Source: Leptolyngbya sp. FACHB-321 | GTDB taxonomy: Bacteria > Cyanobacteriota > Cyanobacteriia > Leptolyngbyales > Leptolyngbyaceae | Direction: 5' to 3' | Assembly (NCBI RefSeq): GCF_014695975.1 | Contig: NZ_JACJPI010000058.1 | Location: 248,001-312,000, forward strand | DNA: 64,000 nucleotides | In this document: piece by piece, positions 1-64,000 of the stretch | Layout: each line of letters begins with the position of its first letter | Numbering within the stretch: position 1 is the first letter of the stretch | The notes under the pieces: model-generated | Seen by the model: the letters and a program-made list of their open reading frames with translations, nothing else | Database searches by the model: none | What the model was told of the DNA's origin: nothing | Made by a program: the position numbers and the translations under genes

Positions 1-585
1 AAGCAAATCTGGAAAGCGACTGGGACACCACCCATAACTGCTGAGTAATAATTTCTCGGCTGGTACGCCAGCGTCTAAAAAGCTTGATCGCACGTGCGGA
101 CTAGGGCAGAAAATGAAGTCAGCTAGCTTGGTTTCTTCCAACTCATCCTGTACCGTTTGATCAGTCGTGGGATGTCGAGGTCCAAGCCCTAACCGAATAT
201 ATTCACTATTCATAACTGATTTGGTAAAACCAGTGAAACAGTTGATTCGCTCTATGAATATTGGTTTCCCCTTGCTTTTCACCTTTCTGATCGTTGCCAA
301 AGAGAACCCCGGCCACAAATAGGCAGCATCAAAATGTTTTAGTGCCTGGAGATAGCGCCATTCGGTCATAGCATCATTGGCACGCAAGCGAAACACAAAG
401 GGTCTGATTAAGTTAGGGATAGCCTTGACCACATTGGAGCGCTCAACGTTGGGATCACAGCTTGAGACAAGGCAGGTAAACTGAACAGGAACCTCAACTT
501 CTGGACGGCAAAGGGATAGAAAGATATGGCTAATTGCCCGATTAGAAGCATAGGTAAGGTAAGAACTAAGAACACGTAGCATCAT
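1..585 (-). CDS. Glycosyltransferase-like protein, 5' part only
   Basis: Open frame of 195 codons that runs off the left edge, so the C-terminal half is missing. The start is one of two adjacent ATGs (585 or 582) behind a GGGGG-containing ribosome site. The visible part has no signal peptide. It contains stretches such as FIFCPSPHVRSSF and AGVPAEKLLLSSYG, which resemble the linker before the sugar-nucleotide-binding domain of GT-B glycosyltransferases. That family assignment is inferred from this pattern and is not certain. It lies downstream of, and on the same strand as, the PEP-CTERM gene with about 170 bases between them. The nucleotide-binding part lies outside the window. Confidence 0.5.
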   Translation of the reverse strand, partial: MMLRVLSSYLTYASNRAISHIFLSLCRPEVEVPVQFTCLVSSCDPNVERSNVVKAIPNLIRPFVFRLRANDAMTEWRYLQALKHFDAAYLWPGFSLATIRKVKSKGKPIFIERINCFTGFTKSVMNSEYIRLGLGPRHPTTDQTVQDELEETKLADFIFCPSPHVRSSFLDAGVPAEKLLLSSYGWCPSRFPDLL

Positions 586-752
586 CACCCCCAAGATGTA
601 GAGTAAATAAATATAGAGACTTGCAATGAAATAGCTGCAAAATGCAGAGAGAACATCTTGAGATCGATGTAGCCTTTGCTCTGTATGATTCTACTTCGGT
701 TGCCCCAAGCCTTAAACGACTGCCTAACGATCATAATTCTTTAATGATCCCT

Positions 753-1367
753 TTAGCCTTTAACCCGTCTCAAGAACCAGAGACTAAAGCAACTGAAGGC
801 TAAGATCGTACCGCCTATTTCAGATGGCTCTGGGACAGCGGCACTATTGCCATAAGTGACGGTACCCGCTAGAGTACCGCTATTGAAGTTGTCCGTCGCA
901 CCAACATAAAAGAGTTCCCGAAAGATGCGAAAGCCAAGCTCATCTTGTGAAGCTTGAGATGGCGATGGGACGACCAAAAAGTCGAGTCCTAGCAGCCTTC
1001 CATTTGAGAAAAAGGCAACCGGGTAGTCATAAAGATAGGCATCACTACCGTAGTTCAGGTCGTTTTTCTGTGTATGAAGCTTGCTTAAGAAGTTAAATTC
1101 TAAGGTGAGGCTTCCTGGTGCAGCAGAGACATATTCGCTACCGATTCCCGTTAAATTAGCGTTGTCGTAGGTGAGGCTACCGTATTCAGTAGCACCATTC
1201 ATCAAGCCGTGACTTTCGTAGGCAGCGCTAGTAATTTGAACGGTAAAGTTATACGTAATGCTAAAGGCCTGGGCAGGCTTGAGCACTGTAACAGAGCCAA
1301 GGGTGAAAATGCCTGTGATCGTTGCCCAAAGAGGCTTGAGAAGAGTTTGAGCCATCGTTTTATTCAC
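753..1367 (-). CDS. PEP-CTERM sorting domain protein
   Basis: A 204-residue exported protein. Residues 1-34 form a signal peptide ending near PAQA. The C-terminus has the tripartite sorting signal: VPEPSE, a hydrophobic stretch (about 182-198) and a basic tail RRVKG. Proteins with this signal are recognised by an exosortase, released from the membrane and often associated with exopolysaccharide. The middle is a beta-rich domain of unknown function with YNFTVQITSAAY and GTLAGTVTYG. Exported cyanobacterial PEP-CTERM proteins are common and their roles are mostly unknown. No exosortase gene is in the window. Two short palindromes lie just upstream. Confidence 0.85.
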   Translation of the reverse strand: MNKTMAQTLLKPLWATITGIFTLGSVTVLKPAQAFSITYNFTVQITSAAYESHGLMNGATEYGSLTYDNANLTGIGSEYVSAAPGSLTLEFNFLSKLHTQKNDLNYGSDAYLYDYPVAFFSNGRLLGLDFLVVPSPSQASQDELGFRIFRELFYVGATDNFNSGTLAGTVTYGNSAAVPEPSEIGGTILAFSCFSLWFLRRVKG

Positions 1368-2091
1368 AGCAAGCTTGGCAAGGTGAGCGTTTTGTTTTGT
1401 ACAAAACGACTTTTATTAAGCAGAACATAGGTTTATGTTCTACTAGCAGGTGTCCTGAGACTCAAAGTTAAAACTGGTAAGTTCATCAATTCAGTCGTGT
1501 TTGCAATTAATGCTTAGTGAAGACGCTTGGTGAAAGTGTGCTCGATGAAGGCTGGGTGTTTAGACACTTCAGAGCGTGAATCCTAATCCCTCTGTTGGTA
1601 AATTATCTAATTCTCGATCGCCTTGCCTAGTGCAATTACGGAGACTTCACAAGCTAGCACTGGTTAAAATCAAGAAGTGCTCTGGCAAATGATTGAACTG
1701 TGTGGATTTACAGAGTTCCGGTTGCTTCCTGTTCCTGTTTTTAAGCGCTAGTACTTTATAAAGGCAGCATAAAGAAATGTACGAAGGAGAACCCTCTCAA
1801 CCGTCAACATCAAAGGCAAGATGCCGTGGGTAAAGGAGAAAACCAAAGGAGACAAAATAAAAGCTAGCGAGACAGATATTGAGAGGGTTCATGTCTTGTA
1901 ATTGTCTTATGCATAGAGACTACTAGCTGGTGAGTCTCTCTTCTGATAGACGTTGCAGACGTTGAGCGAATGGCGAACTGCGCTTGCTAGCTCAAGCCAA
2001 TTGCCAAAACACCTTTCCACTTCACCGTCAGTCAAAGCAAAATTCAAATACTTTAAAGCGCTATCATAGCGTTTGTTACAGGGGTCACAGT
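1368..2091. other. Intergenic region with several small palindromes
   Basis: About 720 bases between the divergent PEP-CTERM and secD genes. It contains TTTTGTACAAAA (1395-1406), AGAACATA/TATGTTCT with a four-base loop (1422-1441), an 11-base inverted repeat AACCCTCTCAA/TTGAGAGGGTT (1790-1800 and 1879-1889), and a 7-base hairpin AGAGACT/AGTCTCT (1915-1939). I see no convincing gene here. Confidence 0.6.
1395..1441. promoter_or_regulatory. Two palindromes upstream of the PEP-CTERM gene
   Basis: A perfect 12-base palindrome TTTTGTACAAAA (1395-1406) and a hairpin AGAACATA-ggtt-TATGTTCT (1422-1441) lie 28-74 bases upstream of the PEP-CTERM start. The position suits an operator. The regulator is unknown. 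Confidence 0.35.
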
Positions 2092-3516
2092 ATGGGAAGA
2101 CAGCGATCGCTCTTAGGCTTAATTTTAGTGCTGCTGATTGCCGCCATTGTTGTTATCGTCAAAGTGCCAGCACGTCTGGGCTTGGATCTGCAAGGTGGTT
2201 CACAGCTCACGATTCAGGTAAAAACAACGCCAGAAATTCAAGAGATTACCGATCGAGACCTTGAAGGCGTTCGCAAGGTGATCGAAGGGCGAGTCAATGG
2301 ATTGGGCGTATCCGAACCGCTCGTACAAACCGCTGGCAACAACCAGATTCTGGTGCAGCTACCGGGCGTGAACGATCCGAAGCAGGCAGAGCGTGTATTG
2401 GGTGGCACGGCTCAGCTCGATTTCCGCAGGCAAAAGCCTGGTACAGAGGCGCAGTTGCAAATTGAAAAACAAAATTTGCGTGAGAAGTTAGAAGTACAGG
2501 CGCAGCTAAGAAAAAACCCGGATCAAGCCGCGATCGCGAAAAATCAGGCAGAGCTAAAAGCGACCAATGACTCGATCGCTACCCTCTTTGAAAAAACGGA
2601 ACTGACAGGCAAAAATCTCAAAGATGCCTATCCTGAACCTGCTGGTGCTGCCAGCATTTGGCACGTTGGGCTGAGGTTTGATCCACGCGGCGGCGAACTT
2701 TTTGCAGAACTAACGAAAAGCATTGCCGGTACAGGACGTGCGCTCGGCATTTTTCTAGATGCTGCCCCCATTAGTGCTGACTTTGCTTACACCGTCGATG
2801 TGCAGTACGCTCAAACGGGCATTACGGGCGGCGGCGCAGTTATTGAGGGCAGCTTCACAGCTGAACGAGCTAGCGACATTGCGGTACAACTTCGAGGTGG
2901 CGCTTTGCCTCTGCCTGTAGAAGTCGTGGAAAACCGTACTGTTGGCGCGACCTTAGGACGAGACAGCGTGCAAAGCAGCATCTATGCAGGCATTGGCGGC
3001 TTGGTGCTGGTGCTGATTTTCATGGTGGCTTACTATCGGCTGCCCGGACTCGTTGCCGATGTTGCCCTACTAATCTATGCCGTTCTCACCTATGCGGCCT
3101 TTAATCTCCTAGGTGTGACCCTCACTCTTCCGGGTATCGCTGGCTTTATTCTCAGCATTGGGATGGCAGTAGATGCCAATGTGCTGATTTTTGAGCGCAC
3201 GCGAGAAGAGCTACGCGCAGGCAAGACCCTTTATCGATCAATAGAAGGGGGGTTTTATCGAGCGTTTCCAAGTATTTTGGACGGTCATGTGACGACTCTG
3301 ATTTCCTGTGCAGCTCTCTTCTGGCTTGGTGCTGGCTTGGTCAAAGGCTTTGCCCTCACTCTGGCGTTAGGCGTTGGCTTAAGTCTGTTCACTTCTTTGA
3401 CCTGTACCCGAACTTTGCTGTTTTATGTACAGAGCATTCACAGGCTGCGGAAGCTAGAATTCTACGGTCCTAAACTGCCATCAGCGAATCAATCTCAGGT
3501 GGAGGCAACCCCATGA
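2092..3516 (+). CDS. secD: Protein translocase subunit SecD
   Basis: Membrane subunit of the SecDF accessory complex, which uses the proton gradient to help pull exported proteins through SecYEG. The protein has 474 residues: a first membrane helix at about 7-24, the motif [11 protein letters not shown] right after it, a large periplasmic region (about 30-305) and a cluster of helices at the C-terminus with the conserved [16 protein letters not shown]. The ATG at 2092 is preceded by AGGGG. The frame is open 36 codons further upstream to a TTG, but that extension is unlike SecD proteins. The stop overlaps the secF start by four bases (ATGA), which indicates translational coupling. Confidence 0.97.
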
Positions 3517-4517
3517 AACTGCAAATTGTGCGGCAACGCAAACTTTGGTGGACGGTGTCGTCTGTGCTGATTCTGGCAGGCATCATTGCAATGCTGATCT
3601 CCTGGCAGCAGTTGGGTTCGCCTCTGCGCCCAAGCCTGGATTTTGTTGGTGGTACTCGTCTTCAGGTTGAGCGAGATTGCTCAAAGCCTAATGCCTGCGA
3701 CCAGCCGATCGACATTGCAGCAGTGCGAGATGTCATGACGGCTGAAGGGCTTGGCGATAGTAGTATCCAACTGTTAGGGAAGGAGCAGCAAGCACTGTCG
3801 ATTCGTACGAAACCGCTTAACCCAGACGAGCGGGTGAGAGTGTTGGAAACACTAAGTAGTAAGCTTGGGGCGTTTGACCCAACTAAAAACCAGATTGATA
3901 CAGTTGGTCCAGTGATTGGACAGCAGTTGTTTGCGTCTGGAATGCTAGCGCTCATTGTCTCGTTTGCGCTAATCATGGTCTACTTGAGCTTCCGGTTCCA
4001 GTTAGACTATGCAATCTTTGCGATCATTGCGCTTTTTCATGACGTTTTGATTACAGTCGGCATTTTTGCCATGCTGGGATTGACCATGGGCACTGAGGTC
4101 GATAGCCTGTTCATTGTGGCGTTGCTGACGATCGTTGGTTTCTCGGTAAACGATACCGTTGTTATTTATGACCGTATTCGCGAAACAAAAGCTGAAAGCC
4201 CAACGCGCCCGATCAATGACATTGTGGATGAAGCCGTTAACCAAACGCTAGCACGTTCCATCAACACGACTGTCACGGTACTGCTAACGCTGTTTTCGAT
4301 CTTTTTCTTCGGTGGTGAAACCCTGAAAAACTTTGCGCTCGCGCTGATTATTGGCTTTGGAGTTGGCGCGTATTCCAGCATCTTTATTGCTGGCACACTT
4401 CTGGCCTTCTGGCGTGAGCGAACGGAGGTTCTGACGCCCGCGACTGCCACTGTGGATCTAGGTGGAAGTAATCTTGCTTCTACCAACGATATTTCCACAA
4501 GAGCAGATGATGCCTGA
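3513..4517 (+). CDS. secF: Protein translocase subunit SecF
   Basis: Partner of SecD in protein export. It has 334 residues with a first membrane helix at about 15-31, the signature [11 protein letters not shown], a periplasmic domain, then helices from about 140 containing [17 protein letters not shown], which corresponds to the SecF proton-relay region. It has a longer hydrophilic C-terminal tail after about residue 300. It overlaps secD by four bases and a small membrane-protein gene follows 12 bases later, so the three probably form one transcript. Confidence 0.97.
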
Positions 4518-4529
4518 CCGAGCCATAGT

Positions 4530-4946
4530 ATGGATCAATCAGAAAAGAACCCATCGGTAGCTGTAAATGCTGATGCGATCGACCCTACATTGCAGCAGGA
4601 CGTTGCACGGCTCTATCGTCTCACCATCTATGCACGCTGGTGTGTGGTTGGAGTTTTGTGGCTTACCGTTGGCTTATTAAGCCTGTGGGGCTTGCGCTAT
4701 CCCATTTCGCTCTTGCTGGATTACTTTACGTGGACTGCGGTGCGTTATGGGCTAGCCTTCAATCGGCTTCCCACGATCGGACTCGCTACTTGCATCGGTT
4801 TCACAATCGCCACACTGCTCTGGCAAAGTCGCAATGCCCTGTTTGGGCTTTCGCCTCGCGATCGACATCGGCTAGAGCAGCAGGTACAGCGCATTCGCTT
4901 ACAGGGAGTGAGCCATCCTCTCTGGAAAATTGTCTGTCGGCATTAG
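4530..4946 (+). CDS. Conserved small membrane protein
   Basis: 138 residues with two predicted membrane segments (about 36-58 and 81-97) followed by a basic cytoplasmic tail (DRHRLEQQVQRIRLQG). I do not recognise a named family. It begins 12 bases after secF and is probably cotranscribed with secD-secF, which hints at a membrane role but does not establish one. There is no strong Shine-Dalgarno sequence before the ATG. Confidence 0.7.
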   Translation: MDQSEKNPSVAVNADAIDPTLQQDVARLYRLTIYARWCVVGVLWLTVGLLSLWGLRYPISLLLDYFTWTAVRYGLAFNRLPTIGLATCIGFTIATLLWQSRNALFGLSPRDRHRLEQQVQRIRLQGVSHPLWKIVCRH

Positions 4947-4950
4947 CTAT

Positions 4951-5050
4951 AGCAAAAGGATGAAGGATGAGGGATGAATCGAAGCCCTTACTCAAACAGA
5001 GTTTCAAGGTTTACGTTTATCCTAACGTCCTCTTCGACTGCTATACCACC
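4951..5050 (+). repeat. Dispersed intergenic repeat, family A copy 1
   Basis: About 100 bases, from GCAAAAGGATGAAGGATG to CTTCGACTGCTATACC. A second copy lies at 16886-16980 with the same blocks in the same order (GCAAAAGGAT, GAAGCCCTT, CAAGGTT, TCCTAA, CTTCGACTGC) and one length difference near the start. It is non-coding and follows the small membrane-protein gene. A 64-codon open frame that overlaps it is not credible as a gene. Confidence 0.6.
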
Positions 5051-5193
5051 AGCATCAGTACGATCAACGCAGGGCTGGTATTCAATAGCGACGCGGCTAA
5101 CTAGCAAACAGTGCCTAACGACAAACTTTGCAAACCCTGTCTACCGCTCAGTCGTATACTATCGCTGAGAAGGCAATTTGCAGCGATAAGTGA

Positions 5194-5613
5194 ATGATGC
5201 AGAGAATTTGGAAGGGGGTTGGAGCCTTAGTTCTAGCTATGCTGCTGACAGCTTGTGGGCTGCCGATTGGGGGACCCAGCCATCAGCTAGTAGAACGGGC
5301 GATCGCGCAACAGCTTCATCAAACCCAAGCAGCGCTCAATCAGCAACTTCGGCTCAACGTGCAACCCACTGATCTAGAAATTAAGCGAGTGGTTATTGCC
5401 GAACAAACACCTCTCATCATTGAAGACCTGAAAGCCTTTCGTGTGCGCGGCACGTACAATGTCACCACCAAGCTACCCACTCGACGGATCACCCAGCAGA
5501 ATCCGTTTGAAGTCTATCTGCAACGGCAAAAAGAGGGCAAAACCTGGCGTTTAGCTCATCTAGAAACCGATGATAATGGTCAATCGCTTTGGGTGACACA
5601 GCGTCTTCAGTAG
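5194..5613 (+). CDS. Putative lipoprotein of unknown function
   Basis: 139 residues with an N-terminal signal peptide and lipobox LLTAC, the lipid-modified Cys being residue 21. The mature part is about 118 residues, rich in Gln and Leu, ending with WRLAHLETDDNGQSLWVTQRLQ. No family is recognised. Conserved cyanobacterial lipoproteins of this size are common. The start is ambiguous between adjacent ATGs at 5194 and 5197. It stands alone between a dispersed repeat and a 520-base intergenic region. Confidence 0.72.
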   Translation: MMQRIWKGVGALVLAMLLTACGLPIGGPSHQLVERAIAQQLHQTQAALNQQLRLNVQPTDLEIKRVVIAEQTPLIIEDLKAFRVRGTYNVTTKLPTRRITQQNPFEVYLQRQKEGKTWRLAHLETDDNGQSLWVTQRLQ

Positions 5614-6136
5614 CAAACCCGCAGCCGGAATGATGCAGTATTAAGCCCTCTTCCAGCGATCGCCAGCTTTTTATCTTTTCTAAAAACTCTCCCTTGCAGT
5701 GCCGTAGAAACTGCATAAGTGGCTTATGTGCTAACCGCTTTCCAGCCGTTTAGCTGCACTCTGTGTTGGAAAGCGGCTTCGTTAAAGAAAGCTTGAGCAT
5801 GACCCAGCTAGTCGTGCTGTTAGGCAGCATTTTCAAAAGAGACGTGAACAGCGGGTAATCTGTCACCTTCATGTCACTTTTATCTATGAAACTTGAATGG
5901 TGTCCCAAAACAAATGAAGCATAGGGTATGGAGCACGAATCTAACGAACGAGACGAAGACTGACCCCTTGAAGAAATTAACCCAATTCGAGCAGGCAGCA
6001 CCGATGGCTGACCCTTAAACTGAGGCAATGCCCTTGGACGATGAGCAAGAAAGCGACGGTTTACTTCTGTTTATAGATGGCACCAGCGGCATTATTTGAC
6101 AGGTGTCGACATGGGCTAAAACGAAGAGCGAGACAT
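5614..6136. other. Intergenic region with an inverted repeat
   Basis: No credible gene. A 10-base inverted repeat CCGCTTTCCA (5735-5744) / TGGAAAGCGG (5767-5776) could form a stem-loop downstream of the lipoprotein gene. The rest shows nothing recognisable. Confidence 0.5.
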
Positions 6137-7363
6137 ATGAAAGCACTCCATATTCACACACCCTGGCTTATTCTTACTCTAGTAGGGCTGTTTGCCTGCA
6201 CACCAACACAAGAGTCAGTCAGCGAAACGCCCAGAGCAACAGAGACAATAAGTCAGGAGGCTCAAACAGTTGCTAAACCTGTAGCGGTGCAACCAGCAAG
6301 CTGTAGGCTAGTGGAAAACGGCTTTGGTCCACAAGGGCAGGTCAAGGTGCGAGTAGAAGAAGTAGTGACAGGGCTAGATGTGCCCTGGGGACTTGCCTTT
6401 CTACCAAACGGCGACCTCCTCGTCTCAGAACGACCAGGGCGAGTGAGGTTGGTGCAAAAGGGCAAATTGCGCCCTCAGGCGATCGCCACTATTAATGTCA
6501 GCGATCGTGGTGAAGGTGGCTTGCTGGGCATTGCCGCTCATCCTGACGTTGCTAACAATCGCTTCTTTTATGTCTATTTCACGGCAGACAAGAATGGCTC
6601 TCCAGTTAATCGAGTAGAACGATGGCGGCTGTCAACGAATGGCTTAAGTGCCACCCGCGATCGCACCATCATTGACAACATTCCAGTCGCACAGTTCCAC
6701 AATGGCGGACGGATTCGCTTTGGTCCTGACGGCATGCTTTACATCGGCACTGGGGATGCTAGAAAGCCTGACCTTTCTCAGAATGTGAAAAGCTTGGCAG
6801 GTAAGATTTTGCGCGTCACTCCTGATGGTCAAGTGCCCGCCGATAATCCTTTTCCGGGCAACCCAGTCTACATTACGGGTATTCGCAACACTCAAGGGTT
6901 TGATTGGGTCAATGCCTCAACTCTGTGGGTTAGTGATCATGGTCCCAGTGGTGAATTAGGGCGATCGGGACACGATAAAGTCAGTGTTGCTCAGGCAGGC
7001 GATAATCTGGGCTGGCCTACCACCTACCGCTGTGAAGCACGGCAAGGATTAGTAACACCTGCGATCGTCTGGCAGCAAGCATTACCTCCCGGAGGCGCAG
7101 CGATTTACACTGGCAACGCGATTCCTGAATGGAAAGGCAGTCTTATTGTGGCAGGACTGCGGTCAGAACACTTACAGCGCGTAGTCATTGATCTGCAATC
7201 TAACCAGGTGCAGCAGCATGAAGTGTATTTACAGGGTCAACAGGGACGGCTAAGAGATGCTGTGATGGGACCCGATGGCGAATTGTATATCACCACCAGC
7301 AACTGTGATGGTCGTGGCAGTTGCCCTGCGGAAAAAGACAAAATTCTTCGCATCACGCGCTAG
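6137..7363 (+). CDS. PQQ-type sugar dehydrogenase (sorbosone/aldose family), lipoprotein
   Basis: A 408-residue beta-propeller protein of the soluble aldose sugar dehydrogenase/glucose-sorbosone dehydrogenase family. These enzymes oxidise aldoses in the periplasm using PQQ or a similar quinone. The N-terminus MKALHIHTPWLILTLVGLFAC is a lipoprotein signal with the lipid Cys near residue 21. Family motifs include VPWGLAFLPNGDLLVSER, GEGGLLGIAAHPD, HNGGRIRFGPDGMLYIGTGD and VSDHGPSGE. The ATG at 6137 was chosen because the 20 residues upstream of it in frame are unlike a signal peptide. No PQQ biosynthesis genes are nearby, so the actual cofactor is unknown. Confidence 0.88.
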   Translation: MKALHIHTPWLILTLVGLFACTPTQESVSETPRATETISQEAQTVAKPVAVQPASCRLVENGFGPQGQVKVRVEEVVTGLDVPWGLAFLPNGDLLVSERPGRVRLVQKGKLRPQAIATINVSDRGEGGLLGIAAHPDVANNRFFYVYFTADKNGSPVNRVERWRLSTNGLSATRDRTIIDNIPVAQFHNGGRIRFGPDGMLYIGTGDARKPDLSQNVKSLAGKILRVTPDGQVPADNPFPGNPVYITGIRNTQGFDWVNASTLWVSDHGPSGELGRSGHDKVSVAQAGDNLGWPTTYRCEARQGLVTPAIVWQQALPPGGAAIYTGNAIPEWKGSLIVAGLRSEHLQRVVIDLQSNQVQQHEVYLQGQQGRLRDAVMGPDGELYITTSNCDGRGSCPAEKDKILRITR

Positions 7364-7435
7364 ATTTTCCTTAAACTCCTGGTTATTCGCCTCTCGTTTG
7401 CCGACAATAGAAAGGGAACATAAAGGCTACCGATC

Positions 7436-7816
7436 ATGACTGCTTTTGACCAGTCCCAACCAGAGTTTTGGCATGACCAGGGTTGCCGGCTTTGTGAAAC
7501 AGAGCAATATGCGGCTGCGATCGCAGCCTTTGACCAGGCGATTGCCCTTGATCCTGGTAACTGCAAAGCTTGGAGCAATCGCGGTAATGCACTGTCAGGC
7601 ATGAAACGCCAAGCTGAAGCCCTGCATAGCTATGACCGGGCAGTCGCAATAGAACCGAATTATCACCAAGCATGGTTTAACCGGGCGCTTTTGCTAACAG
7701 AGATGGCAGCCTACGTTAATGCCGTTGAGTCGTATGACCGTGCGATTGCTCTCGATCCAGATCCCATTTATCAGCATGGCAAAGCAGCTCTTTGGCTTAA
7801 GCACAAACTGACATAG
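7436..7816 (+). CDS. Tetratricopeptide repeat protein
   Basis: 126 residues made of about three TPR units. The repeats show the spacing AAIAAFDQAIALDPGN, EALHSYDRAVAIEPNY and NAVESYDRAIALDPD. TPRs are protein-protein interaction modules, and the partner cannot be inferred. There is no signal peptide or other domain. It is short compared with most TPR proteins but complete, with an ATG and a stop. Confidence 0.85.
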   Translation: MTAFDQSQPEFWHDQGCRLCETEQYAAAIAAFDQAIALDPGNCKAWSNRGNALSGMKRQAEALHSYDRAVAIEPNYHQAWFNRALLLTEMAAYVNAVESYDRAIALDPDPIYQHGKAALWLKHKLT

Positions 7817-7892
7817 CATTCTCTGGCAGTTTGTAAAAGGAGAGTAACTTAACCACGTTCCTTACAGAGACACAGAGCCGCAAGCGCCGCCC

Positions 7893-7935
7893 TAGGCTAT
7901 AGTGACTCAAGGGCTGCCTTAGGCTGTAGTGACTC
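7893..7935. repeat. Two-copy direct repeat
   Basis: TAGGCTATAGTGACTC (7893-7908) and TAGGCTGTAGTGACTC (7920-7935), one mismatch, 27-base period, lying between the convergent TPR gene and the exported protein gene. Confidence 0.65.
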
Positions 7936-7944
7936 TTCAGCAGG

Positions 7945-8394
7945 TTAGCGCAGCTTTTGATAATATTGGGTCACGGTTCGCACATAGTTAGCGGTCGCGC
8001 CACTGGTGCAGCCCTTGTCTTTGCCAGTCATCCACCAACAGGCAACAGCTTGTACAGTACTGCTTTCGTTATTAGCATTAAGCTGTAGCCTTTGGTTGAA
8101 TTCATCCTGCACGACGCAAGTGATGACCTGTCTTGCTAGAGCCGGATCGCGGTCAAACTGGGCTGGTGTTACTTGCCGCTTCAGACAACTTTTTGACCAA
8201 ACGGCAAGCGTACCAGGCTTAACTTGCCAGTCACTATATAAGCCGTCGTTAGACCGACCTGTTTTAGGTGCCGCCTGCCGCAGCGCTTCTACCATTGCCG
8301 TTACTCGCGGTTTAGCGGGTGTTTGCGCCTGGACTGGTGCTAATGCAACGGCTAAACCCATGCTCAGCACGAAGCTACCTAAGAGTATACGCAT
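7945..8394 (-). CDS. Exported protein of unknown function
   Basis: 149 residues beginning with a clear signal peptide (MRILLGSFVLSMGLAVALAP, cleavage near VQAQ). The mature part has four Cys residues (SKSCL, ITCVV, VACWW, KGCTS) that could form disulfides, and SDWQVKPGTLAVWSKSC. The inner ATG at 8394 gives a proper signal peptide, while 21 further in-frame codons upstream do not. No family is recognised. It is probably periplasmic. Confidence 0.7.
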   Translation of the reverse strand: MRILLGSFVLSMGLAVALAPVQAQTPAKPRVTAMVEALRQAAPKTGRSNDGLYSDWQVKPGTLAVWSKSCLKRQVTPAQFDRDPALARQVITCVVQDEFNQRLQLNANNESSTVQAVACWWMTGKDKGCTSGATANYVRTVTQYYQKLR

Positions 8395-8897
8395 ATTTCG
8401 CTGCCTCCGCTTACTGTTCGTTTGCGTCAATCGTACTGAGTCAAGCGCATTCCTCACTCAGTACTTGCACTTTTGGCTCAGTATCAGTCACTGCATAACG
8501 GCAAGACATTAAGGCGATCGCTATAAGAGCAATCAGCAGTTGAACTTTACAACATTATGTCAGGCAGTAAACTATGGAACAGGAATGCAACAGGATAGAG
8601 TGCGCGCCTCATCATCGCTTGAAAAGCTGATCGCTCATTTTTTCCAGGTGGTGAGTGGATATAATCATGCAGCTCAAATTTAGTCTTTAGCCCTTAACTC
8701 AGTTTAAAGAAATATCTAAAGTAAGCAAGTTTGTCTAAATTTGAGCTAATTTTGCATGTGCTGGGCATTCTGTGCAACATATATCCCCATTTAGTACCAA
8801 CTTTAAAGAGCCTGCTAAATAATCAAAACAAGGGCTAAGCGATCAATTGCTCTCATATATTGTTTTAGCAATTGTTGTCTTTTAATTTAACTGTAAT
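8395..8897. other. Intergenic region holding a large nested palindrome
   Basis: About 500 bases between the divergent exported-protein gene and the hybrid kinase gene. The notable content is the nested inverted repeat at 8666-8758, listed separately. The last 140 bases before the kinase start are AT-rich. No gene is seen. Confidence 0.6.
8666..8758. repeat. Nested inverted repeat (structured leader or MITE-like)
   Basis: A perfect 13-base pair of arms, AGCTCAAATTTAG (8671-8683) and CTAAATTTGAGCT (8735-8747). Inside is a second pair, CTTTAG (8685-8690) and CTAAAG (8716-8721). Outside is CATGC (8666-8670) with GCATG (8754-8758). The arms would fold into one long hairpin on either strand. It lies about 140 bases upstream of the hybrid kinase start. 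Confidence 0.7.
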
Positions 8898-10676
8898 ATG
8901 CTAACCCTTACTGAAAGTGAAAGGCTAAAGCTTTTAGGCAACAATCGTACCCATCAGCACTTAAACACGCCGCCCCTTATTCTTATTGTTGATGATAATG
9001 ACGCTATACGTCTCTCACTCCGTCAGGCGATGGAATCTGATGGCTACCGTGTGATCGAGACTGACAACGGCTCAGAGGCACTTAGTGCGTACGCAACCTA
9101 TCAACCGCAGATAGTGCTACTCGATGCCCTTATGCCTGGTATGGACGGCTTTACTTGCTGCCGTAAGCTGAATGCCCTACCCGAAAGCCATTCCACGCCA
9201 ATTATCATGGTGACGAGCCTGGATGATCGCGAATCGGTTGACCGAGCGTTTGAATGTGGTGCCACCGATTTTGTTACCAAGCCTATTCACTGGGCAGTGC
9301 TGCGCCAGCGAGTACGGCGCTTATTGCAGCATGTTGAACTCCATCGGCAGGTTGATCAGTTTAATGCTGAGTTGGAAGACCAGGTTGGCGAATATAGCCT
9401 AGAGACGAGGCAGCGCACGCTTCAACTCCACCGTGCTTTAGAGTTTGAAGCCACCCTAAAGCGAATCACTGATAAAGTGCGCGATAGTCTGGACGAGAGT
9501 CAAATTTTGCAGACAGCCGTGCAAGAACTAGCCTGGGCGCTAGATCTGGGCTGTTGCAATGCCTCGCTGTACGATCGCGAGCGCCTCACCTCTAGCGTGC
9601 ATTACGAGTACGCTGCCTCCATTGCTGGCTACCACAATCAGGTGATTGATATGGAGGTCTATAGCGAACTGTATGCACAACTTACAGAGGGCTACCACTT
9701 TCAGTTTTGCTCACTGGTGCCAAGCCCAGTGCGTGGTCAGGTTGCTATGTTTGCCTGCCCAATGATCAACGAAACTGGAACGATCGGCGATCTGTGGCTC
9801 ATTAACCCCAAAGAACGCAGTTTAAGTGAGCTAGAAATTCGTTTGGTGCAGCAGGTTGCTAATCAATGCGCGATCGCCATTCGTCAGGCACGTCTTTACC
9901 AAGCATCGCAGGCGCAAGTGCAGGAGCTAGAGCGATTGAGCCAACTCAAAGACGATTTTTTGAGCACTGTCTCTCACGAATTGCGAACACCTCTATCCAA
10001 CATACGCCTCGCGATACAGATGCTTGAGCGATCGCTGCCCCAAGATAATGTAGACATTGCTCAGGAAGACGGCAAACCAGCCAGCAAATGCCATACCTAT
10101 CTAAAAATCTTGCACGACGAGTGTGAACGCGAAATTAGTCTAATCAGCGACCTACTAGAACTACAGCATTTAGAGGTCAAAACGCCCCTAAGCTTTGAGA
10201 CCCTGAACCTGTATGATTGTCTGCCTGCGATCGCTACAGCATTTCACAACCGCGCCCAGCAGCAGCAGCAAACCTTGCAGGTTGTCTTGCAGCCGGGTTT
10301 GCCGTCTCTAGTAACGGATCTTACTGGGCTGCGACGCATCCTAATAGAGCTACTTGACAATGCGTGCAAGTATACGCCGTCAGACCAAACGATTACTCTC
10401 GCTGCTAGTGCTACACCAACGTGCGTTGAACTCAAAGTCAGCAATACAGGTGTAGAAATTTCTGCCGACGAAAGAACCCGTATTTTTGAGAAGTTCTATC
10501 GCATTCCCAGCAGCGATCCCTGGAAACAGGGCGGGATAGGCTTGGGATTAGCACTTGTAAAGCGATTAGTCACGCACCTCAAAGGAAGCATTCACGTAGA
10601 AAGTAGCAATGGACAGACCCATTTCATTGTTGCTCTACCACGGATGCATTCAGACAATCACTTAGAACAAAAGTGA
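8898..10676 (+). CDS. Response regulator-GAF-histidine kinase fusion protein
   Basis: 592-residue two-component protein. A receiver domain comes first (about 26-145; ILIVDDN, phospho-acceptor Asp76 in VLLDALMPG, Lys in TKPI). A GAF-like sensor domain follows (about 185-335). Then comes a histidine kinase: dimerisation helix with His360 in VSHELRTPL and a catalytic ATPase domain with the N box NACKYTP and G box GIGLGLALVKRL. It has no membrane segment, so it is cytoplasmic. The receiver-first order is common in cyanobacterial signalling relays, where an upstream kinase would phosphorylate Asp76. Neither its partner nor its signal can be told from the sequence. Confidence 0.93.
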   Translation: MLTLTESERLKLLGNNRTHQHLNTPPLILIVDDNDAIRLSLRQAMESDGYRVIETDNGSEALSAYATYQPQIVLLDALMPGMDGFTCCRKLNALPESHSTPIIMVTSLDDRESVDRAFECGATDFVTKPIHWAVLRQRVRRLLQHVELHRQVDQFNAELEDQVGEYSLETRQRTLQLHRALEFEATLKRITDKVRDSLDESQILQTAVQELAWALDLGCCNASLYDRERLTSSVHYEYAASIAGYHNQVIDMEVYSELYAQLTEGYHFQFCSLVPSPVRGQVAMFACPMINETGTIGDLWLINPKERSLSELEIRLVQQVANQCAIAIRQARLYQASQAQVQELERLSQLKDDFLSTVSHELRTPLSNIRLAIQMLERSLPQDNVDIAQEDGKPASKCHTYLKILHDECEREISLISDLLELQHLEVKTPLSFETLNLYDCLPAIATAFHNRAQQQQQTLQVVLQPGLPSLVTDLTGLRRILIELLDNACKYTPSDQTITLAASATPTCVELKVSNTGVEISADERTRIFEKFYRIPSSDPWKQGGIGLGLALVKRLVTHLKGSIHVESSNGQTHFIVALPRMHSDNHLEQK

Positions 10677-10677
10677 C

Positions 10678-11550
10678 TTAGAACGGGTTAGGGCGTGATG
10701 CCGTTAAGCTTGCAGACTCTGATGAAGCGGCTAGGTTAGCTGCTTGAGCATTCGACCCAAACGTTACTTCTTCAACAGCTCCTGGTTCTCCTAGCGGTTT
10801 TGGTAGACCCTCATTGAGGCTAACCATAACCCCACCAGCATTACCAGCTCGTAGAACCAACTGCTTGTCCGCTTCCCAGGCACGCTGGGTGCCTTCCGAT
10901 AGAACGCCCTCAAAGTCAGTTTTACCATCAACAACAATGCGAACCCAAGACTGAGATGTCATCGTCAACCCAATGCGAACTGACTTTGGCGACACGACGG
11001 TAGGCAGCTGTGCGGTCTTATTACCTGCTGTCGGGCTAACAGTAGGTTGGGCAGCAATATTGACTGGTCCATTGGGTAGCACAGGTGTAATGACTGGTTC
11101 GCGCTTTTGTGCGGTTGCTACAAGCCCAGGAATTTGTGGGGTGGAGGAACGATTTAACAGGTAAGATAGCCCACTGACAGCACCCACGACTAAGACTGTG
11201 TAGAGACAATAGAGATGCAATGGGCGTAGCTGCGCTTGCACGGTACCGCGCCACGAAGGTTTGGGTGCCCTCAAATCTGTTTGGGCTGGAAACGCATTCG
11301 CCAGCTCGGCTCCATCAATACCGATCGCGTCCGCATAACGACGAATAAAACCCTGAATGTAGACAGGCTCCGGCAATTGCTTTGTGTTGCCGATTTCGAG
11401 CGCTGCCAGCAAACGCACCGGGATGAGCGTTTTCTTTGCCACCGTTTCTAGCGAAATTCGCTCTTTCTGACGCACTTGCTGCAAGTAGGCACCCAATTCT
11501 TTGAGCCTTTCTATCTGCTCCGGGCTGATCTGAGTCATTTGGTTACTCAT
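10678..11550 (-). CDS. RodZ-like protein: HTH plus DUF4115
   Basis: 290 residues. An N-terminal helix-turn-helix of the RodZ type (about 12-80, ELGAYLQQVRQKERISLETV and PEPVYIQGFIRRYADAIG) is followed by a single membrane helix (about 115-131) and a C-terminal DUF4115-like beta domain (about 192-265, SWVRIVVDGKTDFEGVLSEG). RodZ anchors MreB filaments to the membrane and helps set rod shape. The domain order matches RodZ. It overlaps the upstream pseudouridine synthase gene by four bases and is probably translated from the same message. The function as a true RodZ is inferred. Confidence 0.85.
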   Translation of the reverse strand: MSNQMTQISPEQIERLKELGAYLQQVRQKERISLETVAKKTLIPVRLLAALEIGNTKQLPEPVYIQGFIRRYADAIGIDGAELANAFPAQTDLRAPKPSWRGTVQAQLRPLHLYCLYTVLVVGAVSGLSYLLNRSSTPQIPGLVATAQKREPVITPVLPNGPVNIAAQPTVSPTAGNKTAQLPTVVSPKSVRIGLTMTSQSWVRIVVDGKTDFEGVLSEGTQRAWEADKQLVLRAGNAGGVMVSLNEGLPKPLGEPGAVEEVTFGSNAQAANLAASSESASLTASRPNPF

Positions 11551-12359
11551 CGGCTGTACTCCTCGCGCGTCACTGTCTCCCCTTCTGATAGTAAGTCAAG
11601 TTGAGTTTTCAAGAAACTGATTTCTGCATCTTTCAAGGGACGGTATTGCCCACTTGCTAATAGTAATGCACTCGGATCTTGCAGTTGAATGGGACCGATT
11701 GCTGTACGATGCAGAGAAAGCACTGGATGTCCTAACTGTGCAGCAACGCGGCGAATCTGACGGTTTCTGCCCTCGGTTAAGATCACCTGTAAAAGTGTTT
11801 TACGCGCTGGATGACGCTTAAGGACTGTCACTTGAGTTGGTAAAGTGAGACGATCTGCCAAGAGCACACCCTGCCGCCACTCTTGTAAAACTGCCTCAGC
11901 AGGATAGCCTTCAACCCAAACTTCATATGTTTTAGGGATATGGTGCCGAGGATGAGTTAGATAAAAGGTCAACGCCCCATCATTCGTTAGTAACAGCGCA
12001 CCGGTAGAGTCTTCATCTAAACGTCCGACAGGATGAATGCCATGACCTTCTTTAAGGGACGAGGGTAGTAAATCAAGCACCGTTGGTCGGTGCCAGGGGT
12101 CTGTGCAAGTAGAAAGAACACCAACAGGTTTATGGAGCAGGAGGTAAATCAGTTTGGGGCGCTGCGCTGGTTGCATCAGCACACCATCTACCGTGATGCG
12201 ATCGATCTCAGGATTCGCTTTTTGCCCAAGCTGAACGATCGCGCCATTGAGCTGCACCCGACCAGCCAAAATCATCTGCTCTGCCTGACGGCGCGACGCA
12301 ATACCCCATTGGGACAATAGTTTTTGTACCCGTTCATCCATAAAAACGTGCTTCATCAA
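11547..12359 (-). CDS. Pseudouridine synthase, RsuA/RluB family
   Basis: 270 residues. An S4 RNA-binding domain (about 7-55, RVQKLLSQWGIASRRQAEQM) precedes the catalytic domain, which carries the family signature GRLDEDSTGALLLTNDG with the catalytic Asp115, and GRNRQIRR near the C-terminus. Enzymes of this family convert one uridine in rRNA to pseudouridine. Whether it acts on 23S (RluB type) or 16S (RsuA type) rRNA cannot be decided from sequence alone. MDERVQKLL, six codons in, is an alternative start. It is upstream of and overlaps the rodZ-like gene by four bases. Confidence 0.92.
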   Translation of the reverse strand: MMKHVFMDERVQKLLSQWGIASRRQAEQMILAGRVQLNGAIVQLGQKANPEIDRITVDGVLMQPAQRPKLIYLLLHKPVGVLSTCTDPWHRPTVLDLLPSSLKEGHGIHPVGRLDEDSTGALLLTNDGALTFYLTHPRHHIPKTYEVWVEGYPAEAVLQEWRQGVLLADRLTLPTQVTVLKRHPARKTLLQVILTEGRNRQIRRVAAQLGHPVLSLHRTAIGPIQLQDPSALLLASGQYRPLKDAEISFLKTQLDLLSEGETVTREEYSR

Positions 12360-13081
12360 GGCAGCAGAGTGGCAGCACGGGCTAAGTAGCTAAGGGCAAA
12401 CATAGGACAGAGAAGCCTTGCAAGAAAGATTAACTGTTAGGTAGAAGCAGGTGTTGCCAGAGTCTTTACCTTTAGCTGCCAACCTTGTTGTTAAACCTAG
12501 CCCCTACAGATGTTTTGTTAGCTAAAAAAGTTTTGAGCAGGCAACCCTGATGATGTGTAAGAGAGAACGGTAGGCGCTTTGCCTCTTGGCAGGAGAGTTA
12601 CAGTTCGGCTGACCGTTTACTCTAAAGCCCGCTCCATCCAGAAAATATCCCTAATTTCTTAATTTAGTGATGTCCAAATATTTATACACTATTTTAGTTC
12701 GCTTTACCATAAAGGGATGTACCAAAAGAGCCGCAATCGTTTAGGGCAAATTTTCTATAAGTAACGGGGCGGGTTGAGCGCAGTCGAAACCCGGTCTGCT
12801 TAATCTAGCCATCCTACTTATTTACTACTTATCTAGTAGATGAGCCATAGTGTTGGTGAAAAGGTAAGCCGTGAAACCTAGGCACACGTGTCGTTACTTT
12901 GCTCAAGCTCTAGGAATAATTAGGCGGCTACAAACATAAAAAAATCAGAATAAGAAGAAACAGCATAATGAATCGACGCTAACGTAGACTCAAGGTAGTG
13001 CAAGCAATGAGGCACACTGACCGAAGCGGCTCTGCCATTCCTTGTCTAACCGCTTATTAACGCGATCGTACGGAATTTTTT
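12360..13081. other. Intergenic region with repeats
   Basis: About 720 bases between divergent genes. It holds a family B repeat (12441-12526) and a short palindromic element GGGTT-gagcgcagtcga-AACCC (12771-12792). The remainder is AT-rich and has no credible gene. Confidence 0.55.
12441..12526. repeat. Dispersed intergenic repeat, family B copy 1
   Basis: Shares GTAGAAG-CAGGT-TTGCCAGA at one end and AAACCT-GCCCCTACRGRT-TTTTGTT-GCTA at the other with 17039-17125. The ends are roughly inverted with respect to each other (GTAG...AGGTTT versus AAACCT...CCCCTAC). A more distant relative is at 63170-63232. Confidence 0.55.
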
Positions 13082-13567
13082 ATGACAAGCCAACAGATAG
13101 TTCCAGCCCCAAGCGCCTTGGATAATGAACCAGCGAACCAGAATGCTGAGAATGCCGCCGCAAATATTGTGGACGTAATTGAAACAGTCATTGACAGCCT
13201 GGATAGTGACAACACAGCCATGGTGAGTGAGACTGATGGCGGCTATGTCTGGAAATTTAAATACGGTACGGTTGAAGTCTTTGTGCAGCTTACCGGGCTA
13301 TCAAATGAGGATACGATCAGTGCATGGGCAGCCGTTTTGAAGCTGCCAGCCAGGGATGAGGCTAAACTGACTCGCAAACTGCTTGAGTTAAATTGGTCAG
13401 GTACGCTAGAAGCACGTTTTGCCATTCTGGATAATGAAATTGTGGTGCTTTCAACACGATCGCTCGCTGATCTCTCTCCTGGTGAAATTTCGCGCGCCAT
13501 TACCCTGGTAGCGACGATCGCCGATGACCAGGACGAGCCGCTACAGGCTGAGTTTGGTGGTAGCTAG
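13082..13567 (+). CDS. YbjN domain protein
   Basis: 161 residues. The region from about 55 to 150 (GGYVWKFKYGTVEVFVQLTG ... ELNWSGTLEARFAILDNEIV ... STRSLADLSPGEISRAIT) matches the YbjN fold, which resembles type III secretion chaperones. Cyanobacterial members are linked to stress tolerance in general, but their molecular role is unknown. The first 45 residues are acidic and probably disordered. The gene stands alone before a lipoate-ligase-like gene 71 bases on. Confidence 0.82.
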   Translation: MTSQQIVPAPSALDNEPANQNAENAAANIVDVIETVIDSLDSDNTAMVSETDGGYVWKFKYGTVEVFVQLTGLSNEDTISAWAAVLKLPARDEAKLTRKLLELNWSGTLEARFAILDNEIVVLSTRSLADLSPGEISRAITLVATIADDQDEPLQAEFGGS

Positions 13568-13638
13568 GTCTTAAAGGAGTTCTTACCGCTCCTCCCTTCA
13601 CCCCTTACTACTTCAGTCCCTTATCCCTAAATTTCTTC

Positions 13639-14391
13639 ATGCAGACCTGGCGTTTGATCCCCTTGCTGGAAGCGCCAGGAAGCATTCAAATGGCGTTAGA
13701 TTCTTGGTTGCTGACACAGCATCTTCAGGAGCAACACCCGCCAACGCTACGCTTCTACACTTGGAAGCCTGCGACAATTTCATTAGGCTACCATCAGCAT
13801 CAATGGTCAGCAGGCTGGCAGCAGTTGCGTTGGCAAGACGTGCCGCTAGAGGTAGTACGCCGACCAACTGGAGGACGAGCCGTGCTGCATCAAGGCGATT
13901 TAACTTATGCCGTAGTAACATCCGGTTTAGCTGCTGGTCGCTTACAGGCATACAAGACTATTTGTGAGTTTTTGATTCAAGGATGGCGATCGCTCGGCGT
14001 ACCCCTGCGATATGGGCAGGCAGGACGCAGTTATGCACGTCAAGCTAACTGCTTTGGCACAGCAACAGGTGCTGATTTGGTGTTAGTAGATGGTTCTAAA
14101 CTCATTGGCAGTGCTCAACTGCGTCGCGGCTCAGGGGTATTGCAGCACGGCTCGATGCCATTGCTTACTGATGCTGCCTTATTCCAACAGGTCTTTGAAG
14201 GAACATCAACTTTGCCCACACTGCCACTAACGTTACCCAAAGAAGCAATCATCGAAACAGTAATGACAGCACTGATTGCAGCGGCGAGTGAATGCTTTGC
14301 TGCTAATCTGCAAGTGCAACCGTTATCTGACAGCGAGTGGGAAGCAGTATTAAGCCATAGTGGAGAATGGAAAGTAAAGAGCGAGGCGTAG
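13639..14391 (+). CDS. Lipoate-protein ligase/octanoyltransferase family protein
   Basis: 250 residues of the BPL/LplA/LipB cofactor-transferase fold. It has the family motif RRPTGGRAVLHQGDLTYAV (about 75-93) and DGSKLIGSAQLRRGSGVLQH (about 154-173), which includes the conserved Lys that contacts the acyl-adenylate. The family attaches lipoyl or octanoyl groups to 2-oxoacid dehydrogenase and glycine-cleavage proteins. Whether it is a ligase or an amidotransferase cannot be told. The region before the ATG is pyrimidine-rich and lacks a Shine-Dalgarno sequence. Confidence 0.85.
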   Translation: MQTWRLIPLLEAPGSIQMALDSWLLTQHLQEQHPPTLRFYTWKPATISLGYHQHQWSAGWQQLRWQDVPLEVVRRPTGGRAVLHQGDLTYAVVTSGLAAGRLQAYKTICEFLIQGWRSLGVPLRYGQAGRSYARQANCFGTATGADLVLVDGSKLIGSAQLRRGSGVLQHGSMPLLTDAALFQQVFEGTSTLPTLPLTLPKEAIIETVMTALIAAASECFAANLQVQPLSDSEWEAVLSHSGEWKVKSEA

Positions 14392-14456
14392 AAGATCGTC
14401 AGCACCTCTTCACTTCCTCCCCTCTTTACCCCTTTACCTCTTCACTTCCTTACCCA

Positions 14457-15674
14457 CTACTTCTGCCCAGCTTCAGCGGCAGCCTGAGCGATCGCGCCCA
14501 GTTGAAAGCCCGGTGGGTAAACCCCTTCTTCTTTAATTTGCTTGATAAGTGCGTCTGAAAGCGGAATGTTCATCTTTTTAGTCAAGGCACGTACTACATC
14601 ACCACGATCGATAATGCCAGCGACTGCATCCGCCGGAGAAAGTACGGTGATCCGCTTAAGTTCTTGCGACTCCAGAAGTTGAATCACGTCAACCAACGAC
14701 GTAACTTCCCGAACCGTTGGAATGGTGGTCAGTGGTTTAACAATGCGGTGAAGGGTCTGCGTTTCCCATTCGCTGCGTTCAACCATTTGTAAGTCATTAG
14801 CACTAACCATGCCCCGGTAGCGCCCATCGGATGCAGCAAAGTAGACTGTTGGGCGATCGGTTTCAAGCAAGTAGGCATCAGCAAACTGGCGCAAACTCAT
14901 ATCGGCATCCACCACTCGAAAGTCGCGGGTCATCGCCTCGCCTGCATTAATTTGCAGCAGGGTTTCCTGAAGGTCGGTCATGCGATCGTAACTAGTCGCA
15001 TTACGGATACCAAACCAGCCCAGAAAGGCAATCCATAACCCACTAAAATCGCCTCTCACAAAGCTGGATGCGCCCCACAAAACTGCCAGCCAGCCCAGAA
15101 TTTTTCCGGTTCGGGCTGCCCAGTGAATGCCTTTAAAGCGGCTGCCTGTAATCTTCCAAATGGCTGCTTTCAATACTTGTCCACCATCCAACGGCAAGCC
15201 AGGAATCAAGTTAAACAGCGCCAGAATGAGGTTTGTCAACGCCAAATTGACTGCCAGCACGTTAATTGCATTGGTTGGATCAGGAATCGCGTAAGCCACA
15301 GCACCCAGTAACAGCGCCAGTACCAAACTTACGGCGGGACCCGCGATCGCTACCTGAAAAGCTTTCCCTGGTGTTTTTGATTCTTGCTCGATCGACGCAA
15401 TACCGCCAAACAAAAATAGCGTGATAGAGCTGACCTTAATGCCTTGTGCTTTAGCTACCAGGCTATGCCCTAACTCATGCAATACAACTGAGCTAAACAG
15501 CAGCAACGCCATGACAACACCCATGCTATAAGCAAGAGCAGCGCCCCACTGCGGGAAGTTGGCTTGCCATAGCAGCCCTCTGGGAATAGCGATTAAAACC
15601 AGCACGCCAAGCCAAGATGGATCAATGAATAGTGGAATGTCAAACAGTGAACCGACCCGCCAACCTGACCGCAT
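14457..15674 (-). CDS. M50 site-2 protease with CBS domains
   Basis: 405-residue membrane metalloprotease. The zinc site HELGH is at residues 66-70 in a membrane segment, and the third ligand motif NLIPGLPLDGGQV is at about 157-169. There are four or five membrane segments in the first 225 residues, then a pair of CBS domains (about 240-370; MTRDFRVVDADMSLRQFADA and TIPTVREVTSLVDVIQLLES). These proteases cut membrane-bound substrates, often anti-sigma factors, and CBS domains usually sense adenine nucleotides. The start ATG has AGAGG upstream. The substrate is unknown. Confidence 0.93.
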   Translation of the reverse strand: MRSGWRVGSLFDIPLFIDPSWLGVLVLIAIPRGLLWQANFPQWGAALAYSMGVVMALLLFSSVVLHELGHSLVAKAQGIKVSSITLFLFGGIASIEQESKTPGKAFQVAIAGPAVSLVLALLLGAVAYAIPDPTNAINVLAVNLALTNLILALFNLIPGLPLDGGQVLKAAIWKITGSRFKGIHWAARTGKILGWLAVLWGASSFVRGDFSGLWIAFLGWFGIRNATSYDRMTDLQETLLQINAGEAMTRDFRVVDADMSLRQFADAYLLETDRPTVYFAASDGRYRGMVSANDLQMVERSEWETQTLHRIVKPLTTIPTVREVTSLVDVIQLLESQELKRITVLSPADAVAGIIDRGDVVRALTKKMNIPLSDALIKQIKEEGVYPPGFQLGAIAQAAAEAGQK

Positions 15675-15978
15675 AACAAACCTCTAGTTGCAACATGAGA
15701 ATAAAGCACTGAGAAACAATTGCTGATTGACACGATGCAGGGTCGCAATCGGCATGATCAATCAGGCGTTTGTTCTTCAGGCAATGCGCTACTCTCTCCT
15801 TCTAGAGTAGAGGATGTACCTGTTAGACAGTCTCTTTCCTTAGCACGGTTAACCGAACGCGCTCGCAGTAATAACGCGTGATCAAGCCGTTTCCTAAGTA
15901 ACGTCAATCCAACTTTTGGTGCTGAGGTTGGGTACACCGCTTACAGTAGGTTGGGTGCCACAGCGCGTTAAGGACATT
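15675..15978. other. Intergenic region
   Basis: About 300 bases upstream of the M50-CBS gene. It has an 8-base inverted repeat CTGATTGA (15723-15730) / TCAATCAG (15758-15765) 50-90 bases before the start codon. Nothing else is recognised. Confidence 0.45.
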
Positions 15979-16737
15979 TCAAAGAAACCAGTCTCGTTCT
16001 AACTCTTCAATGATCTGCAAGCCGCGAGGATCGCCGACTTTAAGCAAGGCAGCTTTGGCATCTTCTCGTACGCCCAGTTCACCATCTTCGGCAAACACTT
16101 CCAAAAGCGCGTCGATCGCCGTGCCATAGACAACGTTAGACGGTAACTCACGGCAAAGCTGCCCGATTGCCCAGGCACAATTACTCCGCACCGCTGCGAT
16201 CGGGTCTTGGCGCATCGACTCAATGAGTGACGGTATGGACGCTACAACACACTCGTAGCCTACGTCTGCCATCTGTGCTAGCGAGCTGGCTGCCCACAGC
16301 CGCACTGCCGAAATATCGGTTTTAAGCGCCTCAATTAAGGTTGGCAGCGCACGACGATCGCGGCAGTTGCCCAGTGCCCAGACAACACCCTTGCGCACAT
16401 AGCCATTCCAATCCTCGTTAAAGCGAGCAATCAACGGTTCCACTGCAGCCCGACTGGGGTTGCGACCCAGCGCATAAGCGGCGCTGACACGAACCAGTGG
16501 GCAAGGCTCGGTCAATAACCGAATGAGATGCGGCACGGCGCGAGTGTCTTGAAGTTCACAAAAAGCCCTTGCTGCCAGCATGCGCTGATTGGTGTCAGCC
16601 GCTTCAAGTAGTCGCAGCATTTCCTCCGGGTCAGGCTTTGGCTCCTCCGACCCAGAATCAATAGGCTCCATGTGATCCAGAGGACTCTCTAGATCACCCT
16701 CAATATCAAGGACGCTCAGATCATCGTCATCATACAT
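15979..16737 (-). CDS. HEAT-repeat protein (PBS lyase-type repeats)
   Basis: 252 residues. An acidic N-terminus (MYDDDDLSVLDIEGDLES) is followed from about residue 45 by about six HEAT units of the type found in phycobilin lyases (RAVPHLIRLLTEPCPLVRV, AAVEPLIARFNEDWNGYVRK, RALPTLIEALKTDISAVRL). HEAT solenoids bind proteins. Similar repeats occur in CpcE/CpcF, but this protein is not obviously one of those pairs, and a scaffold or regulatory role is equally possible. It is single, not in an operon with bilin genes. Confidence 0.82.
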   Translation of the reverse strand: MYDDDDLSVLDIEGDLESPLDHMEPIDSGSEEPKPDPEEMLRLLEAADTNQRMLAARAFCELQDTRAVPHLIRLLTEPCPLVRVSAAYALGRNPSRAAVEPLIARFNEDWNGYVRKGVVWALGNCRDRRALPTLIEALKTDISAVRLWAASSLAQMADVGYECVVASIPSLIESMRQDPIAAVRSNCAWAIGQLCRELPSNVVYGTAIDALLEVFAEDGELGVREDAKAALLKVGDPRGLQIIEELERDWFL

Positions 16738-16885
16738 ATCTGTAACTTTACCGTACCAAGTGCCCTTCGCCGAGAGTCACCGACCAATTTTGCTGCTTGG
16801 CTTCAATCGCTCCTCTGCGTTTAACCCAGTGAACGGACTGGTTAAACCGCTTGTCTTTTGACAGCAAGGGTATAAAAGGCTCCAT

Positions 16886-16980
16886 GGCAAAAGGATAAAG
16901 GATAAATAGAAGCCCTTGCTCAGAGGAAGTTGCAAGGTTGAGGTCTGTCCTAATATTCCCTTCGACTGCCACATCACGAT
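16886..16980 (+). repeat. Dispersed intergenic repeat, family A copy 2
   Basis: Second copy of the repeat at 4951-5050, same orientation, from GCAAAAGGATAAAGGAT to CCCTTCGACTGCC. It lies between the HEAT-repeat gene and futC together with family B copy 2. Short reading frames crossing it are not credible genes. Confidence 0.6.
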
Positions 16981-17038
16981 TGCATAAGAATGGCGATCGC
17001 ACGCTCTAAGGAGATTTCTGAGAAAGAATGTACCGCTT

Positions 17039-17125
17039 GTAGAAGGCAGGTTTTGCCAGAAGCTTTGCTGATAACCGATCACGTTGGTATCAAACCTGCC
17101 CCTACGGGTCTTTTGTTTGCTAGAA
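17039..17125. repeat. Dispersed intergenic repeat, family B copy 2
   Basis: Begins GTAGAAGGCAGGTTTTGCC, ends AAACCTGCCCCTACGGGT-CTTTTGTTTGCTA, and is collinear with 12441-12526. It ends a few bases past the futC stop codon. Confidence 0.55.
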
Positions 17126-17130
17126 ATCTG

Positions 17131-18216
17131 CTAAGTCCCTGGAAACACCTGCACCGATCCGCCAGTTATGGAGAGCCGGACAGCTGTACCAATTGGGAGG
17201 TTTACGCTTACAGGTGTACGGGCGTAAAGCGTTTGACCACTAGGCGTTACAAGCCAGTAACGGTACTCACGTCCCAGAAATTGACGATCGCGAATTACCA
17301 GCTCACTTGTCTCATCGGCTGTCAACAGCAAGGCTTCCTGACGCAACATGACAGTGGCGTGATTGGAAGTTGGGCGATCGTCCTGAACGCCATTGCCCTG
17401 AACGCCATCACCTGGAAACCAGCCAATCTCAGTTTGCCAACCGTCTTTTTGCCAGTGAGCGGGTAGAAAATTTGCCTGCGTGACAAACTCGGCAACAAAT
17501 TGGGATTTGGGCGCTTGATACAGTGCTTCTGGCGTGTCGATCTGTTCCAATGTGCCCTGGCGCATGACTGCCACACGATCGCAAATAGAGAGCGCCTCTT
17601 CTTGATCGTGGGTAACAAAAATGGCGGTAGTCTGACTGGTTTTAAGAATGTCGTGAATCTCCTGACGCAGCCGCAGCCGCACCTGTACATCTAAATTGCT
17701 CAAGGGTTCGTCGAGCAAGACCAGAGCTGGTTGGGGAGCTAACGCACGTGCCAGGGCAACGCGCTGCTGCTGACCACCTGATAGCTGATGGGGATAGCGC
17801 TTTTCTAGTCCAGTCAAGCCAACCAGGGCGATCGCCTCTGCGGTTAATGCCTGTCTTTGCTTTGCCGAAAAGCGCTTCTGACGCGGTTGCTGCAACCCGA
17901 ACGCAACATTTTTTGCCACTGTAAGATGGGGGAACAGCGCATAGTCTTGAAACACCATACCCACATCGCGGCGCTCCGGTGGTTGCCAAATACCCTCACC
18001 TGCAACCCGTTGCCCTGCCAGATCAATCGTTCCAGACTGCGGACGCTCAAACCCAGCAATCAGTCGCAAGAGAGTCGTTTTACCGCAACCCGACGCACCA
18101 AGCAGCCCTAACAAATCGCCTTGCTTGAGCGTTAACGAAACCTGCTTGACGGCCGGAAGGGACGCATTTGGAAACTGCTGCGACAGGTGATCGAGGTGCA
18201 GAATAGCATCAGACAT
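17131..18216 (-). CDS. futC: Iron(III) ABC transporter ATP-binding protein
   Basis: 361-residue ATPase that powers ferric iron import. Walker A GASGCGKTT at about 37-45, Q-loop VFQDYALFP, signature LSGGQQQRVALARAL, Walker B LVLLDEPLSNLD and H-loop IFVTHDQEEAL are all present. A C-terminal TOBE-like region (about 285-355) follows. It is divergent from the permease gene with 85 bases between them, and the binding-protein gene lies beyond the permease, so the three form one Fut-type system. The iron specificity rests on the neighbouring genes. Confidence 0.9.
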   Translation of the reverse strand: MSDAILHLDHLSQQFPNASLPAVKQVSLTLKQGDLLGLLGASGCGKTTLLRLIAGFERPQSGTIDLAGQRVAGEGIWQPPERRDVGMVFQDYALFPHLTVAKNVAFGLQQPRQKRFSAKQRQALTAEAIALVGLTGLEKRYPHQLSGGQQQRVALARALAPQPALVLLDEPLSNLDVQVRLRLRQEIHDILKTSQTTAIFVTHDQEEALSICDRVAVMRQGTLEQIDTPEALYQAPKSQFVAEFVTQANFLPAHWQKDGWQTEIGWFPGDGVQGNGVQDDRPTSNHATVMLRQEALLLTADETSELVIRDRQFLGREYRYWLVTPSGQTLYARTPVSVNLPIGTAVRLSITGGSVQVFPGT

Positions 18217-18301
18217 CTAGTTGAAATTTATAAGCAATAGTCTCACCCTATAGTAAGGTGATCGTTGGTATCTTCCGCTATTGTTCTACTCGGTTTTCTG
18301 T

Positions 18302-20038
18302 ATGCGATCGCCGCTGTCTCAGTCATCCACTAACCGCTTTTCGCTGCCCCATTGGGATGGCTGGACTGTTAGCACTCTATTGATAGCATTCCTGTTATCG
18401 CTGCCGCTTTGGGTCGTGTTAAGCAGCACCTTTGTTGATGCGCGATCGATCTGGCAGCATTTAGCAACTACCGTTCTAGGCACTTATGTCGGCAATTCTC
18501 TAGGGTTAATGCTAGGAGTGGGCATGGGTACTGCCTTTATCGGGGTCGGCACTGCCTGGTTGGTGACGCTCTGTTACTTTCCAGGACGACGCTTGTTTGA
18601 GTCGGCGCTGCTGCTCCCCCTTGCTGCTCCTGCCTATATCCTGGCGTACACCTATACAGAACTACTGGAATATTACGGACCAATCCAAACTCAGTTGCGG
18701 CAGTGGTTTGGTTGGGAGACAGTGCAGGATTACTGGTTTCCTAATGTGCGATCGCTGCCAGGGGCGATCGTGATGCTGACGTTAGTTCTATATCCCTATG
18801 TGTATTTGTTAGCGCGATCGGCGTTTCTCACCCAATCCAGTAGCCTGCTGGAAGCTAGCCGCAATCTGGGTTGCAATCCCTGGCGCAGCTTTAGGACGGT
18901 CGCCTTACCATTGGCGCGTCCGGCGATCGTGGCAGGTTTATCGCTGGCATTGATGGAAACGCTTAATGACTTTGGCACGGTTGAGTTTTTCTCAGTGCCC
19001 ACGTTTACCACTGGCATTTATCGCACCTGGTTTAACATGGGCGAACGGTTGGCAGCATCGCAGCTAGCAGCGTTACTCCTGCTCTTTATTTTTGGCTTGA
19101 TTGCGCTGGAACGGCTCTCGCGTCAGCAGCAGCGCTATTTTCAAAATGCGAGGCAGGGACGAACGGTGCCTCGCTATGTGCTCTCTAGGTGGCACAGTCT
19201 GCTGGCGATCGTAGCCTGCGTGCTGCCCATTCTTCTGGGCTTTCTGGTGCCTGCGGGGGTGCTGGTACAGTTGATGGGATTCGGCAACAGTACAGCAGAA
19301 GTAGACTCGCGTGCCGATGCTGACTTTCCCAGTGCAGCGGGTTCCAGTGAGGCAATTGTACAGAATACGAGCAACAGCTTTTGGGAGTTTGCTCGCCATA
19401 GTCTGCTGCTGTCACTGCTGACGGCGGCGATCGCCGTACTGCTAGCTATCATCCTTGCCTATGGGCAACGGCTGCGTCCTGCCAACCGCTGGGCAACTCA
19501 AGTTGCTACTTTGGGCTATGCAGTGCCCGGAGCCGTGATCGCAGTTGGCATTTTAGTACCGTTGGGTCAGTTTGATAATACGGTAGATGCCTGGAGCCGT
19601 AGCACGTTTGGCGTTTCGACCGGACTGCTGTTAAGCGGAACGATCGCGGCGCTAGTGTTTGCCTATCTAGTACGCTTTTTGGCTGTGGGGTTTGGCGCAG
19701 TAGAATCGAGCCTGGAGCGTGTGAAGCCGAGCCTTGATGATGCCGCACGCTGTCTGGGCTGTGGCACTGTCAGCACCTTACAGAAAATACATTTGCCGCT
19801 GGTGCGCGGTGGCTTGCTCACTGGTTTAATTTTGGTGTTCGTTGATGTGATGAAAGAATTGCCAGCGACGTTGATTGTGCGTCCCTTCAACTTTGATACG
19901 CTGGCGATTCGTGTTTACAATCTGGCATCAGACGAGCGGTTAGCAGAAGCCGCCGCTCCAGCCCTAGCGATCGTGGTCGTCGGCTTGTTGCCCGTAGTGT
20001 TGCTCAGTTGGCAAATGGTACAGGGCGATCAGCATTGA
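18302..20038 (+). CDS. futB: Iron(III) ABC transporter permease, fused two-domain type
   Basis: 578-residue inner-membrane permease with two homologous halves of about six helices each. Each half has the BPD-transport EAA loop: LEASRNLGCNPWRSFRTVALP in the first and LDDAARCLGCGTVSTLQKIHLP in the second. Fused permeases of this length are typical of FutB/SfuB-like ferric iron importers. The ATG at 18302 was preferred over a TTG seven codons upstream. The gene is convergent with futA (29 bases apart) and divergent from futC. Confidence 0.9.
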   Translation: MRSPLSQSSTNRFSLPHWDGWTVSTLLIAFLLSLPLWVVLSSTFVDARSIWQHLATTVLGTYVGNSLGLMLGVGMGTAFIGVGTAWLVTLCYFPGRRLFESALLLPLAAPAYILAYTYTELLEYYGPIQTQLRQWFGWETVQDYWFPNVRSLPGAIVMLTLVLYPYVYLLARSAFLTQSSSLLEASRNLGCNPWRSFRTVALPLARPAIVAGLSLALMETLNDFGTVEFFSVPTFTTGIYRTWFNMGERLAASQLAALLLLFIFGLIALERLSRQQQRYFQNARQGRTVPRYVLSRWHSLLAIVACVLPILLGFLVPAGVLVQLMGFGNSTAEVDSRADADFPSAAGSSEAIVQNTSNSFWEFARHSLLLSLLTAAIAVLLAIILAYGQRLRPANRWATQVATLGYAVPGAVIAVGILVPLGQFDNTVDAWSRSTFGVSTGLLLSGTIAALVFAYLVRFLAVGFGAVESSLERVKPSLDDAARCLGCGTVSTLQKIHLPLVRGGLLTGLILVFVDVMKELPATLIVRPFNFDTLAIRVYNLASDERLAEAAAPALAIVVVGLLPVVLLSWQMVQGDQH

Positions 20039-20066
20039 TGATGCCGATCGTCCCTGACACTCATCG

Positions 20067-21122
20067 CTATGCCCAGCCAGCCCGGTCCATCAATTGCAGT
20101 GCTACACGGTTCTTTTCGCCGAAAATACTTGCGTTTAGCTTATCTTCCTTAAAACTTCCAAAACTGGTCAAGACTGCATCTTTCGTTACGCCTCGCCGCA
20201 CGGGATATTCATAATTGCTCCCTGCAAAAATCTGCTGTGCCTCGGGGCTTGCCAGATATTCCAGATACTGGATGGCTGCGTCTCGGTTGGGTGCATTCTT
20301 TGCAATGCCGCCACCGCTAATATTGACATGGGTACCACGATCGCGCTGGTTAGGGAAAAGCACCCCTACTTTGCTGGCAATCTCACGATCTTCTGCCTTG
20401 CTTGACTTGGCAAGCCGTGCCAGGTAATACGTATTAGCAAGTGTTAGATCGCCAATGCCTGCTGCCACCGCTTTAATTTGCGACGTATCATTGCCCTCAG
20501 GCTTACGGGCAAAGTTTGCCACGACTCCTTTTGTCCATGCCTCTGCTTTTGCTTCGCCTAAGGCTGCCATGATGGAGCCAACAAGCGATTGGTTATACAC
20601 ATTGCCGGACGAGCGCACTAGCACCTTGCCGCGCCATTTTGCCTCTGCCAAGTCCTCGTAACGGGTAATCTCGGTGGGTCTAACTCGTGCTTTGTTGTAA
20701 ACAATGACACGGGCGCGCTTTGTAAAGCCAAACCAGTACCCATCTGGGTCTCGCAAGTTTGCAGCAACGTTGGTGTAGAGAGCACTACCAGTGGGAACCT
20801 TTTGCAGCAGGTCTTCCTGCCGGATGCGCCACAGATTGCCTGCATCAACCGTAATAATGACATCGGCAGGGCTGTTTGCCCCCTCACTCTTGACACGCTC
20901 AATTAATTTATCTGCTGGCGCTTCGACGAGATTCACCTTAATGCCAGTCTTTTTAAAGAAGCCTTCGTAAACTTGATTGTCAGCATCATAATGCCGTGCT
21001 GAGTAGAGATTAAGGACTTTACCGCTTTGTGCAACGCCACTCATTGAGTTCCAGGCTTGGTGAGCCGCAACCGCTGTGATTGCAGCACCAGAAGCCAAGA
21101 ACGTCCGTCTTTTCATGCTCAT
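20067..21122 (-). CDS. futA: Iron(III) ABC transporter substrate-binding protein
   Basis: 351 residues. The N-terminus is KRRTFLASGAAITAVAAHQA, a twin-arginine-like signal, as seen in FutA proteins that bind ferric iron in the periplasm. LNLYSARHYDADNQVYEGFF marks the mature N-terminal lobe. Conserved Tyr residues towards the C-terminus (ANTYYLARL) are in the region that supplies the iron ligands in this family. An 8-base inverted repeat lies about 50 bases upstream of the start. An alternative start is the Met two codons in. Confidence 0.92.
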   Translation of the reverse strand: MSMKRRTFLASGAAITAVAAHQAWNSMSGVAQSGKVLNLYSARHYDADNQVYEGFFKKTGIKVNLVEAPADKLIERVKSEGANSPADVIITVDAGNLWRIRQEDLLQKVPTGSALYTNVAANLRDPDGYWFGFTKRARVIVYNKARVRPTEITRYEDLAEAKWRGKVLVRSSGNVYNQSLVGSIMAALGEAKAEAWTKGVVANFARKPEGNDTSQIKAVAAGIGDLTLANTYYLARLAKSSKAEDREIASKVGVLFPNQRDRGTHVNISGGGIAKNAPNRDAAIQYLEYLASPEAQQIFAGSNYEYPVRRGVTKDAVLTSFGSFKEDKLNASIFGEKNRVALQLMDRAGWA

Positions 21123-21170
21123 CGTAGATCCTCAACTGGTCAGAAAAATGATTGATTTAAGCAGCAAGTA

Positions 21171-21195
21171 CTCAATAGAGCGCGAAACTATTGAG
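21171..21195. promoter_or_regulatory. Operator-like inverted repeat upstream of futA
   Basis: CTCAATAG (21171-21178) and CTATTGAG (21188-21195), perfect arms with a nine-base spacer, 49-73 bases upstream of the futA start. Iron-transport genes are usually Fur-controlled, so a Fur-like site is plausible. The match to a Fur box is not strong. Confidence 0.4.
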
Positions 21196-21405
21196 ATTAA
21201 ATGTCAGCAGTTCGCATCATAGCGAAAGCAGTGCTTAAACTCAAGCGATGCGATCGAAAACGGGTGGCCGTGCCAGAAGAGAGTGATCGCCCCTACCATT
21301 CCCATCTCTAGGGAGTATCTATCCAGAACAGAGCCTTTTTACGTGGCTTACACCTAATTTGACTGACCGCAACGAACTCAGATGTCAAGGATATTGCAAC
21401 AATTA

Positions 21406-21433
21406 TTTACATTATGTTATATTCCGTTACATA
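21406..21433 (+). promoter_or_regulatory. HLR1-like array (candidate RpaB site) before a high-light-inducible gene
   Basis: Three half-sites at exact 10-base spacing: TTTACATT (21406-21413), GTTATATT (21416-21423) and GTTACATA (21426-21433). The known HLR1 element is (G/T)TTACA(T/A)(T/A)-NN-(G/T)TTACA(T/A)(T/A). The outer two sites match well and the middle has one mismatch. It lies 25 bases upstream of the ATG and would overlap the -10 region of a promoter with TTGCAA (21394-21399) and TATATT (21418-21423). Confidence 0.65.
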
Positions 21434-21457
21434 AGATTAATTGCGAGGTACAGCATC

Positions 21458-21667
21458 ATGGTTCGTGGACAAGTGATTGAAGAAGGCGGACGCGCGAATG
21501 TATATGCCGTAGAACCCAAAATGTATGCTGACGACACACAGCAATTTGGGTTTAACGAGCACGCTGAGATGCTGAACGGACGGTTAGCCATGATTGGGCT
21601 CGTCTCGCTTTTAGTGCTAGAAGTTGCCACCGGGCATGGCGTGATTGGCTGGCTGACAGGTTTATAA
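21458..21667 (+). CDS. High-light-inducible protein (Hlip/SCP)
   Basis: 69 residues with one membrane helix. The chlorophyll-binding motif is intact: FNEHAEMLNGRLAMIGLVSL (Glu, Asn and Arg in the ExxNxR pattern). Hlips bind chlorophyll and carotenoid and protect photosystem assembly under high light. The ATG at 21458 follows GAGG, and upstream in-frame codons overlap the promoter elements and are excluded. An HLR1-like array lies just upstream. The next gene begins 66 bases later and is probably cotranscribed. Confidence 0.93.
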   Translation: MVRGQVIEEGGRANVYAVEPKMYADDTQQFGFNEHAEMLNGRLAMIGLVSLLVLEVATGHGVIGWLTGL

Positions 21668-21733
21668 AAATTCTTAATCGGCAGGTTAAACAAATTGGTT
21701 ATCGAGCAAACGCTCAATAGAGGAAACTACAAG

Positions 21734-21976
21734 ATGAAAACTGACTTCGACATTACAAACAATCTTTCGCTTAAACCCGTTGTCTTTAGACCGGATTTCA
21801 ATAGCCAAGCTGAAGTTATTAGCACCAATCAAGCTTGGTCACTCTTCTTCACCGCTGGTAACGAAGATAAAGCCCTTGGGTTCAATGCTGAAGCCGGTCA
21901 ATTTTTCACAAACCTGCTGCTGGCTGTTGGTGTAGCTGGGGTACTCTGGGCATTTTTGTTTGGCAACGTCCTATAA
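21734..21976 (+). CDS. Small single-helix protein, degenerate Hlip-like
   Basis: 80 residues with a soluble N-terminus (about 1-48) and one membrane helix (about 57-77). The segment ALGFNAEAGQFFTNLLLAVG lines up with GFNEHAEMLNGRLAMIGL of the upstream Hlip, but the chlorophyll-binding Glu, Asn and Arg are not conserved. It may be an Hlip relative that no longer binds chlorophyll, or an unrelated single-helix protein. The ATG follows AGAGGAAACTACAAG. A strong terminator follows. Confidence 0.8.
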   Translation: MKTDFDITNNLSLKPVVFRPDFNSQAEVISTNQAWSLFFTAGNEDKALGFNAEAGQFFTNLLLAVGVAGVLWAFLFGNVL

Positions 21977-22016
21977 ATCTTGAAACATCCTTGGCGCTGT
22001 TAAAATTGCTTTGTTA

Positions 22017-22049
22017 AAGTCTCGGCTAGGCTTCCTACCGGGACTTTTT
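22017..22049 (+). terminator. Rho-independent terminator after the Hlip pair
   Basis: Stem AAGTCTCGGcTAGG / CCTACCGGGACTT with a three-base loop and one bulge, followed by a T run. It ends the two-gene Hlip transcript. Confidence 0.85.
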
Positions 22050-22148
22050 GATGTTTGATGACCTTTGCCACTTACATACGCTACTGAAGCACTCCTTTAT
22101 CCTTTCCTACACCTAAGGCTGCGGCTAGCCCCTTTAAAGTGACGCTCT

Positions 22149-22760
22149 ATGCCCCTTTCTCCCGCCCTGATTACGCTTGCTCGCTCTATGGCAGGCGAAT
22201 TTGATAACCGCGAACAGGCGATCGGTGATCCTGCCTGGTACGTTCATCTACGCATGTGGCAGCGTCCCGTGCCGCTCTTTCGCGAGGACAGCTTGACGCT
22301 CTTTGCCGAGCAAGCGAATGTGCTGTATCCAGAGCAGGCATACCGTCAGCGCTTAATACGACTCAGGCAAGTTGATGATGCCGAAGCGCCACTGCAAGCA
22401 CATTACTATGCGTTTAAAAACCCAACAGCTGCGATCGGCGCAGGGCTGAAACCAAAGTTTTTGAACGCAATCACGTTGGAGCAACTCGACTATTTACCTG
22501 GCTGTATCCTCAAAATTACACAGCAGGATGCAGAGAGCTTTATAGCTCAACCTCTGCCCGGTTCACAGTGTCTCTTCTCTTATCAGGGTAAACAGTCTCA
22601 GGTACAGCTTGGGTTTGCGGTACGCGCCCAGACGTTTGAGAGTTATGACAAGGGCATTGATGTTGAAACGCAGAAAGCAACGTGGGGAGCAGTTTTGGGT
22701 CCGTATCGCTACACAAAACGACGTGATTTTGGCGCGGAGTGGGCGATCGAAAACGTCTAA
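22149..22760 (+). CDS. CpcT/CpeT family chromophore lyase
   Basis: 203 residues of the CpcT/CpeT (DUF1001) family. Conserved family features are GEFDNREQA near the N-terminus, YVHLRMWQRPVPL, LYPEQAYRQRLIRL and LPGCILKITQQDAESF. Family members attach a bilin to the second chromophore Cys of phycobiliprotein beta subunits. A closer CpcT is at 61102-61689, so this one may serve another subunit, such as CpcB2, or have changed function. It stands alone between the Hlip genes and a methyltransferase. Assignment to CpcT or CpeT specifically is not possible. Confidence 0.85.
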   Translation: MPLSPALITLARSMAGEFDNREQAIGDPAWYVHLRMWQRPVPLFREDSLTLFAEQANVLYPEQAYRQRLIRLRQVDDAEAPLQAHYYAFKNPTAAIGAGLKPKFLNAITLEQLDYLPGCILKITQQDAESFIAQPLPGSQCLFSYQGKQSQVQLGFAVRAQTFESYDKGIDVETQKATWGAVLGPYRYTKRRDFGAEWAIENV

Positions 22761-23019
22761 GCAGCTTTAAGCGTTATGAGCAAAGCGGTTGCTGAGTGAC
22801 GATGTTGATCGGGCGGTAGCTGTTACCCCAGAAGCCCTAGAGGGGCAGTTCCTAAAGAGCAAAATTTTGTGCTGAATAACGATCCAACTAGCGCTGGCAA
22901 CTAGAGGCGTGAGTCTAACGATCGCCATTTTGATCAGTTCTTCAATAGCGCTGCCGCCATCAAGCGATGTGGGACAATGGTAGCTGGGTTTACCACTCCA
23001 TCCAACGTTAAGACCAGTC

Positions 23020-24222
23020 ATGTCCGACTCTCAAGCTATTAGTGCCGCTGTTGCCAAGCTCTATAATACCTATCCCTTTCCGCCCGAGCCATTGTTGGAT
23101 GAACCGCCTCCGGGCTATAACTGGCGCTGGAATTGGCTGTCAGCTTACAACTTTTGTACGGGGCAAAAGCCCGCCCATCAAACAGCGCGGATTTTGGATG
23201 CGGGCTGTGGGACGGGTGTAGGAACCGAATATCTGGTGCATCTTAACCCAGAAGCCAGTGTAGTGGGCATTGACCTGAGCGCTGGAGCGCTAGCGGTGGC
23301 AAAAGAGCGTTGTCACAAGTCGAAGGCAACGCGGGTGGAGTTTCATCACCTCAGTTTGTTTGATGCCGAACAACTGCCCGGAGAGTTTAATCTCATTAAC
23401 TGTGTGGGAGTGCTGCATCACACGCCTGACCCTATTCGCGGCATTCAGGCATTGGCAAAAAAGCTGGCACCAGGGGGCTTGCTGCACATTTTTGTGTACG
23501 GCGAATTGGGACGATGGGAAATTAAGTTGATGCAAGAGGCGATCGCGCTGTTGCAGGGAGATAAACGGGGTGATTATGCGGATGGCGTTTCAGTAGGGCG
23601 ACAATTATTTGCGGCGTTGCCTGAGGATAACCGACTCCGCAAACGGGAACAGGAACGCTGGTCTTGGGAAAATCAGCGCGATGGCTACTTTGCTGATATG
23701 TACGTGCATCCGCAGGAGATTGATTACAACATCCAGACGGTCTTTGAGTTAATTGATGCCTCTGGGTTGGAGTTTGTTGGCTTTTCCAATCCGCAGGTTT
23801 GGGCTCTGGAACGATTGCTGGCGAACGCACCGGCACTTATGCAGCGATCGCACGGGTTGAGCGATCGCGAGCGTTATCGCCTGATTGAGCTACTCGATCC
23901 ACAGGCAATTACTCACTACGAATTCTTTTTGGCGCGTGCTCCTTTGCCCCGGCAGGACTGGTCAATAGACGCAGAGCTACTGGCAGCGAAACCAGAACCC
24001 AGCCCTTGTATTCAGGGTTGGCGCGAGAGTCGGCAATTTTTTAATTACGATTATCAGGTAGTTGACCTGGCTGACGCAGAGTGGAAGTTCTTGCGTGCCT
24101 GTGATGGCAACCAAACGCAGCAAAAAACGGTTGAGGAACTGTTGCCGTTGAGCGGAGCCAGGCTAGAAGATGTGCGATCGCTACAGCGGCAACAAATCAT
24201 CCTCTTGACGCCATCTGCCTAA
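23020..24222 (+). CDS. Class I SAM-dependent methyltransferase
   Basis: 400 residues. The SAM-binding domain is at about 45-200, with motif I ILDAGCGTGVGTEYLV, acidic motif II VVGIDLSAGAL and NCVGVLHHTPDPIRGIQAL. A C-terminal region of about 150 residues ends in a small winged-helix-like segment (FLRACDGNQTQQKTVEELL). No substrate is indicated. There is no signal peptide. The gene is 260 bases from the CpcT/CpeT-like gene and probably has its own promoter. Confidence 0.87.
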   Translation: MSDSQAISAAVAKLYNTYPFPPEPLLDEPPPGYNWRWNWLSAYNFCTGQKPAHQTARILDAGCGTGVGTEYLVHLNPEASVVGIDLSAGALAVAKERCHKSKATRVEFHHLSLFDAEQLPGEFNLINCVGVLHHTPDPIRGIQALAKKLAPGGLLHIFVYGELGRWEIKLMQEAIALLQGDKRGDYADGVSVGRQLFAALPEDNRLRKREQERWSWENQRDGYFADMYVHPQEIDYNIQTVFELIDASGLEFVGFSNPQVWALERLLANAPALMQRSHGLSDRERYRLIELLDPQAITHYEFFLARAPLPRQDWSIDAELLAAKPEPSPCIQGWRESRQFFNYDYQVVDLADAEWKFLRACDGNQTQQKTVEELLPLSGARLEDVRSLQRQQIILLTPSA

Positions 24223-25144
24223 TAGTTAGAGATCTATCAGCATCAGCATCAGCTTGTCACTCTACTCGCGCGATTATCTGTTTCGTTGGGTACGCCCGAC
24301 GACTTGTTTTGCTTAAGCAATGCTTTGAAGGCGTGTGACTGAGCGCGATCACCAATTTTCTCAATTCTGTCAATAACAATCTGGCAGTAGCTTCTCTTGA
24401 GCTTTCTTACTGCCATAAATTTTGTCAAGTACAGTTTATACAAAACTGCATAGATTGCTTATTGGTTGATAGTAATAGTCTTTGCCCTTGATTTTTATGC
24501 TGAACTAGCATTGTTAAGATTTGAAAATAACCAACAAAGACGAAGTAACCAGGGTTACAAGCGCCTTGTATATAATGTCACGATTTTTTGGTTAATACAA
24601 TTTTTCTGATGTGAAACCATAGGTATTAAACATTAAATTTAAGCGAGTTGCCTAAGGGTTTTTCTAACAATGTAAAACCGCTTTATCTACACCCTGAAGG
24701 CAGTTGGGAAATACTAAAGAAGAAAAGCCACTCTTAATTTGGTTTTTGATTATGAGTGGAGAGTGGCTAGAAATAGTATCGAAAATAATACAAATCGAAT
24801 AAGGCATCTCTAAATATTTTTTAATAAAAAAGCCTGATTGGCTATTGTATAAAAAACCTTGTAAGGGCTTTGAGTAAAGGGAGTAAGGTTGTGGCTCAGC
24901 TTAGAGCGCGCTTTTAGTATCTTTTTCTTTGACAATCATGATCCTTGATCAAGCTACATGAGAAAAGGCTCGCTTTAGGTGCAGTTTGCACTACCGTAAA
25001 GTTTAGATTTTAAACTTTTTAGTCCAAGTCAGATTCTTGACAAGCATGATAATTGGCTTGAAAAAGATTAAGACAAAACTCCCTACCTTCTCTATTAAGT
25101 TCTTCCGCAGCCTTAATTAATCAATATTCAGGAGATTGAAAACG
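24223..25144. other. Long AT-rich leader upstream of cpcB2
   Basis: About 920 bases without a credible gene, clearly richer in A and T than its neighbours. It contains inverted repeats AGCCACTCT (24726-24734) / AGAGTGGCT (24760-24768), a direct repeat TTGACAATCATGAT (24929-24942) / TTGACAAGCATGAT (25037-25050), a palindrome CTTGATCAAG (24944-24953) and a hairpin with a T tail (24998-25020). It is probably a promoter and long 5' leader. A 64-codon reverse frame at 24249-24443 is not convincing. Confidence 0.6.
24998..25020 (+). promoter_or_regulatory. Hairpin with T tail in the cpcB2 leader
   Basis: AAAGTTTA-gattt-TAAACTTT followed by TT. It is an AT-only weak hairpin placed 125-147 bases before the cpcB2 start, where an attenuator could act. 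Confidence 0.3.
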
Positions 25145-25666
25145 ATGGTGCAAGATGCCTTTTCTAAGGTTGTTGCTCAGTTTGATGCGCGGGGAGAATA
25201 CCTGCCTGCCTCTCAGTTGGATGCTCTACTGGGTTTAGTAAGAGATGGCAATAAACGGGTTGATGTTGTTAACCGGATTTCTAGCAATGCCTCTGCTATT
25301 GTTGCCAACGCCGCTCGTTCCTTATTTGCTGAACAACCTCAACTGATTGCACCTGGAGGCAATGCTTATACAAGCCGCCGTGCTGCTGCCTGTGTACGAG
25401 ATTTGGACATCATCCTACGCTATGTGACCTACGCCATTTTTACCGGTGATGCCAGTATTCTGGAAGACCGTGCCTTGAATGGTTTACGGGAAACCTATCT
25501 AGCTTTAGGCACTCCGGGGGCTTCTGTGGCAGTTGGCATTCAAAAGTTGAAAGAAGCATCGATCGCGCTTGCAGATGACCCAAATGGCATTACCAAAGGT
25601 GACTGTAGCGCCATTATTTCAGAAGTTGCATCCTATTTCGATCGCGCAGCAGCGGCAGTTGGTTAA
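25145..25666 (+). CDS. cpcB: Phycocyanin beta subunit, second copy
   Basis: 173-residue beta phycobiliprotein. Both bilin-binding cysteines are kept ([15 protein letters not shown], Cys near 83, and TKGDCSAI, Cys near 154), as is the Asn in [11 protein letters not shown] that is methylated in beta subunits. It differs from the minus-strand CpcB at many positions. One difference is EDRALNGL where the other copy has EDRCLNGL. It remains closer to CpcB than to phycoerythrocyanin PecB. The ATG at 25145 follows AGGAG, and an upstream TTG start would add three residues not seen in CpcB. It is followed by its alpha partner after 128 bases. Confidence 0.92.
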
Positions 25667-25794
25667 ACCCTCTTTGCTGATGCCACTGGGATAAAGACAT
25701 TAACGAACAATCAGGTTCCCGAGACGGATGACCTACCTGCAAGTAGGTTACTCAGTCCATCGTTTGTAAAAGAAATTAGGAGATCATAAAGTCA

Positions 25795-26286
25795 ATGAGT
25801 AAGACTCCGTTAACTGAAGCAGTTGCTGCTGCTGATTCACAAGGTCGCTATCTGGGTAGCACCGAGATCCAGGTGGCATTTGGTCGCTTCCGGCAGGCAA
25901 CTGTCAGCTTAGAAGCCGCAAAGGCACTCTCTCAAAAGGCACCAAGTTTGGCGGAAGCGGCGGCGGCGGCTGTGTATCAGAAGTTTCCCTACACTACTCA
26001 GTTGGATGGTCCGAACTATGCGTCTAGCTCGACTGGCAAAGCAAAGTGTGTACGGGATATTGGCTACTACCTGCGGATTGTTACCTACGCTCTAGTGGTG
26101 GGCGGCACAGGACCGATCGATGATTATTTGATTAGCGGACTGGCTGAAATCAACCGCACCTTTGAGCTATCGCCCAGTTGGTATCTCGAAGCACTTAAAT
26201 ACATCAAGGCAAATCATGGCTTAAGTGGAGATGGAGCCGTTGAGGCTAATTCGTACCTTGACTACATCATCAATGCGCTTAGCTAA
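25795..26286 (+). CDS. cpcA: Phycocyanin alpha subunit, second copy
   Basis: 163-residue alpha phycobiliprotein that pairs with the preceding beta subunit. The bilin site is intact ([20 protein letters not shown], with the Cys and the paired Asp three residues later), as is the C-terminal [20 protein letters not shown]. Differences from the minus-strand CpcA are concentrated in an Ala-rich stretch ([19 protein letters not shown]) and in SSSTGKAKC where the other has DQRGKDKC. The ATG follows TTAGGAGATC. No linker or lyase gene follows on this strand. The gene is convergent with cpcF. Confidence 0.92.
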
Positions 26287-26843
26287 GTAGCTAGATGTCC
26301 CGAAACTAAGAATACTTCTAGGAGGGAGTAGGTGAAGTCTCTATTCAGGGGCACCCCAAGCTCCCTTCCTGCAACTCATTATTGCTTTTGCACTTCGCTA
26401 TTAGCAAGGGCACTAATGGTTGGGCTGTAGGGACTAATCGTTTTATTATGCTCATCTACTGACTATGGATTTTTCGGTTTTTGCGCGGTTGTGGCAAGAA
26501 CTTGATCTTGTGCGAGCCACTGCCAAGTTATGGTAGAAAGCCCACTATCCTGTTGCAAAAACTTAATGCTAAAGCTTGCAACCGTAAGACGTTGCAAATG
26601 CGTCGAGCTTTTGCGTAGTAAGCCTGAAGCGTTATTTACTCATAACCAGAAGCGGTGCTTGATCGACTTTATTGGTCGAGTTACCAACGCTGTTATGGTA
26701 ATAGCGGTTCACTGACTACGCAAATGCTTTCCTATTTTAAGTTTTTGACTGATGGGAATAACAACGATCGAGCATTGATATAGCTTGGCTCATGCTCTTC
26801 AACCTCTTAATAGGTGTAATACGATCGACAGCATAATCCTGCT
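26287..26843. other. Intergenic region between converging cpc transcripts
   Basis: About 560 bases. An imperfect GGAGGGAG ... CTCCCTTCC stem at 26322-26371 may terminate cpcB2A2. Small open frames (for example 26465-26536, 23 residues) look like decayed coding sequence or chance. No rod linker is encoded here. Confidence 0.45.
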
Positions 26844-27668
26844 TCAAACCTGAACACCGTCAGATGGTTGAGCTATAGACGCTGCCAAGTCACGATAGCG
26901 GCGTGGATCGCCTTCTGCTAACACAAGTTTCTCTTGCTTTTTGCGATCGTACAGTTTCTCTAAAATAGTCTGCCAATCTGTTGCCGACAGGGGTGAAGGC
27001 TTCGCTACAACCGCTGGTGTAGGCGTTGCTTCCGTTTGGAGGTGCTGCTGTGCCATCCAGATGCGCGCCCGCACTGCCCAGTTTTCATCGTTGGCGGCAA
27101 TTTGCTCAAGGTGCGACTGAATGCGCGATCGCCAATCTGGATGCGTTGCGGCAATCGCCCTTGCCAAAGCTTGTAAACCCATGATGGCAGCATAGCGCAC
27201 CACCCATTCTTCATCCTGTTGTGCGACAAAAAGCAAGGCTTCCAGTGCTTCTTCTTGAGCGATTTCTAGAAGATCATCTGGGAACCAGTGCCACTTCATC
27301 ATCCCCAGTCCCCTGGCTGCTGCCCGTCGCACGCTGGGCGAAAAATCAGCCGTCGCCACTCCTAGCAAGGTGACTAAGCCTCTCGGATCGCCAATGCCTG
27401 CCAGAGCACGAATAGCCCAGGCTCTAGCGGTGTAATTATGAAGATCCAGTTGCTCCAAAAGAGCCGGTATAGAGGGTTCGCCTAGTTGAATTAACCCATC
27501 TACTGCTGCTACTGCCGCCCCTGGATTGTTATAGCTCAGAGCAGCGATCAGCGTCGGAATGGCTCCTTCTAAACGGGCTGCTGCCAGCTCTTGGACGGCG
27601 GCTAACAAACGATAAGAAGAATCTGCGTCTTCTACAGCCTGAATCAAGGTAGAAAGGTGATCAGTCAT
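26844..27668 (-). CDS. cpcF: Phycocyanobilin lyase subunit CpcF
   Basis: 274-residue HEAT-repeat protein that forms the heterodimeric lyase with CpcE and attaches phycocyanobilin to the alpha-subunit Cys84 of phycocyanin. The repeats run from about 10 to 205 ([60 protein letters not shown]). A less conserved C-terminus ends [12 protein letters not shown]. It is the last gene of cpcB-cpcA-cpcE-cpcF on this strand, 199 bases downstream of cpcE. Confidence 0.92.
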
Positions 27669-27867
27669 GACGGAGAAAAGGAGCCATAAAGTCTGCTGAT
27701 TTTATTCTCGCTCTTTCTGCAAGACATTGCTGCTTCTAGCAATAAAAGCACTGGAGTTAGGTGCCGCTCTTGGTGCTGTAACGCTAACGTCATTTTGGCG
27801 TTGCTGAAGCTTAGAATGAGGGCAAAGCATTTTGCCTCACAGCAACGTCGTCTGCTAAGAGCATCGG

Positions 27868-28692
27868 CTACAGTAATTCGTCCATTAAGGTCATGACTTT
27901 CATTGCGCCATCGGTCAAGTGAGGCGGCGTAGTGTGCTGGAGTTGTTTTTCCAATAAGCCCTTGAGGGCAATCAGCTTCAGACTGTTTTCTGCCGGGGTT
28001 TGTGCGATCGCATCGGCAGCAGGTAAATACCCGATCGCTCCCAAATCGGTCAGGACGGTGCGGCGGAGTTGCAATTCCTTGTTAGAGAGAGCTTGCACCA
28101 AGCGATCGCCATACTGCTGGGCTTCAGGACTAGGCGTGAGTTGATACATGGCTCGTGCAGCAGCATACTGAATCCGAGGAACATCATGCTCTAAAAAGGG
28201 CAGGATGTCAGGAATCGCCGCAGTTGCGCCCAACGCGCCTAATGCCTCTAGAATGGCTTCAAATGGTTGAGTTAGCTGAGGCGGTTCTGGTGCAGGCAAT
28301 GTTCCGGGCACTTGGTTGTTAAGCAACTCAATCAAGCGGGGCAGGCACGATGCATCACCTAACGCCTCTAACGCCTGTGCTGCTGCTTCCCGCACATAGA
28401 AATCAGAACATTCTAAAGCTCGCACTAGCGCTGGGACGGCTCGACGATCGCCCAGTTTACCCAATGCCCTCGCTGCATTGCGCCGTAGCGGATAGCCACC
28501 AACCGTCGTCCGATCGTCCTCATCATCCAAAGCGGCGATTAACACGGCAATGGCTTCTGGGTCGTTGACCCGAAACCGACCAATCCACCATGCGGCATAG
28601 ACTCGCAAGCCCAAGTCTTCGCCTTGCAGGTTAGCGATCGCTTGTTCCACAGTCAGTGAACTATCACTTTTTATGACAGACTCGTCATCCAT
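27868..28692 (-). CDS. cpcE: Phycocyanobilin lyase subunit CpcE
   Basis: 274-residue HEAT-repeat partner of CpcF. Characteristic features are LTVEQAIANLQGEDLGLRVY and AAWWIGRFRVNDPEAIAVLI at the start, DRTTVGGYPLRRNAARALGK, and FYVREAAAQALEALGD. It follows cpcA with a stem-loop between them, so lyase expression is likely lower than that of the phycocyanin subunits. The order cpcB-cpcA-cpcE-cpcF without cpcC/cpcD between cpcA and cpcE is unusual compared with many cyanobacterial cpc operons. Confidence 0.95.
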   Translation of the reverse strand: MDDESVIKSDSSLTVEQAIANLQGEDLGLRVYAAWWIGRFRVNDPEAIAVLIAALDDEDDRTTVGGYPLRRNAARALGKLGDRRAVPALVRALECSDFYVREAAAQALEALGDASCLPRLIELLNNQVPGTLPAPEPPQLTQPFEAILEALGALGATAAIPDILPFLEHDVPRIQYAAARAMYQLTPSPEAQQYGDRLVQALSNKELQLRRTVLTDLGAIGYLPAADAIAQTPAENSLKLIALKGLLEKQLQHTTPPHLTDGAMKVMTLMDELL

Positions 28693-28753
28693 ATCGATCG
28701 AAACGAAAGGTCGGCGAAAGAGCGTCTTGGTAAGCTCACTTTAAAAAAGCAAT

Positions 28754-28802
28754 GCCCGGAATGATGAACAACCTTAAGCGGCTGCTATGCATCTCTCCGG
28801 GC
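28754..28802 (-). terminator. Attenuating stem-loop between cpcA and cpcE
   Basis: Read on the minus strand, GCCCGGA (28802-28796) and TCCGGGC (28760-28754) form a stem, followed by ATTGCTTTTTT. The position and T run fit a partial terminator that lets some transcripts continue into cpcEF. Confidence 0.7.
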
Positions 28803-28816
28803 AGAAGCATTAGAGA

Positions 28817-29305
28817 CTAGCTCAACGCATTGATGGCGTAGTCAATGTAGGAGTTTGCTTCAACAGCAGGATCACCACTCAAACCGTGGTTAGCTTTGAT
28901 GTACTTCAACGCTTCGATATACCAGCTAGGAGACAGATCAAAGGTGCGGTTGATTTCAGCAACACCAGCAATCAAATAGTCATCCATGGGACCTGTACCA
29001 CCTACAACTAGGCAGTAGGTAACCATGCGAAGGTAGTAACCGATGTCACGCACGCACTTGTCCTTACCACGTTGGTCAGACGCGTAGTTAGGACCCTGCA
29101 TTTGGGTGGTGTAGGGAAACTTGCTGTATACCGCATTAGCAGCGCCAGAAGACAACGAGGAGGCTTTCGAGGTCAACGCTTTAGCAGCTTCTAGACCGGC
29201 AGAAGCCTGACGGAAACGACCAAACGCGCTTTGAAGTTCGGTGGAGCTAAGAAAGCGTCCTTGAGAATCAGCAGCAGCGACTGCTTCGGTTAAAGGGGTC
29301 TTCAT
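28817..29305 (-). CDS. cpcA: Phycocyanin alpha subunit
   Basis: 162 residues, typical CpcA length, starting [20 protein letters not shown]. The bilin Cys is in [20 protein letters not shown] and the C-terminus [14 protein letters not shown] is canonical. It is the structural alpha subunit of phycobilisome rods. The start at 29305 gives the standard CpcA N-terminus; a TTG two codons upstream is in frame. It is 91 bases downstream of cpcB. Confidence 0.97.
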
Positions 29306-29396
29306 CGTCAAATAATCTCCAAAATAGGCTTGTCTTGCGGGTGCCTCTGATGATGATCGCGCTCAGAGGCTAATCGAAAAAAGGCTGTGTACTTGA

Positions 29397-29915
29397 CTAA
29401 GAGACGGCAGCAGCAGCCTTGTCAAAGTAGCTACTAACTTCACTCATCAGGCTGGAGCAATCGCCTTTGGTCACGCCATTTTGGTCACCTGCGATCGCCA
29501 GTGCAGCATCCTTCATCTTGTGCACACCAGCTGCAACGGAACCACCGGGAACGCCTAGCGCTTGGTAGGTTTCGCGCAAGCCATTGAGGCAACGATCTTC
29601 GAGAATGCTGGCATCACCCGAAAAGATTGAATAGGTAATGTAGCGGAGGATAATTTCCATGTCGCGCAAGCAAGCTGCCATACGACGGTTGGTGTAAGCG
29701 TTGCCACCGGGTGCAATCAGACCAGGCTGTTCTTCAAACAGTGAACGAGCCGCGTTAGCAACGATTGCAGACGAATTGCTGGTAATGCGGTTCACGGTGT
29801 CCATGCGCTTGTTGCCATCTGCGACCATAGCGCTGAGGGCATCCAACTGCGAAGCGCTGAGGTAGTCGCCTCGTGCGTCAGCTTGGGAAACCACTTTTGC
29901 AAATGCGTCCAACAT
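29397..29915 (-). CDS. cpcB: Phycocyanin beta subunit
   Basis: 172 residues, canonical Cpc[21 protein letters not shown] at the start, bilin Cys in [14 protein letters not shown], second bilin Cys in [12 protein letters not shown], and methylatable Asn in [11 protein letters not shown]. It carries two phycocyanobilins, one of which needs CpcT. It is the first gene of the cpcBAEF operon and has a long untranslated leader. AGGAGATTG precedes the ATG at 29915. Confidence 0.97.
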
Positions 29916-30476
29916 AAACTTCAATCTCCTAATGGGTTTAGTCGAGGATGGCTCAGGTCACAACCAGACCAAATTAAGCTTAGAAGTCAATCTGCCTGAG
30001 CAGAAAGAAACAAGCAAACTCAGTGGATGGAGACCGACGAAATGTTTCTTGCTCTTCCAAAAAAGAAGCGGGAGAAAAGTTACATTTCTTAAACGATCGA
30101 GAAATTTAACTCATCTGGACGCTTGTATAAACCGCATCCGTTTTCTAGTAACTTTCTCAACCTCTATGTTTATACTATGCCGTTGGATCGTTGTTTGTTA
30201 AAAATTGTGAAAGGCTAGACCGCAATTGGGATGGGCAGCTTCGCTGAAAAAAGAGTAACTGTGGCACTTACACAACAAAATGCACCCTACTCCCTAACTG
30301 TAACGACAATAACCATTTGCATGCCGTTCTCAAGTCGGCGCAAAGTTTAAGAAAGGTAAAGAAGATGAGAAGGCCAAGCGTGTTCACTCTGACCCTAGAG
30401 GCTGCACTCCTTAAAAATGAACTTAGCGTTGCTGTTGTCGGTGCTTGGCTAGATTGCTTGGATCAGACTGCTTCCA
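29916..30476. other. Leader and promoter region of cpcBAEF
   Basis: About 560 bases between the cpcB start and the terminator of the linker gene. A TATAAA on the minus strand near 30172, about 250 bases before the cpcB start, could be a -10 element, but no good -35 is seen. Long leaders are usual for cpc operons. Open frames on the + strand here look fortuitous. Confidence 0.45.
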
Positions 30477-30478
30477 AC

Positions 30479-30512
30479 AAAAAGTGGGGTATGACAACGC
30501 CATACCCCACTT
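30479..30512 (-). terminator. Rho-independent terminator of the linker gene
   Basis: Perfect 12-base stem AAGTGGGGTATG (30482-30493) / CATACCCCACTT (30501-30512), seven-base loop, and a T run on the minus strand. It lies just downstream of the linker stop codon. Confidence 0.9.
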
Positions 30513-30560
30513 CCTTGCAGACGGGACTTCTAGATCAGTTTTAGTTCTGGGAAAGGTTCT

Positions 30561-31286
30561 CTAACGTAAGGCTAGCAAGGCTTCTCGTTCCTCTGCTGAT
30601 AGTTGGGTGAGCAAGGCTTTAGCTTTGCCAACATCATCTGGCTTGAGCAAATGCAGCAGGGTTTCGATCGTATTCGTTCCTTCCCGGTCTACGGCGTTTG
30701 CTGTAACCGCATTATGCGCCTCAGGGCGGCGGCAAACGCCATTTCTGCACAGCAAGCCAAGCTGTCGCCAATACATTGTGGGTATGGAGTGCCCGCGTTG
30801 ACCAAAGTGTTCTTCGTTGAGGAATTTTGATTCCAGAAAGACTTCGGGCGATCGATAACAGGTTTGTTCGCGCGGATAGGGCACAGTGAAGCAGCCAAAA
30901 GCTTTGCGGTATTCTTCTGAATCCAGTATGGCTGTAACGAAGCCACCACAGCCTTGCTTGAGCAAAATCTCGTTGTAAGCCTTCATTTCCTGGTGATCTG
31001 CGATCGCACGTCCTAGAAAATGCTTGAAACAGACCTCCATAAACTTGACATTGGAGAGCTTGTCGTAATACTGGTTGCGATAAATGTCAGTGCAGGCAAA
31101 CTGTTTTAAGAAGCGGCGCACACCAATTTTGTCTGTTAGAAAATCTTTTTCCAGTGCTGCAACGCTTTGCCGCTCTGCCATGTAGAGTTGTCGTTCCAAA
31201 ACTTGGCGATAGATTTGCGTCAGTGCAAATTGACGTTCTTCAAGGGAAGACCGTCGGCTGACAGTCACTGGTGTAAAGTCGTGCAT
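30561..31286 (-). CDS. Phycobilisome linker-domain protein of uncertain class
   Basis: 241 residues with one phycobilisome linker domain (about 12-150; LEERQFALTQIYRQVLERQL, IGVRRFLKQFACTDIYR, NVKFMEVCFKHFLGRA, DSEEYRKAFGCFTVPYPRE). It has no C-terminal CpcD-like domain. A Cys-rich segment (GLLCRNGVCRRPEAHN) and a helical tail follow. It is not a standard CpcC or CpcG, and the linker domain most resembles the repeat domains of core linkers. The ATG at 31286 is preceded by AGAGGAA, better than a TTG 40 codons upstream. It is a single gene with its own terminator. Confidence 0.82.
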   Translation of the reverse strand: MHDFTPVTVSRRSSLEERQFALTQIYRQVLERQLYMAERQSVAALEKDFLTDKIGVRRFLKQFACTDIYRNQYYDKLSNVKFMEVCFKHFLGRAIADHQEMKAYNEILLKQGCGGFVTAILDSEEYRKAFGCFTVPYPREQTCYRSPEVFLESKFLNEEHFGQRGHSIPTMYWRQLGLLCRNGVCRRPEAHNAVTANAVDREGTNTIETLLHLLKPDDVGKAKALLTQLSAEEREALLALR

Positions 31287-31566
31287 AGAAAATTCCTCTA
31301 ACCTTAAAAATTGCAGATGTGTCTCGGCGAATGACACCAACCGAGTACTAGCAGTGGCTTCATCTGTATGGGAGAGAGGTGCTTTAACCTCTTGGGGCAA
31401 TGTCAACCCATGACGCTCTATGGTAAGAGAGTGCCCGTTGTCCAGAACTCGATCGCACTGGCAGGCAAATTCTTAACAAAGCGTGATTTCTGCTCGCACG
31501 GGTATCTTGAAGATGCAGTCTGGTGCACCATCAGAGGAAGGGCTAAAAATTTCAGCCTTTAGCCTT

Positions 31567-32013
31567 TTAACCTTGGACTTTGTCTTTTGAGAGCATATCG
31601 ATCGCGTCTCCTAGTGCTGTCGTCAAGCCCTGACGCGTTTGAGCATGATTCTTTTGTTCGGTTTGGAGCGCTTGAGTCAACTGATCGCGCATGATTAAAG
31701 ACTCAAGCAGCTTGTCCTGAAGTTCAGCAACCGTTTGCAGTTTTTCGACTTCGGCTCGAATCGTCGTTGAGTCTGCTGCCTCTGCAGTTGCGATGGACGC
31801 CATGCCCTTTAATTGCTGGATCTCTTGCTTCAACTCGGCGATCGTTTGACGTGCCAAACTTGCCTCCGTCCGACGCTGCTGCGCTTCGGTTTCATACAAC
31901 CGCTGCCAGTTCGCCGCACTGCTATACGCCTGTTCGCGATCCTGCTGGGCATCTACCAACTGCTGCCGCAACGTCTTGATCTCAGTCAACCACTGGCTTA
32001 CGTCATGGGTCAT
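31567..32013 (-). CDS. Coiled-coil protein of unknown function
   Basis: 148 residues, almost entirely helical and coiled-coil (about 5-135), rich in Gln, Glu, Ala and Leu (LRQQLVDAQQDREQAYSSAA, TIAELKQEIQQLKG). No named domain is recognised. It ends near a low-complexity repeat tract. Similar small coiled-coil proteins are common in cyanobacteria. Its neighbours give no clear clue. Confidence 0.75.
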   Translation of the reverse strand: MTHDVSQWLTEIKTLRQQLVDAQQDREQAYSSAANWQRLYETEAQQRRTEASLARQTIAELKQEIQQLKGMASIATAEAADSTTIRAEVEKLQTVAELQDKLLESLIMRDQLTQALQTEQKNHAQTRQGLTTALGDAIDMLSKDKVQG

Positions 32014-32159
32014 CAGCAATGGCTCCTTGGGCGATGCTAGAGAGTTTAACGGACTGGAAGGGGAATTTCTATAGCGAGGGATGAGGGATGAGGAGATTGA
32101 GGAGCAGAGGGGCTGGGGAAGTTTTGAGGTTTAAGTTTTTAGCAATTAGCCTTTAGCTT

Positions 32160-32915
32160 TCAGCGATCAGCCTTTTGCCTTTTGTCTTCAGCCTCACTCC
32201 CTAATTTCTCATATGCATTCTCCACCAAATATTTGCCGCGCAAAAAGCCTGTATTTGCTCCAGGGCAAATGATTTGTAGCGTTTCTGGCGTGAATTGTTC
32301 CACTAGCTTTTGGACGTTTTGCAATTGTCTGCGCCAGTGGAAAGTTTTGGGCGTTTTGAGGGGCAGCAGGTTGCCTTGAGGGTTGGGCAACAGATGCCGA
32401 CCTGAGAAAAGGACACCACCAAACTGGCTGTAATACAGGCAGGCAGAACCGGGAGAATGCCCTGATGTCCAGATTGCACGGGTTTGAGGCGTTAGCGTCA
32501 ACGTTTGCTCAAAGGGTGTGACGGTCAAGCCTGGAAGAAGGTAGGCTTCTTGCTCCTGAATGACGATAGGGCAGCCAAAAGCTTGCTGAATTTCGTGGGC
32601 TTTGCCAATGCCGCCACGATGGGTGAGGAAGAGCCATTCTACGCCGCCTTGTGCCTCTAAAAAGGTACGGTTGGCATGATCCCAGGCAGGACAGTCCACG
32701 AGAATGTTGACTGCTTCTACAATAAGATAAGCAGTTCCTCCTAAGGTGTCTCGATTAGGGGGGAAGGCGAAGATGGATGGGCGATCGCCCTGAGGCCGGT
32801 GCAGCAGCAAGCGGGGTTGCTTGGCTACAGTGGAGCTTTGGCTGATAGGGCTTTGGTCGATCGCGGGTTGTGGGGGCAAGAGGGGTGCAGAATCGCTCGG
32901 TTGGTTTGATGGCAC
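32160..32915 (-). CDS. Metallo-beta-lactamase-fold protein with degenerate metal site
   Basis: 251 residues. The MBL-like fold is seen in LGGTAYLIVEAVNILVDCPA, EWLFLTHRGGIGKAHEIQ and WTSGHSPGSACLYY. The usual HxHxDH is reduced to His99 followed by RGGIG; His153 is present, but the later Asp of SGD is Arg173 (LFSGRHLL). Catalytic zinc binding is therefore doubtful. The last dozen residues are encoded by a low-complexity repeat. The start codon is a GTG at 32915 and the first 30 residues look disordered. Confidence 0.78.
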   Translation of the reverse strand: MPSNQPSDSAPLLPPQPAIDQSPISQSSTVAKQPRLLLHRPQGDRPSIFAFPPNRDTLGGTAYLIVEAVNILVDCPAWDHANRTFLEAQGGVEWLFLTHRGGIGKAHEIQQAFGCPIVIQEQEAYLLPGLTVTPFEQTLTLTPQTRAIWTSGHSPGSACLYYSQFGGVLFSGRHLLPNPQGNLLPLKTPKTFHWRRQLQNVQKLVEQFTPETLQIICPGANTGFLRGKYLVENAYEKLGSEAEDKRQKADR

Positions 32916-33261
32916 TGTTGATTTAATGACACTGTTGGTTAGAGGGCACTGTAAGGTGCAAAGTTAAAAAGAAACTGTCTGGCGCAGGCTACTTTAGGAG
33001 GGGGTACTTAGACAAGCACCTTGTCGCATTCTGGATATGTTCGCATTTGTGCCACTTGGCTTTTAAACTAGGTGAGTTCTGGATGCTAGCTGTGATGGAG
33101 TGAATGTGTCGTTAACGAACACTGTTGTCTCGTAAGGCGATTATCTTGTAAGGCGATTGTTCTGCAAGCCGATCGTGCTGTATCGCTCCTAGCCACACTG
33201 ATTCAGACTATTAGCATTCTTTTCAGACCGTATATTCTTCCAGACCGACGAGACTAGACGC
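32916..33261. other. Intergenic region with a 16-base tandem repeat
   Basis: Between divergent genes. It holds three degenerate tandem copies of a 16-base unit around GTAAGGCGATT (33132-33142, 33148-33158, and GCAAGCCGAT at 33164-33173). Nothing else is recognised. Confidence 0.5.
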
Positions 33262-34767
33262 ATGAATCCGTTACTTCTGCTGGTCCTTTTAGGACTCATC
33301 ACCTACTTTATCGTGCGGCGTGTGGCTGGCGTGACCCGAACGCCTGTTTGGCTGCTGTGGTTGGTGGCAATGGCTCCAGCGATCGTGTCGAGCGGTTGGG
33401 TTTTGGTGAAGGGCAAACCAATGCCATCGCAGCTCATCCTTCTTTTGTCGGCAGTTTGCTTGCTGCTGTATTGGTTTTTGATCCAGCGGAATCGCCTTTC
33501 GTCACCGCCCGTTAATTCATCGGTCGCAGAGGGGGAAGGGCAACCAATCGAGGTGACGAAGGAAGCGGTTACAATTCCAGCACTGCCGCGCCCGATCGAC
33601 AAAGCAGAGGAAACAACCCTGCAAAACTGTTTTCCCTGGTCGGTCTATTATCTGCAAAACGTGGAGTATCGTCCGCAAGCCATCGTGTGCCGGGGGCAGT
33701 TGCGGAGTAAGCCAGAAGTGGCGTACCAAACGATTCAGGAAAATGTGGCGGAACAGTTTGGCGATCGCTTCTACGTCGTGTTTCAAGAGGGTGCTAATCA
33801 GAAACCATTTTTTGTCTTGGTGCCCAATCCCCAAGCGCAAGGTGCGGCTGATGCCAATGGTCTGCCCGGTGCAAAACCACGCAAACAGACAGTGGCTCGA
33901 CCGTTTCTGGCGATCGGTCTGTTTCTCGCTACCTTTTTTACAACAACGCTGGCATGGCTGGATCTAGAGAAGCAAACCGTACAGCTTTCACCAGCGACGC
34001 TGGTAACGGGCTTGCCCTATGCGTTCACGTTGATGACAATTTTGGGCATCCATGAGCTAGGGCACTATCTCGCTGCACGTCGGTACAAGATTCAAGCAAC
34101 GCTGCCGTATTTTATTCCGGTCATCCCTATCCCGCTCTTTCCGTTTGGGACGTTTGGCGCGTTTATTCAAATCCGTTCGCCGATTCCCCATCGTCGTGCC
34201 TTGTTTGATGTTGGCATTGCGGGTCCACTCTCAGGTTTTGTCGTAGCGCTGCCGCTGCTGCTATGGGGCTTGGCGCATTCGGAGGTGGTAGATCTGCCTG
34301 AGAAGCTTGAAGCCTTTAATTTGCAGGCGCTGAACCCTAACTTTTCGCTGCTGCTGGCATTGATGAGCAAGCTAGCGTTGGGCGGTGCGCTAACGGCTGG
34401 TTCTGGTCTTGACCTGCATCCAGTTGCAGTCGCAAGTTGCCTGGGTATTGTGGTCACGGCGTTTAATCTTATGCCTGTGGGGCAGCTGGATGGTGGTCAT
34501 ATTGTTCATGCCATGTTTGGGCAACGGGTCGGCACGGCGATCGGTCAGATTTCCCGTTTGCTGCTGCTGTTACTCTCGCTGGTGCAATCCCATCTACTCG
34601 TTTGGGCAGTGCTGTTATTTTTGATGCCTGCCTCTGATGAACCCGCGCTTAATGATGTCACCGAGTTGGATAACCGTCGCGACCTGTGGGGCATTTTGGC
34701 GTTAGGTCTGCTGGTGCTAATTATCCTGCCGCTGCCTGCAGGGTTGGGTAAGCTGTTGAATCTTTAG
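33262..34767 (+). CDS. M50 site-2 protease, EGY-like
   Basis: 501-residue membrane metalloprotease. Two N-terminal helices (about 2-20 and 28-75) precede a soluble region. HELGHYLAARRYKIQATLPY at about 262-281 provides the zinc ligands, and FNLMPVGQLDGGHIVHAMFG (about 402-421) the third ligand. A GPLSGF motif and a C-terminal set of helices complete a fold like plant EGY and cyanobacterial SREBP-type proteases. Such enzymes cleave membrane regulators. Its substrate is unknown. It is separate from the CBS-type M50 protease at 14.5 kb. Confidence 0.93.
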   Translation: MNPLLLLVLLGLITYFIVRRVAGVTRTPVWLLWLVAMAPAIVSSGWVLVKGKPMPSQLILLLSAVCLLLYWFLIQRNRLSSPPVNSSVAEGEGQPIEVTKEAVTIPALPRPIDKAEETTLQNCFPWSVYYLQNVEYRPQAIVCRGQLRSKPEVAYQTIQENVAEQFGDRFYVVFQEGANQKPFFVLVPNPQAQGAADANGLPGAKPRKQTVARPFLAIGLFLATFFTTTLAWLDLEKQTVQLSPATLVTGLPYAFTLMTILGIHELGHYLAARRYKIQATLPYFIPVIPIPLFPFGTFGAFIQIRSPIPHRRALFDVGIAGPLSGFVVALPLLLWGLAHSEVVDLPEKLEAFNLQALNPNFSLLLALMSKLALGGALTAGSGLDLHPVAVASCLGIVVTAFNLMPVGQLDGGHIVHAMFGQRVGTAIGQISRLLLLLLSLVQSHLLVWAVLLFLMPASDEPALNDVTELDNRRDLWGILALGLLVLIILPLPAGLGKLLNL

Positions 34768-34775
34768 AATGGCGG

Positions 34776-34796
34776 TTTTAGCTGGCACAGCTAAAA
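34776..34796. terminator. Possible bidirectional stem-loop
   Basis: TTTTAGCTG-gca-CAGCTAAAA, a perfect 9-base stem between the convergent protease and regulator genes. It has no T run on the + strand. Confidence 0.4.
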
Positions 34797-34856
34797 TTCA
34801 GCTTCCCGATCAAGGTTAGCTTTCAGCCTACATAGAGTGCTGCTTCTACCAGGCAA

Positions 34857-36005
34857 TCAGCATGGTCGTGTTGGCTTAACCGTTGCCATTACTTCACCTG
34901 TCTGGCTAGTGTCATAGCCACCCAAAGCTTCAAGCTGCAAGAGCACTCGTCGATGCCCCAACGTGCCGAGTAATTGCTGCACGGGAGCCTCATCGAGGTA
35001 CGGTTGCAGGACGACCAAATCGTAACGAGAGCGGTGCAGCGGCACGAATCCCAGCCCAAAGGCTGCGGCTACGGCTGCGGTGCTAACCCCTGCTGCGGCT
35101 TGACCAGTTGCGATCGCTTGCGCGACTTCTAGATGCCCATACACGATGCGATCAAAGCCTTTGACAGCTTGGTTGTTGATTCCTGCTTGCTGGAGCGATC
35201 GCTCCAAAACCTGACGGCTCCCTGCACCTGGTTCTCGGTTAACGATCGTCACTCCAGGCTGGGTTAAATCTGCCACTGTTTTGAGGTTTAAGGGGTTTCC
35301 AGGCTGTAGGAGTAAGCCTTCTTCCCAACTGCCCAGGTTGATTAAGACGGCTGGAATCTCTTGCAAGACCGCTTGTACAAAGGACACATTATGTTCTTGA
35401 GTAACGGGATCGTATAAGTGCATCCCAGCTACATGAACGTCTCCTCGGCAGAGCTTTTGTAGAGCGCTCATGCTGTTATCAAACGTCCAATGGACGCGCA
35501 GGTGCGGATGCCACCGTTCTGCTGCCCGTGCCCATAGCGACAGTGCTGGGGTGCAGCCTGCTAAAACAACCGTTTGATGAAGGTTCTCCAGGTCATCCAG
35601 CAATTTAACTCGCATAGTGGGTGCATTGGCAGTATGGCTGCCTTCCCCATCAGCAGGAATCATCTCCAGCCGAAAGGCTTGCTTGCCTTGTAGCGGGTGA
35701 GCAATCCAACGTCCACCGACCTGTGCCAAGCTTAAGCGCAACGGTCTGCCTACTGAGAAATCCTGGCTGGGAATCGCTTCAATTTCGGCAGTGTCTTGTT
35801 CTAGCCAGAACAAATCTTCGACCTGGCAACCCAACGCTTTTGCTAGCCGGAGCGCCACGGTTGTAGAGGGGGCATATTGCCCTGATTCCACGCCTCCAAT
35901 GGTTTGCCGCGATACGCCCGCGATCGCTGCTACATCCTGCTGGCTCATACCCAGGCGCAACCGAATCTGCTTCAAGTTATTGCAAAGGTCGTTCTCTTGC
36001 TTCAC
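34857..36005 (-). CDS. XRE-type regulator with molybdate-binding-like domain
   Basis: 382 residues. An N-terminal helix-turn-helix (about 10-65, LKQIRLRLGMSQQDVAAIAG and SRQTIGGVESGQYAPS) is joined to a long domain (about 135-345) of the periplasmic-binding-protein-like type found in molybdate regulators (VVLAGCTPALSLWARAAERW, EPGAGSRQVLERSL, GHLEVAQAIATGQAAAGVST). It is the last gene of modA-modB-modC-regulator on this strand and probably senses molybdate or a related oxyanion in the cytoplasm. The start is a GTG. The sensing role is inferred from domains and context. Confidence 0.87.
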   Translation of the reverse strand: MKQENDLCNNLKQIRLRLGMSQQDVAAIAGVSRQTIGGVESGQYAPSTTVALRLAKALGCQVEDLFWLEQDTAEIEAIPSQDFSVGRPLRLSLAQVGGRWIAHPLQGKQAFRLEMIPADGEGSHTANAPTMRVKLLDDLENLHQTVVLAGCTPALSLWARAAERWHPHLRVHWTFDNSMSALQKLCRGDVHVAGMHLYDPVTQEHNVSFVQAVLQEIPAVLINLGSWEEGLLLQPGNPLNLKTVADLTQPGVTIVNREPGAGSRQVLERSLQQAGINNQAVKGFDRIVYGHLEVAQAIATGQAAAGVSTAAVAAAFGLGFVPLHRSRYDLVVLQPYLDEAPVQQLLGTLGHRRVLLQLEALGGYDTSQTGEVMATVKPTRPC

Positions 36006-36081
36006 GCGCGCTTATCCTGCTTGATTGCAACGAATTGGCATAAGTCATGCTTCACGGTAGTTTTGCTTCATGGTGGTCAAA

Positions 36082-37146
36082 TCAAGGCTTTAGCAATAGT
36101 AATTGCAATGGCTCTATGCAGACAAACCAGGGGGAAGGACGGTTTTGCAAACGCTCCCACTTTTCTTTGAAGACTTCTGCCTGGAGGTGATAATCGTCGA
36201 GGTCGATCGGTGGTTGACCAAGTTTCAAGTACAGGGTCATGCGGTGAGGGGTTTCGCTAGTCCAAACCAGCCAACAGGGAAAGGTATTCTCCGACTGTGG
36301 CTGCTCAGGAAAGGTCAGGTGATGGGCGCGAATGCCGACATGGGTATGTGCTGACGCGGGTTCTGCTGTGTGGAGTGTACAGTGCCAATCAAGGGCATGG
36401 ATAGTGTGGGCATCAAGCTGTTGGATGCGAGAGTAATTTTTGCAGCCTGTGAGTTGAGCTACGGTAAGTGTACCGGGGCGATCGAAGATGGCTTGTTTCG
36501 GTCCATTCGCTACGACTTTTCCATGGGAGAGAACCAGCAGTTTTTGACAGACACGGTAAGCTTCTTCCAGGTTATGGCTGACGAAGAGGGTAATCCCCTG
36601 GTAGTGAGTTAGTGTTTTGATGAGTTGCTTTTCGAGCTCATGGCGTAAATGCGTATCGAGAGCGGAAAACGGCTCATCCAACAACAGCACATTAGGGTCG
36701 GTTGCCAATGCCCTCGCCAGCGCCACTCGCTGCTGCTGCCCGCCTGAGAGCTGATGGGGATAGCGATCGCCCAAACCTACAAGCTTCACTTGCTCTAGCT
36801 GAGCTGTCACTCGTCTAGCAATGGCACTGGGAGACAGCCCTTTCAACCCATAGGCGACGTTTTGCGCCACCGTCAGATGGGGAAAGAGGGCATAGTTTTG
36901 AAAGAGAAATCCCACTTTGCGATCGCGGCTCGGCAGATTGATCCCCTTACAAGAGTCATACAAGATCTGTCCATTTAGCACGATCGTGCCGCTGCTGGGG
37001 GTATCAATGCCAGCAAGACAGCGGAGAGTCATACTTTTGCCAGAACCCGAACTGCCCAAAATGCCTAGCGCTTCGCCCTCAATAGTGAACGAGACTTCTA
37101 AACAGTAATTGGGGAGCTGTTTCTGAATATCAACGATTAATTGCAT
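36082..37146 (-). CDS. modC: Molybdate ABC transporter ATP-binding protein
   Basis: 354 residues. Walker A LGSSGSGKSM (about 30-39), Q-loop LFQNYALFP, signature LSGGQQQRVALARAL, Walker B VLLLDEPFSALD and H-loop LFVSHNLEEAY are intact. The C-terminal 120 residues form a shortened regulatory domain (THVGIRAHHLTFPEQ). It overlaps modB by 17 bases, an unusually long overlap that suggests coupled translation. Molybdate specificity follows from the operon with modA, modB and a molybdate-type regulator. Confidence 0.9.
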   Translation of the reverse strand: MQLIVDIQKQLPNYCLEVSFTIEGEALGILGSSGSGKSMTLRCLAGIDTPSSGTIVLNGQILYDSCKGINLPSRDRKVGFLFQNYALFPHLTVAQNVAYGLKGLSPSAIARRVTAQLEQVKLVGLGDRYPHQLSGGQQQRVALARALATDPNVLLLDEPFSALDTHLRHELEKQLIKTLTHYQGITLFVSHNLEEAYRVCQKLLVLSHGKVVANGPKQAIFDRPGTLTVAQLTGCKNYSRIQQLDAHTIHALDWHCTLHTAEPASAHTHVGIRAHHLTFPEQPQSENTFPCWLVWTSETPHRMTLYLKLGQPPIDLDDYHLQAEVFKEKWERLQNRPSPWFVCIEPLQLLLLKP

Positions 37147-37783
37147 GCTCTCTTTCCAAACGCCTCACGCCCCACAAGAGGACAAAGGCGATCGTGGTCA
37201 TTAGCATCACCATCACGTTTGCCAGCCCATAGTCTTGGGATTGCACTGCGTCATAGATTGCCAACGGTAAGGTTTGAGTGCGTCCGGGAATGCTGCCACA
37301 CACCATAAGCGTGGCTCCAAACTCCCCCAAGCCTCTCGCTACGCTCAGCCCAAAGCCAGCCAGTATGCCGCGATAGGCTAAAGGCATGGTGATCCGCCAG
37401 AGTACCTCCAGTTCACTCGAGCCTAAGGTACGGGCGGCAGCTTCCAGTTCGGGGTTGATGCTGGCGATCGCGGCTCTCGTTGATTCCACCATTAGGGGCA
37501 ACGCTACTACCGTAGATGCGATCGCCCCAGCTTGCCAGGTAAAGAGCAGGTCAATTCCCAGCCATTCCTTGAGTGGGCTACCGCGTCCCAAGACCAATAG
37601 CAAGAAATAACCCACCACGCTAGGCGGTAATACCAGCGGCAAGTTCAGCATGGTAGAGACAAAAATTTGACCTGGAAATTGTGTTCTGGCTAGAAAAATT
37701 CCTAGACTCAGACCGATGATCAGAATCAAACCACTCGCAACGATCGTGACCTGTAACGACAACAGCGAAGGTTGCCAAATCAT
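37130..37783 (-). CDS. modB: Molybdate ABC transporter permease
   Basis: 217 residues with about five membrane helices. The family motif is LEAAARTLGSSELEVLWRI (the EAA loop that contacts ModC), followed by GLSVARGLGEFGATLMVCG, which is the ModB signature. It is transcribed after modA (102 bases downstream, with a low-complexity repeat between) and overlaps modC. Confidence 0.94.
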   Translation of the reverse strand: MIWQPSLLSLQVTIVASGLILIIGLSLGIFLARTQFPGQIFVSTMLNLPLVLPPSVVGYFLLLVLGRGSPLKEWLGIDLLFTWQAGAIASTVVALPLMVESTRAAIASINPELEAAARTLGSSELEVLWRITMPLAYRGILAGFGLSVARGLGEFGATLMVCGSIPGRTQTLPLAIYDAVQSQDYGLANVMVMLMTTIAFVLLWGVRRLEREHAINR

Positions 37784-37884
37784 GCCCTATGCCCTCTTGT
37801 TCCTTTTAGCCTTCAGCCTCCCGTCAGCTCACGTTCTGGGAAACCTACCCTCTGCCTTCAGCCTTTTACCTTGTGCCCTCTGCC

Positions 37885-38703
37885 TTATAAAACAGCCTTT
37901 TCTCCGGGTAGCACAAAACCATATTTCCGCATCAGCGGTCTTCCCTTCTCGCCGTTGATGAACGCAGCAAACTGTTTGGCGACTTCAGGATGGGGAGCGC
38001 TTTTCGGCACTGCCAGCATTTGTTCTAACGGTTTGTGCAATGTCGCAGGAATCAAGGTCCACTTTCCAGGCTTCTCGACGCTAAGAGAGAGGGCTGCGAT
38101 CGCCACCTCCACATTCCCCGTTTCGGCATATTGCTGCGTTTGCTTGATGTTTTCTCCCAGAATCAGCTTAGGTTGAATTTCGTCCCAAAGCCCCGCCGCT
38201 TGCAACGCCTCCTGTGCTGCAACGCCATAGGGGGCATGGTTGGGATTCGCGATCGCTACGCGCTTAACCGCTGGCTTAGTGAGATCTTTGATGTCTTTCA
38301 GCTCAAGGGTACTGCTGTCCCTTTGCCAGAGTGTGAGCCGTCCCACCCCATACAGCGCCTTCGTCTCAGAGAAAATCAACCCTTCCTTATCCAACGCCTC
38401 AATAAATTTCTTATTGGCTGCTGCGAACAAATCAACAGGCGCACCCCGCTCAATTTGCTGTGCCAGTTGCCCGGTTGAACCCAGGTTAAATGTCACCTTG
38501 TTCCCTGTCTCTTGCTCCCATAGTTTGCCGATCGCTGGAAAAACGTCATTCAAATCGGCAGCAGCAGAAACGGTTAGGGTAATGCCATTTGTAGTCGGTG
38601 CAGGAGACGCGACAGGGGTAGGCGCTTGGCTGCTAGAAACTCCACACGCTGCCAGCAAACCCACTAAAGCCAGCACTAAAAACCATCGCCACTTTTTCAT
38701 CAT
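37885..38703 (-). CDS. modA: Molybdate ABC transporter substrate-binding protein
   Basis: 272 residues. A lipoprotein signal (MMKKWRWFLVLALVGLLAAC, lipobox LAAC) is followed by the binding-protein fold: LTVSAAADLNDVFPAIGKLW, NLGSTGQLAQQIERGAPVDL and the C-terminal AAFINGEKGRPLMRKYGF. It captures molybdate or tungstate in the periplasm for ModBC. The ATG at 38703 follows GAGGCG. An upstream TTG is in frame but would spoil the signal peptide. Confidence 0.93.
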   Translation of the reverse strand: MMKKWRWFLVLALVGLLAACGVSSSQAPTPVASPAPTTNGITLTVSAAADLNDVFPAIGKLWEQETGNKVTFNLGSTGQLAQQIERGAPVDLFAAANKKFIEALDKEGLIFSETKALYGVGRLTLWQRDSSTLELKDIKDLTKPAVKRVAIANPNHAPYGVAAQEALQAAGLWDEIQPKLILGENIKQTQQYAETGNVEVAIAALSLSVEKPGKWTLIPATLHKPLEQMLAVPKSAPHPEVAKQFAAFINGEKGRPLMRKYGFVLPGEKAVL

Positions 38704-39019
38704 CAACGCCTCAGTAGCCGGACACAACTAAAGCCTCCCCTGTAGGCTCCCTACTAAAGAGCGCGACTACTTAGGATTGCACAAGGTTATTCACGTCTGA
38801 GTACGTGTTGCCTTTATGCTAAGAGCTTATGCAAGTATTATTAACACGCTGCCAATATACCTGCATAGGTCTTGTCTTTCGCTTAAGCCACCGAGCGACT
38901 AAAAGCGGTATCGGTTGGGCGATCGTATCCGTCAGTCTGAGCGACCTACTACTACGCCATAACTCTCTCCTGACGATTGTTATGAATACGTTGTGACTAT
39001 CCTTATGGGGACTTCTTGC
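38704..39019. other. Promoter region of the mod operon
   Basis: About 315 bases between modA and the convergently placed cobO end. No molybdenum-cofactor riboswitch or other known RNA motif was recognised, and no gene. Confidence 0.4.
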
Positions 39020-39694
39020 TCAAAACTCGATTCCAGGTTGGGCTTTCACGCCCTGTTCGCGGAAGGGATGTTTGACGAGCGTCATTTCGGTTACGAGGTC
39101 AGCACGATCGCACAATTCCTTCGGTGCGCCTCGTCCAGTCAAAATGACATGGGAATCAATTGGTTTTTGTGCCAATCCTGCTAACACTTGCTCAATGGTC
39201 AAATAGCCCAACTTAAGCGCAATATTGACTTCATCAAGTAAGACGAGTTTGAAGTTGGGGTTTCGGATGTAGGTAAGGGCGGTTTCCCAAGCTTCTTGCG
39301 CTTTTTGGGTGTCGCGATCGCGATCTTGCGTTTCCCAGGTAAAGCCTTCACCCATCGCATGAAATTCCAGCTGGTCTGACCAGTGGCTAAAGGCAGCTTT
39401 CTCCGCTGGTTCCCAGGCTCCTTTGATGAACTGTACGATCGCTACTCGGTAGCCATGACCCAACGATCGCAAAACCATCCCCAGTGCAGCTGTGGTTTTG
39501 CCTTTGCCGTTTCCAGTATTCACGATGATCAGCCCCTTTGCCTCAGTCATGCCAGCAAGGCGTTGATCCTGAACTTCTTTGCGTCGCTCCATTTTCTGGC
39601 GATGTTGCTCAGCAGTGAGAGAAGAGGCGCGATCAGATGGTGTTTGATTAGCGGTAGGTGATGTCACGGTTGTTTCCAAAGCTATAGTGTGCAC
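39020..39694 (-). CDS. cobO: Corrinoid adenosyltransferase
   Basis: 224 residues. CobO/BtuR family: the P-loop GNGKGKTTAALGM (about 60-72), VAIVQFIKGAW, LVLLDEVNIALKLGYL and VILTGRGAPKELCDRADLVT are all characteristic. It transfers the 5'-deoxyadenosyl group from ATP to cob(I)yrinate a,c-diamide or cobinamide, which is needed for adenosylcobalamin. The start codon is a GTG at 39694 and the first 35 residues are poorly conserved. No other cobalamin genes are adjacent. Confidence 0.94.
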   Translation of the reverse strand: MHTIALETTVTSPTANQTPSDRASSLTAEQHRQKMERRKEVQDQRLAGMTEAKGLIIVNTGNGKGKTTAALGMVLRSLGHGYRVAIVQFIKGAWEPAEKAAFSHWSDQLEFHAMGEGFTWETQDRDRDTQKAQEAWETALTYIRNPNFKLVLLDEVNIALKLGYLTIEQVLAGLAQKPIDSHVILTGRGAPKELCDRADLVTEMTLVKHPFREQGVKAQPGIEF

Positions 39695-40436
39695 TGAGAA
39701 TAGGTTAAAGAATAGTTGATGTCGTTTTAGCTACAGTCTTAAACATCGACATGAAAAAATCATCCATTTGATGAAGAAGCCCTGAAATATTAGTGTTAAA
39801 TTAGTCGTGCTAGTGTTTGAAGGCTGTGTAAAGAGCATTGAAACTTCCTTCCTTGACTGGGTATCCGTGGAGACCGCTCTGGTACCTGGAGATGAAACTG
39901 AAGCGGAAGCGGCAATGCGACCCCGCTCTATCCTGGGTTGACCGCTGTGAAGCGCCCAGTATGAACTGACCGACCTGTAACTTAAGGTTCACGATTAGTA
40001 GGATTTGGCTTGAATAGTTCCTTGTTGAACGATTCTTGCACCTACGGCTTGCGAACTGGGTCGGTCATGTTCTCTAAGGGAGAATTTTTAAATCAAATAG
40101 AAATCTGTTGCTATGCTGCCTTTCTTATAGTGGGCTTGCAAGCCGTGCAGTTGTTTTTTGGCTTGAACCGTAATGTCGTGGCTTGAACAGCGCGATAGTC
40201 ACTGGAAGAAAGCTTCCCTGTTTGCATATGACTAAAGTTCAGGTTTTTCCCTCCTAGTCGGGAACCCTGAGTTTAGCTAGCTGTGTTGCAGCCAGTCTGT
40301 TTTAGTCTGCTTTTTAACAGCCCACCGATCGTTGTGTCGCTCGCCCTTACTTGCGTTGGGGTGTCGGTTTCGTTGCGGTGCTGTCTGTAAACCCTCTCAA
40401 TGCTTTTATGCTGTCCATTTTTGCTGGAGTCGAAAA
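39695..40436. other. Intergenic region with a stem-loop and a small open frame
   Basis: About 740 bases. The + strand frame 39807-39941 would encode 44 residues from a GTG (contains LVPGDETEAEAAMRPRSILG). It is possible but unsupported. An imperfect long hairpin CTAAAGTTCAGG...TCCC / GGGAACCCTGAGTTTAG (40232-40251 and 40260-40276) lies upstream of the next gene. Confidence 0.4.
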
Positions 40437-41642
40437 ATGTCGAAATTGCTCAGTCACAAAATCGCACCCTCCCCCATGCCTGCCTCGATCAGCGTCGTTG
40501 ACCTGATTGACGGTTACTTTACGGCGTACAACTCTGCGCGTTTGCGCGAAATCTGCCATCTGTTGAGCCGCGAAGTGATGCAGCCGGGCGTTACAGTCGG
40601 GCTGAGTCTATCCGGTGCTATGACACCCGCTGGCTTTGGAGTCTCGGTACTTGCACCCTTGATGCGCCACGGCTTTGTGGATTGGATCATCAGCACAGGT
40701 GCAAATCTCTATCACGATATGCACTATGGTTTGGGACTGGAACTGTACTCTAGTAGCCCCTTTTTGGATGATGTGAAGCTGCGGCAGGAAGGGCGCATTC
40801 GCATCTACGACATTGTGTTTGACTATGACGTGCTGCTCGAAACTGATGCCTTTCTACGCGAACTGCTGAAAGCAGAACCGTTCCAAAAGCGCATGAGTAC
40901 GGCAGAGTTTCATTACCTGCTAGGTAAGTATGTGAGCGAAGTAGAAAAGCAAGTGGGTGTGAAAAATTCCTGCTTGTTAGCGACTGCATACGAATGTGGC
41001 GTGCCGATCTACACTTCGTCTCCTGGCGATAGCTCCATCGGTATGAACGTCGCGGCGATCGCTCTCGAAGGCTCTCAACTGGTGCTAGACCCATCACTGG
41101 ATGTGAATGAAACCGCTGCGATCGCCTATGCAGCGCGTGACAGTGGCATTGCTGACGTAGAGGGAAAAAGTGCAGCGTTAATTATCGGTGGCGGTAGTCC
41201 CAAAAACTTCTTGCTGCAAACTCAGCCTCAGTTGCATGAAGTGTTGGGTCTAGAAGAGCGTGGTCACGACTACTTCATCCAGGTGACGGATGCTCGTCCT
41301 GATACAGGCGGTTTGTCAGGAGCCACACCCAGCGAAGCGGTAAGCTGGGGCAAGGTTGACCCAGATGAGTTACCCAACACGATCGTTTGCTATACCGACA
41401 GCACAATCGCGCTACCTATCATGACTGCCTACGTCATTGATCAGTGCGAGGCTCGTCCGTTGAAGCGCTTGTACGATCGACGAGAAGCGCTGTTAGCTAA
41501 ACTCCAGGCAGACTACCTAGCTGCAAAGGCGAACCCCACCCATTCGGTATCGTCTCCTATTCCAGTTGTGGAATCTGCTGCACGGGAATTGGTCGCGACC
41601 TATCCTTGCGGTACGCCCATCCGCAACGGACACCGGAAGTAA
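40437..41642 (+). CDS. Deoxyhypusine synthase-like protein
   Basis: 401 residues of the deoxyhypusine synthase/homospermidine biosynthesis family. NAD- and spermidine-binding features are [42 protein letters not shown] and [16 protein letters not shown], where Lys256 corresponds to the aminobutyl-accepting Lys of deoxyhypusine synthase. Bacteria lack eIF5A, so a polyamine product such as homospermidine is the likelier outcome. The ATG at 40437 follows GGAG. A 35-codon upstream extension is unlike the family. Confidence 0.9.
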
Positions 41643-41651
41643 GAAGCATCT

Positions 41652-41679
41652 GTAGGGACGTTACATGTAACGTCCCTAC
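41652..41679. repeat. Perfect 28-base palindrome between converging genes
   Basis: Arms GTAGGGACGTTACA and TGTAACGTCCCTAC with no loop. It begins nine bases after the deoxyhypusine-synthase-like stop and ends on the last base of the esterase stop codon. It may act as a terminator for both. Its GTAGGG...CCCTAC ends resemble those of the family B repeats. Confidence 0.8.
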
Positions 41680-42308
41680 TACAAGGCGCAAAAGCTTTGT
41701 ATTGCCTGCCAGATTTCGGTGCTAACGTCTGTAAGGGCGTGGCTGCTGTCAAGTTCCACCAACTTTATCCAGGGTCGAGTTCTCGCAAAGTCAAGGCTGG
41801 CTTGTAGGGGAATCACGTCATCATGCCTGCCGTGCAAAATCAGTGTGGAGAGCGATCGCGTGATGCTTTCCTCCTGGTACTGTGCGGCATCGGTCACAAA
41901 CGCATAGTGGAGGGGCAGTTCTTTTGCCTCGCTATAGTGATAGACCGACAGATAACCATCTGTTTGCCACTGCTCCACCTGATCGCCCAATCGCGGCAGC
42001 CAATGAGCCAAAAAGCTAAAGGCAGGTGCTAGCAAGACAAGACGATCGACCTGTAAATGTCGCTCTCCTAACCAGGCAGCGGTCAGTCCGCCAAAACTAG
42101 AGCCAATCAGCGTCACAGGTGCAGGTGCGGGTGGGAAGAGTGCTTCTACCTGCTGAATCTGGCGGCTGAGGGTGAGATGGGAAAAGTCGTTCTGGTTCAG
42201 GTCTGGAATACTGAGGGACATGTCTAGAGCAGCAAAGCGATCGCTTAGGTCTCTTGCCTTTGTCGATCGTGGACTGGATGCAAACCCGTGAAGGTAAATA
42301 TAATGCAT
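41679..42308 (-). CDS. YqiA/YcfP-type alpha/beta-fold esterase
   Basis: 209 residues. Begins MHYIYLHGFASSPRSTKARD with the oxyanion-hole HGF motif. Nucleophile Ser in LIGSSFGGLTAAWLG, Asp in LILHGRHDDVIPL and His in ELDSSHALTD complete a Ser-Asp-His triad. It is predicted to be cytoplasmic. The substrate is unknown. The ATG at 42308 gives the family N-terminus, and 20 upstream in-frame codons were excluded. It is convergent with the preceding gene and separated by the palindrome. Confidence 0.85.
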   Translation of the reverse strand: MHYIYLHGFASSPRSTKARDLSDRFAALDMSLSIPDLNQNDFSHLTLSRQIQQVEALFPPAPAPVTLIGSSFGGLTAAWLGERHLQVDRLVLLAPAFSFLAHWLPRLGDQVEQWQTDGYLSVYHYSEAKELPLHYAFVTDAAQYQEESITRSLSTLILHGRHDDVIPLQASLDFARTRPWIKLVELDSSHALTDVSTEIWQAIQSFCAL

Positions 42309-42464
42309 GAAGATCCCACGACACAGGCTAGAACGCTGACTGGCTAGAAGTATAGCCTGGAAAGACATGTGCCAGTTTGGTTAAAGCTGATCTATCGCCT
42401 TAGTATAGCGAGTGATGGTACAGCAGTTTCACTAGGCAGTAAGGTGTGCTGATGCTGGAGACGT

Positions 42465-42749
42465 TCAGCAATAAGCGGTGTCCGTTGCCGTTCGATAGAT
42501 TTCTTCCTGCACAAAGTTGATTGTGAGACAGGAAACTCCTAAAACAATGCGCGCATACCAGCGCAGTTGATCAATTTGGCTCAGGAGTTGATCAACAAAT
42601 TGCGGTTCCAAACAATGAATGATTAAAGTTTGCTGCTCATCCAGTCGAAGCAGGCACGCACTGAGAGTGCTGAAGAAAAACGAGCGGAACCGTTGTAGCC
42701 GATACTGCTCTAGCGTAACTAAATCATTGGTGGTTAGTTCTAGGGACAT
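42465..42749 (-). CDS. Conserved small protein of unknown function
   Basis: 94 residues: MSLELTTNDLVTLEQYRLQR at the start and LIIHCLEPQFVDQLLSQIDQ in the middle. AAGGAAGCT sits just before the ATG, supporting translation. No signal peptide or membrane segment is evident. I do not recognise a family and infer nothing about its role. Confidence 0.62.
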   Translation of the reverse strand: MSLELTTNDLVTLEQYRLQRFRSFFFSTLSACLLRLDEQQTLIIHCLEPQFVDQLLSQIDQLRWYARIVLGVSCLTINFVQEEIYRTATDTAYC

Positions 42750-42857
42750 AGCTTCCTTAAGAGGCTAGTGTGCATGGTCTTTAAGCGCGAATCCGGGCAA
42801 CTCTATGAGTGCGATCACAGCAGATGTGGCGTAGCTGCTAACTCAATAAGGGAACAG

Positions 42858-43364
42858 CTAGCTTTGTGGTGGCTGCATTCGTTCTGGTCTGCGATCGTCG
42901 CCTTGTCGTCTCTTCATCACACGGTTAGCAAACGTACGACGCTGCTCAGCGTTTAGCACCTTGCGCGTTGCCAGCATACTTTCAAACTGGATATCGCCAA
43001 CCTGCTGTTTGAGCGTTTTGACCTGACCGTACTTGGTGCGAAGCTCGGCTTCTGATGCCGTTCCTGCCATTAGCTCTCGCAGTTCCTGCTGGGCTTGACG
43101 GACATTTTGCCGACCCTGGCTAATTTTGTCTTGATACTGACTTCGGACAGCACGCATTTGCCGCACCTGATCAGCACTGAGGTTCAAATCCTCTAACCAT
43201 CCTGGTTCGTCTGGGCGAGGTGGCTTTGAGCTAGGAGCCGCTGTGGGAGCCTGAGCGATCGATGGCAGCCTTAGCACAGAGGGATTAGCGATCGCCACTG
43301 CCCCTCCAAGGGCAGCTACGGCAGCAATCAGTGCAAAAACATAGCGAGGAGACATGAGCTTCAT
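42858..43364 (-). CDS. Spy/CpxP-like periplasmic protein
   Basis: 168 residues. A signal peptide (MKLMSPRYVFALIAAVAALG) is followed by a Pro-rich linker and a helical domain of the Spy/CpxP/zinc-resistance type (LNLSADQVRQMRAVRSQYQD, LRELMAGTASEAELRTKYGQ, LNAEQRRTFANRVMKRRQGD). Such proteins are periplasmic chaperones or metal/envelope-stress sensors. It is the third gene after an ECF sigma factor and its anti-sigma factor. AAGGAT precedes the ATG at 43364; a 72-codon upstream extension looks non-coding. Confidence 0.83.
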   Translation of the reverse strand: MKLMSPRYVFALIAAVAALGGAVAIANPSVLRLPSIAQAPTAAPSSKPPRPDEPGWLEDLNLSADQVRQMRAVRSQYQDKISQGRQNVRQAQQELRELMAGTASEAELRTKYGQVKTLKQQVGDIQFESMLATRKVLNAEQRRTFANRVMKRRQGDDRRPERMQPPQS

Positions 43365-43473
43365 ATCCTTGAGAAGAAGAGAGGAAAGAGGAGTGGGGGA
43401 GAAGGGGAGAGCTTTAACCACTAACAACTGAGCACTGACCAAACTTTTAGCCTTCAGCCCTCCGCCTTGCTGC

Positions 43474-43836
43474 TTAGTTGGTTGCCACGTCACCAAATGG
43501 CGCTTCGTCACTAGTGTTGTTGAGCGTGCCTTGCCAATTGCTCTCAACAAAAGCTTCCAGGCTCGCCAGTTCGGTAGCACTGGGTTGGGCAGGCATCAGT
43601 GTACGGTAGCCAACTACCGTTGCGACTAAACCTGCTGCGATCGCTGAGGGGACTAGCCACGCTACTGATCGCTTGGAGCGAGACGCTCGACGATCTGCCA
43701 GCGATGTTGGTTGCGCGGTAGCCGCGATCGCGTCAAAGAGCCGATCTTCCAAAGCGGGATCAGCCGCGGGAACGGAAGGACGATGCTGCTTGAGAAAATC
43801 GACCAACTCATGGTCATCATTTGAGAAATGGCTCAT
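43474..43836 (-). CDS. Putative anti-sigma factor
   Basis: 120 residues: a cytoplasmic N-terminus (about 1-55, DDHELVDFLKQHRPSVPAAD), one membrane helix (about 57-77, SVAWLVPSAIAAGLVATVVG) and a short periplasmic tail containing SLEAFVESNWQGTL. This arrangement fits a membrane anti-sigma factor that holds the adjacent ECF sigma factor inactive. No zinc-binding His-Cys motif is seen. It overlaps the sigma gene by four bases. Confidence 0.8.
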   Translation of the reverse strand: MSHFSNDDHELVDFLKQHRPSVPAADPALEDRLFDAIAATAQPTSLADRRASRSKRSVAWLVPSAIAAGLVATVVGYRTLMPAQPSATELASLEAFVESNWQGTLNNTSDEAPFGDVATN

Positions 43837-44411
43837 AACTGAACTCCTTCCTTCTGGAGAAATTGACGCATCGCTGCGCGGGCGTGAAACAGACGAGACT
43901 TGACTGTACCAACGGGAATACTCAAAATTTCGGCAACCTCTTTCTGGGGCACTTCTTCCAGGTCATGCAGCACCAGAATCGTGCGGTGGTCGGCGCTCAG
44001 GCTTGCTAAACCCCGTTTGACTAAATCCTGATAGTGTAACTGGGTGACACCAGGATCGTCGTACTGAGTCAGGGTTTGACTACCAATCACCTGAAGCCGC
44101 GTTCGCCCTTGCGCTACCGCTCGTCGTTGGTCTGAGGCAACGTTCCAGGCAATGCGGTACAGCCAAGTGGAAAACTGAGCAGACTGGCGGAACTTTGGTA
44201 AGCCTTTCCAGGCACGTAGAAACACATCCTGCACCAAATCATCTAACGCTGACGGGTCGCAAAGCTGGTAGAGGATTGATCGCACCCGCTGTTGATGACG
44301 ACGATAGAGAACCCGAAAACTCCGAGTGTCTCCCTTTAGACATTGCTGCACCAGATAATGATCAGTCTCACCGTCTGGGCGATCGCTAGACGCAGTCGGC
44401 ACAACTAACAC
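43833..44411 (-). CDS. ECF-type RNA polymerase sigma factor
   Basis: 192 residues. Region 2 is at about 28-100 (LYRRHQQRVRSILYQLC, LDDLVQDVFLRAWKGLPKFR, FSTWLYRIAWNVASDQRR) and region 4 at about 125-185 (LSADHRTILVLHDLEEVPQK, IPVGTVKSRLFHARAAMRQF). It directs transcription in response to envelope or metal stress when released by its anti-sigma factor. It is followed by anti-sigma and Spy-like genes on the same strand. The start codon is a GTG at 44411. The gene is not assigned to SigG or SigH specifically. Confidence 0.93.
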   Translation of the reverse strand: MLVVPTASSDRPDGETDHYLVQQCLKGDTRSFRVLYRRHQQRVRSILYQLCDPSALDDLVQDVFLRAWKGLPKFRQSAQFSTWLYRIAWNVASDQRRAVAQGRTRLQVIGSQTLTQYDDPGVTQLHYQDLVKRGLASLSADHRTILVLHDLEEVPQKEVAEILSIPVGTVKSRLFHARAAMRQFLQKEGVQL

Positions 44412-44703
44412 CAGGAACGTTCACTCCCTTCATTTTGCCGTTCTATAGAGTAAGACAGTGCATTGACCGAAAAGGTTCAATAAAACAGGTAAGTCGGTGT
44501 AAAAAAGTATCGGTATCCATAAGGGTAGTAGTTGATGGGTAATAGCCAGTAAAAATGAGTCAGTAGTGATCGTACAAAAGGCTACAACCAAAGCTCTTAG
44601 ACTAAAAGGCTTATATCTTTTGGCTTAAACTGGCTGCAATGACCTCCAATCGACAGATAAAGCCCACCCACGATCGCGTGTAAAATTTCGCCATTCCCTT
44701 ATT

Positions 44704-44751
44704 CCCTTCCTCACTCTTTCCCTTCCTTACTCTTTCCCTTCCTCACTCTTT
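44704..44751 (+). repeat. Three 16-base pyrimidine-rich tandem repeats
   Basis: Units CCCTTCCTCACTCTTT, CCCTTCCTTACTCTTT and CCCTTCCTCACTCTTT at 44704-44719, 44720-44735 and 44736-44751, directly before the SDR start codon in the position where a ribosome site would be. Confidence 0.85.
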
Positions 44752-44765
44752 CACTCCTCTTCCCT

Positions 44766-45683
44766 ATGTCCCATTCCCTAACTACACAAGTTGTTCTAAT
44801 CACAGGTGCTTCAACTGGCATTGGTGCAGCACTGGCGAAAGTTCTGGCAGCGCGCTTCCGGGGCATTCGGTTAGTGCTAGCAGCGAGACAGGGAGACAAG
44901 CTGGATATGGTAGCAGAGCACTGTCGGGAGGCGGGTGCGGATGTTTTGACTGTGGTGACAGATTTAGGGCAAGTAGACCAAGCGATCGCCCTTGCTGAGA
45001 AAACGTTGAGCCACTTTGGGCAAGTGGATATTCTGATTAACAACGCTGGCTATGGGCAAATGGGACCGCTTGAGTTGGTGCCGATTCGGGCTTGCCAGCA
45101 GCAGTTTGCGGTGAATCTTTTAGGACCACTGGCGCTTACTCAGGCGCTCATTCCTCAGATGCGCGATCGTGGTGGTGGTCGGATCATCAACGTTAGTTCC
45201 CTCGGCGGTCGCCTTGCCTTTCCGATCGGCGGGCTTTACAGCGCCTCTAAATTTGCCCTCGAAGCCCTCAGTGATTCTCTACGTATGGAACTGCAACCCT
45301 TTAACATTCGGGTCAGCGTAGTCGAACCAGGACCGGTCAGCACAGAATTTATTAGTGTATCTGGTGAACAAGTGAAGCAGGGCATACCTGATCCAGAAGC
45401 AACACCGTATCGTGCCGCGCTGAAAAAATTGACGCAGCTAGAGCAGCAAACTAGCGCCAATGCCTGGACTTCGGAACAGGTTGCCGATGTAATCATCAAA
45501 GCGATGACAGCACGCCGACCACGATCGCGCTATGTCGCTGCAACGGGTGGTGATTTTTTGCTGTTTATGATGCGCCGTGTGCTGCCAACCTGGATGGTCG
45601 ATCGCTTCTGGCAGCAGTTTTATGGCATTGATCGCGTGGCGAAGGACTGGGAAACGAGGAGGAAAGGACTAGGAGAAGGATAA
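44766..45683 (+). CDS. Short-chain dehydrogenase/reductase
   Basis: 305 residues. Cofactor motif ITGASTGIGAALA (about 12-24), NNAGYGQMGPLELV, catalytic Ser in NVSSLGGRL and YSASKFALEALSDSLRMELQ with the Tyr-Lys pair; VVEPGPVSTEF follows. It is an NAD(P)-dependent oxidoreductase of the classical SDR type with a C-terminal extension of about 55 residues. The substrate is unknown. It is preceded by a pyrimidine-rich tract with no Shine-Dalgarno sequence. Confidence 0.9.
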   Translation: MSHSLTTQVVLITGASTGIGAALAKVLAARFRGIRLVLAARQGDKLDMVAEHCREAGADVLTVVTDLGQVDQAIALAEKTLSHFGQVDILINNAGYGQMGPLELVPIRACQQQFAVNLLGPLALTQALIPQMRDRGGGRIINVSSLGGRLAFPIGGLYSASKFALEALSDSLRMELQPFNIRVSVVEPGPVSTEFISVSGEQVKQGIPDPEATPYRAALKKLTQLEQQTSANAWTSEQVADVIIKAMTARRPRSRYVAATGGDFLLFMMRRVLPTWMVDRFWQQFYGIDRVAKDWETRRKGLGEG

Positions 45684-45721
45684 GGGGAGAACAAGAACCG
45701 CATTGTAAACATGGGCGCTGC

Positions 45722-47374
45722 TTAGGGCTTTGGAGCAGGCAATTGCTTGGTAAACTCGAGCCATTGTGCCGCAAGCTCTGGACGGGTTGCTACATTACGC
45801 TGTAACAGCACAACATTGTCTTGAAACGTCTGGATACCGTAGGTCTGGGTTTGCAGCAATTGATTAATGGCTGTGACACTGGCTTGCAACAGATCACGAT
45901 CGAGCCTAAAGGCAGGTTGATACTGCTGAAACTGCCACAAATCAGCCACGATGTAATCAACATTTTCAGCCTGTAACGCCTCATTGCGAAACTGAGTGGA
46001 ATGCGGAAACCGGACGATCGCCCGCCGACCTGACAACGGTGGCACTAAAGGGGTTGTTGCAGCCACGCTGGCTTGAGCCGGGATCTGTGCCATGACGCTA
46101 CGCGCCTGCGCTGCGTGCGGTATCTGCTGTGTCAGCGGTAAGTAAACCCACGGACGAATCGAATCAGGCACCAGGAACGACAACGTCCGATTGGGATTAG
46201 AGGTCACTGTAAACAACAGCGAGAGCGCCAGACATACGCTCCAAATCCTTTGGATTCTGGGTTTGAAAGCTGTTGGATGCTTCGACCACCAAAGAATCGC
46301 CCCATAAAAGAAACCTGGTACAACCAACGTGGCATAGCGAATATTAATTGCCAACGGAGTTTCCCCTTTCATCAGCAGCAATTCCAGCAGTGGAAACGCT
46401 GCCAAAAGCCAGGCATCCGCAGAAATTAACGGCACTAGCACCAGCGGTAGGGATTGGTCAAACAGGTAGTACAGCTTTTTAGGAAAGCGCGAAAATAATT
46501 CTGCTAGCAGTTGACCCGGCTGTGCCAACATCGCACCGATCGCCTCCACTGGGGACGCTGCTTTCTCGCCTGTATATTGACCAAAGCGCTCCACAATCAT
46601 GCGTTGCGAAACATCGGGCGAAAAAGCAGGCATAACCAGATTAGTCAACAGCAGAATATAGGCGACTGCAAGTGCAAAGAGACCCACGCCCACACGCCAA
46701 TGGCGGCGGCTAATGACGAGATAGATGCTCACACTCAACAGCGGGACACCCGCATCTTCTCGCACGCTCAAAACAAGGAGCGCAAGCACCCAAAAGAAAA
46801 TCCACCAGCGCTTTTCCATCGCCAGCAGCAAGCTAAACATCAGCAGTGGCAGCGCATTGTAATCATGGAAATTGCCCAATGTCGGACCCACCACCGCATT
46901 GGCACCATAAAAGCTGATAGCGATCGCGGCTGAAAGCTTTGGTGGTAACGACTGCCGTGCCAGCACATAGAGCACCAACCCGGCCGCCGCGACCAGCAAC
47001 ACTTGCAACACACTTAGGGTTTCTGGAAACGGCAACAGCGCGTAAAACGGCAACCAAAGTAAAAAAATCGGATTAAAATGCTGCCCCAGATGACGGTACG
47101 ACACGAGGGGAATCGCACCCTGAAGCGTTACCTCTGCCGATAATCCAGACGATAAGGAGCTTTCAAAGAACCTGCTATGCAGACTGTTCCAGAAAATTTG
47201 ATTGAAAATGCCCTGGTCATAAGAGCTAAAGAGGCTGTAATGGCGATACAACAGCAGCAGTACACAACACACAACGAATAGCAAGGCAACTCTGATGACT
47301 GGATGAGCCACCCATTGCCGCAGAGCAAACGTCGATCGATTCACTGCTAGCTGTAAACGCATTTTGGGACTCAT
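45722..47374 (-). CDS. DUF2079 membrane protein
   Basis: 550 residues with about ten membrane helices. The segment HYSLFSSYDQGIFNQIFWNS and GQHFNPIFLLWLPFYALLPF are typical of the DUF2079 family, which is related to GT-C glycosyltransferases. The C-terminal 130 residues are soluble and probably extracytoplasmic. Function as a sugar transferase is possible but undemonstrated. The start ATG follows TTAGAGGC. Confidence 0.87.
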   Translation of the reverse strand: MSPKMRLQLAVNRSTFALRQWVAHPVIRVALLFVVCCVLLLLYRHYSLFSSYDQGIFNQIFWNSLHSRFFESSLSSGLSAEVTLQGAIPLVSYRHLGQHFNPIFLLWLPFYALLPFPETLSVLQVLLVAAAGLVLYVLARQSLPPKLSAAIAISFYGANAVVGPTLGNFHDYNALPLLMFSLLLAMEKRWWIFFWVLALLVLSVREDAGVPLLSVSIYLVISRRHWRVGVGLFALAVAYILLLTNLVMPAFSPDVSQRMIVERFGQYTGEKAASPVEAIGAMLAQPGQLLAELFSRFPKKLYYLFDQSLPLVLVPLISADAWLLAAFPLLELLLMKGETPLAINIRYATLVVPGFFYGAILWWSKHPTAFKPRIQRIWSVCLALSLLFTVTSNPNRTLSFLVPDSIRPWVYLPLTQQIPHAAQARSVMAQIPAQASVAATTPLVPPLSGRRAIVRFPHSTQFRNEALQAENVDYIVADLWQFQQYQPAFRLDRDLLQASVTAINQLLQTQTYGIQTFQDNVVLLQRNVATRPELAAQWLEFTKQLPAPKP

Positions 47375-47682
47375 GCCTCTAAGTTCTAAGAGGGTACAGG
47401 GTTTTGGGTAGGGTATGACCGATCGCTCGGCGAGTAGAGAATAGCCTATAGCATCCTACCCCACCACCTTGCTCAATCTAGCTGTATCAAAAGCGCAAAT
47501 TGCTTTTATGCAGGCATCTGTGACTACCACGCACTGATTAACGCCACAAGTTTGGTCGGCAAGTTAGAAAAAGGGTACAGGCGATCGCCACTATCACCAG
47601 TGATAAGGGCAACTGAAAGAAACCATGAGGTTAAGTTTTGCTAGAATTCTGAAGGAATTGATTACCGCTGTACAGGTCTAAA
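47375..47682. other. Intergenic region
   Basis: About 300 bases between divergent genes. Nothing recognisable apart from scattered CGATCG-type sites. Confidence 0.4.
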
Positions 47683-48069
47683 TTGAAGCAGAAACGTTCA
47701 AAATTCCTTCTGGTAGCCCTGCTTAATTCGTTAGCTGATTTTGATGGGGAACTATCTGAGGAAGCGATTGGGCTACTAGACGAATTGGCAAAACGGGCTG
47801 ATGTCGTGCCGCCACTATATGCTGATGTTTTTGTCTTACCAAGCTCTGTTACCTGTGCTGCTTTAGTAGAGCGGGTCAGGTCGCTATCTCAAGAGCAGGT
47901 TGCGATCGCTAGCTATGCGTTTCAAATTTTTCGCTACTATGAGCAAATTTTAAGGGCTAACCCAGGCGATGCGTCGCCGCAGCAAAAAGCTGCCTATGAC
48001 TCGCAGATAGAGCGAGTACGGCTTTCGGTAGCGCGATCGAAGACGGCTTTAGCTGAGTCTTTCAGGTAA
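47683..48069 (+). CDS. Conserved protein of unknown function
   Basis: 128 residues, mostly helical (MKQKRSKFLLVALLNSLADF, DGELSEEAIGLLDELAKRAD). No ATG is available. The likely start is a TTG at 47683, with a CTG at 47668 as an alternative and an in-frame stop just upstream. No family is recognised. Base composition is like its neighbours. Confidence 0.6.
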   Translation: MKQKRSKFLLVALLNSLADFDGELSEEAIGLLDELAKRADVVPPLYADVFVLPSSVTCAALVERVRSLSQEQVAIASYAFQIFRYYEQILRANPGDASPQQKAAYDSQIERVRLSVARSKTALAESFR

Positions 48070-48314
48070 GGGTTGGAAAGAGTGATAACATCTCCCAGGC
48101 AAAGGAATGGCAATAGTTATATCTGTATGGATGTAGCTAATCAACCGGGAAACCTTACAACGCTTGACCGTCGTAAAATCGGTTGCCGCCACTAATAGCG
48201 TTCAATTTTTCACTGAAAAATACTAATCTGCTACCAGTAGCTCAGCGGCAGCAAACTATTACGACGACAATCACTTGTCACAGATGACACTAGCTAGTCA
48301 CTGTACAAAAGAAG

Positions 48315-48388
48315 GGCGAACGATGGGGATCGAACCCACGAGTGGAGGAATCACAATCCTCTGCCTTAACCACTTGGCTACGCTCGCC
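48315..48388 (-). tRNA. trnH: tRNA-His (GTG anticodon)
   Basis: Cloverleaf on the minus strand: the first base G at 48388 is the genome-encoded G-1 that pairs with the discriminator C. Acceptor GCGAGCG/CGTTCGC, anticodon stem-loop with TTGTGAT (anticodon GTG) and T-arm GTGGG-TTCGATC-CCCAT. CCA is not encoded. Confidence 0.95.
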
Positions 48389-48704
48389 GTGCGATACTGA
48401 TTGTAGCATTTGAATGGCAAAGATGTCGTTACCCTAAATTAATTTCTCTATAACAAACCGCATACGACACCTTCACTGACAGATGCCTGGCTGAATCAGA
48501 AACTGTGCTGGCTTAGACAAGACTCGCCATAATTGAGTGCAGTGTGCCTTCCTAAAAGCATCCGGAGAAAGGTCAAAAGCTGGCTTTTGTTTCGCTTTTA
48601 GCGCATAATCCTTGCCAACACAACGATTAGCGAGGTTGAAACAACCTGCAATGGTGAACCGTCTCAAGCTTAGACAAACGACTGCAATGACTGACGGCAG
48701 CAGC

Positions 48705-49079
48705 ATGAAAAAGATCAAAACGGGCGCGATCGTCGGTGGGTGTGTTCTTTTAGGGCTAGGTGGGGCGCTGGCAATCACCAATCCAGAGCAGGACGCTTAC
48801 GATGATTTCGCCACACAGGCTGCGATCGCCTACTTGAAATCGGAAGTCTGTGCCAAAGTACCAACAACTTTTGGGTTGCAACGGGTGTGCCAGTCAGAGC
48901 TAGAGTCAAACCAAGCCAAAATCAAACAAATTATCGCCGAAGGTACGCAGCGACAAAATTTCGTCCTCTTCAGCCGCTACACCACAAATTTGTCTATTAG
49001 CCCCGACTTGCCGTCCTACCATGTCGAAAGCGTTGGTGCGCTGGGACAGTTCATCATTTATAAAACGCAAAAGCGGTGA
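48705..49079 (+). CDS. DUF4359-like exported or membrane-anchored protein
   Basis: 124 residues. One N-terminal hydrophobic segment (about 6-23, GAIVGGCVLLGLGGALAITN), which may be a signal anchor, then a soluble domain with NPEQDAYDDFATQAAIAYLK, two Cys (EVCAKV and QRVCQS), and SRYTTNLSISPDL. It resembles the DUF4359 family. The ATG at 48705 gives a clean membrane segment; one at 48687 is an alternative. The function is unknown. Confidence 0.75.
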   Translation: MKKIKTGAIVGGCVLLGLGGALAITNPEQDAYDDFATQAAIAYLKSEVCAKVPTTFGLQRVCQSELESNQAKIKQIIAEGTQRQNFVLFSRYTTNLSISPDLPSYHVESVGALGQFIIYKTQKR

Positions 49080-49286
49080 CAGAGAAAGGGGTGAAGGTGA
49101 GTTTTGAGCTGAAAGAAACAGGTATGGGCTTACAAACCATCCATTAATAAACTCAAACTAAACTATGCGGGTTGAGTAAACAATTATCCTTTCAAATTTG
49201 GTAGGACACGCCACCGTAAGGTAAATTATAGACGTTCATAACGTTCTACCAGCCAGCTCATCGCAATCACAAGCGGATAAATCAAG

Positions 49287-51191
49287 ATGGATCTAGAAAC
49301 CTTGAACTCCGAACTGCATCGGACGCAGCTTGAATTACAGCATAGTCAAGCTGTAATTCAAGCGATGGAAAGCAGTAAGTTTTGGAAACTGCGAACTCGA
49401 TGGCTTAATGCTAAAACGCTAGTTCGACGCTACCCTGGCATGGCTTTAAAGCCTACTTTGAGGCTGGCGACGCGGCTATTGACGAACGCTAAAGATAAAT
49501 GGCGTTCTTACGTTGAACCTGCTCCTTTAACGCCAGCTCCCGTAGTCGTTCCTCCTGAAATCACTCCTAGTGAATTTTGGAAAAAAATTGACCCTGTAAT
49601 CCAAGAGCAAGTTAATTGCTTTGAAGCAAGCACTCCTAAAATCAGCATTCTTACACCAACATTTAACTCATCACTCAGTTGGTTCGTTGATACTGTATTG
49701 AGTGTCTTGCATCAGTCGTCGACAGAATGGGAGTGGTGCATTGTTGATGACGGCTCAACAGTCAGTGAGATCCGAAGTGTTCTTGAAACACTTGCTCAAA
49801 AACACCCTAGAATCAAGGTCTTATTACAGCCATCTGGTGGTATTAGTGCTGCCACAAATAAAGCTTTAGAACTTGCCAGTGGTGACTATGTTTGCTTTCT
49901 TGATCATGACGATACGCTCACACCAGATGCTATACAAGCGTCTCTAAAAAAGCTTTCGCAAGGTTTTGATCTGGTTTACTCCGATGAGGATAAAATTGAT
50001 TCCTCTGGTCTTCATTATATAGAACCATTTTTTAAGCCTGACTGGTCGCCAGAATACTTTCGCGGCGTCATGTATGTGGGTCACTTTCTAAGCATACGAA
50101 GAGAGTTAGTTGTCGCTGCTGGAGGGTTTGATCGCCAGTACGACGGTGTCCAAGACTATGAGCTAGTGTTACGCCTTTCCGAAATTACTCAAAATATTGG
50201 TCATATTCCGAAGATTCTTTATCATTGGCGCAAAATCGAAGGAAGTGTTGCTAGTGATCCTCAAGCGAAACCTGCTGTCGAAGTACTTCAGCAAGCAGCA
50301 GTGCGTTCACATTTAGAACGATTAGGGCTGCCAGCTACGGCAAAGAGTCTTGGCAATCATCGATTAGGTCTTATTTCAGCTCCTCGTACCGAGCATCCGC
50401 TGATTAGTATAATCATTCCTACTAAGAACGCCCCAGACCATTTAGAGCGCTGCTTAAACAGTCTGTTTACTCTATCTAACTATCCAAATTTTGAAGTAGT
50501 TTTGGTAGACAACGAAACAGACGATCCAAGAGCATTGCAAACAATGCGGCAGCACCCTATCAAACGTTTAAACTTTCCTGGCACTTTCAATTACTCTCGG
50601 GCAAATAACTTAGGAGCAACCTATGCTAACGGCGAATATTTGGTTTTCCTAAATAATGATACAGAGGTGCTCACCGAAGATTGGCTACAGCAGCTTTTAT
50701 ATTACGCAGAGCAACCTGATGTTGGTGCTGTTGGGGCACTTTTGCTGTTTCCAGATAGGACAGTACAACATGCGGGCGTTGTAATGGGCAGTCGAGGAAC
50801 GGCTGATCACATTATGAGGGGCTTTCCGTCGGATGTTGATGGTTACGCTGGCTCTCTAGTTTGTGCGCGTGAGGTTTCTGCTGTGACTGCTGCCTGTATG
50901 ATGGTTCGAAAACATGATTTTCAGGCGGTCAATCATTTTAATGAGCATTTCTTTACTCACTATCAGGACGTTGATTTATGTATGAAACTTGTTAACCTTG
51001 GAAAGCGCATCATTTTTACACCGCGCGCTGTCTTAATCCATCACGAATCCGTAACCCGTCGTAATTACTATGACCTTGTCGATCGCTATCTTTTACTAGA
51101 TCAATGGCAACACTATATTGAAGCAGGCGATCCCTTTTACAACCTGAATTTTGATGTGGCGCGTTGCGATTATGGAGTCAAAGTGTACTGA
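49287..51191 (+). CDS. Bifunctional GT2-type glycosyltransferase
   Basis: 634 residues. An N-terminal coiled-coil-like segment (about 1-28) carries AMESSKFWKLRTRW, then come two GT-A family 2 domains: ISILTPTFNSSLSWFVDTVL with WCIVDDGS and FLDHDDTLTP (about 112-345), and ISIIIPTKNAPDHLERCLNS with LVFLNNDTEVLTEDWL (about 372-600). Each has an acidic motif that binds the metal-nucleotide sugar. Proteins like this extend glycan chains such as O-antigen or exopolysaccharide. It opens the glycan locus and its stop overlaps the next start by one base. Confidence 0.92.
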   Translation: MDLETLNSELHRTQLELQHSQAVIQAMESSKFWKLRTRWLNAKTLVRRYPGMALKPTLRLATRLLTNAKDKWRSYVEPAPLTPAPVVVPPEITPSEFWKKIDPVIQEQVNCFEASTPKISILTPTFNSSLSWFVDTVLSVLHQSSTEWEWCIVDDGSTVSEIRSVLETLAQKHPRIKVLLQPSGGISAATNKALELASGDYVCFLDHDDTLTPDAIQASLKKLSQGFDLVYSDEDKIDSSGLHYIEPFFKPDWSPEYFRGVMYVGHFLSIRRELVVAAGGFDRQYDGVQDYELVLRLSEITQNIGHIPKILYHWRKIEGSVASDPQAKPAVEVLQQAAVRSHLERLGLPATAKSLGNHRLGLISAPRTEHPLISIIIPTKNAPDHLERCLNSLFTLSNYPNFEVVLVDNETDDPRALQTMRQHPIKRLNFPGTFNYSRANNLGATYANGEYLVFLNNDTEVLTEDWLQQLLYYAEQPDVGAVGALLLFPDRTVQHAGVVMGSRGTADHIMRGFPSDVDGYAGSLVCAREVSAVTAACMMVRKHDFQAVNHFNEHFFTHYQDVDLCMKLVNLGKRIIFTPRAVLIHHESVTRRNYYDLVDRYLLLDQWQHYIEAGDPFYNLNFDVARCDYGVKVY

Positions 51192-52381
51192 TGCAGAATG
51201 TCCTTTTTGTTCTTTACTTTGATTTCAGAGCTAATAGTGCTGTACACGTTCATCATTTTGCTAATTGCTTAGTTGCCCAGGGGCTAAACTGTGTTGTCGC
51301 AGTTCCTCATAGTAAAGAGACTATCTCGGTCCTTGGTAAACATCTATATAAAACGATTGAATTTGATGAAATTCATCAGATTAAAGATGTGTTTCCTGAT
51401 GGTAGAGGTCCAGACATCGTACATGCTTGGACTCCACGAGAAGTTGTTAGGCTCTACTGCAAACGACTCCAAGAACTCTACGACTTCAAGCTTTTTATCC
51501 ATCTTGAGGATAATGAAGAGCACATTCTGGAAAAGTTTTTACAAACGTCCTACAAAGACTTATGTAATAACTGTCCTGATTCAATTCCTCCACATCTTTC
51601 ACACCCTCTCAAATACCACCAATTTCTTAAAGCTGCTGATGGTGTAACCGTTATTATCGATCGACTTAAAGAGTTTGTTCCTGACTATACCCCGACACTG
51701 CTTCTCTACCCTGGTGCTGATATAGATTGGTTTTTTCCAAGAGCGCGTAATCCCGAACTGGCATTAGAGTTAGGTATACCCCTAAATAGTGCTGTATTAT
51801 GCTACACAGGCAATGTTCATCCAGCTAATGCCCATGAAGTAAGAAGTCTGTATCTGGCAACAGCAATGTTAAACCGAGAGGGTTATCCAACAATGCTGGT
51901 TCGTACTGGTCAAGGGTCGGTCAACATTTTAGGCGAGGATGACCGCTGGGCACAACGGTATTCGATAGAGCTAGGCTTTGTTGATCGCGACCGTCTGCCA
52001 GACATACTTGCTTTAGCAGATGTATTAGTGCAGCCAGGACGATCGGATGCTTTCAATGATTACCGCTTTCCATCCAAGCTACCTGAGTTTTTAGCAATGG
52101 GTAAACCGGTAATACTCCCCGCTGCTAACCTCGGCTTGTTAATGGAAAACAAAAAAGATGCTTTAGTCTTGCCTGTAGCTGATGCTCTCAGTATTGTTGA
52201 ATCTGTTAAACTGCTGCTTGATAACAAGGAGCTGTACGATAAACTAAGCTCTGGCTCAGTGAATTTTGCGAAAAAATACCTTAGTTGGTCAACAAGTAGT
52301 GAAAACCTTAAAGCCTTTTACGAAACTGTTTTCAGGAGCGAGAAAACCAAAACAGGAACCGTTAGAACTCAAGCCAGTTGA
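51191..52381 (+). CDS. Glycosyltransferase family 4
   Basis: 396 residues with a GT-B fold: N-terminal domain MQNVLFVLYFDFRANSAVHV, C-terminal nucleotide-sugar domain with LALADVLVQPGRSDAFNDYR and KLPEFLAMGKPVILPAANLG (the EX7E-like region). The start ATG overlaps the upstream stop (TGATG), indicating coupling. Its last 38 codons overlap the next open frame by 116 bases in another reading frame. The sugar and acceptor are unknown. Confidence 0.88.
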   Translation: MQNVLFVLYFDFRANSAVHVHHFANCLVAQGLNCVVAVPHSKETISVLGKHLYKTIEFDEIHQIKDVFPDGRGPDIVHAWTPREVVRLYCKRLQELYDFKLFIHLEDNEEHILEKFLQTSYKDLCNNCPDSIPPHLSHPLKYHQFLKAADGVTVIIDRLKEFVPDYTPTLLLYPGADIDWFFPRARNPELALELGIPLNSAVLCYTGNVHPANAHEVRSLYLATAMLNREGYPTMLVRTGQGSVNILGEDDRWAQRYSIELGFVDRDRLPDILALADVLVQPGRSDAFNDYRFPSKLPEFLAMGKPVILPAANLGLLMENKKDALVLPVADALSIVESVKLLLDNKELYDKLSSGSVNFAKKYLSWSTSSENLKAFYETVFRSEKTKTGTVRTQAS

Positions 52382-53195
52382 GTTACCTAAGCCAGTTGAA
52401 TTATTAAACGAGCATTCCAAACATTTCTTGACTGAGCGCTACAGTCAGAAAGAAACATCAGCGCTAAATTACGCCACTGTCAGAGACTTTTGTGATAGCG
52501 CTGACAATATGCCTCAAGTTTGCTACCTCAATGGTGATCTTAAAAACGTTCAAAGACCTTGGACAATTAAAGCCGTTTTAGGTGCTGTACCTTTAGGCGG
52601 CAAGCTGTTAGAGATTGGAGGCGGGATCCCGCTAGTGGCAGGTATGCTTGCAGAGTTAGGCTATGACGTTACCTTAGTTGACCCTTATGAGGGTATGGGT
52701 AATGGTCCTACTGAGTATGAGGCTTACGCTCAGCAATTTCCAAATGTTAATTTAGTTAGAAGCTATTTTAATGCTGATCTAGTTGGCTATGCCGAGTCAT
52801 CCTTTGACTGCATTTATTCTGTGTCTGTACTAGAGCACATTCCTCAACAGGGGATTAAAGAAGTCTTTGATGGTATTCACAAGTTTTTAAAGCCTGGAGG
52901 CTTTTCAATTCATTGTATCGACCTTGTAGTTCAGGGAAATGGCACTCAGTATGACGAAGACATCTTTAGAGAGATTTTTTATCGTCAGAAGCGGTTGCAA
53001 GAGTTTGAGTGTTTACGCAGTGATACTGACAAGCAATGCGACGAAACGCTAATGACTTTGAAAGATGACTTGGAGACGTTTTATCTTTCTGCAACAGGTC
53101 ATCATCTTTGGCGCTGCGGACAGAGCTATGACGACTTTCCATTTCGCAAGGTGGCTTCACTGCAAACTTGCATTCCTTATATAGCAGTTATATAG
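52266..53195 (+). CDS. SAM-dependent methyltransferase (start uncertain)
   Basis: Up to 309 residues. The class I SAM domain has KLLEIGGGIPLVAGMLAELG, VTLVDPYEG and SVSVLEHIPQQGIKEVFDGI. The frame opens at a TTG (52266) and there is no ATG until about residue 82, so the start is unclear. The low-complexity segment KPVELPKPVEL just before the domain is in frame and looks coding. It overlaps the GT4 gene. A role in modifying a sugar or lipid in the glycan locus is inferred. Confidence 0.8.
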   Translation: MRKNTLVGQQVVKTLKPFTKLFSGARKPKQEPLELKPVELPKPVELLNEHSKHFLTERYSQKETSALNYATVRDFCDSADNMPQVCYLNGDLKNVQRPWTIKAVLGAVPLGGKLLEIGGGIPLVAGMLAELGYDVTLVDPYEGMGNGPTEYEAYAQQFPNVNLVRSYFNADLVGYAESSFDCIYSVSVLEHIPQQGIKEVFDGIHKFLKPGGFSIHCIDLVVQGNGTQYDEDIFREIFYRQKRLQEFECLRSDTDKQCDETLMTLKDDLETFYLSATGHHLWRCGQSYDDFPFRKVASLQTCIPYIAVI

Positions 53196-53226
53196 CAGTC
53201 CTAAATCAGCTATGAGATTTAAAGGC

Positions 53227-53265
53227 TTTGTGAGAAAAGATTCCACTGAAATCTTTTCTCACAAA
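53227..53265. terminator. Perfect 16-base stem-loop
   Basis: TTTGTGAGAAAAGATT (53227-53242) and AATCTTTTCTCACAAA (53250-53265), seven-base loop. It lies 32 bases after the methyltransferase stop and may stop transcripts from either side. A 60-codon frame across it is not believable. Confidence 0.7.
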
Positions 53266-53410
53266 CTAGATAGGAGCGCTATATTGTCTCTAAAACATAA
53301 TTTTGACCTCATTCATTCCATCACTATAGCGTTCAGCCTACTTGCCTCCAAGTACCTAGAAACAGCTATCTTCTTAGAATTGAAGAGTGATTAAGTCAAT
53401 TGTGACTACT

Positions 53411-54622
53411 TCATGTTCTTAAACCTATCCTTTGCTTACATTGCACCCAAACCTTTCTAATTTTCCAGAATTTACTGCTTTCCATAGCAACATTTCTTTC
53501 TTGAGTTTGCTCTAGTTGGTTCTGGGTTTGCTCCAACTGAGCCTGCGTTTGCTCTAGTTGGTTCTGGGTTTGCTCCAACTGAGCCTGCGTTTGTCCTAAT
53601 TGGTTCTGAGTTTGCTCTAACTGAGCCTGCGTCTGCTCTAGTTGGTTCTGAGTTTGCTCCAACTGAGCCTGCGTTTGTCCTAATTGGTTCTGAGTTTGCT
53701 CCAACTGAGCCTGCGTTTGCTCTAGTTGGTTCTGAGTTTGCTCCAACTGAGCCTGCGTTTGTCCTAATTGGTTCTGAGTTTGCTCCAACTGAGCCTGCGT
53801 TTGCTCTAATTGGTTTTGAAAGTTTGATAACTCTGTTTGTAGCTGCAAATTTTGCTCATTAACACGTGAGTGCTTTAGGTTTAGTGCGGCATACTTGCCT
53901 TCAAGAGTCATTGGAAACGCACGTAGAACAAACTGTAGAGTATCTGCATCCTCTGCTTGCTCAACTTGGTGAATCAGTTCATCACTTAGGGATTGCCGTT
54001 CCACATCAGGTACATAGTACGACGAGCCAGAGAATACTGGAACAATTGTACGGTCAATAATATCCACCGTATAGCCTGCTCGTTCGAATAATTCTTGAAC
54101 CGTTTTCCGTGTAAAAAATCTTAGGTGGGTGTTATCTAAAAGACCCAAATCAGCATATTCAAAATGACCCTGCAAGAGTGAAAGCCGCACTGCACCATGA
54201 GCAATATTGGGAATTGAGGCAACAACATAGCCGCCAGGCTGCAAGATCTGGCGAGCTTCTTCCAGAACCCGCCAAGGATCGCGTAAATGCTCCAGAACGT
54301 CACCGAAGACAGCTACTTCAAATTTTTGGTCACGTAGAATCTCTGGAATAGAGATAAAATCCAAATCAGCGACGAGTACTTGATCACAGTGATGTTCTGC
54401 AATTTTTGCTGCTTCAGGATTCAGTTCCACTCCTACAACATAACAGCCTCTTTGCTTGAGGAATTGAGCAAAGTAGCCTGTAGCGCACCCAAAATCAACG
54501 ACTCGTTTGTTATTGCCAATTAAATTTAATTGTTTTTTTGAGCTGTTGTTTTCATCTAATTCGTTCTCATTTGTAATTTCTACTAAAGGATAGTTTTTTA
54601 CTTGACCAGAGGTAGAAGTCAT
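53411..54622 (-). CDS. Methyltransferase fused to a heptad-repeat coiled coil
   Basis: 403 residues. Residues 35-215 are a class I SAM methyltransferase (RVVDFGCATGYFAQFLKQRG, FGDVLEHLRDPWRVLEEARQ, NTHLRFFTRKTVQELFERAG). From about 260 to 375 there are 15 consecutive heptads of the type LEQTQAQ/LEQTQNQ/LGQTQAQ, a long coiled coil. The C-terminus is AMESSKFWKIRKVWVQCKQR, matching the start of the GT2 protein at 49.3 kb. It is on the opposite strand to the other glycan genes. The ATG at 54622 was used. Confidence 0.9.
   Translation of the reverse strand: MTSTSGQVKNYPLVEITNENELDENNSSKKQLNLIGNNKRVVDFGCATGYFAQFLKQRGCYVVGVELNPEAAKIAEHHCDQVLVADLDFISIPEILRDQKFEVAVFGDVLEHLRDPWRVLEEARQILQPGGYVVASIPNIAHGAVRLSLLQGHFEYADLGLLDNTHLRFFTRKTVQELFERAGYTVDIIDRTIVPVFSGSSYYVPDVERQSLSDELIHQVEQAEDADTLQFVLRAFPMTLEGKYAALNLKHSRVNEQNLQLQTELSNFQNQLEQTQAQLEQTQNQLGQTQAQLEQTQNQLEQTQAQLEQTQNQLGQTQAQLEQTQNQLEQTQAQLEQTQNQLGQTQAQLEQTQNQLEQTQAQLEQTQNQLEQTQERNVAMESSKFWKIRKVWVQCKQRIGLRT
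53495..53809 (-). repeat. 21-base heptad repeats with an 84-base higher-order period
   Basis: Fifteen in-frame 21-base units encoding LEQTQAQ, LEQTQNQ, LGQTQAQ or LEQTQNQ in a repeating four-unit order, with nearly identical DNA. It lies within the methyltransferase-coiled-coil gene. Confidence 0.95.
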
Positions 54623-55061
54623 ACGCAAATTTGCTCTGTAGGAATGGAGGTTAAAAGCTATAGATCGAACTAGGTTGTATTGCCCACCTTTTTCTTGATG
54701 ATGCAGATAAATCTTGTGAATTCTAGCTACTAAGATTTGCTATTCAATTATTGAAGTAAAGGGTAAGCCTACAACAATTTGGAACTTTGATGACATGAAG
54801 GTTTATTCCAGAGTGTAGTAGTACTTGTACTTTGAATAAAAAGGTTCTAAGTTTGGAATGTCAGAAAATTTATATAATTCTCAATAAAACTAATTTAACC
54901 TTTGAGTAAACATTTTGTCTGCTTATGTTAGTCTCGCCTTAAGCGACATTTGGCTAACACAATAAAATGATGACCGTATAAATTTTTAAGTATTTATATA
55001 AGCACTATAGTAAATTTTTGACGGGCAACCGATAAGTTTCTTTTAACGGTAGTATTTTATC
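54623..55061. other. AT-rich intergenic region in the glycan locus
   Basis: About 440 bases between divergent genes, very AT-rich. No gene or defined structure is seen. Confidence 0.45.
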
Positions 55062-55709
55062 ATGCTTCAACGCGAACAAAAAGACATTGTCAACGACTTT
55101 CATAACCTTTACTATGACGGTCCTAAGAGTGAAGGGCACATTTCTGAACGCACTTACTGGATGAATGTGCAATGCCTGAAATGTCCGTTAGATATGTGGA
55201 TATATCAAGAAATTGTTGCTGAAACCCAGCCCGACTTGATTGTTGAAACAGGTAAGCATATGGGTGGTAGCGCTCTGTTTATGGCACATATGCTTAATAT
55301 TAGTGGGCATGGTGAGATCATCACGATCTATATTCTCGACTATCCTGGCAGACCACAGCATTCCAGAATTAACTATGTTCAAGGTTCCAGTGCTGATCCA
55401 GCTTTAGTTAACTCTTTACTGAATGTCCGACTGCCAAAAAAATGTATGGTGATTCTGGATTCTGATCATTCTAAGCAACATATTGTAGCAGAAATGGCTC
55501 TCCTTGCACCTTATGTTAGTGTTGGTAGCTACCTCATTGTCGAAGATACCAACACTAATGGGCACCCTGCTTATCCCTCGTTTGGTGAAAGCGGGTTTGA
55601 AGCTGTGGAGGAGTTCTTAAGTAAAAATCAGAATTTCTCTGTGGATACTTCAAAAGAAAAATTTCTTATGACATTTAATCCAAGTGGCTACTTAAAGAGA
55701 ATGTACTAA
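55062..55709 (+). CDS. CmcI-like methyltransferase/hydroxylase family protein
   Basis: 215 residues of the cephalosporin hydroxylase (CmcI) family, which includes rhamnosyl O-methyltransferases. Motifs: LIVETGKHMGGSALFMAHML (SAM-binding), ITIYILDYPGRPQHSR, CMVILDSDHSKQHIVAEM and SYLIVEDTNTNGHPAYPSFG. In glycan loci such proteins usually methylate a sugar. The ATG is preceded by an AT-rich region with no clear ribosome site. Confidence 0.87.
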   Translation: MLQREQKDIVNDFHNLYYDGPKSEGHISERTYWMNVQCLKCPLDMWIYQEIVAETQPDLIVETGKHMGGSALFMAHMLNISGHGEIITIYILDYPGRPQHSRINYVQGSSADPALVNSLLNVRLPKKCMVILDSDHSKQHIVAEMALLAPYVSVGSYLIVEDTNTNGHPAYPSFGESGFEAVEEFLSKNQNFSVDTSKEKFLMTFNPSGYLKRMY

Positions 55710-55935
55710 CTTTATCACTTGGTTAGAAAGCGCTTATGCAACCGTTTAAGTATTAGATAGGATGATGGTCAATGCTTGAGCGATTGCATCTGCTGTAGCA
55801 TCCTTTGCTAGGGGAAGATTGGTTGATCCAGCAGAGTATAGACTAGATAGTTCAAAACGTTGCCGGGTAAAGTGCAATCATAAGTGCAGCAATGCCACAA
55901 CGTTAGCAAGATGCTTAAATCAGTTTAAAGAGAAA

Positions 55936-55963
55936 GGGACAAGTACTAGATAGTGCTTGTCCC
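55936..55963 (-). terminator. Terminator of the group 2 sigma gene
   Basis: GGGACAAGTACT-agat-AGTGCTTGTCCC, a 12-base stem with one G-T pair, followed on the minus strand by TTTCTCTTT, 26-53 bases after the sigma stop. Confidence 0.8.
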
Positions 55964-55988
55964 CTACTTTATTTAAGGAGCGTACAGT

Positions 55989-56972
55989 TTAGCTAGCAAG
56001 ATATTCTCGTACGTTCGCTTTGCGGCGACGCAGATGGTCAAGTGCTTGGCGCTCAAGCTGGCGTACCCGTTCACGGCTAAGGCTAAGGCGTTCACCAACC
56101 TTCGCAAGAGACAGTTCGTTACCGTCCTCCAAACCATAACGCAGTGCAATGACCTGCCGTTGCTGTGGCGTTAGGTCAGCCATTAGCGTTTCCAAGTCTT
56201 GACGCAGCGATTCTTGCGCCATGTAGGTTTCAGGAGAAGGACCATCATCTTCCAACAAGTCTTGCAGTTCGGTGTCCTGGTTATCGCCAACGCGCAGGTC
56301 CAAAGAAACGGGCTGACGTGCGATCGTCAGATATTCTCGAATCTGAGCAGGTTCCAACTCTAGAGCAACCCCGATCTCAGCCGCAGTCGCACTACGACCG
56401 AGCTTTTGTGCCAGCTCGCGCTGCACTTTTTTGATCTTGTTGAGCTTTTCAGTGATGTGGATGGGTAGACGGATCGTGCGTGCCTGTTGAGCGATCGCTC
56501 GCGTGATTGCCTGCCGAATCCACCAGTAGGCGTAAGTTGAGAATTTGTAGCCACGCATGGGATCAAACTTCTCAACGCCGCGTTCCAGACCCATCGTGCC
56601 TTCCTGAATTAGATCCAGAAATTCTAGATTGCGTTTCTGGTACTTTTTAGCGATCGACACAACCAAGCGTAAATTCGCCTCGATCATTTTTTGTTTAGCC
56701 CGCTGACCCCGCAGCATCACCTCTTTGAAGCTTTCTTCACTCATTTGAGCATGGTCCGCGAGTTCTTTGGCAGTCGGCTCGTGGTCAAGCGTTTGGGCAA
56801 GCACCTCTTTTTGCTCATGCAGCGCCATCATTTGCTGCACCTGCTTACCGTAAATAATTTCTTGTTCATGGGTCAGCATCGGCACGCGACCAATTTCGTG
56901 CAGGTAGGTACGAACCATATCTGCCGTAAAAGTGGGCTTCGTAGCTTTAGATTTGGTATTGGCAGTAGCCAT
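55989..56972 (-). CDS. Group 2 RNA polymerase sigma factor
   Basis: 327 residues of the sigma-70 family without region 1.1. Regions 1.2 (TADMVRTYLHEIGRVPMLTH), 2 (LRLVVSIAKKYQKRNLEFLD, YAYWWIRQAITRAIAQQART), 3 and 4 (LRYGLEDGNELSLAKVGERL, SRERVRQLERQALDHLR) are intact. Group 2 sigmas in cyanobacteria (SigB to SigE) handle light, carbon and stress responses. The paralogue is not assigned. The start at 56972 gives the usual MATANTKSK N-terminus. It has a long upstream region. Confidence 0.95.
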   Translation of the reverse strand: MATANTKSKATKPTFTADMVRTYLHEIGRVPMLTHEQEIIYGKQVQQMMALHEQKEVLAQTLDHEPTAKELADHAQMSEESFKEVMLRGQRAKQKMIEANLRLVVSIAKKYQKRNLEFLDLIQEGTMGLERGVEKFDPMRGYKFSTYAYWWIRQAITRAIAQQARTIRLPIHITEKLNKIKKVQRELAQKLGRSATAAEIGVALELEPAQIREYLTIARQPVSLDLRVGDNQDTELQDLLEDDGPSPETYMAQESLRQDLETLMADLTPQQRQVIALRYGLEDGNELSLAKVGERLSLSRERVRQLERQALDHLRRRKANVREYLAS

Positions 56973-57781
56973 GGATGCGTACAACTCCGTAGACAAAGGA
57001 CAGGGAACTAGGACTGAAGCGAAACTTAGCGCCCTAAGCAACATCAGTTAGGACATTAGAGACAAACGTTCTATATCAGGACAACTCTCTCGGATCTAGA
57101 GTCTTTAACCTGACTGTCAAGCCTTTAGCTTTCGATACTTGTTTTCTAGTGGAGAACTAGAACACTATTAGAGTGCTCTCAGTTCACTAAAGACAACTAA
57201 TTAGAGAACAATTTCCTTAATGCGAAAGCACTCAACTATTGAGCAGAACACTTAAAATGACTGGGTTTAGACGGCAACTGAAGCACTAAGACGGAATCAT
57301 TATGACTTTGCATCTGATCGTAGCCTACATTATAGACGCAACCAAAGTCTTTTAGTTTCGCCCTATAGTATGACCCGACCGGGTGAGTAGTCCCTCTTAA
57401 GTCGCATACAAAGCTCCAGATGTCTTAAGGTTTTGGAGACGATTGAATAGGATATTAACTGCGTTGTGCTGCTGCGCGGTACATTGCTTCATACCCTATG
57501 ATGACCTGATTGTTTGCTTCTGAACAGTCCTAGATAAGAGGGATAACCGAACGGTAGCACCACTTTCAGGTAGGTCGTTGAATACATTTGATTTAAGGCA
57601 CCCTTGAATGATTTACGTTCGAGCTTTGCTAGTAGATTCATCACCGTCGCTACTTTCTAAGACGAGTCAAAGGAGTTCAGCTACAACCTGCGTAAAGAGG
57701 TGATGGGATGAAAGGGTGAAGAAGTGAAGGAAGAGGCTGGTATAAGGAGACGGTTATGATGATTCAGAGCTTGCTATCTGC
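56973..57781. other. Long upstream region of the sigma factor gene
   Basis: About 810 bases between the sigma factor start and the end of the HerA-like gene. It probably carries the sigma promoter and leader. No gene, tRNA or known RNA motif was recognised. Confidence 0.45.
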
Positions 57782-59515
57782 TTAAAAACCGAGGTCAGCT
57801 TTGGCTGCTTCAGCCGCTTTGAAAACTACTGCTGCTGGCAATTCTTCCCAGGCAGGTTCGCTGATTTCAGCGTAAAAGGTTTCATCATAAGGACGAGTTT
57901 TAACGACGACTGGCATCGGGATCGCATGACCCAGGATTAAAGCTTGTTGCTTGGAGTCTAATTTTGCCAGCACTGATCGCAGGCTTTGTGCGCCCGAAAC
58001 GCCAGTGAAAATGGCATCAATATCTTTCTCGTCGTTAAGCAGCGCTGTAATGCGAGTCCCGATCTGAGACATGACTTCGTTGTCGATACCGGATGGACGT
58101 TGATCGACCACCAAAAGAGTGACGAAGTACTTTCGCATTTCACGGGCGATCGTGCCAAAAATAGTTTGTCCCACGGTCGAGGGATCAAGAAAGCGATGTG
58201 CTTCTTCGATCGTGATCACAAGCTGGCGCGGGCGATCGCTCACCTTCTTGGTCTGTAAAAACTGTTCGGCTTTCCGAACATAGGCATGGTGGATGCGACG
58301 TGCGATCACGTTTGTTGCCAGCATATAGGACAGTAGATTTGACTGAGAGCCAAACTCGACGACAACGTGTTTACCGGCTTCGATCGACTCTAAAATCTGT
58401 CCGACATAATTGTGCGGGCAGGTCTGGCGAATATACTTCAGCTCATCTAGACGATTGAGCTTCCGTTGCAACGCCATGATTGAAGATTTACTGCCCATTT
58501 TGGTTTCGCAAAACTCTTGAATTTCGCCGTTGCTCATTGCTAATAGACGGCTAATCCAGGCTTTGCCAAACTCATTGCGAAGAATAATCGCATTTTCTAG
58601 ACTGGCTTCCGACAGATTAAGTTCACCCCGCACCAGCATCAAATCTTCTACGTCGATCTGATCGAAACTGATATAAAGCTCTTGTGCGTCCCGTACGCCG
58701 CGTCGCTTTGTCGAGTCCGGATCAAGGGTGTAAATTTGCACCTGACCCGGAAACAGTTGCCGAAGCCCCTTGACTGTGCTGAACTGCTTGCCTTCGCGTG
58801 CGGCTTCCCAGCCATATTCGGAGTGCATATCAAAGATAAGGTTCACCGCTGCCTGTTTGCGGATGATGCCTGATAGCAGTAACCGTGTCAGAAACGATTT
58901 CCCCGTCCCAGATTTACCGAAGACGCCGTTGCTGCGCTCAACAAAGCGATCGAGATCAATGCAAACGGGCACTGCCATATCGATCGGTTGCCCAATCGCA
59001 AAATTCCGTCTACTTGGGTCATCCTCCCACCCAAAGACTGCCCGAAAGTCTCGCTCGCTAGCATCATAAACCTGGCTAAAGTGACCGGGGATTGTTTTGA
59101 CTGGAAGCAGTTCGATGTCTGCACTAGTTTGAGCGGTGTAAGAACCGGCGCTTTCAGCTTTTAGCTTTCGGCTTTCAGCTTTCCGGTTGCTAACGGTTGA
59201 CGGTCGATCGCTAACTGCTTCTCCTGGTGTAAACATCAGCATCGGCGTTAAGGCGATCGTGCCAAAGGTGCCTGTACCAGCAAGAACTTCCTGCAAAAAA
59301 CTGTTGGGATCAGGTGGATTGGCAAGAATGCGGGGACTACCTGTACCCAGAGAAACGTCGGTGAGCATACAAAAGAAGCGCGATCGCATTCCCTGCACCA
59401 CCAGAAACTTGCCTACGCGCATATCTTCCACAAACACATCGGGGTGCAAGCGGACTTCTAGCCCCTGACTAAGGGAGCCCTGAACGACGGAACCGAGTGG
59501 TTGCTCTGGAGCCAT
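57782..59515 (-). CDS. HerA-like ATPase (DUF87 family)
   Basis: 577 residues. An N-terminal HAS-barrel-like region is followed from about 175 by a RecA-like motor with Walker A GKSGTGKSFLTRLLL and Walker B LVITIEEAHRFL, then VDQRPSGIDNEVMSQIGTRI as a sensor/Arg-finger region. HerA-type ATPases translocate on DNA, often with NurA nuclease, in end resection or defence. No NurA is adjacent. Residues of about 108-122 (VSNRKAESRKLKAESAGS) are encoded by a low-complexity repeat that interrupts the N-terminal domain. Confidence 0.9.
   Translation of the reverse strand: MAPEQPLGSVVQGSLSQGLEVRLHPDVFVEDMRVGKFLVVQGMRSRFFCMLTDVSLGTGSPRILANPPDPNSFLQEVLAGTGTFGTIALTPMLMFTPGEAVSDRPSTVSNRKAESRKLKAESAGSYTAQTSADIELLPVKTIPGHFSQVYDASERDFRAVFGWEDDPSRRNFAIGQPIDMAVPVCIDLDRFVERSNGVFGKSGTGKSFLTRLLLSGIIRKQAAVNLIFDMHSEYGWEAAREGKQFSTVKGLRQLFPGQVQIYTLDPDSTKRRGVRDAQELYISFDQIDVEDLMLVRGELNLSEASLENAIILRNEFGKAWISRLLAMSNGEIQEFCETKMGSKSSIMALQRKLNRLDELKYIRQTCPHNYVGQILESIEAGKHVVVEFGSQSNLLSYMLATNVIARRIHHAYVRKAEQFLQTKKVSDRPRQLVITIEEAHRFLDPSTVGQTIFGTIAREMRKYFVTLLVVDQRPSGIDNEVMSQIGTRITALLNDEKDIDAIFTGVSGAQSLRSVLAKLDSKQQALILGHAIPMPVVVKTRPYDETFYAEISEPAWEELPAAVVFKAAEAAKADLGF
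59150..59183. repeat. Low-complexity repeat inside the HerA-like gene
   Basis: Alternating CTTTCAGCTTTTAG and CTTTCGGCTTTCAG units, in frame. Similar tracts occur between genes at about 31.55, 32.15, 37.80 and 43.45 kb. Confidence 0.75.
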
Positions 59516-59822
59516 TCAATTACTCTAAACTTCACTGATCAAGCGATGTCTAGGCAGCAGACATTGCCTAACCTCGATCAAGCAACATTTTTTCAAAGCC
59601 GACAGGTTAAAGCAAATGTACTAATGACGTAAAACAAGCGTACCATTTTGCTTGCTAAATGCAAGCGATCGCGCTTATCACAGCAAAAAATCGACTCTTT
59701 GCAGAATCGGACGAATGTCAACTAAACGACTTGAAGTAGCTCAGCGTTGGCAGTATACGAGCGTCTGTAATCAATCAATGCGCCTGTCATTGCTTCAGAG
59801 AGCAACTTAAAGGTAAATGCTT
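59516..59822. other. Intergenic region
   Basis: About 300 bases upstream of the HerA-like gene and downstream of the amidohydrolase. Nothing recognisable. Confidence 0.4.
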
Positions 59823-61076
59823 TTATGCACCATGCCAGTCAGTTTTGGGTGGATCTGTTTTTGCCAGCAGCTTGCCCTGCGAAATGACATAACGCACCGT
59901 GGCGCGGCGACGGATCGCATCGTAACGATCATGAGCATCCAGCACAATTAGATTTGCAGGTTTGCCGACTTCAACGCCATAGCGATCGCTCACATTTAGC
60001 GTTTTCGCACCATTCCACGTCACCATGTCATAGCAGGCATCAATCTCGGCAGTACCTGTCATCTGGCAAACGTGGAGTCCCATAGAGGCGACATCCAGCA
60101 TATTGCCTGTGCCGAGAGAATACCAGGGATCTTGGATACAGTCGTGTCCGAAACTGACGTTAGTGCCTTGCTGCCAGAGTTCTTTAACGCGAGTCACACC
60201 GCGACGTTTGGGATAGGTGTCCGTGCGTCCTTGCAGCGTGATGTTGATCAAAGGATTGGCGATGAAGTTGAGTTCGGTGCGACGAAGAAAGCTAAGTAGT
60301 TTGAAGGCGTAGGCATTGTTATAAGAACCAAAGGCAGTGGTGTGGCTGGCGGTGACGCGAGACCCCATACCAGTACGCATTGCCTCCGCTGCAACCACTT
60401 CGAGAAAGCGGGACTGATCATCATCAATTTCGTCGCAGTGGATATCGATGAGGCGATCGTATTTCTGAGCCAACTCAAAAATGCGATGCACTGATTTCAC
60501 CCCATCTTCTCGCGTCAGTTCATAGTGAGGAATGCCACCAACAGCATCGGCACCCATTTCCATTGCTTTCTCAATCAGGCTGTCGTTCTGCGCTCCACCA
60601 TAGATACCGTCTTGCGGAAAAGCAACAACTTGGAGCGTCATCCAGTCTTTTACAGCTTCGCGGACATCTAAAAGCGCCTGAAGTGCGGTGAGGCTGGTTT
60701 CGCTGACATCGGCATGGCTACGGACAAAGAGAACGCCCAGCATGGCTTGCTGCTTCAGGGTTTCAATGGCGCGGGCTTTGCCATCTTCTAGTGAAAGGTT
60801 TTGCTTACGATCGCGCCAAATTTCAATGCCTTCAAACAACGTACCGCTTTGGTTCCAGCGCGGGTCGCCAACCGTTAGTGCTGAGTCGAGATGAATGTGT
60901 GACTCGACAAAGGGTGGACTCACAAGCTGCCCCTGAAGGTCAATGTCAAGGGTGGCAGACTCTACAATCTGAGACTCAATCGTGACGATCGTCCCCTGCC
61001 GCACCGCAATATCCACTGTTGCGATCGTCCCATCTCTCTGAAGCAAGCGACCCTGACGCAGGAGCAAATCGTACAT
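59823..61076 (-). CDS. Cytosine deaminase-family amidohydrolase
   Basis: 417 residues, TIM-barrel amidohydrolase of the CodA type. Metal ligands and catalytic residues: His60 and His62 (ESHIHLDSA), His213 and Glu216 (DIHCDEIDDDQSR), His245 (ASHTTAFGSYN) and Asp312 (SFGHDCIQDPWYSLGTGNML). The residue after the catalytic Asp is Cys313, where E. coli CodA has Asp314. The substrate is therefore probably not plain cytosine. It is 25 bases downstream of cpcT, and its ribosome site AAGGTGTGAAG arises from a duplication of the cpcT stop region. The ATG at 61076 was chosen over a GTG two codons upstream. Confidence 0.9.
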   Translation of the reverse strand: MYDLLLRQGRLLQRDGTIATVDIAVRQGTIVTIESQIVESATLDIDLQGQLVSPPFVESHIHLDSALTVGDPRWNQSGTLFEGIEIWRDRKQNLSLEDGKARAIETLKQQAMLGVLFVRSHADVSETSLTALQALLDVREAVKDWMTLQVVAFPQDGIYGGAQNDSLIEKAMEMGADAVGGIPHYELTREDGVKSVHRIFELAQKYDRLIDIHCDEIDDDQSRFLEVVAAEAMRTGMGSRVTASHTTAFGSYNNAYAFKLLSFLRRTELNFIANPLINITLQGRTDTYPKRRGVTRVKELWQQGTNVSFGHDCIQDPWYSLGTGNMLDVASMGLHVCQMTGTAEIDACYDMVTWNGAKTLNVSDRYGVEVGKPANLIVLDAHDRYDAIRRRATVRYVISQGKLLAKTDPPKTDWHGA

Positions 61077-61080
61077 CTTC

Positions 61081-61123
61081 ACACCTTAATTTCGTCTGCG
61101 TTTACACCTTAACTTCGTCTGCG
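61081..61123. repeat. Tandem duplication at the cpcT stop codon
   Basis: ACACCTTAATTTCGTCTGCG (61081-61100) and ACACCTTAACTTCGTCTGCG (61104-61123), one mismatch, 23-base period. One copy encodes the end of CpcT and the other supplies the leader of the amidohydrolase gene. Confidence 0.85.
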
Positions 61124-61689
61124 AAGCTCGCCCAGCGCACAAATTCAAACGGTCCCGCAACCGAACCCCACAAGTGTTCATCAGTTTCAGGATCACGTCC
61201 GCGATCAAGGCTAATGAATTTTTCGCCATCAATCTCAAATTCACTATCAAGGTAGGTATTTACACCACGACGGACGACCATACAGGCTTTACCAGGTTCA
61301 ACCGCTCCCTTAAAACTGTGTCCCGTCCACTGCACTCGCACATTGCACCCTGGCAGCTTTTCGAGGTGGTCAGCTTTGAGCGTTGGCAATCGTTTAACAT
61401 CGCGAGTCGCGCCATAAAACTGTGCTTCATCGTGCACACGGTAGTTTTCGATTTCGATGCGATCGTTCGTTGCCATCAACTTCAGCACCCGCACTCGATA
61501 GGGATCGTTCAGCGCATAATCATATGCCTGCTCTACCAGCAAACTCACGCCTGACAACAGCTCTAGCGGCAAGGGACGCATACAAACGCGAATATGGGCA
61601 AAAAAGGGCGGATTTTCAAACGCTTGCGCTTGATTGCTAAAATCTGCTGCCATCCAACGCCCCAGGGTTGCGATATCAGTGGAGTGAGT
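61102..61689 (-). CDS. cpcT: Phycocyanin beta-subunit (Cys-155) lyase CpcT
   Basis: 195 residues. Starts MTHSTDIATLGRWMAADFSN, which is the typical CpcT N-terminus, and has FAHIRVCMRPLPLELLSG, YDYALNDPYRVRVLKL, LEKLPGCNVRVQWTGHSFKG and SLDRGRDPETDEHLWGSVAG. It attaches phycocyanobilin to the second Cys of CpcB, complementing CpcEF at 27 kb. The Met at 61689 was chosen over one seven codons upstream. Transcribed with the amidohydrolase. Confidence 0.92.
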   Translation of the reverse strand, partial: THSTDIATLGRWMAADFSNQAQAFENPPFFAHIRVCMRPLPLELLSGVSLLVEQAYDYALNDPYRVRVLKLMATNDRIEIENYRVHDEAQFYGATRDVKRLPTLKADHLEKLPGCNVRVQWTGHSFKGAVEPGKACMVVRRGVNTYLDSEFEIDGEKFISLDRGRDPETDEHLWGSVAGPFEFVRWASFADEVKV

Positions 61690-61878
61690 CATTAATCGTG
61701 TGCTCTCCAAAATACTGACACTATCTTAAAGCCGTCGTTGTTCTTTCGGTAAGGAGTAAGGAGTGAGGAGTAGAAAGTTTTGAGTAGCGCTTTGCGGCAG
61801 GGTGAGGAGTAGAAGGCTGGAAGTGATGAGTTGGCTCTCTATTCCCAACTCCGACTCCCTATTCCCCTCCCCACGTCC

Positions 61879-63054
61879 TTAACCCAAACCCTTCAGGCGA
61901 AACAGCAAAAACTGCGTCACCTGTTCCTGGCGGAAGTTGTCGTCGCTCACCAGTAACAAGCTGCGGCTACCGTCAGGCAAACGGGGACCGATCGTCATCC
62001 CTTCAAGATTATCCAGCGGCACGTTTAAAGAAGAGAGATCCAGCAGCAGCTTTTTAGGAATGGCTACCGTGCTGCGTGAGGTTTTTTTCACAGTGTCAAA
62101 TGACGAAATATCAGTCGCGCTACCCAGTGCGAGTTGAAAGAGCTTCACCTGAAAGCCTTCCAAGCCAAACGATCGCTCCAGGCTCAGGAAATGTCCGCCC
62201 TGGTCGATCGCTAATAGTTCTGTTAGACCGTGACTGATGGCACCCTCCGGTGGCGGGTCAAGTTGGTATAAATGCTCCGAAAGCAACAGTGCTCGACGAG
62301 CCTCCAGCAGGTAGTGGAGTAGGCGATTTTTGGCTCCTTGCGTTGGGTCAGCCGCGCTAACATCTTGCGTCAGGGCAGACTCAGTCACAGCAAACAGCCG
62401 AAACGGTTCGACTGCCGTTTTGCCATAGTTGCCAGAGGCGATCGTCAAGGATTCAAACCCTAGATTGTCTTGCACGCCCTGCGGCGGCTGATCATCTGTT
62501 GTCTCAGGGCTGTAGCGTTTGGGAACCTGGAGGCTGCGCTTCCATTGCCCTGTTCTAAGGTCAAATTCGCGCACAAACGGCGGAATGCCATCCTTTGTGA
62601 CACCTTCGCTCGAAATAAAGACGGTTTCTAGTGGCGATAGTGCAATGCCTTCTGGGTCGATCGTGCCTTGGGGGTAGGGTTTGCCGTCCTCACCCAAAAT
62701 TGTCGTAACAGACTCAATCGCCACTTGCTTAATACGTAGCGCTTCAGCCTTCGTACTATCCAGATCTAGCTTGAGCGTGTAGAAACGAGCGGGCGCAAAG
62801 TCGCTGCGATCGTCTGAAAGGGCATAGAAGCGATCGCGCTGACGATCGTACGTAATGCCCGATAACCCACCCACGCGAGTCCCCTTAAAAGGCTGTTTTG
62901 GTAACTGATAGTCGCCTAAAAAATCTACTGACAGATTTAAAAATAGCCGATCCTCGGCACTGACTTGCGGCAGGTCGCAACTTGTTAAAAGTGGCATGAG
63001 CGCCAGCAGGAGGGCTAGCAGACAAGATGTTAGATTGAATCGTCGATCACTCAC
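61879..63054 (-). CDS. Esterase-like-activity-of-phytase family lipoprotein
   Basis: 391 residues. Lipoprotein signal (LTSCLLALLLALMPLLTSC). The mature protein is a beta-propeller of the phytase-like esterase type (GGLSGITYDRQRDRFYALSD, GTIDPEGIALSPLETVFISS, PLDNLEGMTIGPRLPDGS). Its catalytic activity and substrate are unknown. The GTG at 63054 is preceded by GAGAGG and yields a proper signal; a GTG ten codons upstream is in frame. Confidence 0.85.
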   Translation of the reverse strand: MSDRRFNLTSCLLALLLALMPLLTSCDLPQVSAEDRLFLNLSVDFLGDYQLPKQPFKGTRVGGLSGITYDRQRDRFYALSDDRSDFAPARFYTLKLDLDSTKAEALRIKQVAIESVTTILGEDGKPYPQGTIDPEGIALSPLETVFISSEGVTKDGIPPFVREFDLRTGQWKRSLQVPKRYSPETTDDQPPQGVQDNLGFESLTIASGNYGKTAVEPFRLFAVTESALTQDVSAADPTQGAKNRLLHYLLEARRALLLSEHLYQLDPPPEGAISHGLTELLAIDQGGHFLSLERSFGLEGFQVKLFQLALGSATDISSFDTVKKTSRSTVAIPKKLLLDLSSLNVPLDNLEGMTIGPRLPDGSRSLLLVSDDNFRQEQVTQFLLFRLKGLG

Positions 63055-63522
63055 AGTCTGCCTCTCGCTTACCAATAGATACACCTGAATTATGAGGGAT
63101 CTTGCGATTGTGGTGGGTTTGGCGTGTGATTACGCTTAAGGATCGTGAAGTTAATAAACCCGCAAACTGTATGGGCGGATTTGGCAGACCAAACTGCATC
63201 CTGCCATGGCTTTGGCAGCAAAACCCGCCCCTACCAAAGATCGAACTTATTTAATTCCCATTCCTAAGTCGCCAAGCCTTTTTAACAAGACTTCTAGAAG
63301 TTGAGCAGACTACCGATGGCTGTTCCTAATGAGGCGGTTATCATGATGCCATCGGGTTTTTAGGTTGGACGGTGAGTCTATGTTAAAGGCAAAGCCATCT
63401 AAGCCTGCTGCTCAGGGGCATCGTTGCACCCCATGCCGATGTACCTAACCGCCACTTTAACAGAGTGCCGAGTACGGCATTTTTGATCGCACTTTTACAC
63501 TCAAGGGGAATGTAGCCGCCGC
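63055..63522. other. Intergenic region with a family B-like repeat
   Basis: About 470 bases between divergent genes. At 63170-63232 a segment from TGGGCGGATTTGGCAGA to AAAACCCGCCCCTACC is related to the family B repeats. Otherwise nothing is recognised. Confidence 0.45.
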
Positions 63523-64000
63523 GTGAAACTAACCAGTCTTTACAACAATGGCATTAGCAGCGTCGTGCTGATTGGCACGCTCCTCCAGATCAATGCAACG
63601 TTGGCTGATCCATCCAAGTTTGTGCCCCAAGCGATGGCTGACCTCGCCAGCATCGATCGCGTCAGTACGAGCGCCAACAGCAGCGTTTCTGTTACTGCCC
63701 AAACGGTTGCCCCAGTACCATCGATCGCAGCGAATGTTGCGACAATGATTGCTGGGAGTGGAGCAGGCAGTGCCCGTACCAGCAGTAAAGAGAACGCTCG
63801 TTCACCGTTGGGTATCAACCTGGCTGGCGTGACGAGCTACAGTGCAGAACGCCCGTTTGTGGACGTGTTTAAAACCACTCATCCCTGGTTTTCTAATGCG
63901 GAGGGTAAGAGTTGGGCACAGGGCGGCGACTTAGCACTTACCGCCGAGGGTTGGGTTGCGTCTTTGCGACCGGGGCAGTATGCGACGACAGGTGTGCTTG
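63523..64000 (+). CDS. Secreted protein, 5' part only
   Basis: At least 159 codons, running off the right edge. The start is a GTG at 63523 behind AAGGGGAA. Residues 1-28 (KLTSLYNNGISSVVLIGTLL) look like a signal peptide. A Ser/Ala/Val-rich linker follows, then LGINLAGVTSYSAERPFVDV and TTHPWFSNAEGKSWAQGG, which resembles the start of secreted carbohydrate-active domains seen in cyanobacteria. The catalytic part, if any, lies outside the window. Confidence 0.65.
   Translation, partial: MKLTSLYNNGISSVVLIGTLLQINATLADPSKFVPQAMADLASIDRVSTSANSSVSVTAQTVAPVPSIAANVATMIAGSGAGSARTSSKENARSPLGINLAGVTSYSAERPFVDVFKTTHPWFSNAEGKSWAQGGDLALTAEGWVASLRPGQYATTGVL

Follow-up and report, generated by a model that had tools for sequence, protein, structure and literature searches.

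A CodA-like deaminase gene of Leptolyngbya sp. FACHB-321 encodes cysteine (Cys313) at the position of the discriminating Asp314 of E. coli CodA, and this residue is no oddity: cyanobacteria, like several other groups, usually have Cys at 314 (CodA numbering). The gene is part of the analyzed window, a stretch of 64,000 nucleotides (Table 1). Judged from sequence matches and predicted fold, its product is a genuine cytosine deaminase family enzyme, which within the CodA cluster is unremarkable but instructive. The protein is probably a deaminase of free cytosine-type bases which serves salvage and nitrogen scavenging and plausibly tolerates 5-methylcytosine. In the excerpts of open-licence literature among the matches listed, neither a cyanobacterial Cys-type enzyme nor a cpcT-codA pair is described.

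Table 1. Features of the deaminase locus, in positions of the window.
Feature	Position	Strand	Remarks
Cytosine-deaminase-family gene (CodA/PRK09230-like, Cys-pocket class)	59823..61076	-	417 aa; based on frame, PDB and NCBIfam matches, and fold
Codon of Cys313 (TGT)	60138..60140	-	Aligned with E. coli CodA Asp314
cpcT-like phycobiliprotein lyase gene (Pfam CpeT)	61102..61710	-	E 8.7e-70; TTG start taken from ORF limits
23-nt tandem duplication	61078..61123	-	Copies 61078-61100 and 61101-61123, 91% identical
Terminator-like hairpin with T run	59692..59709	-	About 115 nt past the codA stop; consensus match only

The open reading frame starts with ATG at 61076 and is free of internal stops; an in-frame GTG at 61082 is a possible earlier start, which would add two residues. 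A phmmer search of the PDB gave 477.7 bits for E. coli CodA (1k6w) and 436.4 bits for the 5-methylcytosine deaminase of K. pneumoniae (4r7w), while AtzC followed far behind with about 170 bits. On these matches, the homology of the protein to the CodA family is far beyond chance. The protein passes the cut-offs of the NCBIfam models PRK09230 (570 bits, cut-off 483) and PRK07572 (510.3 bits, cut-off 438, below its own PRK09230 score). E. coli CodA likewise exceeds the PRK07572 cut-off (490.9 bits), and the two rows of the PRK07572 branch that were scored, L175 and L082, gave 792 and 783 bits. A K. pneumoniae-type relative on a Klebsiella plasmid (L172) also passes PRK09230 with 598 bits, so this model does not tell the pocket classes described below apart. 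The predicted structure (mean pLDDT 85.5), used for fold comparison only, matched best to CodA (3o7u/1k6w, TM 0.90-0.91) and to 4r7w (TM 0.91). AtzC (4cqb, 2qt3) belongs to the same cluster and shares the fold with TM 0.84-0.85. The loops 278-291 and 316-321 of the model have pLDDT below 50, and the orientation of Cys313 is therefore derived from the alignment alone.

The window protein shares with E. coli CodA (1k6w, 3o7u; PRK09230) the fold, the metal ligands, Gln156, Glu217, His246, Asp313, Trp319 and the NPL(V/I)N loop. Among 14 CodA residues compared, 11 are identical (H61, H63, L81, F154, Q156, H214, E217, H246, D313, W319 and Y320) and three differ, namely T66 (Ser), V278 (Ile) and D314 (Cys). 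The first-pass annotation had stated that all metal and catalytic residues of CodA are present. This is borne out, since H61, H63, Q156, H214, E217, H246, D313 and W319 are all kept in the window protein and are unchanged in 49/49 aligned sequences. It had also placed Cys313 at the position of Asp314, and the alignment of GHDCIQDPWY with CodA GHDDVFDPWY without gaps agrees with it; the window protein thus lacks the Asp at 314 that would mark CodA itself. Position 314 is the one mutated in the PDB entries 1r9x, 1r9y and 1r9z (D314G/A/S). The Gln which is described as a mark of CodA-cluster enzymes in an excerpt of PMC12828455 is present as Gln155.

A reading of Cys313 as a loss peculiar to this protein is not supported by the comparison with its relatives. 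A whole-protein search (E 1e-60) of 144 genomes, the own genome and relatives, gave a match in 85, all 85 of them with Cys at 314 and without a stop within the match; 11 of the 85, at 44-48% identity, come from a branch further away. The 80 loci from a contig scan, many of them from the same genomes, all carry Cys as well, a sample that is biased because one of the search patterns included the Cys. Across the cyanobacterial phylum the family was found in 21/386 genomes (E 1e-60), and the 8 of these 21 that add to the loci above all have Cys. The divergent cyanobacterial orthologue L074 (G088; 60% identity) has Cys at 314, and it carries GQDC and ASHTC at the sites of the Klebsiella-type Gln and Cys. 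Plasmid-borne relatives are mixed: of 20 picked by hand from two sets (60 of 353 and 60 of 355 records), nine have Cys (Azospirillum, Cupriavidus, Sinorhizobium, Rhizobium, Phyllobacterium, Haematobacter, Ruegeria, Rhodovulum, Haloarcula), five Asp (E. coli, Vibrio, Proteus, Levilactobacillus, Embleya) and six Ser (Klebsiella, Citrobacter, Aerococcus, Burkholderia, Halomonas, Latilactobacillus), among the matches listed. In two distant paralogues encoded by the own genome this position is Asn. Within what was sampled, the Cys-pocket class is widespread.

Residue 278 covaries with residue 314. In a set of 53 rows, Val278 occurs in 5/5 Asp rows, Glu278 in 6/6 Ser rows and Ile278 in 41/42 Cys rows, the exception being Haloarcula with Thr; of the 85 cyanobacterial loci, 81 have Ile here and the other 4 have Val. 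Three pocket classes appear from these alignments: Asp314/Val278, Ser314/Glu278 as in the K. pneumoniae 5-methylcytosine deaminase, and Cys314/Ile278 as in the window protein. The last class includes the PRK07572 branch (rhizobia, Rhodobacterales and some cyanobacteria), which has Cys314, Ile278 and Ser/Ala66 like the window protein at 43-48% identity.

Two trees were calculated for the history of the site. For the cyanobacterial part, 132 of 165 loci were kept after those identical over the last 200 residues had been dropped. Tree 1 has 68 rows: the window protein with two paralogues, 53 of these loci (a greedy selection below 80% identity with a minimum length of 370 aa) and 12 plasmid rows. 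Tree 2 has 53 rows; it contains 32 of those 53 loci, hand-picked for broad coverage, together with the 20 plasmid rows and the window protein, and excludes the long paralogues. In tree 1 a single clade (100/100) unites the Asp rows with the Ser rows and sits among Cys rows: Haloarcula, the cyanobacterial L074, the PRK07572-type branch and the other cyanobacterial rows lie outside it. The forks which fix this order are unstarred (90/84, 89/83, 80/76), and the bootstrap itself had not reached a settled state. In tree 2, Cys is separated from Asp and Ser by a single split (90/91, unstarred) with an unsettled internal branch order; Ser is one group (94/93) and Asp requires two changes. Both trees agree with an older Cys state, and Asp may be derived because Asp and Ser enzymes group together, the deciding forks being unstarred. 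This reading is limited by the sparse sampling outside the cyanobacteria, by the great length of the Haloarcula branch and by rooting only through very distant rows or at the midpoint. The window protein lies apart from the rhizobial and Rhodobacterales PRK07572 members, which are a separate starred branch in both trees.

The replacement of Asp314 raises the question of 5-methylcytosine. The first-pass annotation had linked the loss of this Asp to activity on 5-methylcytosine, and the link is in print: the discussion of PMC6186785, citing Hitchcock 2014, reports that CodA gains 5-methylcytosine activity by an Asp to Ala exchange at the discriminating site and that the Klebsiella enzyme has Ser there (numbered 315). 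A true 5-methylcytosine deaminase, which selects 5-methylcytosine or other 5-substituted cytosines from foreign DNA or RNA debris or from the cell's own methylation, would fit this and the Cys of three Rhodobacterales relatives. Further enzymes, R. sphaeroides Rsp0341 and C. glutamicum NCgl0075, were reportedly also tested by Hitchcock et al. in 2014, and Rsp0341 is said to be a proven 5-methylcytosine deaminase. The pocket, however, is unlike that of the K. pneumoniae class. The K. pneumoniae enzyme (4r7w/4r85/4r88) shares the fold, the absence of Asp314 and the motif IQDPWY with the window protein, but 4r7w and the relative L172 have Ser314, Glu278 and Ala66, where the window protein has Cys, Ile and Ser. 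4r7w reads AQDSIQDPWY, with AQ before the catalytic Asp instead of GH, and its class has PTE(S/N) in place of NPLIN. Since the Glu278 carboxylate of the K. pneumoniae enzyme is absent here, its specificity is not simply transferable and the Klebsiella enzyme is no straight proxy.

Supply and product fate also speak against a dedicated 5-methylcytosine deaminase. No C5-methyltransferase (PF00145) was matched in the own genome at E 1e-10 or 0.01, while 10/14 control genomes were matched, Synechococcus elongatus included. In the own genus the deaminase is present in 7/7 genomes and a PF00145 match in 2/7. Over 144 genomes, 47 have both, 38 the deaminase only, 39 PF00145 only and 20 neither, i.e., there is no association (Fisher p 0.23). 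Thymidine kinase (PF00265) was likewise not matched in the own genome at E 0.01 (10/14 controls matched), and of its two Glycos_trans_3N proteins one is TrpD and the other a PRK07394 protein, neither being a thymidine phosphorylase. With 97.2% completeness and 91 contigs, the assembly could have a gap where a methyltransferase or kinase gene lies. Two uracil phosphoribosyltransferases (Upp) score over the cut-off, which together with the missing thymidine kinase match favors uracil over thymine as a usable product. The proposal that the enzyme recycles 5-methylcytosine from the cell's own DNA was consequently dropped: the PF00145 tests (own genome; 144 genomes, own included) do not support it, and a missing Asp314 by itself is no evidence for such recycling. 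The methylated base could still come from 5-methylcytosine in RNA or from outside DNA. N4-methylcytosine, considered as another candidate substrate, is not turned over by E. coli CodA according to an excerpt of PMC11898903. Taken with both sides, a true 5-methylcytosine deaminase appears unlikely.

Other evidence points to nitrogen metabolism, and a second alternative is that the main substrate of the Cys class is another base or ring, such as isoguanine, oxidised cytosine or a ureide- or triazine-like compound, in an AtzGE nitrogen-scavenging route. AtzE was found at E 1e-120 in 70/144 genomes, in 69 of them above the cut-off, and it co-occurs with the deaminase (both/deaminase only/AtzE only/neither: 62/23/8/51; Fisher p 7e-13). 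The co-occurrence holds outside the own family (34/16/5/47, p 8e-10) and is weak inside it (28/7/3/4, p 0.063); all three tests treat genomes as independent, which they are not. In Microcoleus (L137, 5219-10724) a ureidoglycolate-lyase-like gene, a Cys-type deaminase gene, a KGK-domain gene with other small open reading frames, AtzG and AtzE follow each other. The ureidoglycolate-lyase-like protein scores 36.3 bits at a Pfam cut-off of 23 and has no NCBIfam match at E 1e-10. This cluster is possibly a base or ureide nitrogen route in cyanobacteria. An AtzE gene lies downstream of the deaminase gene in Okeania (L150), and L159 has a similar gene; in the own genome AtzE is encoded on another contig, preceded by a short AtzG-like frame (named by resemblance). 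The Cys-type gene of Ruegeria adjoins genes for a BMP family protein and an amidase, and those of Azospirillum, Rhizobium ruizarguesonis and Haematobacter adjoin ABC permeases. Furthermore, substrate scopes in the CodA cluster are broad, and two of its members, when assayed, converted just a single library compound (excerpt of PMC12828455).

Against another base or ring stands the pocket itself, as all 14 checked sites except 66, 278 and 314 are those of CodA and Glu217 is kept, unlike in AtzC, which has His at this position (excerpt of PMC4577212). AtzC has Asn304 and His219 where the window protein has Cys and Glu, and an AtzC-like function was rejected on this disagreement of the pocket residues. 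We regard a main activity on another base or ring as quite improbable. Nitrogen control of codA by NtcA was also considered: NtcA-type sites (GTAN8TAC) occurred within 300 nt upstream in 3/129 loci (three of the 132 non-redundant loci were dropped since their upstream sequence was too short) compared to 3.6 expected, so there is no enrichment and the idea is unsupported. A degenerate or inactive homologue, for which only the missing Asp would speak, is hardly credible given metal and catalytic residues invariant in 49/49 sequences, Cys kept in 85/85 and no internal stops in the 85 matches.

The placement of codA directly after cpcT, which the first-pass annotation had called unexpected, is real. 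The cpcT gene, for which we read an in-frame ATG at 61692 as a likelier start than TTG, ends 25 nt upstream of codA on the same strand. Most of this gap (61077-61101) is occupied by the 23-nt duplicate of the cpcT 3' end, which precedes the codA start. cpcT is located upstream on the same strand in 18/35 own-family genomes with codA and in 0/50 other genomes; one locus in each group (L024 in the own family, L051 among the others) has too little upstream sequence to judge. The gap in the 18 pairs of the non-redundant set ranges from 2 to 47 nt and is 2-7 nt in 13/18. Downstream neighbors of these loci, six of which are covered by about 1.5 kb per side only, are mostly small families that differ between them, and some upstream neighbors are common to several loci. 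This suggests that the cpcT-codA pair is kept as a unit within the own family, and from the spacing we infer co-transcription. Outside the cpcT-paired loci, the neighbors of codA vary.

In the window, codA stands between cpcT and a HerA/DUF87 ATPase gene (57782-59515) located downstream on the same strand; unlike in E. coli, codB is not adjacent, and a Transp_cyt_pur permease is encoded elsewhere in the genome. The HerA/DUF87 gene lies likewise downstream in L006, L007 and L009 of the same genus, and upstream on the other strand in the Okeania loci L150 and L159. Terminator-like sites such as the one behind codA were found five times in the window compared to 2.9 expected. At 53411-54628 a methyltransferase-like open reading frame with near-identical C-terminal QLEQTQ-type repeats was noted by reading.

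In the preferred reading, that of a deaminase of free cytosine-type bases, the protein would act as a metal-dependent amidohydrolase of the CodA cluster and deaminate its substrates hydrolytically. By homology, His60, His62, His213 and Asp312 would bind the metal and activate the water, protons would be transferred by Glu216 and His245, Gln155 would hold the ring carbonyl and Trp318 would stack on the ring. Cys313 would stand beside the substrate in place of the carboxylate and should form, together with Ile277, a neutral wall which tolerates a 5-substituent better. In the cell, the protein would mainly convert cytosine to uracil and ammonia, for salvage by uracil phosphoribosyltransferase and for nitrogen scavenging; the AtzE co-occurrence, the Microcoleus gene order, the AtzE gene of the own genome and its Transp_cyt_pur permease are in line with this role. 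5-methylcytosine from outside is a plausible second substrate, although its product thymine would probably be unsalvageable by this cell.

A more far-reaching and rather speculative idea is that the CodA cluster has a third specificity class in the Cys enzymes, which lack both Asp314 and Glu278. Such a class would accept its own set of substrates in a neutral pocket (cytosine as well as 5-substituted or oxidised cytosines), would be older than CodA and, in Leptolyngbya-like cyanobacteria, would be tied to phycobilisome maintenance by the conserved cpcT-codA unit. What had been taken for a one-off substitution is a class-wide state, and the textbook Asp314 may be the exception, which would bear on the annotation of many "cytosine deaminases". 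The Cys class may also bear on 5-fluorocytosine counter-selection in cyanobacteria that carry codA; the cyanobacterial 5-fluorocytosine sensitivity described in excerpts of PMC9313322 and PMC7133116 concerns introduced codA, not the native gene.
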